A stretch of 35,108 nt of DNA, taken from assembly GCA_019308995.1 (NCBI GenBank), contig JAFDHD010000022.1:1-35108 (forward strand), given 5' to 3'. Within the stretch, counting starts at the first letter, position 1; each line of letters starts with the position of its first letter. Positions 1 to 35,108 of this stretch are shown piece after piece. Under the pieces are notes generated by a model. It was not told where the DNA came from and made no database searches. It saw only the letters and a program-made list of their open reading frames with translations. The DNA is from Deltaproteobacteria bacterium (GTDB taxonomy: Bacteria; Desulfobacterota; Desulfarculia; Adiutricales; JAFDHD01). The position numbers were made by a program, and so were the translations under genes.

Positions 1-116
1 CCGCAGTACTCCTGCCCGCGGTGCTGTAAAAAATCAAGGCCTTGAAAGATGTCGTGCACGCATTCGGTATTGGAGTATACACCGAGAACGCCGCAGTTAT
101 CTTGAGCCGATTTCAT
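1..116 (-). CDS. purF: Amidophosphoribosyltransferase, N-terminal fragment cut by window edge
   Basis: Only the first 38 codons lie in the window. The reading begins MKSAQDNCGVLGVYS and continues to LQHRGQEYCG, the class II glutamine amidotransferase start of PurF. Cys8 would become the N-terminal nucleophile after removal of a short propeptide, as is known for several PurF proteins. The ATG at 116 is preceded by GGAAGG about nine bases upstream, which supports the start. PurF makes 5-phosphoribosylamine from PRPP and glutamine, the first committed step of purine synthesis. It lies downstream of carB on the same strand with a 135-base gap, so the two may be co-transcribed. The rest of the gene lies left of the window and cannot be judged. 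Confidence 0.9.
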   Translation of the reverse strand, partial: MKSAQDNCGVLGVYSNTECVHDIFQGLDFLQHRGQEYC

Positions 117-251
117 AGATAAAATCCTTCCTTTATGATTATGAGGCTCTTGGCTTATGAAGTCAAAATCATGGGCGTTCCAATTGTATGTCAAATCTTG
201 CGCTGTCTCGTTCGTTTGGTCCAGCATAATCTGGTATTTTTCTTAACTCGA

Positions 252-1019
252 TCACCTGATATCGGCATGGTAACTTTGCAAGGACCTGACTCTTCCATGT
301 CCTTTACGAAAGGCCGAAATGCCTCTGGCAGCGGCCAGTGCGGCCGCGGATGTTGTGATGTAAGGGACCTTATATTTAATCGCCGCCTTGCGGATGTAGG
401 AGTCGTCATATTTGCTCATTTTACCGCTTGGAGTATTGACAACCAGTTGGATTTCTTTATTTTTAATGGCGTCTACAATATTGGGGCGCCCTTCGTGCAT
501 CTTGAGAATGGCTTCTGTCTTGATCCCATGTTCAGCCAGAAATTTGTGTGTCCCATTGGTCGCCTTGATCATGAAGCCCAACTCATCAAACTGTCTGGCG
601 ACCTCGATAATAAATTGCTTGTCCATATCAGAGACTGTAATCAGGACGGTCTTCCCATCTGGAAGGGTCTGGTTTGCGGCCTCCTGGGCCTTATAAAATG
701 CCAGGCCAAAGGAGTCGGCAATCCCCAGAACCTCACCGGTGGATCGCATCTCCGGTCCTAGAATCGGGTCCACTTCCGGGAACATATTAAAGGGGAATAC
801 CGCTTCTTTGACCCCGAAATAGGAGATTGATTTTGGCTTGAGGTCAAGATCAGCCAGCTTTTTCCCCAGAATGAGCTGCGTGGCCAGATGAGCCATGGAG
901 ATGGCGCATATCTTTGAGACAAGCGGTACGGTGCGCGACGCCCGCGGATTGGCTTCCAGGATGTAAACCGTGTCGCTGGCAATGGCGTACTGAATGTTCA
1001 TCAAACCAACAACATTCAT
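252..1019 (-). CDS. carB: Carbamoyl-phosphate synthase large subunit, C-terminal part of an interrupted carB
   Basis: This 255-residue reading frame carries the end of the second ATP-grasp domain (VGLMNIQYAI, then EANPRASRTVPLVSK) and the C-terminal MGS-like allosteric domain (from about VLGIADSFGLAF to the end). It is not an independent gene. The same frame stays open upstream of its ATG to about position 1122 and encodes the conserved CarB stretch GVHSGDSACVIPP, so it is the continuation of the larger upstream carB frame after a frameshift. The ATG overlaps the premature stop of the upstream piece (ATGA at 1016-1019), so restart of translation is conceivable, but a protein starting here would lack most of the second ATP-grasp domain. 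Together the two pieces approach the normal CarB length of about 1070 residues. Confidence 0.88.
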   Translation of the reverse strand: MNVVGLMNIQYAIASDTVYILEANPRASRTVPLVSKICAISMAHLATQLILGKKLADLDLKPKSISYFGVKEAVFPFNMFPEVDPILGPEMRSTGEVLGIADSFGLAFYKAQEAANQTLPDGKTVLITVSDMDKQFIIEVARQFDELGFMIKATNGTHKFLAEHGIKTEAILKMHEGRPNIVDAIKNKEIQLVVNTPSGKMSKYDDSYIRKAAIKYKVPYITTSAAALAAARGISAFRKGHGRVRSLQSYHADIR

Positions 1020-3424
1020 TTCGATAGCGATTTTCCGAGTGTATTCGTGAATAGTGTCCAGGTGCTTGGCTGGAATACTGAGGGGTGGTATGACGCAAGC
1101 GGAGTCGCCTGAATGAACGCCTGTACAAAGGCGTCCGAACCGTCGGCAATGGCGTCAGCCTCGGCTTCAATTGCGTTTTCAAGGAACTTGTCAATCAGGA
1201 TCGGGCGTTCCGGACTGACCTCCACCGCCGCAGCCAAATAAGTCTTAAGCATTCCCTCATCATGAACCACCTCCATGGCGCGGCCGCCCAGGACATAGGA
1301 AGGCCTGACCATGAGTGGATACCCAATCCTTGCAGCGATGCTGAGCGCTTCTTCCAGGGTACTGGCCATGCCTGATTCGGGTTGAGGGATTCCCAGGTCA
1401 CGCATTATCTGACGGAAGCGGTCTCGATCCTCAGCCAGGTCAATGGTTTCCGGCGAGGTGCCCATGACCTTCACCCCCGCCTTGGCCAGTTCACCGGCCA
1501 GATTCAACGGGGTTTGACCTCCAAACTGTATGATCACGCCCTCTGGCTTTTCTTTCTCGTATATGCTCAGGACGTCCTCGACGGTGAGCGGTTCAAAGTA
1601 AAGTTTATCCGATGTGTCGTAATCTGTGGATACGGTCTCGGGATTGCAGTTCACCATGATGGACTCGAACCCTTCATCCCGAAGGGCAAAGGCGGCGTGA
1701 ACACAACAGTAATCGAATTCGATCCCCTGCCCAATCCGGTTAGGCCCGCCGCCCAGAATCATAATCTTGCGTTTTTGGCTGGACTTGACTTTATCCGGGG
1801 CATTGTAGGTTGAGAAGTAATAGGCTGCGTTTTCCACGCCGCTAACAGGCACGGGCTCCCAGGCCTGAACAAGGCCCAGGGATTTACGGCGCTTTCTGAT
1901 CTTTGCCTCGGGTATCTGCATAAGCTGGGAAAGATACTGATCGGAAAAGCCGTCTTTCTTGGCCTGCTCAAGCAGAGCGTCAGGGACGCCTTCACCTCTG
2001 AGGGCCAATATCTTCTCCTCCAAGTCCACCAGCTCTTTCATCTGCCGGATAAACCAGGGCTTGATATAGGTTTTTTCATAAAGGGTATCAATGCCGGCTC
2101 CCTTTCGGAGGGCTTCATACATAATAAACTGCCGCTCACTCGAAGGCTCGGTCAGAAGGTCCAGTAGATCCTCCAGAGGTCTTTCGTGAAAATCCTTGGC
2201 AAAACCCAGGCCGTAACGGCCTATTTCCAGAGATCGAATAGATTTCTGAAAAGCCTCCTTGTAAGTTTTTCCAATGCTCATAACCTCACCCACGGCGCGC
2301 ATCTGTGTGCCCAGTTTATCTTCCGCGCCCTCAAACTTTTCAAAGGCCCAGCGGGCGAACTTCACGACCACGTAATCGCCCCAGGGCGTGTATTTATCCA
2401 GGGTGCCTTCACGCCAGTAAGGAATCTCGTCCAGGGTCAATCCTCCGGCCAGCATAGCCGAGATGAGGGCGATGGGGAAGCCGGTGGCCTTGGATGCCAA
2501 GGCAGACGATCTGGAGGTTCTGGGGTTGATCTCGATGACCACCACACGTCCGGTTCTAGGATCATAAGCGAACTGGATATTCGTGCCGCCGATGACCCTT
2601 ATAGCCTCAACGATGTCATAAGAATGTTTCTGAAGCCGCTTTTGAAGCTCAGGATCAATGGTGAGCATGGGCGCGGTGCAATAGGAGTCGCCGGTATGAA
2701 CACCCATGGCGTCCACATTCTCGATAAAGCAGACCGTAATCATCTGATTTTTTTTGTCGCGAACCACCTCGAGCTCTAACTCCTCCCAGCCTAAAACCGA
2801 TTCCTCGACCAGGATCTGGCCGACGAGGCTGGCCGCGATGCCTCGGCTGGCAATGGTTCTCAGCTCCTCCACATTGTAAACCATACCGCCGCCGGTGCCG
2901 CCAAGCGTGTAAGCCGGGCGTATCACCACCGGGTAATCAAGTTCTTCGGCAATCTTCTCGGCTTCTTCTACACTAAAGGCGGGCTTGCTCCTGGGCATTT
3001 CGATGCCAAGCTGGTTCATGGTTTCCTTGAACGCAATTCGGTCTTCTCCGCGTTCAATCGCATCGATTTCGACACCGATGACTTTGACCCCGTATTTATC
3101 GAGGACACCGGTGCGGGCCAGTTCCGAGGACAGGTTTAATCCGGACTGGCCGCCAAGATTGGGTAATAAGGCGTCCGGCCTTTCCTGCTCGATAATTTCC
3201 ACCATGGTCGGCAAGTTAAGTGGCTCAATGTAAGTATAGTCCGCCATGCCCGGATCGGTCATGATCGTAGCTGGATTGGAATTAACCAGGACAATTTTAT
3301 AACCCAGTTTTCGAAGGGCCTTACAGGCTTGAGTGCCCGAATAATCGAATTCACAGGCCTGGCCAATGACGATGGGCCCGGAACCGATGATCATTACTTT
3401 CTTGATGTCTTGACGCCTTGGCAT
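1016..3424 (-). CDS. carB: Carbamoyl-phosphate synthase large subunit, N-terminal part of an interrupted carB
   Basis: CarB combines ammonia delivered by CarA with bicarbonate and two ATP to make carbamoyl phosphate for pyrimidines and arginine. The 802-residue frame holds the first carboxyphosphate ATP-grasp half (GSGPIVIGQACEFDYSG near residue 14, RPAYTLGGTGGG, EINPRTSRSSAL), the oligomerisation region, and the start of the second half (GGGPNRIGQGIEFDYCC, RPSYVLGGRAMEVV). After DAIADGSDAFV the protein changes frame and ends in about 38 unrelated residues. The expected bridge of about ten residues (in E. coli containing IMEHIEQA) is missing and the next conserved block appears in another frame, which fits loss of about 28 bases near 1121-1126. 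The start ATG at 3424 has GAAGGAG upstream. carA is not in the window. Confidence 0.92.
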   Translation of the reverse strand: MPRRQDIKKVMIIGSGPIVIGQACEFDYSGTQACKALRKLGYKIVLVNSNPATIMTDPGMADYTYIEPLNLPTMVEIIEQERPDALLPNLGGQSGLNLSSELARTGVLDKYGVKVIGVEIDAIERGEDRIAFKETMNQLGIEMPRSKPAFSVEEAEKIAEELDYPVVIRPAYTLGGTGGGMVYNVEELRTIASRGIAASLVGQILVEESVLGWEELELEVVRDKKNQMITVCFIENVDAMGVHTGDSYCTAPMLTIDPELQKRLQKHSYDIVEAIRVIGGTNIQFAYDPRTGRVVVIEINPRTSRSSALASKATGFPIALISAMLAGGLTLDEIPYWREGTLDKYTPWGDYVVVKFARWAFEKFEGAEDKLGTQMRAVGEVMSIGKTYKEAFQKSIRSLEIGRYGLGFAKDFHERPLEDLLDLLTEPSSERQFIMYEALRKGAGIDTLYEKTYIKPWFIRQMKELVDLEEKILALRGEGVPDALLEQAKKDGFSDQYLSQLMQIPEAKIRKRRKSLGLVQAWEPVPVSGVENAAYYFSTYNAPDKVKSSQKRKIMILGGGPNRIGQGIEFDYCCVHAAFALRDEGFESIMVNCNPETVSTDYDTSDKLYFEPLTVEDVLSIYEKEKPEGVIIQFGGQTPLNLAGELAKAGVKVMGTSPETIDLAEDRDRFRQIMRDLGIPQPESGMASTLEEALSIAARIGYPLMVRPSYVLGGRAMEVVHDEGMLKTYLAAAVEVSPERPILIDKFLENAIEAEADAIADGSDAFVQAFIQATPLASYHPSVFQPSTWTLFTNTLGKSLSK

Positions 3425-3775
3425 AGAAACTCCTTCAAGCTCGCTGTAAAAAACGAAGTGTGACAGAAGACAACCTGGATTTAACGGTCGGGGGAATAGT
3501 AGGTCAGAGCGGGTTTGGTGTCAAGGTGGAAATATCCTGGGTTACAAGGCAGTATAAGTCTGATGGAACTTATTAGAATGAGGATATTTACCCCCTTTGA
3601 GTTATTCTGGTTTCCTGGGTCCGGCGGGGACACTCAGGATCCGGGAAGATATGAATCCTCACATTTTTGATGTAAAGCGGGCCCCAGCCACATCTATTCC
3701 CAGGCAGAGTCTGGGAAGGAAAAAGCAAGGTTAAAAACTTTTCAATACTTAAGATTTGGCCCTTCGCCTCGACTC
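3425..3775. other. Intergenic region between the PEBP gene and carB
   Basis: This 351-base stretch holds the carB promoter and leader on the right-to-left strand. It also holds a perfect 7-base inverted repeat (TTCCCAG, 7-base loop, CTGGGAA, 3697-3717) just beyond the end of the PEBP gene. That hairpin has no T-run after it in the minus direction, so it is not a canonical terminator. No convincing gene was found. Confidence 0.5.
3496..3524 (-). promoter_or_regulatory. Sigma-70-type promoter for carB
   Basis: On the minus strand a perfect TTGACA (-35, positions 3524-3519) is followed after 17 bases by TACTAT (-10, positions 3501-3496, 4 of 6 matches). The carB start codon lies about 70 bases downstream, leaving room for a short leader. 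No PyrR site or attenuator could be recognised by eye. Confidence 0.6.
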
Positions 3776-4342
3776 TTATCTTGAATACTCTCCCATCAAC
3801 TCTGTCTGGCCAAGAATGTGTCCCTTCATGGCCTTAAGCAGTTTATCCTTGCTTGCGCCGGAAGCCAGGTCGAGCACTTCATCCAGGGCGTAAAGTTTGA
3901 AAAAATAACGATGGGTGCCCGAAGGAGGACAGGGGCCGCCATAGGACTTCCTGCCCCAACTGTTCCGTCCGTGCCTGCTGCCGTCGGGCAGCTCAGCTTT
4001 TGGAGGAACATCCTCGGGTAAGGTACGGGTCTTAGCCGTTAGGTTATAGAGCACCCAGTGAACCCAGGTGCCTACTGGCGCATCGGGGTCGTCGGCGATA
4101 AAGGCAAAACTCTTAGTACCTTTCGGCGAATTTTTCCATGTAAGCGGCGGTGAGATATCCTTGCCATCACAGGTATATCTCTCGGGAATTGATCCTTTGT
4201 GTGTAAAAACGGTGCTCGTTAATTCAAACGCCTCAGATTGTCCCCTCTTCTCTTGACCTCCATATGCTGAAGAAATATAAAAATTACTGATAAGAAAGGC
4301 ATAAATAATTACAAAAACAAACAATGAAATGATTTTTTTCAT
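3776..4342 (-). CDS. Secreted YbhB/YbcL-family (PEBP-fold) protein
   Basis: The 188-residue product has a clear N-terminal signal peptide (MKKIISLFVFVIIYAFLISN, cleavage probably near residues 27-29) and a complete phosphatidylethanolamine-binding-protein fold. The ligand-pocket motifs are visible: DDPDAP at 84-89, HW at 95-96 and GPCPPSGTHRY at 136-146. Bacterial members are annotated as Raf-kinase-inhibitor-like proteins. Their substrate is mostly unknown, so only periplasmic location and small-anion or phospholipid-head binding can be suggested. The frame is open to a TTG at 4387, but the ATG at 4342 is preceded by CAGGAG at good spacing and starts exactly at the signal peptide, so it was chosen. 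It appears to be a single-gene unit. Confidence 0.85.
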   Translation of the reverse strand: MKKIISLFVFVIIYAFLISNFYISSAYGGQEKRGQSEAFELTSTVFTHKGSIPERYTCDGKDISPPLTWKNSPKGTKSFAFIADDPDAPVGTWVHWVLYNLTAKTRTLPEDVPPKAELPDGSRHGRNSWGRKSYGGPCPPSGTHRYFFKLYALDEVLDLASGASKDKLLKAMKGHILGQTELMGEYSR

Positions 4343-4482
4343 CTTACGCTCCTGGTTCAGTTTGGCTCGCCTGGATTTGGTTATCAATTATTTCTTAAGG
4401 AGAGAAACGCTAAATTAGTATGGTATTCATTAATTTTGCCTTAATTTTGCAACCCGTAAAACCAAATCTCGGCTATCTTATT

Positions 4483-6558
4483 CTAACTGACCTTGAACCC
4501 GAAAAATTTATCCAGCTTCGGACCCAGGCCGCGTGAAAAGACGCGTTTGGGCAGAAAGAGGTGGAGATTTTCCCTGGCGCCCATTATGTCATAGGCAAAA
4601 TTCTTGCGCACAAAATCCCGGGCGACATGAACGCCTCGATCCGAATCAAAACCTTTGAAGAATAGCTCACCCCAGCTGTTGAGGTAATAAACCGAAGTAT
4701 CAACGATCTCCTTGCTCCATTCCGGGGCCTGGGTATTGATGGACAAGAACATTTTTTTGATGCTGGCCGGCTTGAGCAGCTCCAGCTCGTCCACCTCCCG
4801 GTACTTGAGGGGAGTGAAGAAGGACGTCAGGGCTTTAAGCAGGTCCTGGAGATCAGGCACGGTGAAGTAATGAGGCCGGTTAGCCGGGCCTCGGTTGAGG
4901 TTAATGGTGGTGTTGGTGTTATAAATACGGTTGTGAACCAGCCAGGCCAGTATCTCATTTAAAAAGGAAGCGCTCTTGAGCAGGAAAGGATCGCTCTCTC
5001 CCTGAACGATACTTTGCCAGGAGAACATTCCTTGATAGGCATGCCACGTCTTCTCGCCGTTTTTTTCCAGCTGTTGCAGGGTCAGGCCTTTAAGAGCGGG
5101 CGGTTCGTCAATAACGCTCATGATGGAATCAACTTTATTGGGTCGGCGCGAGTAGTAGATGTAAAGTTTGCGGCCCAGGATGGTCATATCCCTCGAACTG
5201 ATGTTCAGACCGATCTGTTCGGGCTGTTTTTTCTGCTCGTTCCGGATGTTTTTATAGGCTTTTATCAGGTAACGGTTGACCTCCTGATTGAATTCCTGAA
5301 CCTCCTGAAACGACCAGTTTTTGTAATTGTTCAGTTTGTCCACGAAGCGGTGATTCCATTCCCACTGCCGGATGTTGTTGACCATGATCTGCTTCTTGCG
5401 AGGCAGGTCGGTGCGGCGGTAGTCGGGCAGGTTGAGTTTGACCGCGGATTTGAGGTACATGGAGCGGCGCAGCAGATTCAGGTCCTGCGGCCGCTTCGTT
5501 TTGGTAAAGTAATCACTCGCCCGGTCAAACATCAGGATATAAGGATCGAGCAGGCGGACATCCTCATCCTGAGAAAGCAGCCGGGTTTTCAACTCGTGGC
5601 AGAGCAGCCCTCTCTGGCCCTGACTGAAGAGGTATTCTTCCAGCAAGGCCAGCTTGAGCACGGACTTGAAGGGACTGCCCATGGTCTTGTTGATCTGCCA
5701 GATGGCCGCGCCGTAGAACTCGCCCAGGGAGATGTCACGAACATTGCCCAGATCTATAAGCTCGTTACGGTTGATGATCTGAGATTGGCTGATTAAAATT
5801 TTCAGCCGTTCATACTCATCATCCTTAATCCCCGGAGGCATGACCCACCACATGGGCGCCTGACCGGCGATTAGGGTCATGGAGCGGTAGAATTCCTCCT
5901 TGAGCAGCCTTCCCTGGGCCGTGCCTGAGCTTTCAGAATCCACCTCCCCAAAATCATCGGTCCGCACCGCATCAATGCTCAAGGGAAAGCAATGAACTTC
6001 GGCCCCGGCATAGTCGGAGGCCCACCGTTCGATGGCCTTCAGCTTCTCTCTAAAATCGGCCAACGCTTTTTCATCAAAGGCCTCACGATCAATACAGATC
6101 CAGTAATCAAAATCAGATTTGGCGGTCTGGGCAATGGAACCCAGGCTCCCGATCAGGCTCACGGATTTGATCGGCAGGCTGGGATCCAGACGCGCATGGG
6201 GATGTGACCTAGGCATGTCGCGGCCTGGAAAGGCCTGTTCAAAGGACTTCAAGGCCTGAGGCGGCAACTCAAGATTGTAAACGCCGTAAGGGCTCAAACG
6301 GCAAGCATCCTTGGCCGGTAAAAGATCAATGGCCGGAACGTGCATAAGATAGGGAATAAGATCAAAGATACCCTTCTTACGCTTGGATAAAAGCCGGTAC
6401 AGGAAATCCTTTTTTCCGGCATTGTAAAGCTTGAAGATCTGCAGATTTTGATTAAGGACCTTGTCCTCGAACGAACTGCTAACCTCCTCGGGAAGAGGCC
6501 TCGAGGCAACGACTTCATCCCCTTTTTTACGACCTAATATTTTATCAAAAAAGCTCAT
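4483..6558 (-). CDS. Class I adenylate cyclase
   Basis: The 691-residue protein converts ATP to cyclic AMP. It resembles enterobacterial CyaA: the nucleotidyltransferase signature is present as GSLGS (137-141) followed by SDFDYW (148-153), and downstream blocks such as LLKEEFYRSM, ELIDLGNVRDIS, EFYGAAIWQINK and SPFKSVLKLALLEEY match the family in order. E. coli CyaA is about 850 residues with a C-terminal glucose-sensitive regulatory region. This protein stops after the region equivalent to the catalytic half plus a short tail, so regulation by the PTS as in enterics is unlikely to be conserved. Its ATG overlaps the stop codon of larB (ATGA at 6555-6558), implying translational coupling. No CRP-type receptor is encoded in the window. 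Confidence 0.85.
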   Translation of the reverse strand: MSFFDKILGRKKGDEVVASRPLPEEVSSSFEDKVLNQNLQIFKLYNAGKKDFLYRLLSKRKKGIFDLIPYLMHVPAIDLLPAKDACRLSPYGVYNLELPPQALKSFEQAFPGRDMPRSHPHARLDPSLPIKSVSLIGSLGSIAQTAKSDFDYWICIDREAFDEKALADFREKLKAIERWASDYAGAEVHCFPLSIDAVRTDDFGEVDSESSGTAQGRLLKEEFYRSMTLIAGQAPMWWVMPPGIKDDEYERLKILISQSQIINRNELIDLGNVRDISLGEFYGAAIWQINKTMGSPFKSVLKLALLEEYLFSQGQRGLLCHELKTRLLSQDEDVRLLDPYILMFDRASDYFTKTKRPQDLNLLRRSMYLKSAVKLNLPDYRRTDLPRKKQIMVNNIRQWEWNHRFVDKLNNYKNWSFQEVQEFNQEVNRYLIKAYKNIRNEQKKQPEQIGLNISSRDMTILGRKLYIYYSRRPNKVDSIMSVIDEPPALKGLTLQQLEKNGEKTWHAYQGMFSWQSIVQGESDPFLLKSASFLNEILAWLVHNRIYNTNTTINLNRGPANRPHYFTVPDLQDLLKALTSFFTPLKYREVDELELLKPASIKKMFLSINTQAPEWSKEIVDTSVYYLNSWGELFFKGFDSDRGVHVARDFVRKNFAYDIMGARENLHLFLPKRVFSRGLGPKLDKFFGFKVS

Positions 6559-7304
6559 AGCCGATTTATCTGCGCAGCCAGAAAGGCGGCCCCGAAACCG
6601 TTGTCAATATTGACCACAGCGACACCTGAAGCGCAGGAGTTGAGCATGGCCAGCAGGGCCGTCAGGCCCCCAAAGCTGGCTCCATAACCGACACTGGTGG
6701 GCACGGCTATCACCGGCTTATCCACCAGACCTCCAACGACACTGGGCAGTGCGCCTTCCATGCCCGCCACCACGACATAGACCGACGCCCCTTCCAGGCG
6801 GTCGGCCTGACCGAGCAGACGGTGCAGCCCGGCCACACCCACATCCCGGAGAAGGTCAACCTCATGCCCCAGGACCGAAGCGGTCACGAACGCTTCCTCC
6901 GCCACAGGGGCATCGCTGGTTCCGGCGGAGATGATCATTATCTTGCCTCGCCCCTTGACCTGGCGCGGCTTCTGGATCAGGGTCAGGGCCTGGGCTCGCG
7001 TGTGATAGGTCGCCTCGGGAAACTTCTCCTTAACCGCGGGTACGATCTCGGGAGGAAGTTTGGTCGCCAGCACATTCTCTCCGGCTTCAACGAGGCTGGT
7101 CATAATGCCGATAATTTCATCGGCCGTTTTACCCTGACCGAAAATAACCTCGGGATAGCCCTGGCGGAGGCTGCGGTGATGATCCACGGTGGCGTACCCG
7201 ATTTCTTCAAAAGGAAACTTCTTCAGTTCAGCCAGGGCCTGATCTACGGACAGTTCCCCCTGACTGACTTTCTCCAGGGTTCCCCTGATGCTGTCGGGGT
7301 TCAT
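6555..7304 (-). CDS. larB: Nickel-pincer cofactor biosynthesis protein LarB (PurE-like carboxylase)
   Basis: LarB carboxylates the pyridinium ring of nicotinic acid adenine dinucleotide and releases AMP, the first step towards the nickel-pincer nucleotide of lactate racemase-type enzymes. The 249-residue protein has the LarB N-terminal segment (MNPDSIRGTLEKVSQGELS) and a PurE-like C-terminal domain from about residue 118. Conserved family blocks are ISAGTSDAPVAEEA, GVAGLHRLL, AGMEGALPSVVGGL and VPTSVGYGASFGGLTALL. Length is normal. The likely ribosome site AAAGGAGG lies about 13 bases upstream of the ATG, a little far. larC and larE are not in the window, and it is instead coupled to an adenylate cyclase by a 4-base overlap. 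Older annotations may call this a phosphoribosylaminoimidazole carboxylase or CpmA homologue. Confidence 0.88.
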   Translation of the reverse strand: MNPDSIRGTLEKVSQGELSVDQALAELKKFPFEEIGYATVDHHRSLRQGYPEVIFGQGKTADEIIGIMTSLVEAGENVLATKLPPEIVPAVKEKFPEATYHTRAQALTLIQKPRQVKGRGKIMIISAGTSDAPVAEEAFVTASVLGHEVDLLRDVGVAGLHRLLGQADRLEGASVYVVVAGMEGALPSVVGGLVDKPVIAVPTSVGYGASFGGLTALLAMLNSCASGVAVVNIDNGFGAAFLAAQINRL

Positions 7305-7535
7305 GGTGAAGATAAAACCTCCTTTCGGTCCGGTTTCAACTCAAACACCGGCAGAAGTAACCTCGAAAAAGATTAACTTAATTAATATAAGCCAGATAAG
7401 ATACTTTTACAAGTCAAAGCTCGGGGCATATTTTGGCTGAACGCCATGAGCCTTAAGCCAGGCCCAAGACACGAAAATTACTGAAGGAAATTACTTTATC
7501 GCCCGCGAGCTGCCATCTAAAAAAAGTAAACGACG

Positions 7536-8981
7536 TTAAAGGGCCAGGTAAGGCTCAAGGTACTCCTTCTTGATATCGTCGCAGATTCCTTTATGAGCCG
7601 GGTCATTCACCAGGTTGTTCAGCTCGTCCGGATCGTTCTTGAGATCGAAAAGTTCACAGGGCGCGCCCGTGGCTCGCTCAATGGTCAGGCGATACCTTTC
7701 GGTCGCGGCCATAACTAAATAAACATCTATAGCGCGGGACGAGATCGCGCTGAAGGCCGCTTCCCGGGGCGCGCCTTGGTCCTTCAAGAAAGGCAACAGA
7801 GAATGGGCATCTGAGCCCTGGATCGGATCAGCCCCCGCCACATCGAGGATGGTGCCTGTCAGGTCAATAGACTCGATAATCCCGTCCTCCACCTTCGGCT
7901 TCATGCCTTCAGGCGGGCGCATAATGGCTGGCACAAGGACCGATGATTTGTAAAAATTCATCTTGGCCATGAGGTTGTGGTCGCCAAGCATCTCGCCATG
8001 ATCCGCAGAGTAGAAGAACCAGGTATTTTCGCCCAGACCCCGCTCTTCTATGGTTTTAATGATGTCGCCGATTCGTTGGTCAATCAAGGAAACCATACCG
8101 TAATACTGTCTGGCTCCCTGGAGGACGTACTCATCGGTGAGCAGGTGCGAGTTGCTGTGCTTGACGAGGCTGTCCAGGTATCGGCCAAATATTTCATTGG
8201 GTTTGACCGGCTCTTGTTTCGGGCCGCGCGGGATCTCGGCCTCCTGGTAATATTCGGCCCAGACAGGATCGCTCATCAAAGGCACGTGAGGCGCGACAAA
8301 TGAGACCATGAGGAAAAACGGCTTGTGGCCATCGTAGTTATTCAGCCAGTCAATGGCCCGGTCGGCAATAAAGGAGGTCAGGTCGTCTTCCTGCGGCAGC
8401 ACGCTGGTCAAAGCGTCCCAGTGCGTCGGCGTCAGCCGCCAGATGGACCTGATCTGCTTCTGGAAGGGTTCGAGCATTCCCCTGGCCCGCAGGTGCTCGG
8501 TGTAGGGGGTGATGAAATTCACCTCGGGGTAGGCGTGAACGTACCGGTCGAATTCCTCAAAAATGTAATCCAGACCAAAAGAGCGCACGAAGTCGCTGTA
8601 CTGGCGGAGGTCAAATTCCTGGTGATCCGGCAGTTCCACCAAGGTTTCCTGGCGGAGGGAGTAGAAATGGGTCTTGCCAACCTTGGCCGTGGTGTACCCC
8701 GCTTTTTGAAGCTGCTTCATCATGGTGGGCCACTCGGGATCAAAGTCTTTGACGTGGTTCTGCGAGACGCCATGCTGGTGGGTATACTGCCCGGTAATGA
8801 CTGAGGCTCGCGAAGGCTGGCACACCGGACTCTGGCAGTAGGTGCGGCTAAAACGCACGCCTTCGTTTGCCATGCCATCCAGGTTAGGGGTTTTGATCAG
8901 GTCATTTCCAGCGCACCCCAGGGCGTCGTGACGGTGCTGGTCGCTGAAAAAATAAATGATGTTTGGTTTAGATTCTGGCAT
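7536..8981 (-). CDS. Type I sulfatase (formylglycine-dependent, alkaline phosphatase superfamily)
   Basis: The 481-residue enzyme should hydrolyse a sulfate ester. The first metal-binding region is NIIYFFSDQHRHDALG near the N terminus. The modification motif CQPSR (Cys54-x-Pro-Ser-Arg58) is intact, so Cys54 would be converted to formylglycine. The second metal region is seen as SADHGEMLGDHNLMAKMNFY. There is no signal peptide, so the enzyme appears cytoplasmic. Overall it resembles choline-sulfatase and arylsulfatase-like members, but the substrate cannot be read from sequence. The ATG at 8981 has an ideal AGGAGGT six bases upstream. No formylglycine-generating enzyme or anaerobic sulfatase maturase is present in the window. 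It is divergent from trpS. Confidence 0.88.
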   Translation of the reverse strand: MPESKPNIIYFFSDQHRHDALGCAGNDLIKTPNLDGMANEGVRFSRTYCQSPVCQPSRASVITGQYTHQHGVSQNHVKDFDPEWPTMMKQLQKAGYTTAKVGKTHFYSLRQETLVELPDHQEFDLRQYSDFVRSFGLDYIFEEFDRYVHAYPEVNFITPYTEHLRARGMLEPFQKQIRSIWRLTPTHWDALTSVLPQEDDLTSFIADRAIDWLNNYDGHKPFFLMVSFVAPHVPLMSDPVWAEYYQEAEIPRGPKQEPVKPNEIFGRYLDSLVKHSNSHLLTDEYVLQGARQYYGMVSLIDQRIGDIIKTIEERGLGENTWFFYSADHGEMLGDHNLMAKMNFYKSSVLVPAIMRPPEGMKPKVEDGIIESIDLTGTILDVAGADPIQGSDAHSLLPFLKDQGAPREAAFSAISSRAIDVYLVMAATERYRLTIERATGAPCELFDLKNDPDELNNLVNDPAHKGICDDIKKEYLEPYLAL

Positions 8982-9183
8982 TGCTTACCTCCTAGGCTCA
9001 AGCATATATTATGCGGTGGTGGTTTTTAAGTTTTCCGTTCAAGGGTCAAAGACGCCGCATGTGCTTTTATTTGAATGAATATAACATTGATGAGGGTAAA
9101 AATGCAATTGAAGCTAACTACCTTACCAGAAATGATTTAGATTCCTGAGATGATAAGCACATGGCCGCTCTAGCCCTTGACAC

Positions 9184-9212
9184 TTGACAGAAATGTCTGC
9201 TTGTTAGATATT
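9184..9212 (+). promoter_or_regulatory. Candidate promoter for trpS-mtnA
   Basis: TTGACA at 9184-9189 is followed after 17 bases by GATATT (9207-9212, 4 of 6 matches to the -10 consensus), about 50 bases before the trpS start. A second TTGACA lies immediately upstream at 9177-9182, giving a tandem repeat of the -35 element, but no good -10 is placed for it. Confidence 0.45.
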
Positions 9213-9263
9213 TAGTCCGCTCAGGGGTTCACCTCTGGCCAGCATTACGACAGGAGTTTAAAC

Positions 9264-10229
9264 ATGCGCGTCCTTTCTGGAATACAACCTTCAGGCTCGC
9301 TTCATATCGGCAACTACTTCGGTATGATGCAGTCCATGATCTCGTATCAGGCCCGGGCCGAACTCTTCGTCTTCATCGTCAACCTCCACGCCTTAACGAC
9401 CCTCAACGACGCAGAGGAGCTGCGGGCCAACACGATAAGCGCGGCTGCTGACTTCCTGTCCCTGGGGTTGGAGCCGGAGAAGTGTATTTTTTGGGTTCAG
9501 GCCGACGTCCCCGAGGTGACTGAATTAACCTGGATTCTGAGCAATGTCACTTCCATGGGCCTCCTGGAGCGCTGCCATTCCTACAAGGACAAGGTGGGCA
9601 AAGGTTTCATCCCCAACCATGGCCTCTTTGCCTATCCGGTCCTCATGGCCGCCGATATTCTTCTTTACCAGTCGAACATCATACCGGTCGGCCGGGATCA
9701 GAAGCAGCATGTCGAGGTGGCTCGAGACATAGCCATTCGGTTCAATAATATTTTCGGTGAGACCTTTGTCGTTCCTGAGCCGGAAATAAATGAAGAGCTG
9801 GCCGTGATCCCGGGGATAGACGGACAGAAGATGTCCAAGTCTTATAACAACGCCATTGATATCTTCATCAATCGGGAAACCCTTGACAGGGATGTCATGA
9901 GAATCGTAACCGATTCCACGCCGGTGAGCGAACCCAAGAACCCCGACACCTGCAACCTCTTCGCCCTGTATAGCCTCTTTGCCACTCCTGAGGAGATCGA
10001 GGAGATGCGGGCCCGGTACCTGGCGCCAGGACTAAAATACGTTGAAGTGAAAAAAGAACTGGCCCAATACATCTGGGACTTTTTTAAGGAACCCCGGGGA
10101 AAACGCGCCCGCCTGCTGGCTGACCAGGACACGATCCGGGATATCCTCCACGAAGGTGCGAAAAAGGCCGGCGCTATCGCCAGGGAGACCATGGAGCTCG
10201 TCCGGGATCGCGTCGGGACCAATTATTAA
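9264..10229 (+). CDS. trpS: Tryptophanyl-tRNA synthetase
   Basis: This class I aminoacyl-tRNA synthetase charges tRNA-Trp in the cytoplasm. The 321-residue length is typical of bacterial TrpRS. The ATP-binding signatures are HIGN at residues 14-17 (after SGIQPSGSL) and KMSKS at 189-193 (after PGIDGQ). Family blocks MAADILLYQ and [11 protein letters not shown] lie between them. The ATG follows ACAGGAG with seven-base spacing. The mtnA start lies about 20 bases after its stop, so the two genes are probably co-transcribed. No trp operon genes are nearby. Confidence 0.96.
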
Positions 10230-10248
10230 CCGTTGGTTGGAGCAGGAT

Positions 10249-11322
10249 ATGATCAGCCCTATCGCATGGAAGAACAATCAGGTGGTCATGATTGACCAGC
10301 GCCGGCTGCCTTGGCAGGAAGAATGGCTCCACTGCCAGAACTACCGGGAGGTGGCCCGGTGCATCAAAGAAATGGTCATCCGGGGAGCGCCGGCCATCGG
10401 CATTGCTGCGGCCATGGGCCTGGCCCTCGGCGCGCTCAAGATCAGGACCAGGAACCCTGACTCGTTTTACAGGCAGCTTAAAAAAATTAAAGACTACCTG
10501 GCCGGGCAGCGGCCGACCGCAGTAAACCTGATCTGGGCCTTAAATAGACAGGAGAAACTGGCCCTCTCCCTTCGCGGGCGGCCGGTGCATGAGATCAAAG
10601 ACGCCCTCATCGCCGAAGCTCAGGCCATGCTGGAGGAGGATATCGCTATCAATCGCCGCATCGGGGCGAACGGGGTGCAGCTCGTTCCGGATGAGGCCGT
10701 CATCCTGACGCATTGCAATGCCGGAGCTCTGGCCACCGGCGGCTATGGCACGGCCCTGGGAGTGGTTCGAGCCGCGGTCGAGGCCGGGAAAAAGGTCCTG
10801 GTCCTGGCGGACGAAACCCGCCCCTTTCTCCAGGGCGCCAGGCTAACGGCCTGGGAGCTTCGGAAGGACTGCATCCCGGTCAAGGTCATCACCGATAATA
10901 TGGCCGGCTATTTTCTCAAAATCGGCCGGATTAATCTAGTCGTGGTCGGAGCCGATCGCATCGCCGCCAACGGGGATGTAGCCAACAAGATCGGGACTTA
11001 CTCCGTGGCGGTCCTGGCAAAAGAGAACAGGGTCCCTTTCTATGTTGCGGCCCCATTGTCCACCATTGACCGGGCGACCCGCACCGGGAAAGATATCCCC
11101 ATTGAGGAACGAAACCCCAAGGAAGTCACCCATATCCGAGGAAGACGGATTACCCCTTCCGGCGTAAAGGTTCTTCACCCGGCCTTTGACGTCACTCCTC
11201 ATAAATACATCAGCGCCCTCATCACCGAAGCCGGCCTGGCCCAAAAACCATACAACTCCAGCATCCGCACGCTGTTCAGGCAGGAGAGCGCCCGCAAAGC
11301 AGGAAGCCACGCCCCAAATTAA
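10249..11322 (+). CDS. mtnA: S-methyl-5-thioribose-1-phosphate isomerase
   Basis: MtnA isomerises methylthioribose-1-phosphate to methylthioribulose-1-phosphate in the methionine salvage pathway. The 357-residue protein has RGAPAIG at 45-51, the catalytic-site cysteine in [19 protein letters not shown] (Cys156) and the conserved aspartate in [20 protein letters not shown] (Asp236), all hallmarks shared with the eIF2B-like fold. The frame is open further upstream into trpS, but the ATG at 10249 begins the conserved N terminus ([17 protein letters not shown]) and has GGAG about six bases before it. Other salvage genes are not adjacent. A nitrilase-family amidase at 16681 is the only other possible participant, and that link is speculative. 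Confidence 0.94.
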
Positions 11323-11397
11323 TTTTAACAACAAGTTTTAGAGCTTTCAGAGAGAGGTGGCCAACCCCGCGCCCAGTTATTACACCTGTGGCGCTGT

Positions 11398-11573
11398 TTA
11401 TTCCAGGCCGTACCTCTTGATTTTTTCACAAAAGGTGCTGCGGTCAATGCCCAGGGCCTGAGCAGCCCCGGTGCGGTGGCCACATGAAGGCCGATTTTAC
11501 TCAGTACGCGCTCACAAGATTCACGAATATCCTCTTCATCGTCAATGATTAATATCTGTTGAGGCTCGTTCAA
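11398..11573 (-). pseudogene. Remnant of an NtrC-family response regulator with its middle deleted
   Basis: On the minus strand, 11573-11472 encodes a typical receiver start (QQILIIDDEEDIRESCERVL, then SKIGLHVATA), reading from a TTG. Straight after, in a different frame, 11471-11398 encodes the classical C-terminal Fis-type helix-turn-helix of NtrC-like activators (GAAQALGIDRST, then EKIKRYGLE and TAA at 11398-11400). The rest of the receiver and the whole AAA+ sigma-54 interaction domain, normally more than 1 kb, are absent. The two ends are joined out of frame, so no functional regulator can be made. The naive reading frame runs on to 11325 but its last part is meaningless. No clear ribosome site precedes the TTG. 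A mis-joined assembly would give the same picture. Confidence 0.8.
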
Positions 11574-11579
11574 GATCGT

Positions 11580-11654
11580 TCAGGCGCCTCGAGCTTGTGA
11601 AATATTGTACACTATTATATTCTGTCCCACCTCGAATTGCGTGTCAACGATCAT
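11580..11654 (-). CDS. Possible 24-residue ORF upstream of the regulator remnant
   Basis: A short frame begins MIVDTQFEVGQNIIV, ends QARGA, and stops seven bases before the TTG of the response-regulator remnant. GGGAGG lies seven bases upstream of its ATG, a proper ribosome site, which is the main support. It could be a leader peptide, the stump of another deleted gene, or chance. No family is recognised. Confidence 0.2.
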   Translation of the reverse strand: MIVDTQFEVGQNIIVYNISQARGA

Positions 11655-12079
11655 GTTCAACCTCCCATGCCAGGACCTTAACTCCCCCTTAATTACAGCA
11701 ATTTCTTTAGAAAAAAAATGGAAATTGCAGGACATGGGGTATCTTCTTGACTGAAAAGGACGCCAGCGGTAATATTTGAACTATCGGGGACAATCCAAAT
11801 GGAAGGCCATAACTCTAAAATAAGATCAGTAAAATTCAAGCCTCGCTAAAGAAACCTGGCATGAACATTAGGGCGTTATTCAGTTAAGAAATAATTTGTT
11901 CTGATTTAATAATTAACCTGTCAAACTGATATCAAAGGAGCGGACCTATCCCCTTAAATATAATAATCCAGAGATGTTTAATGATGACATATCACCCAAT
12001 CTGAAAAACATTGATCCTCAGTCTCCTGTCTCAAAAACGTTTTATAATCATCCACACTTTAACCTAACAGGGGGGAAAA
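11655..12079. other. AT-rich intergenic region before the carboxyltransferase gene
   Basis: About 425 bases between the regulator wreckage and the carboxyltransferase start. It has AT-rich stretches such as TTTAATAATTAA and TATAAT near 11960, but no well-placed -35 element could be matched to them. No sigma-54 site, tRNA or recognisable gene remnant was seen. Confidence 0.4.
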
Positions 12080-13456
12080 TTGGAAAATACAAATCCGGTC
12101 CAGTTCATGGATCTTACATTTCGGGATGGTCACCAGTCTCTTTTTGCCACGCGGATGCGGACAGAAGATATGATTCCCATTGCCCAGGAGATGGACCAGG
12201 TTGGATTCTGGGCCATGGAGGTCTGGGGCGGGGCCACCTTCGACACCATGCATCGTTTCTTGGGGGAAGACCCCTGGGAGCGACCGCGCATTTTGAAGCA
12301 GTATATTAAGAAGACGCCTTTTGCCATGCTCTTGCGCGGCCAGAACCTGGTCGGCTACAGGCATTATGCGGACGACGTTGTTCGCGCCTTTGTAGATAAA
12401 GCATGTGAGGTCGGGATAGATGTTTTCCGTGTTTTTGATGCCCTCAACGACTTGAGAAACTTCAAGACCGCGGTGGAGGTCATCAAAAAAAACGGCAAGC
12501 ACTTTCAGGGAGCCATCTGTTTTTCACTAACAGAACCCAGAATGGGTGGGCCCATTTTTCATATCCAGTACTACCTGGACAAGGCCAAGGCCCTTGAAGA
12601 CATGGGGGCTGATACGATTTGTATCAAGGATATGGCGGGGATGCTTTCCCCGTATGATGCGTATGACCTGATCAAGGCCCTTAAAGAAACGGTTCAAGTC
12701 CCGATCCACCTCCACACCCACTTCACCTCTGGCATGGCCGATATGTGCTATATCAAGGCCATCGAAGCCGGGTTGGACCTGCTGGACACATGCCTGGCGC
12801 CTTTTGCCTTGCGCTCCTCTCATGCAGCCATAGAACCTCTGGTTGTCACCCTCCAGGGGACGCCGCGGGACCCGGAGCTTGATCTGGAGCGGCTGGTAAA
12901 ATTGGGAGAATATCTGGAATCTATTGCTCCTAAATATATTGATTTACTTAATAAAAGCCGTATCTCCGTCATAGATATCGGCGTGCTTAAACATCAGATT
13001 CCAGGCGGCATGATCTCGAATCTGGTAAATCAGCTCAAAGAAGCGAATGCCTTGGCTCGGCTTAGCGAAGTCTATGCCGAGCTCCCTCAGACGCGGGAGG
13101 ATTTGGGCATGCCTCCGCTGGTGACGCCTACTTCTCAAATTGTTGGGGTACAGGCCGTGCTCAATGTCCTTTTTGGCCGCTACAAAATGATCACCAACCA
13201 GGTGAAAGACCTGTGCTTCGGCCTTTATGGCCGGACGCCCGCCGAAATTAACCCGGAAGTGCAGGCCAAGGCGCTGAAAGGCTATAAACACGGACAGACA
13301 CCGATTACCGGGCGGCCGGGCGATTTTTTGGAGCCGGAACTGGACAAGATTAAAGCAGATGCCGGGGACCTCATCAAAACTGAGGAGGACCTTCTTACCT
13401 GCGCTCTCTATCCCACTACAGGCAAGGAGTTTCTCAAAAAGAAGTACGCCCACTAA
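12080..13456 (+). CDS. Biotin-dependent carboxyltransferase subunit (pyruvate carboxylase B / oxaloacetate decarboxylase alpha / transcarboxylase 5S type)
   Basis: The 458-residue TIM-barrel enzyme transfers carboxyl groups between carboxybiotin and pyruvate/oxaloacetate. The active site is visible: TFRDGHQS (Asp16, Gln19), RVFDALND near 117-124, the lysine expected to be carbamylated in IKDMAG (Lys183), and the metal-binding pair HLHTH (His212, His214). The conserved carboxylase tail domain follows from about 300. The protein stops before any biotinyl domain and no MKM biotin site is present, so it needs a separate carrier and biotin carboxylase not found here. Translation starts at a TTG at 12080 after a strong AGGGGGG. 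The neighbouring PckA-like gene suggests a pyruvate-oxaloacetate-PEP role. Which of the three enzyme types it serves is not decidable from this subunit alone. Confidence 0.85.
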   Translation: MENTNPVQFMDLTFRDGHQSLFATRMRTEDMIPIAQEMDQVGFWAMEVWGGATFDTMHRFLGEDPWERPRILKQYIKKTPFAMLLRGQNLVGYRHYADDVVRAFVDKACEVGIDVFRVFDALNDLRNFKTAVEVIKKNGKHFQGAICFSLTEPRMGGPIFHIQYYLDKAKALEDMGADTICIKDMAGMLSPYDAYDLIKALKETVQVPIHLHTHFTSGMADMCYIKAIEAGLDLLDTCLAPFALRSSHAAIEPLVVTLQGTPRDPELDLERLVKLGEYLESIAPKYIDLLNKSRISVIDIGVLKHQIPGGMISNLVNQLKEANALARLSEVYAELPQTREDLGMPPLVTPTSQIVGVQAVLNVLFGRYKMITNQVKDLCFGLYGRTPAEINPEVQAKALKGYKHGQTPITGRPGDFLEPELDKIKADAGDLIKTEEDLLTCALYPTTGKEFLKKKYAH

Positions 13457-13988
13457 TCGCCATTTCGGTGAGGTGATTCACGACGCCTTGCGCCTGATCT
13501 GTTCATTGCATTGACTAATCTTGCGGCTTTATGTTAGATACGAAGTGGTACGAGGATGGTTTCTTAAGAAGTATTGCCAGGCTGAACTTATAAGGCGAAC
13601 TATTCAGGCAGGCTGGGGAGGAAAAAGCAGACTTACAGTCAAGGGGCCACCTTGTCAGGACCTTAGATTTCTGATTAGCGATTAATTAGGGCAATATTTT
13701 TTATTAAAATTTGGAACATGGCCTCGGCCTTCCTGGGGTCTGGGTCAAATCAAAGGGCGACTGTTCAGTCGCTCAATTGATAATTTATATAGGAACAACC
13801 GGTTAGTTTGGAAGAATTTAAAATCAGGGTCAGCCCTTTTTGCGGCCCTGTGGCTGTGCTTCACCTTACTAACCAAATATCGCCCCTCATTCAGGGATGA
13901 GTTTCTATGGGTGAAAGCACTATGCTTTATGGTCACTCGGCCAGGGAGAAACTCAAATTACAGACCAGGTTAAAGTGAAGATTAAATC
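13457..13988. other. Intergenic region upstream of the PEP carboxykinase-like gene
   Basis: This 532-base non-coding stretch contains a perfect 16-base inverted repeat at 13757-13772 (listed separately) and AT-rich segments. A small hairpin followed by TTTTT (AGGG-TCAG-CCCT) occurs near 13828-13845 but is weak. A weak promoter-like pair (TTGACT, 17 bases, TTAGAT) lies near 13515. A 63-codon minus-strand frame at 13745-13936 has no ribosome site or family resemblance. No gene is called. Confidence 0.4.
13757..13772. promoter_or_regulatory. Perfect inverted repeat, possible operator upstream of pckA-like gene
   Basis: GCGACTG-TT-CAGTCGC is a perfect dyad with 7-base arms. It is followed by AT-rich sequence, and TTCAGT inside the repeat sits 16 bases before TATATA, so it could overlap a promoter. 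It lacks a T-run, so a terminator role is unlikely. The start of the downstream gene is about 215 bases away. A regulatory role is inferred only from symmetry. Confidence 0.3.
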
Positions 13989-15719
13989 ATGGCAAGCAAA
14001 CCTTCATGGCAATATTACACTGAGTTACGAGAAATGTCCCGCATTCGCGCCTTGGCGGAATCTGTCTTCAATGGCCGGAACGCCAAGGGCGGGCCCAGAG
14101 TCATCTCTGCTGCCGAAGTTTACGAGTTGGCTTGCCAGATGCCCTGGGTGACGGTGACCGATCTGCCTATTCATGAAGAAGCGATAAAACGTCTGGGGCT
14201 CCCGGCTGGCGCCATGGTCATCAATGACAATCACGGCGGTACGGTGGGCCGTTCGGCTGAGGCGCGTGTTTTTTATAACCAGGTGAGTAAATCCGAGCAG
14301 GATGCCCTGGAGCTTTTGCTGCGGGAGGCCGTTTACGGGCTGCAGCGGGATTATGAGCTGATCATCTGTGACGGGGTTATCGGGACCCATCCCGAGATGA
14401 TGCTCAAGGCGCGGCTGATCGCGCCGGTTGAGGACGCTTCCACCATGTTCAACTGGATGGCCAACTTCCAGCCCCTGGATTCTATTCCGGAGTATGAAGG
14501 CTCCAGATTGCGCGACATTCCGGACATCCTGTTCGTGGCTTACCCGGAATGGAAATCCGACGATCCACGCTGGGCGCGGGGCTGCGTGGTCGTGGATGAA
14601 CTCCACATGACCATTTTCAATCTCGGTCTGCGGTACTTTGGGGAACGAAAAAAAGGCACCCTGACCATGGCCTGGACCGCGGGTATGAAACTCGGGGCGG
14701 TCGCGGCTCACGGCGGCATCAAGGAGATTGACTTCTCCGGGTGCAAGGGATTTGAATCGCGAGGCAAGCAGGTCATTGCTTTTTACGGCCTTTCCGGTTC
14801 TGGCAAGTCCGCGCACTCCAATTCCCTGGACAACGAAGGCACCCTGCCTCAAGGCTTCAAAAGGCGTATCGCCCATGATGACGCCTTCCAGATAGACTAT
14901 AAGAACAGGAAATGCTACGTCTGGGAGCCATCTTTATTCGATAAGACCGACGCCCGGGAGCTGGATCACCCGGACTGGAAATACTGTATCTCCACCCAGA
15001 ACATGCTGATCGTCGAGGTGGATGGCAAGATTCTGCCTTATGGCCAAGACACCAGGAATAACAACGGGCGGGCCATATTCGTCCGGGAACTCCTGGGCGA
15101 GACCACCAATGTGATCGGCTTTCCCAATGCCCTCGGCTGGCTCATGAAGGACACGACCCTGCCGCCGGTCATAAAGATCGTCGATCTGGCGCTCTCCGTG
15201 GCCATGGGCGCCACGCTCATGACCAAACGCACCCCGGCCGAGAATGTCACTGAAGAGGAAATGGCCAGGCTGGTCTTTGTCCCCTTTGCCAACCCCTTCC
15301 GGGTTTATGAGCTTTACCGGGACTGTGAAGGTTACGAGGAGGTTTTTAAGTCCGGGTGCGAATGCTATGTCTGGACCGGCGGCGGCTTCGGGTTCTGGGA
15401 CACCTCGGCTGAAGATACCAAACCCATCCCGCTCAAGACCTCCCTGACCTTACAGACGGCCATCCTGACCGATGTCCTCGAGTGGGAAGATTGGGACCTC
15501 CTCCCGGGGGCCCAGATTCCGACCAGAGAGACCGTGGACAAGATCCTTCCCGGTTACTACGACCAGTATAACCCGGCCCATGTGAAAAATAAGGAACAGT
15601 ACCGTGCCACCCTGAGAGACCGGTTCCTTCAGCGAATTGACTTTCTTAAAAACAGCGACGTCGCCGAAAAGCCGGACCTGCTTGACCGCCTGGTCAAGGC
15701 GCTGGAAATCAAGGCTTAA
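13989..15719 (+). CDS. pckA: Divergent ATP-type phosphoenolpyruvate carboxykinase
   Basis: The 576-residue protein has the order of ATP-dependent PEP carboxykinase elements: GGTVGRSAEARVF near 83-95 (compare TGRSPKDK), the P-loop GLSGSGKS at 267-274 (compare GLSGTGKT), the metal-binding HDD at 296-298, and NNNGRAIF in the region of the conserved substrate-binding arginine. It should interconvert oxaloacetate plus ATP with PEP, CO2 and ADP. Several motifs differ from the E. coli type and it is longer than the usual 530-540 residues, so it belongs to a divergent branch whose exact reaction is inferred. The only ribosome site before the ATG is weak (GTGAAG). The upstream carboxyltransferase gene supports a role in anaplerosis or gluconeogenesis. 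Confidence 0.75.
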   Translation: MASKPSWQYYTELREMSRIRALAESVFNGRNAKGGPRVISAAEVYELACQMPWVTVTDLPIHEEAIKRLGLPAGAMVINDNHGGTVGRSAEARVFYNQVSKSEQDALELLLREAVYGLQRDYELIICDGVIGTHPEMMLKARLIAPVEDASTMFNWMANFQPLDSIPEYEGSRLRDIPDILFVAYPEWKSDDPRWARGCVVVDELHMTIFNLGLRYFGERKKGTLTMAWTAGMKLGAVAAHGGIKEIDFSGCKGFESRGKQVIAFYGLSGSGKSAHSNSLDNEGTLPQGFKRRIAHDDAFQIDYKNRKCYVWEPSLFDKTDARELDHPDWKYCISTQNMLIVEVDGKILPYGQDTRNNNGRAIFVRELLGETTNVIGFPNALGWLMKDTTLPPVIKIVDLALSVAMGATLMTKRTPAENVTEEEMARLVFVPFANPFRVYELYRDCEGYEEVFKSGCECYVWTGGGFGFWDTSAEDTKPIPLKTSLTLQTAILTDVLEWEDWDLLPGAQIPTRETVDKILPGYYDQYNPAHVKNKEQYRATLRDRFLQRIDFLKNSDVAEKPDLLDRLVKALEIKA

Positions 15720-15754
15720 GTTAAGGTATAAAACAGGAGCGCTGGCTGGTCTGA

Positions 15755-15883
15755 GGCTCTGGCCTGTTTAGCACCGACCGCAAGAAAAACATGGTACTGC
15801 GAGGCGGTGAGAACATCTATTCGGCCAAGGTGGAGGAGGCGCTTTACAAGCATCCTGCCGTTTCCGAGGCAGCTGTGGTTTGA
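15755..15883 (+). pseudogene. C-terminal remnant of an AMP-dependent acyl-CoA ligase
   Basis: This stretch, open from the codon after a TGA, reads [20 protein letters not shown] and continues [17 protein letters not shown] before a TGA at 15881-15883. That is the hinge and A8/A10-region signature of acyl-CoA synthetases (TDRKK..I..GGENIYP.EVE..L..HP.V.EAAVV). About 42 codons remain of a protein normally near 500-550 residues. The P after NIY is replaced by S, the final lysine-bearing segment is missing, and there is no start codon or ribosome site. It lies between the pckA-like gene and the dehydrogenase, suggesting the dehydrogenase once belonged to an operon with an acyl-CoA ligase whose body has been lost. 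Confidence 0.8.
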
Positions 15884-15896
15884 GAAGGAGGAACGA

Positions 15897-16691
15897 ATGA
15901 AACTGAAAGAAAAGGTGGCCTTAATCACCGGAGCGGCCCGAGGCATCGGCCGTGCCCATGCCTTCCGCCTGGCCCGTCTCGGAGCGGACATCGTGATCAA
16001 TGACATCAATCTCAAGTCCTATGAGGAGTTTGATGAGGAAATCACGGCCGACTCGGTCATGGACGAGGTGCGCCGCCTGGGTGTTGAGTGTATCGGCCTG
16101 GAGGCTGACGTGGGCCAGAAGGATGAGGCTGAGGCCATGGTGCGGCGAGCCGTGGAAGAGTTCGGCCATGTGGACATTCTGGTCAACAACGCCGGCGGTC
16201 TGGCGGGCAGCGTGGCTGAGAGCTTTGCCGCTTCTGTTTCTGAAGAGGACCTCAGGGCCACCCTGGACCGAAACCTGATGGGCACGATTTACTGCTGCCA
16301 GGCCGTGGCCGAGCACATGAAGGCCCGCAAATGGGGCCGCATTGTCAACACCTCCTCCCAGGCGGGTCTGCGCGCCCAGCCCGGCGGGGTGTACGCCTCA
16401 TACGGAGCGGCCAAGGCCGGAGTGATCGCTTACACCAGATACCTGGCCCAGGAACTGGGACCGTACGGCATCACCGTGAACTGCATCGCCCCGGCTTACG
16501 TGCGCACCGAACGGCTGTGGCGCCAGTCCTTCAGCCAGGTCAAGGATGTGGGTACAGAGCTGCGGGTGCCGCTGGGTCGTCTGGCCGAACCGGATGATAA
16601 CTCCAAGGTGGTGGAATTCTTTGTGACCGACCTCGGAGACTACGTCACCGGCCAGTGCCTCAGCGTCTGCGGCGGCGCGGTCAACTTTTGA
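15897..16691 (+). CDS. Short-chain dehydrogenase/reductase (FabG-like)
   Basis: The 264-residue classical SDR has the cofactor motif TGAARGIG (11-18), NNAG at 97-100, a serine in NTSSQAG around 153-154, and the catalytic YASYGAAK (Tyr169, Lys173). IND near 34-36, an acidic residue after strand 2, favours NAD(H). It probably oxidises or reduces a 3-hydroxyacyl or other secondary alcohol, and the substrate is unknown. The frame is open further upstream, but the ATG at 15897 begins the conserved N terminus and follows GAAGGAGG closely. A remnant of an acyl-CoA ligase sits directly upstream, hinting at acyl-CoA metabolism. Its stop overlaps the end of the convergent amidase gene by 11 bases. Confidence 0.85.
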   Translation: MKLKEKVALITGAARGIGRAHAFRLARLGADIVINDINLKSYEEFDEEITADSVMDEVRRLGVECIGLEADVGQKDEAEAMVRRAVEEFGHVDILVNNAGGLAGSVAESFAASVSEEDLRATLDRNLMGTIYCCQAVAEHMKARKWGRIVNTSSQAGLRAQPGGVYASYGAAKAGVIAYTRYLAQELGPYGITVNCIAPAYVRTERLWRQSFSQVKDVGTELRVPLGRLAEPDDNSKVVEFFVTDLGDYVTGQCLSVCGGAVNF

Positions 16692-17520
16692 GGAGGCGCA
16701 GTTCGTAAAGATCATCCCGGCGCTGCTTCAGCAAAGGCAGCCGGGATCGGATATCCTTGATTCTTTCCGGGTCAACCTCTACCACACCCACACCTTCGGC
16801 CTCTTCGAGATTGACAAGCACCTCGCCAAAGGGGTCAACCATCATGGTATGGCCCCAGGATTGATAGGATGAACCAGGTGGAGCGGTGCCGGATACCCCG
16901 GCGACATAAATGGTATTCTCCACGGCCCGCGCCCGCAGGGACAGCTCCCAGTGCGCCGGTCCTGAGACGTTATTGAATGCCCCGGGCAAGACCACAAATT
17001 CCGCTCCGACCAGGGCCATGAGCCGAAAAATCTCAGGGAAGCGAACGTCATAGCAGACCGCGATCCCTAAGCGCATTCCCAGAATATCCAGAACTGTTAT
17101 CTTCTCTCCAGGTGAAAGCACGGTTGACTCGTGAAAGGAGACACCGCCCGGGAGGTCAACATCGAAGAGGTGGACCTTGCGATGGGCGGCCTGGAGATTC
17201 CCCTGCCTGTCCCAGAGTGTGGCCGTGTTGTAAAGGCGGCCTTCTTGGTTTCTTTCAGGCAGAGAACCACCAAGGATATACAAATCGAGCTTTTCAGCCC
17301 AGCCCCTCAGCAACTGGCAGGTGCGGCCCTCCGGGATCGGCTCTGCATACTCGGGGAAGAGTTCAAGCTCATAAGGGCAGATGAACATCTCGGGCAGAAC
17401 CGCCAGGTCGGCTTCTTCTGCCTTGGCCTGCTCGAGCAGGCTTTCAACGATGGCCACATTTTCGGACCAATCGGGCTTGATCTGGTACTGGATCAAAGCC
17501 AGTTTAATCTTACGCTCCAT
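16681..17520 (-). CDS. Carbon-nitrogen hydrolase (nitrilase superfamily, Nit/omega-amidase-like)
   Basis: The 279-residue cytoplasmic enzyme has the full Glu-Lys-Cys triad of the nitrilase fold: Glu44 in LPEMF, Lys115 in HRKVHLFD and Cys156 in AVCYDVRFPE. A second glutamate and Arg in LRARAVENTIYV also fit. Members of this branch hydrolyse small omega-amides such as deaminated glutamine or deaminated glutathione. The HLFDVDLPGG motif supports the Nit2-like group, but the substrate is an inference. Omega-amidase also follows the last transamination of methionine salvage, and mtnA lies 5 kb away, which is only suggestive. GGAG precedes the ATG at normal spacing. The gene is convergent with the SDR and divergent from the TolC gene. 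Confidence 0.85.
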   Translation of the reverse strand: MERKIKLALIQYQIKPDWSENVAIVESLLEQAKAEEADLAVLPEMFICPYELELFPEYAEPIPEGRTCQLLRGWAEKLDLYILGGSLPERNQEGRLYNTATLWDRQGNLQAAHRKVHLFDVDLPGGVSFHESTVLSPGEKITVLDILGMRLGIAVCYDVRFPEIFRLMALVGAEFVVLPGAFNNVSGPAHWELSLRARAVENTIYVAGVSGTAPPGSSYQSWGHTMMVDPFGEVLVNLEEAEGVGVVEVDPERIKDIRSRLPLLKQRRDDLYELRLLKS

Positions 17521-17672
17521 ATGATCTCCGTGAATGCGTACTTTGAGTTATCAAGTCTATCATCACAAACAGTGACCAGTCAAAATTACGGCTTTTTTAC
17601 ATTTTTGGCAGGGAATTATGAAGATAATCCATTTTTTTATAAAGGTTTTCTCGATTTTTACCGATTTTTCAA

Positions 17673-17702
17673 TTGAAAAAAACTAGTTATTGAATTAATA
17701 AT
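17673..17702 (+). promoter_or_regulatory. Candidate promoter for the TolC-like gene
   Basis: TTGAAA (17673-17678) and AATAAT (17697-17702, 5 of 6 matches) are separated by 18 bases in a strongly AT-rich region, about 70 bases before the start codon. Other AT-rich combinations are possible nearby. Confidence 0.4.
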
Positions 17703-17770
17703 ATAGAGTAGTTCTCCGAATGTCATCATGATTTGAAGATATTAAGCTAAATAACCTGCGGAGGTTACTG

Positions 17771-19204
17771 ATGTTGACAAGATTTTTACTTGCTTATCGA
17801 AGGTATTCTCTGATGTTTTTCCTTTTTCTATTGGCATCCAGTCTATTTTTATGTTCAGGCCCTGGCTGGGCGTTAGCTGCTGAGGAAACAGGCCACGTTT
17901 TTACCCTCAAGGAAAGTGTAGCCATAGTCCTGGAGAGGAGTCTGAAGTTATTGTCCGCGTCCCAGAGCGTAGAAGGGGCCAAATGGAAAAAAGATGAGGC
18001 CTCGACCAGATTCTTGCCGAAGTTTAACGCTACCTATACCTACACGCTTTTGGACGAGACCCCCACCACATCCTCGTTATCGTTTGAGGATGTGATTCTA
18101 TTTCCAGGGACGCCTTATAGTACAACTTTAACATTACCTACGGGTATGAGCACGCGGCAGGTGGGCTCCAGAGACAACTGGCAGCTGAAGCTGACTCTGA
18201 CTCAGCCGATCTTCACCGGCTTCGCCCTGACCACGGCCTATGAACTGAGCAAACTTGGAGTCAATATAGCCGAGATCTCCCTGGCCCAGACAAGGCTGGA
18301 TATAATCCTCCAGGTGAAACAGGCCTATTTCAATATCCTCCAGGCCCAGAAGGTGGCCAAGGTGGCCATTCAGGCGGTCAAGCAGCGGGAAGCGCATTTA
18401 AATGTGGCTCGTAATTATTACGAGGTCGGCATGATCGCGAAAAATCAGGTCCTTCAGGCTGAAGTCCTGGTGGCTGAAGCGGTCCAATCCAGAATCAAGG
18501 CTGAAAATGCGATTTTATTGGCAAAAGCCAGTTTCAACACCCTGCTGCGCCGCCCTCTGGAGGCCCCCCTCGAGGTCGAAGACATATTGACCTATAAACC
18601 ATTTCCGCATGATCTTAAATACTGCTTTGAACGCGCCATAGATCGTCGGCCGGAGATCGAGGCTGTTCAGGAAAGTATCAAGATTAATGAACAGAATGTT
18701 CGCCTGTCCAAGGCTGGTCATTACCCGACTGTAACTGTTTTGGCCAATCACTACTGGAAGGGGGACACCTGGAAGGTCCAGGGTAGCCCGTACATGGATG
18801 ACTATACCTCCTGGGATGTCACGGCTGTACTTTCGTGGAATTTCTGGACCTGGGGCCAGGTCTCGGATCAGGTGAAATACAAGCGCACCGAGCTGACCAA
18901 GGCGCATAATACCCTGATTCAGGTCAAGGATGGGATCGCCCTGGAGGTCAAGAGCAGTTTTCTTTCCTTAAAAGAGGCGGAAAAAAATATCGCCGTGGCC
19001 CGTAAGGCCATTGAGCAGGCTGAAGAGAATTATCGTATGAGTCAGGAGCGCTATCGTGAACAGGTAGCCACCTCGGCGGAGGTCACGGACGCAGAGACCT
19101 TGCTGACCGCGGCCCGGCGCAATTATTATAGCGCCCTTTACGATTATAACTTCGCCTGGGCCAAGCTGGAGCGGGCCATGGGCCTGGGGCGGGACAAAAT
19201 TTAG
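17771..19204 (+). CDS. TolC-family outer membrane efflux protein
   Basis: The 477-residue protein has a long signal peptide (a basic start, hydrophobic LMFFLFLLASSLFLCSG, then WALA|AEE) and the two-copy outer-membrane efflux (OEP) fold. The first repeat contains NWQLKLTLTQPIFTGFALTTAYE and long helices (LDIILQVKQAYFNILQAQK). The second contains VTAVLSWNFWTWGQVSDQVKYKR and EVKSSFLSLKEAEKNIAVARKAIEQAE, followed by ERYREQVATSAEVTDAETLL. It would form the trimeric outer-membrane channel of a tripartite exporter or type I secretion system. No membrane-fusion protein or inner-membrane pump is adjacent. The ATG follows GGAGG. The gene ends 99 bases before ftsE, so a shared transcript is possible. 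Confidence 0.88.
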   Translation: MLTRFLLAYRRYSLMFFLFLLASSLFLCSGPGWALAAEETGHVFTLKESVAIVLERSLKLLSASQSVEGAKWKKDEASTRFLPKFNATYTYTLLDETPTTSSLSFEDVILFPGTPYSTTLTLPTGMSTRQVGSRDNWQLKLTLTQPIFTGFALTTAYELSKLGVNIAEISLAQTRLDIILQVKQAYFNILQAQKVAKVAIQAVKQREAHLNVARNYYEVGMIAKNQVLQAEVLVAEAVQSRIKAENAILLAKASFNTLLRRPLEAPLEVEDILTYKPFPHDLKYCFERAIDRRPEIEAVQESIKINEQNVRLSKAGHYPTVTVLANHYWKGDTWKVQGSPYMDDYTSWDVTAVLSWNFWTWGQVSDQVKYKRTELTKAHNTLIQVKDGIALEVKSSFLSLKEAEKNIAVARKAIEQAEENYRMSQERYREQVATSAEVTDAETLLTAARRNYYSALYDYNFAWAKLERAMGLGRDKI

Positions 19205-19303
19205 GAAAATTAATAAAATAGTCTTTAATAGAAAGGGAGAAAAAGTTAGCCGGGTGAATTTTTTAGGGTCAGCGGCTGGCCATCAACGAATCAAATTGCG
19301 GCC

Positions 19304-19957
19304 ATGATTCAACTCTATCATCTGACCAAGGTCTACCCCGGTGGTAAGGTGGCCCTTGACGATATCTCCTTCAAGGTCGCCAAAGGAGAGTTCATTTTTA
19401 TCGCCGGGCCTAGCGGGGCGGGAAAAACAACGCTCGTCAAGCTGATCATGTGTGAGGAGAAGGCGACCCGGGGTCAGATCCTGGTGGACCGGCTCAATCT
19501 CCAGCGCATCCACCCGAACAAGATCCCCTATTTGCGCCGAAAAATCGGCGTTGTCTTCCAGGACTTTAAACTCATCTCCACCCGCACTGTCTTTCAGAAT
19601 GTGGCCTTGCGCCTCGAAGCCCAGGGTGAAAGACGAAACTTTATTAATAAAAAAGTGCGGGTAATACTCAAGAATGTCGGGTTGGACGGCTTGGGTGAGG
19701 CTCACCCACCCCAGCTTTCTGGAGGAGAACAGCAGCGCGTGGCCATTGCCCGTGCCATGGTCGGAGACCCGCTGATACTCCTGGCGGATGAGCCTACCGG
19801 CAACCTGGACATTGACTTGAGCCGAAATATCCTCGAACTGCTCCTGCAGATCAACAAGGGAGGAACCACCGTCCTCATGGCCACTCACAACCAGGGAATC
19901 CTTCAGGAAACCAATCAGCGCATCATCCGTCTGGACAGAGGTCGCCTGGTGGCCTGA
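19304..19957 (+). CDS. ftsE: Cell-division ATP-binding protein FtsE
   Basis: FtsE is the ATPase of the FtsEX complex, which drives septal peptidoglycan hydrolase activation. The 217-residue protein opens with [14 protein letters not shown]. It has Walker A GPSGAGKT (35-42), the Q-loop in VVFQDFKL, the signature [14 protein letters not shown] (from 138), Walker [10 protein letters not shown] (from 158) and the switch histidine in MATHN. Its size matches FtsE. No good ribosome site precedes the ATG. A 17-codon GTG-started frame (19254-19307) ends with ATGA overlapping this start, so coupled initiation is possible but unproven. ftsX follows after 12 bases. Confidence 0.94.
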
Positions 19958-19969
19958 AAGGAAGCGCCT

Positions 19970-20854
19970 TTGCATAAGCTCATCTACTTCACCAGGATCG
20001 CCTTTAGCAATACGGCTCAAAATCTATTCGTCAGTGTGGTCTCGGTGGGAACGCTTTCCCTTGCTCTTTTGACATTAAGCGCCTTTGTTCTTATCTACGC
20101 TAATGTTCAGAGCCTGATCAAGGCCTCTACTCAGGATCTTTCGGTTTCAGTTTATCTTGCTGACGGCGTGAGTCCGGCCCGCCTGGCTAAATTAAAGAAC
20201 AGCCTCTCTGAAATGCCGCAAACCGTCAGCTTGAGTTACATCAGCAAGTCACAGGCCCTGGCTGACCTGAAGCGCCGGTTTGGAACTTACGGGAATCTGC
20301 TCGACGGGCTGGAAGAAAATCCTTTGCCAGCCTCACTCGAACTGGAACTCAAGCCCGAGTATAGATCTCAGGAGCAGATCAAAGCCCTGATCGAGCGGCT
20401 GAGAAGCTTCAACGGCGTGACCGACGTGGACTATGCCTGGGAGTGGGCGGATAAACTCTCAGGATTACTTAATTTTTTGAAGCTGTGCGGGTTCATCATC
20501 GGCGGGCTCCTGTTCCTGGCCACGGTTTTCATCGTATCCAATACCATCAAACTGACCTTGTATTCCCGCCAGGAAGAAATCTACATCATGCGACTTATTG
20601 GCGCCACCGAAGGTTTTATCAAGGCGCCGTTCTTTATCGAGGGTTTCCTGCAAGGTCTTGTGGGCGGGCTGCTGGCCCTGGTGACCCTCTTTCTCATCTT
20701 CAGCCTCCTTGTCTCCCGGATTAAATTTCCCCTGGGCCTTTCCGCGGTTCATCTCACCTTTCTCTCCTCAGCCGTGTCCTGGGCCCTGGTCGGTTCCGGA
20801 ATTTTTTTAGGGGTCCTGGGCAGTGTGGTCTCTTTACGGAGGTTTTTACGCTGA
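19970..20854 (+). CDS. ftsX: Cell-division protein FtsX
   Basis: The 294-residue inner-membrane protein has the FtsX topology: one N-terminal transmembrane segment (about 20-44), a periplasmic domain (about 50-160, containing SVSVYLADGVSPARL and LEENPLPASLEL), then three more segments (about 168-192, 220-248, 263-287) with the conserved RLIGATEGFIKAPFFIEG loop between them. The periplasmic domain is known in other bacteria to bind EnvC or other coiled-coil activators, and such a gene follows directly. Translation starts at TTG (19970) with AGGAAG upstream. The stop and the next start share one base (TGATG at 20852-20856). Confidence 0.93.
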   Translation: MHKLIYFTRIAFSNTAQNLFVSVVSVGTLSLALLTLSAFVLIYANVQSLIKASTQDLSVSVYLADGVSPARLAKLKNSLSEMPQTVSLSYISKSQALADLKRRFGTYGNLLDGLEENPLPASLELELKPEYRSQEQIKALIERLRSFNGVTDVDYAWEWADKLSGLLNFLKLCGFIIGGLLFLATVFIVSNTIKLTLYSRQEEIYIMRLIGATEGFIKAPFFIEGFLQGLVGGLLALVTLFLIFSLLVSRIKFPLGLSAVHLTFLSSAVSWALVGSGIFLGVLGSVVSLRRFLR

Positions 20855-22053
20855 TGAGGACCAGGCTGAACAGCGTAATAATAATGATCCTGTTTATAAT
20901 GGCCTTACTGCTGTCTGGCCCTTCTTACGGGATTCAGGCCGAGCTCGAGGATGAGAAGCAGGGGCTCAAGGAGGTCAAGGAAGCCGAACGCCGGCTGCTG
21001 GATGAGCTGGACGAACTGACGCGTCGCGTCGAAGGGATCGAGACCTCTCTGGCTCAAATCCAGGATGAGATCGTTCAGCTTAAAAAATTGCTGCCTCTGG
21101 GAAAAAAGGAACTGCAGGCTCTCGAACGCTCCCAGGCCAGGCAGAAAGACTTTCTCTACCGCCGGCTCAGGGTCATCTACCGGCTCAGGGAAGGCGGCGT
21201 CATGCAGATCTTATTTAACGCCAGTTCCATCCCGGACTTTCTTCACCGCTATCGCTACCTGGCGTCCATCATTGCCCACGATGAATCAGCCCTGCGGGAG
21301 TATGACCGGCGCCGCCAAAGAATTAAGGCCAAGATGAACCAGATCAAGCTTCAGGAGATCAGGCTAAAGCAGCTTCTGGCCGACCTGAGGGCCGATAAAA
21401 AGAGGTTGATTCAGGTTCAGAACCAGAAAACAGCCTTTTTGATGAAGGTCCACCAGCGCAAGCAGACTTACCTGGCCCTGATTCGGGCCCGCGAAGCCTC
21501 ACGGGAGCGGTTGATAAAAGAGGTGATTATCAGGCCGAAGGAGGACGTCTCCTCCCTGCCTTCCGCCTCGATTCCAGCCTCCCGGCCTGCTGAAAAACTC
21601 GGCTCAAGGCAGTGGCCTGACTTCGCCGCGCTCAAAGGCAAGCTCCCCAGGCCGGTTGGGGGCCGCATCAAAGATCACTTTGGCCGGAACCCCGGCCTGT
21701 TTGGGACTTACACCACCCGCCACGGGGTCACTATTCTCGCTTCGTCCGGAAGGCCTGTCAAGGCCGTTGCCAGAGGGGAGGTTATCTTTGCCAGCTGGCT
21801 CAAAGGCTATGGGAACGTGGTCATTATTAACCACGGCCGGCGTTACTACACGCTCACGGCCGGCATTACCCGCGTCAAGGCCGAGGTCGGCCAGTGGGTG
21901 AACCAGGGAGACTACCTCGGCCTGGTACCTTATGGTGGTAAAAAAAATAAAAAAGGCATATACTTGGAAATTAGACACCGAGGCAAAGCACTCAACCCAG
22001 GCGTCTGGCTGGGTTCGACCCTTGCTGCTCAGGAAAAGGTCAGGGAGAAATAA
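20854..22053 (+). CDS. EnvC-like murein hydrolase activator (coiled coil plus degenerate LytM domain)
   Basis: The 399-residue protein has a signal peptide (to about residue 28), a long charged coiled coil (about 30-225) and a C-terminal M23/LytM domain (about 265-392). In the LytM domain the usual metal ligands look lost: the H-x-GIDI position reads RHGVTIL, the Y-S/G-H-L position reads YYTLTAG, and the HLHFE motif reads IYLEIRH. That pattern fits EnvC-type activators, which do not cut peptidoglycan but release amidase autoinhibition. The direct overlap with ftsX supports the FtsEX partner role. The amidase target is not encoded here. The protein is expected in the periplasm. Confidence 0.88.
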   Translation: MRTRLNSVIIMILFIMALLLSGPSYGIQAELEDEKQGLKEVKEAERRLLDELDELTRRVEGIETSLAQIQDEIVQLKKLLPLGKKELQALERSQARQKDFLYRRLRVIYRLREGGVMQILFNASSIPDFLHRYRYLASIIAHDESALREYDRRRQRIKAKMNQIKLQEIRLKQLLADLRADKKRLIQVQNQKTAFLMKVHQRKQTYLALIRAREASRERLIKEVIIRPKEDVSSLPSASIPASRPAEKLGSRQWPDFAALKGKLPRPVGGRIKDHFGRNPGLFGTYTTRHGVTILASSGRPVKAVARGEVIFASWLKGYGNVVIINHGRRYYTLTAGITRVKAEVGQWVNQGDYLGLVPYGGKKNKKGIYLEIRHRGKALNPGVWLGSTLAAQEKVREK

Positions 22054-22054
22054 G

Positions 22055-23422
22055 ATGCGCCATAAAACAAGTATACGAACGATTCTTCTCAGTTTCATCA
22101 TCCTGGGAATCATTATCTTCCCTCTCGGTCCGGCCGTTGCGGATAATCGGGAAGACGTTTATGCCAAGATCAAAATTCTCAGCCGGGTCCTATACGAGAT
22201 CCAGGAAAGATTTGTGGAGGAGAAAGAAGCTGAGGAGTTGATTTACGGGGCCATCAAAGGCATGGTCCAGACCCTGGACCCGCATTCTTCCTTTCTCACG
22301 CCTAGCGAGTTCAAGGACCTCCAGATGGAAACCCGAGGCAGCTTCACCGGCGTGGGCACAGAAATCACACTCAGAGACGGCGTCCTGACCGTAGTCGCAC
22401 CCATTGACGGCACCCCGGCCTACAGGGCTGGCATCCAGAGCGGCGACGCCATCATCAAGATTGATGGAAAACCAACCAAAAACATGACCCTCCGGGAGGC
22501 GGTTAAGCTCATCCGGGGGCCGCGAGGCACAACCGTCGTCCTGACCGTGACCCGGAAAAGCGAATCAAAGCCCTTAGATATCGCTATCGTTCGAGACGTC
22601 ATCCCCCTGCGCAGCGTTCGGTTCGAAACCCTGGAACAAGGCTATGGATACATGAGAATTAGCAACTTCCAGGCCAAAACGACCACCGAGGCCCGCAAGG
22701 CCCTGATCAAACTCCAGTCAGGCCCGGTGCCTCTCAAGGGTCTCATCATGGATCTGAGAAGCAACCCCGGAGGGCTTCTCGATCAGGCGGTCAAGGTTGC
22801 TGATCTTTTTCTTAAAAACGGATTGATCGTCTATACCAAGGGTCGAAGCAAACACCAGAATATGAAATTTAAGGCCAAGAAATCCATCGTTGTCGAGGAC
22901 TATCCAATCGTCCTGATGGTGAATGAGGGTTCTGCCAGCGCCTCTGAAATACTCGCCGGGGCGCTCCAGGACCATAAGCGCGCCCTCATCCTCGGCGCCA
23001 GGACCTTTGGAAAGGCATCTGTTCAAACTATCATTTCCTTTTCTGACGGCTCAGGCCTGCGCTTGACCACGGCCCGGTACTACACACCCTCTGGCCGCTC
23101 GATACAGGCCGAAGGCATCGCCCCGGACGTGACTGTTGCCAGCCGCTTTAAAGGAAAAGTAATTCGAGAGAAGGATTTAAAAAAGCACCTCAAAGGGGAA
23201 CATGAAATGGAGGCCGAAAAGGCCGATAAACCGGCTGAATCTGAGGTAGAAGAAGAGGCAGCGCCGAAGGAGAAGCCCATTCCCAGGGAAAAAATAAAAC
23301 CTCTATCAGAAATGACCCTTGAGGAACGCTTTGAGATTGATCCTCAGCTCAAAAAGGCTTTTGAACTGTTAAAGCAAGGGGAGGTGCCTTCCCTCCTTAA
23401 GATGGCCGGGACAGCCAAATAA
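22055..23422 (+). CDS. Carboxyl-terminal processing protease, S41 family
   Basis: The 455-residue periplasmic serine protease has a signal peptide (MRHKTSIRTILLSFIILGII, ending near AVAD), a CtpA-type N-terminal helical region with LDPHSSFLTP, a PDZ domain (about 95-170) and the S41 core. The catalytic dyad is visible: Ser295 in EGSASASEI and Lys320 in FGKASVQT, with Gln324 four residues later. A low-complexity acidic and lysine-rich segment (about 375-420) follows. The frame is open upstream inside the previous gene, but the ATG at 22055 starts the signal peptide and lies after GGGAG. Linkage to an EnvC-like gene also occurs for ctpA of Pseudomonas aeruginosa, where CtpA degrades peptidoglycan cross-link hydrolases. 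A similar role is inferred here. Confidence 0.92.
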   Translation: MRHKTSIRTILLSFIILGIIIFPLGPAVADNREDVYAKIKILSRVLYEIQERFVEEKEAEELIYGAIKGMVQTLDPHSSFLTPSEFKDLQMETRGSFTGVGTEITLRDGVLTVVAPIDGTPAYRAGIQSGDAIIKIDGKPTKNMTLREAVKLIRGPRGTTVVLTVTRKSESKPLDIAIVRDVIPLRSVRFETLEQGYGYMRISNFQAKTTTEARKALIKLQSGPVPLKGLIMDLRSNPGGLLDQAVKVADLFLKNGLIVYTKGRSKHQNMKFKAKKSIVVEDYPIVLMVNEGSASASEILAGALQDHKRALILGARTFGKASVQTIISFSDGSGLRLTTARYYTPSGRSIQAEGIAPDVTVASRFKGKVIREKDLKKHLKGEHEMEAEKADKPAESEVEEEAAPKEKPIPREKIKPLSEMTLEERFEIDPQLKKAFELLKQGEVPSLLKMAGTAK

Positions 23423-24834
23423 TGGCGACCCGCAACACGGGTAAGTCACAGTCATCACCCCGGTCGCGCCCCAAGTCCCGGAAAACTTCCGCCTCAAAAA
23501 CCCGGACACCATCCAAGGCAAAGTCGCGCCCCAAGACCAAGACCCAAACAAAGAAAAAGAAAAGTTCCCCGTCCTCCGGCGGGAGGGAAACCCTGTGGAC
23601 CCGGATGCGGTCGAACCTGTCCTTCCTCGGCCTGGGCCTTACGGTCGGGGTGCTGGGTGCGGTCCTGATCCTGTACTTTATCGGAGCATTTAAGACGCCG
23701 CTTTGGTGGAAGCCCGCTGCTCCCCCTACCCCGCAAGAAACCCGAACCAATCAACCCAGAGTTATAACGACCGGCCCGAAGGTCTATGAAGAACACAACC
23801 GTCTGGATCTGCAGATCAAGAAGATAGACCAGGCCCTGTACCGGGTTTTAAAGGTTCTCAAGGTTCCGGAAAAGGATATCCATTTTGTGGAGCTTACCCA
23901 GAAAAGGACCGGGAACTCGGAATGGCATCATGCCACCATTGAAGTCCTTCTGCCAGCCAGAGTCGAGACCGAGCGCCTGACAAAGGATTTCAGGCTGGCC
24001 CTGCATCAACTTTCGCTCGACCCGACGCCCCGGATGAGCGTCAACCGGCAGAAACAGACCACACGGGTCAAGGTTTTTTTTAACGGCTTACTGACTCACA
24101 CCATGCTCTTTCGAACGCCAGGCGAGGCGGAATCGTTTCCTCGGCCCGGCCCGCCGCCGACCCCTGTGCGGCCGCGGCCAAAGGTGGCCATTATCATTGA
24201 CGATCTTGGCATGGACCTGAATCAGGCGCACTGCTTTCTCGACTTAAAGACCCCCTTGGCTTTATCCATTCTGCCTTACCAGCAGTACTCTCGGAAGGTG
24301 GCCCAGGCGGCTCACAAGAAGGGACGGGTGGTCATGCTCCACCTGCCTATGGAACCGGCTCAATATCCCCTGGTCAATCCGGGTAAGGGCGCCCTGCTTT
24401 GGTCCATGAGCCGTGAGGAGATCGAGGCTCGCGTGCGGGAAGCCATTGAGGATGTGCCATTTGTCGTCGGGGTGAACAATCATATGGGCTCACGGTTTAC
24501 CGAGGATGCCGACCGTATGGGCTGGGTCCTTAAAGAAATCAAAAAACATGATCTCTATTTCCTGGATAGCCGAACCAGTATCCGGTCCCAGGGTTATGCC
24601 ATGGCCAGGAGTTTGGGGGTTAGGACCGCGGAACGCACCGTGTTTTTGGACAATGTTCAGGAGGCCAAAGCCATCCGCATTCAGATCAGGCGTCTGGTGG
24701 CCCTGGCCCGTCAGTGTGGCCAGGCCATTGCCATCGGTCACCCCTATCCCATCACTTGTCAAGTTTTAAAAAACGAGTACAATTACCTTAAATCACAGGT
24801 AGAATTGGTGCCTGTCACCAGTCTGCTCCGATAA
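23422..24834 (+). CDS. yibQ: YibQ-like divergent polysaccharide deacetylase, membrane-anchored
   Basis: The 470-residue protein starts with a very basic Lys/Arg/Ser/Thr/Pro-rich cytoplasmic tail (1-60) and a single transmembrane helix (about 67-90). A proline-rich linker and a region of about 130 residues without recognised family follow. The C-terminal divergent polysaccharide deacetylase domain (about 253-470) contains VAIIIDDLGMD, VVMLHLPMEP, VGVNNHMGS, YFLDSRTS and AIAIGHPYP. E. coli YibQ is smaller and lacks the long basic tail. The domain lies in the periplasm. Its substrate is not established in general, though genomic linkage to envC is recurrent. The start codon shares one base with the protease stop (TAATG). 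Confidence 0.85.
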   Translation: MATRNTGKSQSSPRSRPKSRKTSASKTRTPSKAKSRPKTKTQTKKKKSSPSSGGRETLWTRMRSNLSFLGLGLTVGVLGAVLILYFIGAFKTPLWWKPAAPPTPQETRTNQPRVITTGPKVYEEHNRLDLQIKKIDQALYRVLKVLKVPEKDIHFVELTQKRTGNSEWHHATIEVLLPARVETERLTKDFRLALHQLSLDPTPRMSVNRQKQTTRVKVFFNGLLTHTMLFRTPGEAESFPRPGPPPTPVRPRPKVAIIIDDLGMDLNQAHCFLDLKTPLALSILPYQQYSRKVAQAAHKKGRVVMLHLPMEPAQYPLVNPGKGALLWSMSREEIEARVREAIEDVPFVVGVNNHMGSRFTEDADRMGWVLKEIKKHDLYFLDSRTSIRSQGYAMARSLGVRTAERTVFLDNVQEAKAIRIQIRRLVALARQCGQAIAIGHPYPITCQVLKNEYNYLKSQVELVPVTSLLR

Positions 24835-24843
24835 GAGAAGAAT

Positions 24844-26394
24844 ATGAACGATGACATGGATGAAGCGCTACCGGCCCGGTTACCAGACGCATCGCCCACC
24901 TTCCAACGCCCTGACAGGCCGAGGTTTCTAACAGAGATCACCTTTGACCGTTTCGACCTGCCTTCAGAGGTCCTGCACGGGATTGCGGATGCTGGCTTTA
25001 CTTTTTGCACTCCGATTCAAGCCCAGGTTTTGCCCGTGGGCCTGGAGGGGCGGGATGTAGCCGGGCAGGCGCAGACCGGCACAGGGAAGACGGCTTCCTT
25101 CCTGGTGCCTGTCCTTACCCGGCTTTTGAGTCAGGCTGGTCATGGCGCTGGTCTGCCTGCGGCCCTGATCATTGCCCCCACCCGCGAACTGGCCCTTCAA
25201 ATCTATGAGGATGCAAAGATTCTCAGCCGGCACACCGGTCTGGGCCTGGCCCTGGTCATCGGTGGAATTGATTATCAGAAGCAGGCCAACACCTTGCGGC
25301 AGGGGGCGGATATCGTTATCGGCACACCCGGCCGAATCATTGATTACATCAAGCAGCGCATCCTTAAGACTAGACACATCAGCCAACTGGTCATTGATGA
25401 AGCTGACCGGCTGATGGACATGGGTTTTATTAAAGACCTGCGTTATATTCTGCGGAAGCTGCCTTCATATGAAAAACGCCAGTCCATGCTTTTTTCGGCA
25501 ACCTTGTCCTATCGCGTTCTCGAACTGACCTATGACTACATGAACCTGCCCGAATTCATCTCCGTCACCCCGGATGAAATCACGGTCAAGAGTGTGGAGC
25601 AGTCCCTCTTCCACGTCGGTCGTAATGAGAAACTCTCTCTGCTGCTTGGGTTGCTCAAGAGGGAGGACTGGACCCGGGTTTTAATATTTGTCAACACCAA
25701 ATCCGGGGTGGAGTGGCTCACCTGGAGACTTAAGGATAACCACCTGCCTGCTGAAGGCATTACCGGAGATCTGCCTCAGAAAAAACGGCTTAAGTTGATG
25801 AAAAATTTTAAGGACGGAAGCATCAAGATTCTGGTGGCCACGGATATAGCCTCCCGGGGGATCCATGTGGAAGATATCTCCCATGTCGTCAATTATGACC
25901 TGCCACAGGACGTGGAGAACTATGTCCATCGCATTGGCCGGACCGCCAGGGTCGGAAAGGCCGGCCGCGCTATCTCCTTAGCCTGCGAACAGTATGTTTT
26001 TCATCTCGAGCCCCTTGAGGAGTACCTGGGATACAAGATCCCGGTCGTCTGGCCCGAGGATGACTGGTTTGAGGAGGTTCGATCCGTTCCAGACTCAGGC
26101 CGGCGCTTTAGGCGCACGATCACGACCGGCCCGGAGAAAACCAGACAGTCATCCAAAAAGAAGGGCCGTAAGAAACCCCCACCGTCTGAGTCAAAGAAAA
26201 AATTCACAGAGAAAGCCAGGGATTTCACCCGGCCGGGGGGTATCTTCGGTCTGCCTCCCGGCACCCGGAGTTCCTCTTCCGCCAAGATGGAGGCTGAAGG
26301 GAAAAGACCCCTTCAGAAAAAACAGAAACGCCGCCGCAAGAAGAAGTCATCTGGGGCTGGTCCTGAACCCGGGTCCACGGATGAGCAAGCCTAG
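24844..26394 (+). CDS. DEAD-box ATP-dependent RNA helicase
   Basis: The 516-residue cytoplasmic helicase carries the full motif set: Q motif around F-DLP...GFTFCTPIQ (about 35-60), Walker A AQTGTGKT (76-83), APTRELALQ, TPGR, DEAD within VIDEADRLMDMGF (185-188), SAT in LFSATLS, VATDIASRGIHVE and HRIGRTARVGKAGRAI. A basic Lys/Arg/Ser-rich tail of about 100 residues (from about 420) is typical of RhlE/RhlB-type proteins and probably helps RNA binding. Which subfamily it belongs to is uncertain. It begins nine bases after yibQ and its end overlaps the next gene by 14 bases, so it belongs to the same transcript. The ribosome site is weak (AAGAGAAG). Confidence 0.92.
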   Translation: MNDDMDEALPARLPDASPTFQRPDRPRFLTEITFDRFDLPSEVLHGIADAGFTFCTPIQAQVLPVGLEGRDVAGQAQTGTGKTASFLVPVLTRLLSQAGHGAGLPAALIIAPTRELALQIYEDAKILSRHTGLGLALVIGGIDYQKQANTLRQGADIVIGTPGRIIDYIKQRILKTRHISQLVIDEADRLMDMGFIKDLRYILRKLPSYEKRQSMLFSATLSYRVLELTYDYMNLPEFISVTPDEITVKSVEQSLFHVGRNEKLSLLLGLLKREDWTRVLIFVNTKSGVEWLTWRLKDNHLPAEGITGDLPQKKRLKLMKNFKDGSIKILVATDIASRGIHVEDISHVVNYDLPQDVENYVHRIGRTARVGKAGRAISLACEQYVFHLEPLEEYLGYKIPVVWPEDDWFEEVRSVPDSGRRFRRTITTGPEKTRQSSKKKGRKKPPPSESKKKFTEKARDFTRPGGIFGLPPGTRSSSSAKMEAEGKRPLQKKQKRRRKKKSSGAGPEPGSTDEQA

Positions 26395-27058
26395 CCGGGT
26401 ATCCAGGCGGGACAGGATTCGGGCCTGCCTCGAAGAGATGTATGACCGGCTCCTTTGTGCCTTTGGACCTCAACACTGGTGGCCCGGGGAAACGGCCTTT
26501 GAGATAATGGTCGGGGCCGTGCTCACCCAGAACACCGCCTGGTCCAACGTGGAAAAGGCCATCGCCAATCTCAAGGCCGAGGAACTTCTTGAGCCCGAAT
26601 GTTTGGGGCGCGCCTCCAAAGAAGAACTGGCCCGGTTGATCAAACCGGCCGGTTATTTCAATGTTAAAGCAGAGCGGCTGAAGAACCTGATTACTCTGAT
26701 CATGGCGCATGGAGGCGGCGACCCACCCCGCCTGCTTGAAAAACCGCTTGAGCATCTCCGCCCGGATCTTCTTGAGGTCAAAGGCATCGGACCGGAAACC
26801 GCTGACTCGATTCTCCTTTATGCCGCTGGATATCCGGTTTTTGTTATTGACGCTTACACGAGGCGAATCCTTGACCGTCACGGATTGGCCGAGGGAAGTG
26901 AGACCTACGAGCAGCTTCAGGGCCTTTTTATGAACCATCTTCCGCATGATCCGGCGTTATACAACGAGTACCATGCCTTGCTGGTTCACCTTGGCAAGCA
27001 CTTCTGTAAGCCGAAGCCTCTTTGTGAAGACTGTCCTCTGGATGGGTGGGAGGCCTAG
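26381..27058 (+). CDS. HhH-GPD DNA glycosylase (endonuclease III / MagIII-like)
   Basis: The 225-residue protein has the HhH-GPD base-excision fold: VGAVLTQNTAWSNVEKAI near 44-61, helix-hairpin-helix LEVKGIGPETADSILLY (131-147) and the catalytic aspartate in VIDAYTRRI (Asp157). The lysine that gives classical endonuclease III its lyase activity (GVGRKTA) is replaced here by GIGPETA, as in MagIII-type 3-methyladenine glycosylases. The iron-sulfur motif is partial: Cys209, Cys215 and Cys218 are present but the fourth cysteine is missing. A monofunctional glycosylase is therefore the best guess. The ATG at 26381 lies inside the helicase gene. The frame is open much further upstream, but that part is a shadow of the helicase. 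Confidence 0.85.
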   Translation: MSKPSRVSRRDRIRACLEEMYDRLLCAFGPQHWWPGETAFEIMVGAVLTQNTAWSNVEKAIANLKAEELLEPECLGRASKEELARLIKPAGYFNVKAERLKNLITLIMAHGGGDPPRLLEKPLEHLRPDLLEVKGIGPETADSILLYAAGYPVFVIDAYTRRILDRHGLAEGSETYEQLQGLFMNHLPHDPALYNEYHALLVHLGKHFCKPKPLCEDCPLDGWEA

Positions 27059-27136
27059 TGCCGCGGCTTAACTTGAAACACCGTGCTTCCGCAGGAAGAA
27101 CATATTCTTGACAATTGCCTAAGATGTAGAGTTCCC

Positions 27137-27151
27137 GGGAGCTTCGCTCCC
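27137..27151. terminator. Hairpin between convergent genes
   Basis: GGGAGC-TTC-GCTCCC is a perfect 6-base stem with a 3-base loop in the 130-base gap between the glycosylase gene and the oppositely oriented WD40 kinase gene. No T-run follows on either strand, so factor-independent termination is uncertain. The position between converging transcripts is the main support. Confidence 0.35.
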
Positions 27152-27188
27152 TGATCCGCCGATAATTCATTCGGAGAGATTCCGGGTT

Positions 27189-30100
27189 TTATCGAGCGAA
27201 AGGCCCTTTGATCCCCGTTAATAACCGTTTGGTAAGCCCCGGTCTGGCCCTTTGCGGAGACTTCTTCCTGAGAGGAGCCTCTGGTTGTTCCTCCTTTATT
27301 TCCAGTTCCGGCGCACCTTGCCATCTCCGGGCCAGATACTGAAGGCTGATTTTTATTCCTTCTGGCCGAAGCCAACCGTATCCGGCCCAGCCCAGTATGT
27401 CCAGCAGGCCCTGGAAATCATCGTCGCTCCAGGCTGTTGTTCCCTGGCGGGTCAGTCTCCGGGTGACCTCTTCATCTGAGACCTCGCCCTCCCGCGGCAG
27501 CTCCGCGGCGTAAGGTATGTGCATTGTCAGAAAAGTCTCGAGATAAGACAGGGCCCCCTCATCCCAAACGCTAAGTTCGCGGCCTTCCAGCTCCCAGTCC
27601 AGGAGCCATATCTTCAGAATATTGTCTTCGCCTCCTGAGACGATGTACCGGCCGTCATGGCTCAGGGAAGCTGAACTCACACTGGCCGTGTGTCCTTCAA
27701 AGGTGCGCAGGCAGCGGCCGGTGGTCACCTCCCAGATTTTAAGGGTGTTGTCAGAACTTCCGGATAAGATGTATCGCTCATCCTGACTGAGGCAGATCGT
27801 GTTCACCGCCTGGGTGTGACCCTTAAAGGTGCGGATGCACTCCCCGGCGGTGATGTCCCACATTTTTAGGGTGGTATCCCCGCTGCCAGAAAAGGCGTAA
27901 CGGTAGTCATGGTTCAAGGCGACCGCATATACAACGCCCTCATGGCCTTCCAGGGTGCACAGACAGCGGCCGGCGGCGAGGTCCCAGAGCTTGAGAACGT
28001 TTTCCTCAAGGGTATGATCACCGCTTCCTGAGAGGACATATTGGTCGTCCAGGCCGAAGCGAATGGAATTGATCGCACACCTATGACCTTCCAGGGTGCG
28101 CAGGCAGCGACCGGTGGCGAGGTCCCAGACTTTGACCGTGCGGTCTTCGCTGCCCGACAAGCCCAGCAGGCCGTCCTGGCTCAAACAGACCGCATTGACA
28201 CTGGCTTCATGCCCTTCCAGCGTCAGCAGACAGGAAGCCGTGCCAGTATCCCAGAGTTTCAGAGTCTGATCAGCGCCGCCTGAAAAGGCATGTGCGTTGT
28301 CCCGGCTGAGGCAGACAGCCAGGACCCCGCCTTTATGGCCTTCAAACGTCCGCTGGCAACGTTTACTAAACAGATCCCACAATTTCAGAGCGCCATCTGC
28401 CCCGCCAGACAGGGCTAACTTACCATTCTGACTCGTAACAACTGAACGTATCCAGGACTCATGACCTTCAAGGGAGGCCTCTTCCCATCCTCCGGCTAAG
28501 GCCTGATGAGGCAGCCGGGCATACAGGTCCGTCCAGGCCTTCATCGCTTCGGCTCTGCGGGCGTATCCTTTCTGGGCTCGGGCTTCTCGTATCTCAGCCG
28601 CGGCCCTGGGAAGGTCTTCCTGCTCGAGGTATTTCTGAGCCCGGTCCAGGTGATTCTCGTAGTTAATCTCAGCGGTCAAAACCGCCTCACTCGTTAGTAT
28701 CTTGGAGAGGATCAGGGGTGAGGGTTCAGGTCTGGCGCTGCAGCTGGTCCTCCAGTAATTGATTGCGCCGCTGACATCTCCTGACAGGGCATACTCCCCG
28801 TTCCGGCTCACGCTGATAGAGAGAACCCATGACTTGTGCCCCAGGAAGGTGCGCCAGCAGCGTCCGGTGTCAAGCTCCCATAACCTGACCGTATTATCAA
28901 AGCCGCCCGAGACGGCGTGCCGACCCTCCGGGGTCATGCTGACCGAGGTTACCTCGTCACTATGTCCGGTAAAGGTCCGCACCAGACGAGCGCTAGCGGT
29001 CTCCCAGAGTTTGAGGGTGTTATCCGCGCTCCCCGACAGGACGTATTTCCCATCGTCGCTCAAAGCGATGGATGTCACCGGCCCCTCATGTCCCTCGAAG
29101 GTGCGCAGACAGCGTCCGGTGTCGCTTTCCCACAGCCTGATTGTCTTATCGCCGCTTCCGGACAAAACATGCCGCCTGTCATTGATCAGATCAATGGAGG
29201 TCACCGACCTCCGGTGTCCTTGAAGGTTGCGAATTAAACGGCCCGTTTCAACCTCCCAGAGCTTGACGATTCCTTCATCGCCGCCTGAAAACGCCAGTCG
29301 GCCGCTTCCATCTAGGCAAACCGCGTTCACACTGGCTTCATGCCCTTCAAAGATGCGCAGGCAGAGGCCTGAAGAGACCTCCCAGAGCCTGACGGAAAAG
29401 TCGCTGCGGGTGTAGTCCCCGCTCCCGGACAAGGCATAATGCCGGTCCCGGCTGAAACAGACGGCATTCACCGCGCCTTCGCTCCCTTCAAAGGTTCTAA
29501 CGCAGCGGCCTGTTTCAACCTCCCAGAGCCTGAGTGTCCTGTCGTCGCTTCCGGACAGCGCCGACAATCCGTCCCGGCTTAGATACACGGAGTTCACATT
29601 GGCGGTGTGGCCCTCAAAGGTACGTAAAAGCTTTCGAGAACCGGGGAGGCACGCCTGGGCGTACTCCATGGCCGGTTTCAGCTCCTTAAGCCGGGCATCC
29701 GACTCGGGAATGCTCTCAAAAATCTTGAGCGCCTCGCTGCAATCGTCGCTCTCCAGGTGCACCAACCCCAAGAGGTAGTGATTGATCCAATCTTCGGGGT
29801 GGGAACGAAGCACTTCCTCCATCTGCTTGGCCAGGGTTTCGTCGGTCATCCTGGCAGAGCGCCAGAGAACCAGACCGTGGCTGTAAGTTGATTCAGGATG
29901 ATGCGGCTGACTCTTAAGGGACTCCTCCCAGAGCCTCTCCGCCTCCTCCTTCCGCCCGAGGTCCATTAACGAGATGGCCATATTGTTCAGGTTGTCCGCG
30001 ACCGACCCGCCTGCTTTTGGTTCCGGGCGGGTATAGGTTTCCCGGGTAACCTTTTCATAGATCTCCACGAGCCTGTGAGCGACTGCCCGCATGCTCGGAG

Positions 30101-31340
30101 GACGGTTGTCAGGGTTATGTATTAAGCAGGAGCGGAGCAGATTGGCCAGGGGATCGGGCATCCTCGGGATATAGGTCTGATCCGGCCCTGACTTGACATA
30201 CTCTTCCAAGACCTCCGGGACGACCGTGCCGGATTGCCAGGACCTTCCCCCTTTAAAGATTTCCACCATTGATACCGCCCAGCTCCACAGGTCAATCTTT
30301 CGAGTCAGGAGGCCGCCTGTGGATTGCTCGGGCGCGAAGTAGGCCGGGGTTCCGATGACCAGGCCTTCGGCCGCACCGTTCGGCTCACCCGATGATTCTT
30401 CCATCTCCTCGGCCTGGCTCCTGGGTATAGCCAGGCCGAAGTCGGTCACCTTGGCGATGCCAGTCTGTGTCATCATGACATTGGCCGGCTTAACGTCCTG
30501 GTGGATCAACCCCTGTTTGTGGGCATAATCCAGGCCCCAGGCGAACTGAATGGCTATATCCAGGATACGTTCCAGTACCTGCTCCGGATCTCCCTGATAG
30601 AGCCGGGGCGTGTGATCGTCTTCAGGCTTGAGCCAGGATTGAAGGCTTCCGCCGTTTACATATTCGGCAAAAATCAGCGGGAGTTTATGAATGCGGCGGA
30701 CATAATAGCAACTCACAATATGAGGGTGCAGACCTAGGTTAACCCAGGTTTCAGCCTCACGCTCGAAATTATCCACGCCGCCGGCCGCACGAATGACCTC
30801 GGTCTTGGGCACTTTCACCGCCAGGTTCAGGTTCCAGCCGCGGTGATGGACCCTGAACACCTTGCCCATACCGCCTTCCCCCAAAAAACCGGTCACCTTA
30901 TAGAGGTCCATGATGACGTCCCCGACGGCCCATGCCGGACCCGGCCTTGCCTCGCTCTCATCATCAGGGGAGGCCTCTCCGGGCAGCTCCTCCTCAAGAC
31001 CTTCTTCGAGGTCAGGGATATCATCCGCGTTGAGAGCCAGGGTTAAGCTAGTCTCTGGCTTTACTTTATCCTGTTCGGATCGAGGGACAGGCTCGATACG
31101 GAATCTTTGACCGCATTTATCACATTTGGCTGTTTTTCCGAGATGTTCCGGTTTGAGGTTGCCATATCTCGCCTGGCAGTGGGGGCAGACCGTTTCGACG
31201 GGCCCTTCCCTCTCCAGGGATTGAGCTTCGACGCGAAAAGAAGAGCCGCATTTCGGACACTTCACCGTTTTGCCAACCAGACCAGATGAAATATCATTAA
31301 AAAAGGCGCCGCAGTGTTGGCAGGTGGTCGTGATCGGCAA
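27189..31340 (-). CDS. Giant Ser/Thr protein kinase with zinc ribbons, TPR-like repeats and two WD40 propellers
   Basis: This 1383-residue protein has, in order: two MJ0042-type zinc ribbons (Cys7/10/28/31 and Cys52/55/73/76), an acidic linker, a eukaryote-like kinase domain (about 145-430), TPR-like helices (about 445-560), a seven-blade WD40 propeller (572-866), a helical linker (about 870-955), a second seven-blade propeller (956-1247) and a C-terminal globular domain with a basic tail. Kinase motifs are GEGGMG (154-159), Lys176, HQDVKPAN (280-287), DFG (300-302) and APE (336-338). The HRD arginine is Gln281, so activation is probably not controlled by activation-loop phosphorylation in the usual way. 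There is no transmembrane helix. The start is a TTG after GAGGG. The propellers would act as partner-binding platforms. The substrate is unknown. Confidence 0.9.
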   Translation of the reverse strand: MPITTTCQHCGAFFNDISSGLVGKTVKCPKCGSSFRVEAQSLEREGPVETVCPHCQARYGNLKPEHLGKTAKCDKCGQRFRIEPVPRSEQDKVKPETSLTLALNADDIPDLEEGLEEELPGEASPDDESEARPGPAWAVGDVIMDLYKVTGFLGEGGMGKVFRVHHRGWNLNLAVKVPKTEVIRAAGGVDNFEREAETWVNLGLHPHIVSCYYVRRIHKLPLIFAEYVNGGSLQSWLKPEDDHTPRLYQGDPEQVLERILDIAIQFAWGLDYAHKQGLIHQDVKPANVMMTQTGIAKVTDFGLAIPRSQAEEMEESSGEPNGAAEGLVIGTPAYFAPEQSTGGLLTRKIDLWSWAVSMVEIFKGGRSWQSGTVVPEVLEEYVKSGPDQTYIPRMPDPLANLLRSCLIHNPDNRPPSMRAVAHRLVEIYEKVTRETYTRPEPKAGGSVADNLNNMAISLMDLGRKEEAERLWEESLKSQPHHPESTYSHGLVLWRSARMTDETLAKQMEEVLRSHPEDWINHYLLGLVHLESDDCSEALKIFESIPESDARLKELKPAMEYAQACLPGSRKLLRTFEGHTANVNSVYLSRDGLSALSGSDDRTLRLWEVETGRCVRTFEGSEGAVNAVCFSRDRHYALSGSGDYTRSDFSVRLWEVSSGLCLRIFEGHEASVNAVCLDGSGRLAFSGGDEGIVKLWEVETGRLIRNLQGHRRSVTSIDLINDRRHVLSGSGDKTIRLWESDTGRCLRTFEGHEGPVTSIALSDDGKYVLSGSADNTLKLWETASARLVRTFTGHSDEVTSVSMTPEGRHAVSGGFDNTVRLWELDTGRCWRTFLGHKSWVLSISVSRNGEYALSGDVSGAINYWRTSCSARPEPSPLILSKILTSEAVLTAEINYENHLDRAQKYLEQEDLPRAAAEIREARAQKGYARRAEAMKAWTDLYARLPHQALAGGWEEASLEGHESWIRSVVTSQNGKLALSGGADGALKLWDLFSKRCQRTFEGHKGGVLAVCLSRDNAHAFSGGADQTLKLWDTGTASCLLTLEGHEASVNAVCLSQDGLLGLSGSEDRTVKVWDLATGRCLRTLEGHRCAINSIRFGLDDQYVLSGSGDHTLEENVLKLWDLAAGRCLCTLEGHEGVVYAVALNHDYRYAFSGSGDTTLKMWDITAGECIRTFKGHTQAVNTICLSQDERYILSGSSDNTLKIWEVTTGRCLRTFEGHTASVSSASLSHDGRYIVSGGEDNILKIWLLDWELEGRELSVWDEGALSYLETFLTMHIPYAAELPREGEVSDEEVTRRLTRQGTTAWSDDDFQGLLDILGWAGYGWLRPEGIKISLQYLARRWQGAPELEIKEEQPEAPLRKKSPQRARPGLTKRLLTGIKGPFAR
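27600..28475 (-). repeat. Second WD40 repeat block (seven repeats)
   Basis: Seven tandem units of about 126 bases encode residues 956-1247 of the kinase, each with the pattern GH-x-V-x-A/S-V ... SGG/SGS-D-T-LKLWD ... GRCLRTLEGH. One unit carries a short insertion (HTLEENV, near 1109-1115). Seven blades are enough to close one propeller. The DNA copies are clearly related but not identical, so the array is likely old, though still a possible site of recombination or assembly error. Confidence 0.85.
28743..29627 (-). repeat. First WD40 repeat block (seven repeats)
   Basis: Seven tandem units encode residues 572-866, with LRLWEVETGRC-type ends and FEGH starts. The second unit has an insertion (YTRSDFS, near 643-649) and the seventh is the most degenerate (INYWRTSC). 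A helical linker of about 90 residues separates this propeller from the second one, indicating two distinct seven-blade domains and not one continuous array. Confidence 0.85.
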
Positions 31341-31476
31341 TACAGGTCCCTCTTAACGCTTCTTCTTTATTTCAGCTTACTTTTCCGGAAAAAAAAGAGG
31401 CTTTTTAAGTCTCGATCCCAGGATTAAATCCAGAAACGATGGGAAAGGTCATCTAAAGGGCTTCATGAGTGCGCCC

Positions 31477-31501
31477 CCTGACAACTAAGGCGGCTGTCAG
31501 G
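31477..31501. terminator. Hairpin beyond the end of the FHA kinase gene
   Basis: CCTGACA and TGTCAGG form a perfect 7-base stem with an 11-base loop, starting 12 bases past the FHA-kinase stop codon. Read on the plus strand it is closely followed by TTTTTT, the canonical order for a terminator, but no plus-strand gene runs into it. On the minus strand there is no T-run after the stem. Its role as 3' end of the kinase transcript is therefore uncertain. Confidence 0.35.
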
Positions 31502-31512
31502 CGATTTTTTCC

Positions 31513-33039
31513 TCAGATCACGCCTTCCAGGGCCTGTTTGAATTCAAGCGCTGACTTATAAGTGATGGTCGGCTGATCAACCAGGGCCATGTCAATCACC
31601 CCGGCCACTTTTTCCGGAATCGAAGAATCCCGTTCGCGAATCGGCACCGCCTGGGTCTGCAGTACAGTGCGCCAGGGGTCTTCACCCTTCTTGAAATTGC
31701 GTGCGAACGTGCCGGTGAGCAGGTTATACAGCGTGGCCGCCGCGGCCCAGACGTCAACGTCTGGTTTGGCGTATTTAAAATTTATGACCTGCTGTCTTGG
31801 CATGTACACCGGGGTGCCGCCAACAGTCCCGGTCCTGGTCTGTCCGCTCAAACCGGCGGTGTCAAACGCCTTACCCACACCCACATCAGCAATTTTTACC
31901 AGACGGTTCTTTCCCGAACCAGGGAGGAAAAGGTTGGCCGGTTTGATGTCTCGATGAACCAGGCCCTTTACCTGCTCCGTTCGCCCGTCTGAAAGCTTGA
32001 TATCGGATATTTCGACCGTATGGATATACTCCAGGCCGTCGAGAACCTGGAGAATGATTTCCATGGCTTCATCCAGAGACAGCTTGCCGCCCTTTTTTTC
32101 TCTCAGTTTGTCCACACTGCCGCCTTCACAGTATTCCAGGGTAAAAAAGAAGATGCCGCCGAAATCACCGGAACCGATTAACTGGACGACATGAGGATGG
32201 TTGAGGGCCTTGGTGATTTCTACCTCCCGTAAAAACCTCTGCCTGGAGGCATCATCCACAGCGACCTCTGGCAGCATCATCTTCACAGCGACCTCCTGAC
32301 CGTTCTCTCTGTGACGAGCCAGGAAAACGACACTGAATGTGCCTTGACCGAGTTCCTTGACAATTTCATATCCCTGAAGGGCCTGGAGCTGCTCATCGCC
32401 CTGGCTGGCCTTGGTGACCAGCATCTCAACGATTTCAGAAGGTTTGGATTTACAGGCGCGACAGATGTAAGCCCCCTGGCGGTGTTCACCCACTTCCTTG
32501 GACACATCCCGGCCACACAAGGCGCAAGCCTTTGCCTGGGAATCAGGGGGAGGGCCTGTCCTGACCTTGTCCTCCTTCTGGCGACAGGATTCACAGCGGT
32601 AAGTATCTCCTTTGAGGCGCAGCTCCTCTTTCCTGTCTTCAGGGATCTCCTTCCCGCAGTCGGTGCAGACGGCCGCAGCATGAATTCCCACCCTGAAAAC
32701 CATACTCCCCAGCTTAATCTCGTCGCCGTCTTTGAGGTCATATTCTGGAAAGGCCTTCTGGTCAATCTCCTGAGGTTTTTGGTCTTTTTTACGCTGCCCA
32801 ATTTTCCGCCCGTTTACAAAAGTGCCATTTAAGCTTCCAAGATCACGCACCCGAACGTCAGGGGGGTTGATGTCCAGAAGGCAGTGATGTCGTGAGATAG
32901 ATTGAAGATCCTTGTCATCAGGCAGCCGGATGTTGCAATCCGTGCCGCGCCCGATAATGGCGGTGATGCACTCGTTAAAAGTGAAGACTTTTCCCTTGAG
33001 CTTGCCTTGACTGACAGTAAGACTGACTTTGGCCGGCAT
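31513..33039 (-). CDS. FHA-domain Ser/Thr protein kinase with two zinc ribbons
   Basis: The 508-residue protein starts with an FHA phosphothreonine-binding domain (GRGTDCNIRL at 30-39, ISRHH at 48-52, LGSLNGTFVNG at 67-77). Two four-cysteine zinc modules follow (Cys125/128/149/152 and Cys172/175/193/196), then a kinase domain (about 224-505). Kinase motifs: GQGTFS loop (231-236), Lys253 and HRDIKPAN (362-369). The DFG motif is ADVG (Asp385-Val-Gly) and APE is replaced by PRQ, with an insertion of about 18 residues between helix E and the catalytic loop. The catalytic residues remain, so activity is plausible. AGGAAG precedes the ATG. It lies between the WD40 kinase and the YcaO gene on the same strand, with gaps of 172 and 225 bases. 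The FHA domain could dock on a phosphorylated partner such as the WD40 kinase, which is an inference. Confidence 0.9.
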   Translation of the reverse strand: MPAKVSLTVSQGKLKGKVFTFNECITAIIGRGTDCNIRLPDDKDLQSISRHHCLLDINPPDVRVRDLGSLNGTFVNGRKIGQRKKDQKPQEIDQKAFPEYDLKDGDEIKLGSMVFRVGIHAAAVCTDCGKEIPEDRKEELRLKGDTYRCESCRQKEDKVRTGPPPDSQAKACALCGRDVSKEVGEHRQGAYICRACKSKPSEIVEMLVTKASQGDEQLQALQGYEIVKELGQGTFSVVFLARHRENGQEVAVKMMLPEVAVDDASRQRFLREVEITKALNHPHVVQLIGSGDFGGIFFFTLEYCEGGSVDKLREKKGGKLSLDEAMEIILQVLDGLEYIHTVEISDIKLSDGRTEQVKGLVHRDIKPANLFLPGSGKNRLVKIADVGVGKAFDTAGLSGQTRTGTVGGTPVYMPRQQVINFKYAKPDVDVWAAAATLYNLLTGTFARNFKKGEDPWRTVLQTQAVPIRERDSSIPEKVAGVIDMALVDQPTITYKSALEFKQALEGVI

Positions 33040-33133
33040 GAAATCTTCCTACCAGGCTACTGGTGTCCCATGTCCTTTAGGAAGCTGATCCAACTTGTTA
33101 CAGCGTGGCAGAGGATAAACATTCTCGAGTCCT

Positions 33134-33162
33134 ATTATGGTCTAGTTGGTTCAACATAACAA
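33134..33162 (-). promoter_or_regulatory. Candidate promoter for the FHA kinase
   Basis: On the minus strand TTGTTA (33162-33157, 4 of 6 matches) and CATAAT (33139-33134, 5 of 6) are separated by 17 bases, about 95 bases upstream of the kinase start. If real, it would let the kinase be expressed independently of the YcaO gene upstream. Confidence 0.4.
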
Positions 33163-33264
33163 TAAAAAAATAAAAAATGAGAGGCTAGCCGGGTATTTAC
33201 AGGCTGATAACTTCTGTTTCTTGGCAAACTTTCTTAAAAAACGATCTCCTGCCAACGGGTATGG

Positions 33265-34986
33265 TCAGGTCAGTTTGGACAGGTTCTCTCGCACCCAGTC
33301 CAGGGTGGGATCGAGTTCAAGGGCGGTCTGGTAATACCGGACCGCGTCGCTGATCCGGCCCAGTTCCCGGTAATTGGAGCCGATATTGGCATGATCAATG
33401 CCAGAAGCGGGGTCAATCTTGAGGACCTTCTTGAAACATTCAATGGACTTTTCATGCTGTTTGGTTTTGAAAAAGCAGAAGCCCAGTAAATTGAAGGTGT
33501 CTCGCCGCTCGTCATCCAGAGCGGCCGAACGTTCGAGATAGCCGATGGCCTGGCTGTATTCTTCCATTTCTTTATACGCCAGGCCGAGGTAGGTCAGGAC
33601 GCCTGGCACATCCTGGTCGAGCGGCCCCATCTCGAGGGCCTTCTTTAAAAAGCCAGCCGCTTCAAGCGAACGCCCCTGGTTCAGCAAAGCCTGTCCCATA
33701 AAGAAATCCAGAAAGTAGCTCTCCGGGCAAAGCCCGCGGATTCGATTCAGACCGGCGGTGACCCGGTCAAAATCTTCCTGCCTTGCTATGATCTTGGCGG
33801 CAAAGAAAGGGACACTCGCAGCCTGGGCCCGTTCTCGGAAATGGGCGCCCGGAACGATGGTATAGACGGCCGGGATATCGAGGTCTGGATGGGTGATGTT
33901 CATGGCATAGGCCTCATAACCTCGCTCGGCCAAGACAGCCACAATCCGCTCCACCTCGACCTTGATGTTGTTATGGCTGACGTCAGGCAGGTCGCTCATG
34001 GGAACGCTCGGCCCGGAGCGTGTTACATACTCCGCCTGAGCCGGGTCGGTGTACTTTGGCAGACCGCTGGCCACAAAAGTCGAGCCCGTGTTGAAGTCCC
34101 CGGCCAGTTGCGCCACCTCGGTCAGGGTCCGAATAAAGGCCTTTTCCGGGTCAGGGGCGGTGCCAGCCGTGTAAACGATCTCAGAAAGAAGGGGAAAGGT
34201 CCCCGGGTCGTAAGCCAGCGCCCCGACTGAAGGCAGACCCATATCCAGAGTGAAGTCCTTGACAAAGAGCTTGATGCCTTGCCTTTCAAACTTTCGGACC
34301 AGCTCCCTGGCAATGGGACCTTTGAGTGAAGTCGTGTCAATGGAAGGCAGGGCCAGCCTGTCCCGGCAGATCAGGGCGGAAACATGCCGCTCCACAACCT
34401 CGCACAGACCCTGCATCAGGGCCTCCTCCATGCTGTTGCCTGCGGCCGGGCCGTTGAATTCATTAATCTCGTAAAACCAGTTGAACGGGATCAGGTATGC
34501 TCGCCCTTGCGTCAGGTTGAAGGCCGGTGTCCAGGAAAGTTTCAAGTCAGAGACAGCCTGCCGTGCACGATCCAGGTCCTGCGGGTCATGATGCACCGAG
34601 GCGGCCAGGTGCTCAAAAGGCAAGGCCTGACCCTGAAGCTCATCATAGGTGGCAGTAATAAAAGGCTCGTGACGCCAAAAGTGAAAGAAGCTGAAACGTT
34701 CAATCAGTTCCATCACAGCCGAAGCCTCGGCCTGGGCCGGTGTCGCTCCTTTGCCCATCTGCTTTTTGGTGGGCATAACCTCGAGGGCGTCAGACCCCAC
34801 GGTACTGAGATAGATCGGGATATCCAGGCGCCGATTATCAATCCGTTCCGTCTTTTTGAGGATGCTGATACGGGCTTTGGTCAATTTTTTCCTGACCAAG
34901 GCTATGGTCTCTTCAGGAGAAAAGACCTTATCCTGATCGAGCGTGTAAGTCTTGAAGCAATCTTTCAGTTCAATTTTCGCGGACAT
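33265..34986 (-). CDS. YcaO-domain protein fused to TPR repeats
   Basis: The 573-residue protein has an N-terminal YcaO domain (about 1-400). The glutamates typical of its ATP/Mg site are visible in EASAVMELIERF (around 87-97) and EEALMQGLCEVVER (around 187-200). C-terminal TPR repeats follow (about 410-570), for example YLGLAYKEMEEYSQAIGYLE and ANIGSNYRELGRISDAVRYY. YcaO enzymes use ATP to activate peptide amide bonds, giving azolines, thioamides or amidines. No precursor peptide, E1-like partner or TfuA gene is in the window. The usual proline-rich C terminus is replaced by the TPR region. The frame is open to a TTG at 35031, but the ATG at 34986 begins the family-like start (SAKIELKDCFKTYTLDQDK). 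Neither has a clear ribosome site. Confidence 0.85.
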   Translation of the reverse strand: MSAKIELKDCFKTYTLDQDKVFSPEETIALVRKKLTKARISILKKTERIDNRRLDIPIYLSTVGSDALEVMPTKKQMGKGATPAQAEASAVMELIERFSFFHFWRHEPFITATYDELQGQALPFEHLAASVHHDPQDLDRARQAVSDLKLSWTPAFNLTQGRAYLIPFNWFYEINEFNGPAAGNSMEEALMQGLCEVVERHVSALICRDRLALPSIDTTSLKGPIARELVRKFERQGIKLFVKDFTLDMGLPSVGALAYDPGTFPLLSEIVYTAGTAPDPEKAFIRTLTEVAQLAGDFNTGSTFVASGLPKYTDPAQAEYVTRSGPSVPMSDLPDVSHNNIKVEVERIVAVLAERGYEAYAMNITHPDLDIPAVYTIVPGAHFRERAQAASVPFFAAKIIARQEDFDRVTAGLNRIRGLCPESYFLDFFMGQALLNQGRSLEAAGFLKKALEMGPLDQDVPGVLTYLGLAYKEMEEYSQAIGYLERSAALDDERRDTFNLLGFCFFKTKQHEKSIECFKKVLKIDPASGIDHANIGSNYRELGRISDAVRYYQTALELDPTLDWVRENLSKLT

Positions 34987-35084
34987 AATGACAGCCAGAC
35001 CCTGGGTGTGTTTTTGAGGCAGTATATCCAAGATTTTAGGAAAAACAAGAGAGGGAGAATAAAAGAAGGGAGTTTTTCAGGGGG

Positions 35085-35108
35085 AACCCTTTTTTGAAAA
35101 AAAGGGTT
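35085..35108. terminator. Perfect hairpin at the right window edge, probably a bidirectional terminator
   Basis: AACCCTTTTTT and AAAAAAGGGTT form a perfect 11-base stem with a GA loop. GGGG precedes it, and the arm probably extends beyond the window. The T-run in one arm and A-run in the other make it work on either strand. It lies upstream of the YcaO gene, so it would end a minus-strand transcript entering from the right and leave the YcaO gene to its own promoter. Confidence 0.6.

Follow-up and report, generated by a model that had tools for sequence, protein, structure and literature searches.

A YcaO-TPR protein linked to dissimilatory sulfite reduction in Desulfobacterota and its proposed thioamidation of DsrC

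The window, the whole stretch of 35,108 nucleotides of Desulfobacterota DNA that was analysed, contains a gene for a YcaO-TPR protein that is strongly tied to dissimilatory sulfite reduction and accompanies dsrC and dsrAB phylum-wide. DsrC, a small sulfur-carrier protein of sulfite respiration, plays a central part both in microbial sulfate respiration and in the global cycling of sulfur. On balance we favour the reading that YcaO-TPR uses ATP and sulfide to thioamidate DsrC at Gly89, four residues before Cys93. DsrC is the probable substrate, the chemistry would by analogy be thioamidation, and Gly89 and sulfide would be the target residue and the sulfur source. The observations behind this proposal are the domains of the protein, the phylum-wide link to dsrA and dsrC, the repeated adjacency to dsrC, a residue of the DsrC tail that tracks the gene, the nearest solved structure and the absence of TfuA.

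Gene organization and domain structure

Three consecutive open reading frames were read on the minus strand of the window (Table 1), confirming the two kinase genes and the YcaO-TPR gene of the original prediction and its intergenic gaps of 172 and 225 bases. Profile searches likewise bore out the domains it had described, a double-WD40 kinase, an FHA kinase and a YcaO-TPR protein, with paired zinc modules ahead of both kinases. YcaO-TPR is 573 aa long from the ATG at 34986, or 588 aa from the upstream TTG at 35031, and matched the YcaO profile PF02624 with 264 bits against a cut-off of 25.7, which places it in the superfamily; TPRs follow at the C-terminus. The ATP-site residues G183, N184, E188, Q192, E196, E199 and R200 were invariant in an alignment of 18 orthologues. 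The FHA kinase (508 aa) contains an FHA domain at residues 28-111, a pair of zinc modules and a kinase domain at residues 224-505 with the motif HRDIKPAN, DVG replacing DFG. The WD40 kinase (1383 aa) carries a pair of CxxC/CxxC zinc modules, of which the first matches MJ0042 above cut-off (30.4 bits). It also has a Ser/Thr kinase domain at residues 147-423 with the motifs HQDVKPAN and DFG and, C-terminal of this, a small number of TPRs and 14 stretches of WD40 repeats arranged in two sets.

A promoter had also been suggested before the FHA kinase. The promoter scan did place a site there, but the region held 3 promoter-like matches against 3.2 expected from shuffles, with no enrichment; the site is consistent with separate transcription of the FHA kinase and YcaO-TPR, though not above chance. 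As the contig stops at 35108, the flank to the right, where a TfuA, E1-like or precursor gene had been thought worth seeking, was read instead on the corresponding side in G001, a genome of the same genus. It carries nfo (AP endonuclease) and a dgt-like gene, with nothing recognised on that side as TfuA, an E1-like gene or a precursor-like gene.

Table 1. Features of the YcaO-TPR region of the window.
Feature	Position	Strand	Remark
YcaO-TPR gene, proposed DsrC backbone thioamidase	33265..34986	-	alternative start TTG 35031
YcaO catalytic domain	33844..34758	-	profile match; ATP-site residues invariant in orthologues
C-terminal helical TPR module of YcaO-TPR, proposed folded-substrate binder replacing a partner protein	33271..33813	-	
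Intergenic, YcaO-TPR to FHA kinase	33040..33264	-	sigma-70-like site 33162-33134
FHA / two zinc modules / Ser/Thr kinase; first gene of the order-specific kinase pair	31513..33039	-	neighbour of YcaO-TPR; joint action not implied
Two zinc modules / Ser/Thr kinase / TPR / two WD40 sets; second gene of the kinase pair	27189..31340	-	

Distribution of YcaO-TPR and association with dsrC

The distribution was examined in 394 genomes of the phylum with completeness of at least 95%, in which dsrA was called by a strict threshold. YcaO-TPR was present in 190 of these, 186 of which also contained dsrA; the four others all had DsrC. Neither gene was found in 163 genomes, and dsrA occurred without YcaO-TPR in 41. 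The genome of the window contains both dsrA and dsrC, the latter located away from YcaO-TPR, and this co-presence together with a full-length YcaO and TPR match assigns the window gene to the DVU2210-like YcaO-TPR group of sulfite-respiring Desulfobacterota.

Wherever a dsr gene adjoined YcaO-TPR it was dsrC, in two distinct arrangements. In 18 genomes of family f5 dsrC lies immediately upstream (gaps 130-189), while in eight genomes from eight families (G090, G167, G147, G124, G223, G240, G187 and G371) it is adjacent downstream (gaps 103-336), in both cases on the same strand; at most Desulfobacteria loci dsrC lies elsewhere. A profile search for TfuA (PF07812) gave no match in 98 relatives, the control in Methanosarcina being positive. 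LarE lies directly upstream of YcaO-TPR at 14 of 78 loci, and also in G097, but it was rejected as a dedicated partner, being widespread in the phylum (80 of 98 genomes). No RiPP partner or precursor (E1/ThiF-like, TfuA) was recognised in 20 neighbourhoods, read without systematic scoring of short ORFs, and a RiPP cluster is on this reading not favoured.

The DsrC tail and a published mass shift

The C-terminus of DsrC reads GPGKGACKMAGL..KPTGCV in all 61 YcaO-TPR-containing genomes compared, and GPGKGACKM is present in the tail of each, whereas 38 of 44 dsrA-containing genomes lacking YcaO-TPR have GPA and the other six have Gly. Within family f44 the residue is Gly in G131, which has YcaO-TPR, and Ala in G103 and G174, which have only a YcaO without TPR and were counted as lacking YcaO-TPR; G336, with a YcaO-TPR fragment at a contig end, was counted as containing it. 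On the DsrC tree the Gly/Ala site changed just twice, both times on YcaO-less branches, and because there are only two changes the correlation has little phylogenetic power. Structures of DsrC with this tail are available (2V4J, 2XSJ, 3OR1 and 3OR2). We know of no thioamide reported in them.

Thioamidation gives a mass shift of nominally +16. A shift of +15.995 (oxidation) differs from one of +15.977 by 11 ppm on the DsrC peptide concerned here, and the Mascot search of a 2011 proteomic study of D. vulgaris used a precursor tolerance of 100 ppm (PMC3125180). Table 1 of that study lists the DsrC peptide LKEVYELFPSGPGK as "trimethylation + oxidation", the modification being assigned to LK*EVYELFPSGPGK (DsrC residues 77-90) in all three pull-downs that reported the peptide. 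This peptide contains no Met, Trp or Cys, and the table lists a Met/Trp-containing peptide without oxidation. The shift could be ordinary oxidation or hydroxylation; +16 shifts from thioamides are misread as oxidation, according to the authors of the E. coli YcaO study (PMC13063428).

Comparison with characterized YcaO enzymes

The closest solved fold found by Foldseek, and the top YcaO sequence-profile match, was the methanogen YcaO MJ1094 (6PE3/6PEU). The top NCBIfam match was McrA-glycine thioamidation (TIGR03266), with 132.5 bits, below the cut-off of 365. The methanogen enzyme has its target glycine near an active site, as is proposed for DsrC, but it serves methanogenesis rather than bacterial sulfite respiration, and YcaO-TPR differs from it in its fused TPRs and in the absence of TfuA from the relatives searched.

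Fused TPRs in place of a partner, and a protein backbone as substrate, had both been anticipated in the original prediction and are supported by the precedent of E. coli YcaO, which has its own C-terminal TPR and no TfuA and thioamidates folded uL16 with Na2S and ATP (PMC13063428; PDB 4Q84-4Q86). By analogy YcaO-TPR would likewise act on one folded housekeeping protein using ATP and sulfide. It scored 72 bits against the uL16 thioamidase model NF040716, short of the cut-off of 700, and is less acidic than E. coli YcaO (pI 4.7-6.1 in 18 orthologues compared with 4.4). Its phylogenetic profile and neighbourhood point to DsrC rather than uL16, which is a possible substrate that the dsr-restricted distribution and the milder pI count against. 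The RiPP cyclodehydratases (TOMM/SagD) share the YcaO chemistry, yet YcaO-TPR scored 120 against a SagD-family cut-off of 219 and no E1-like partner or precursor was recognised nearby.

Proposed mechanism and alternative explanations

The first step would be phosphorylation of the Gly89 backbone carbonyl, in the DsrC tail SGPG-K-GAC93, by the YcaO domain; exchange of the oxygen for sulfur from sulfide would then give a thioamide positioned four residues ahead of the redox-active Cys93. The sulfide could be free, being abundant in these cells, or be brought by a transferase such as LarE. The fused TPRs may dock folded DsrC, and a TfuA or E1-like partner would therefore be unneeded. An AlphaFold model of a tethered YcaO-DsrC protein, made by in-frame read-through of the adjacent genes of G187, had a pTM of 0.72 and gave no usable information on the interface.

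It is unlikely, though the least so of the alternatives, that YcaO-TPR thioamidates, or modifies in some other way, a different protein of sulfite or sulfate respiration, for instance DsrAB, and that the dsrC link reflects the shared pathway only. The profile of YcaO-TPR follows dsrA as well as dsrC, the known glycine-thioamidated enzyme McrA is an active-site subunit, and DsrA types differ between families with and without YcaO-TPR, with shorter profile coverage in several of the latter. Against this, the dsr gene that adjoins YcaO-TPR is dsrC, in both arrangements, and the published +16 lies on DsrC. Slightly less probable is a role for DsrC as sulfur donor, its persulfide feeding YcaO-TPR for thioamidation of another protein. 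DsrC/TusE proteins are sulfur carriers, and primary-metabolism proteins are suspected as the source of sulfide equivalents for E. coli YcaO (PMC13063428); but sulfate reducers have ample sulfide, the E. coli enzyme uses it free in vitro, and the Gly-to-Ala change in the DsrC arm and the +16 on its peptide would be left unexplained.

Relation to DVU2210

DVU2210 of D. vulgaris has the same YcaO-TPR architecture and may be an orthologue; in its ATP-motif segment, the only part compared, 12 of 20 residues match the window protein (PMC7774982). That study gives a molybdate-sensitivity phenotype only, proposes no link to DsrC and describes the native substrate as unknown. With DVU2210 alone deleted, growth by sulfate respiration resembled that of the wild type, so any modification by YcaO-TPR is non-essential. 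In evolved cocultures DVU2210 and dsrC were both parallel-mutated with a high G-score (PMC8319347).

A further alternative, held to be about as doubtful as the sulfur-donor role, combines phylogenetic habit and plain oxidation with a different chemistry for YcaO-TPR, for example the ATP-dependent activation of molybdate or other oxyanions proposed for DVU2210. The few independent Gly/Ala changes would agree with it, but YcaO enzymes activate amides, and the adjacency to dsrC would have no explanation. Deletion of DVU2210 or the substitution S195R gave molybdate resistance in a sat deletion background, whereas E. coli expressing DVU2210 was not molybdate-sensitive (PMC7774982).

The neighbouring kinase pair

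The kinases and YcaO-TPR had been proposed to form one system, and synteny led us to reject this. YcaO-TPR neighbourhoods were read in 20 relatives, among which the three genes were adjacent only in G000 and G001, of one genus, and in G005, of the same order, where the gaps are about 60 nt. In the other neighbourhoods YcaO-TPR stood without the kinases, and the order-specific kinase pair, often with a 4-nt overlap, also occurred in genomes lacking YcaO-TPR or dsrA, as in family f2, where the overlap is present and both of these genes are absent. A single phospho-regulated backbone-modification system is thus very improbable, its adjacency in those three genomes being outweighed by the f2 pair without YcaO-TPR and by the other neighbourhoods with YcaO-TPR and no kinases. 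The pair beside YcaO-TPR in the genus of the window is a separate unit, and a lineage-specific regulatory link between them is conceivable. Both kinase domains matched the TOMM kinase/cyclase model TIGR03903 weakly (81-89 bits against a cut-off of 706). PADLOC kinase models also matched, as expected of generic kinase domains, and a role in defence was discarded as no defence context was seen.

Significance

Only two YcaO-thioamidated proteins are known, McrA and uL16 (PMC13063428), and the literature searched made no mention of YcaO together with DsrC or of dissimilatory sulfite reductase together with a thioamide. If thioamidation of DsrC is correct, DsrC would be the third such protein. This would account for the role of DVU2210, for its having mutated alongside dsrC and sat in the evolved cocultures and, perhaps, for its contribution to molybdate sensitivity, and would hint at a connection between sulfide and the chemistry of the sulfur carrier. 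We give even chances to the wider picture that, in most sulfate reducers with YcaO-TPR, DsrC carries a Gly89 thioamide formed from sulfide, the end product of the pathway, the state of which could report sulfide supply, the kinase pair possibly having been added as a regulator in the lineage of the window.

Gene content of the window

The three minus-strand genes of the original prediction were confirmed by their open reading frames and domain content. The window is one entire contig (C22, 35108 bases) of a genome in 228 contigs. Both kinases contained the catalytic lysine and HxD motifs, and DVG replaced DFG in the FHA kinase.

Coordinates of the three genes
Gene product	Position	Strand
Kinase of 1383 aa (two zinc modules at the N-terminus, TPRs, WD40 repeats in two sets)	27189-31340	-
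FHA/zinc/kinase protein, 508 aa	31513-33039	-
YcaO-TPR	33265-34986 with the ATG start; 35031 for a possible TTG start	-

The kinase pair

It had been proposed that the two kinases and YcaO-TPR form a single system. This was rejected: among the YcaO-TPR neighbourhoods fetched from 20 relatives, both kinase families adjoined YcaO-TPR only in G001, from the genus of the window, and G005, from a different family of the same order with gaps of ~60 nt, and the pair occurred in genomes of family f2, of the same order, where YcaO-TPR was absent and dsrA gave no match above the cut-off. In f2 the FHA kinase was followed by a zinc-kinase-TPR protein (~975 aa where complete), the genes overlapping by 4 nt in 6 of the 8 loci first read and 3 of 4 further stretches. 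These overlaps, in genomes lacking YcaO-TPR and dsrA, identify the kinase pair as its own unit, separate from YcaO-TPR; adjacency in one order is the sole sign of kinase involvement with the enzyme. Two f2 genomes, G021 and G006 (L232, L233), kept a two-cysteine DsrC (CKMAGL.KPEGC) though dsrA was absent.

Association of YcaO-TPR with the Dsr pathway

Of 98 relatives, 33 had a full-length YcaO-TPR orthologue; dsrA was present in 30 of them, and the remaining three are incomplete genomes (54-82%). Among 394 genomes at least 95% complete, 186 contained both genes, 4 YcaO-TPR only, 41 dsrA only and 163 neither (Fisher p = 6e-65, uncorrected for relatedness). All four YcaO-TPR genomes without dsrA contained DsrC. 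Two belong to the family of G246 and G321, where dsrA appears as two weaker matches, so that a threshold effect is likely behind their missing dsrA. The genome of the window contained dsrA, dsrC and a dsrMK-type cluster. Within the one phylum sampled (Desulfobacterota), the link between YcaO-TPR and the Dsr pathway was strong. In several genomes without YcaO-TPR, among them G081, G135, G156, G183 and G236, the dsrA matches were shorter (~387-397 profile positions) and carried a flag for a single stop codon close to the end, as though these genomes had a DsrA that is shorter at its C-terminus.

In 18 genomes of family f5, dsrC adjoined YcaO-TPR upstream on the same strand, several having the order valS-dsrC-ycaO-eno. 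In eight other families dsrC adjoined it downstream on the same strand, and in a ninth (G270) 1.1 kb separated the two. As several downstream cases lie close together on the DsrC tree, these represent at least two independent arrangements rather than nine. In the Desulfobacteria loci dsrC was located away from YcaO-TPR. The nfo gene lies just upstream of YcaO-TPR in G001 and a few genes upstream in f5, which suggests that the lineage of the window lost valS-dsrC from an ancestral gene order. In 14 of 78 loci, plus G097, the gene directly upstream of YcaO-TPR encodes the sulfur transferase LarE (TIGR00268, 312-318 bits against a cut-off of 150); since LarE is common across the phylum (80 of 98 relatives), its role with YcaO-TPR is only a suggestion.

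The C-terminal arm of DsrC

The DsrC C-terminal arm, which is flexible and bears Cys93 and Cys104, read GPGKGACKMAGL..KPTGCV in all 61 YcaO-TPR genomes examined and GPAKG[AG]CK[VILM] in 38 of 44 dsrA genomes without YcaO-TPR. In family f44, G131 combined YcaO-TPR with Gly, and G103 and G174 combined a TPR-less YcaO alone with Ala. A DsrC tree calculated without the arm showed seven changes in YcaO-TPR presence and two Gly/Ala changes, which both fell on branches without YcaO; as the Gly/Ala events number only two, the correlation cannot be called significant. Six genomes had the Gly arm without YcaO-TPR. Some of these may be assembly gaps; G336, not one of the six, was such a gap, with part of YcaO-TPR at the end of a contig.

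The TPR-less f44 paralogue (~485-510 aa; L329, L330, L338, L339) lies beside a true YcaO-TPR in G131 and G153. A TPR-only protein of ~590-620 aa was present in four dsr genomes without YcaO-TPR (G081, G132, G104, G206), its last 150 residues matching the YcaO-TPR repeat module (E ~1e-50); the gene in G081 (L095, 6185-7969) immediately precedes dsrAB.

Comparison with known YcaO enzymes

An AlphaFold model built from 18 sequences was confident (pLDDT 89.9). Its closest PDB match was MJ1094 (6PE3/6PEU), from the McrA-thioamidating class of methanogen YcaO enzymes, also the top YcaO match by sequence profile. E. coli YcaO provides the strongest precedent: it likewise carries a C-terminal TPR domain, functions without TfuA, and uses ATP, Mg and Na2S to thioamidate folded uL16 (PMC13063428). 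By that paper's count, uL16 is the second protein, after MCR, to be thioamidated by a YcaO (PMC13063428). TfuA was found in 0 of 98 relatives. YcaO-TPR scored below the curated cut-offs for McrA-glycine thioamidation YcaO and for E. coli YcaO/uL16, and was therefore assigned to neither family; it is proposed to work like both. A second YcaO of the window's genome, SagD-like and 485 aa (6606-8063 on G000:C72; L004, 2340-9723), is surrounded by three B12-binding radical SAM genes and a short-chain dehydrogenase, and looks like a separate biosynthetic cluster.

A published modification of D. vulgaris DsrC

D. vulgaris possesses the YcaO-TPR DVU2210 (PMC7774982). Its DsrC peptide LK*EVYELFPSGPGK (residues 77-90) was assigned trimethylation plus oxidation in all three pull-downs reporting it (PMC3125180, Table 1), and lacks Met, Trp and Cys. 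The mass shift is +15.9772 for an O-to-S exchange and +15.9949 for an oxidation, a gap of 0.018 Da, or 11 ppm for this peptide; the Mascot precursor tolerance was 100 ppm, and acetyl and trimethyl were inseparable by MS1 mass for the authors (PMC3125180). Thioamides are described as nearly isobaric and confusable with oxidation (PMC13063428). In the same table a Met- and Trp-containing peptide is free of oxidation; as only modified peptides are listed, the table carries no stoichiometry (PMC3125180). The trimethylation is at Lys78 (PMC3125180); the lysine methyltransferase for this residue might be another dsr companion.

Physiological role

DsrC is the probable substrate of YcaO-TPR, which, we infer, would form a backbone thioamide at Gly89, four residues before Cys93. 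Deletion of DVU2210 left sulfate-respiring growth unharmed and raised fermentative yield, and combined with sat deletion gave molybdate resistance (PMC7774982). In D. vulgaris cocultures evolved without sulfate, dsrC, sat, apsA/B and DVU2210 had high G-scores and were mutated in parallel (PMC8319347). The deletion phenotype and this parallel mutation suit a modification that tunes the sulfate-reduction machinery rather than serving as an essential step.
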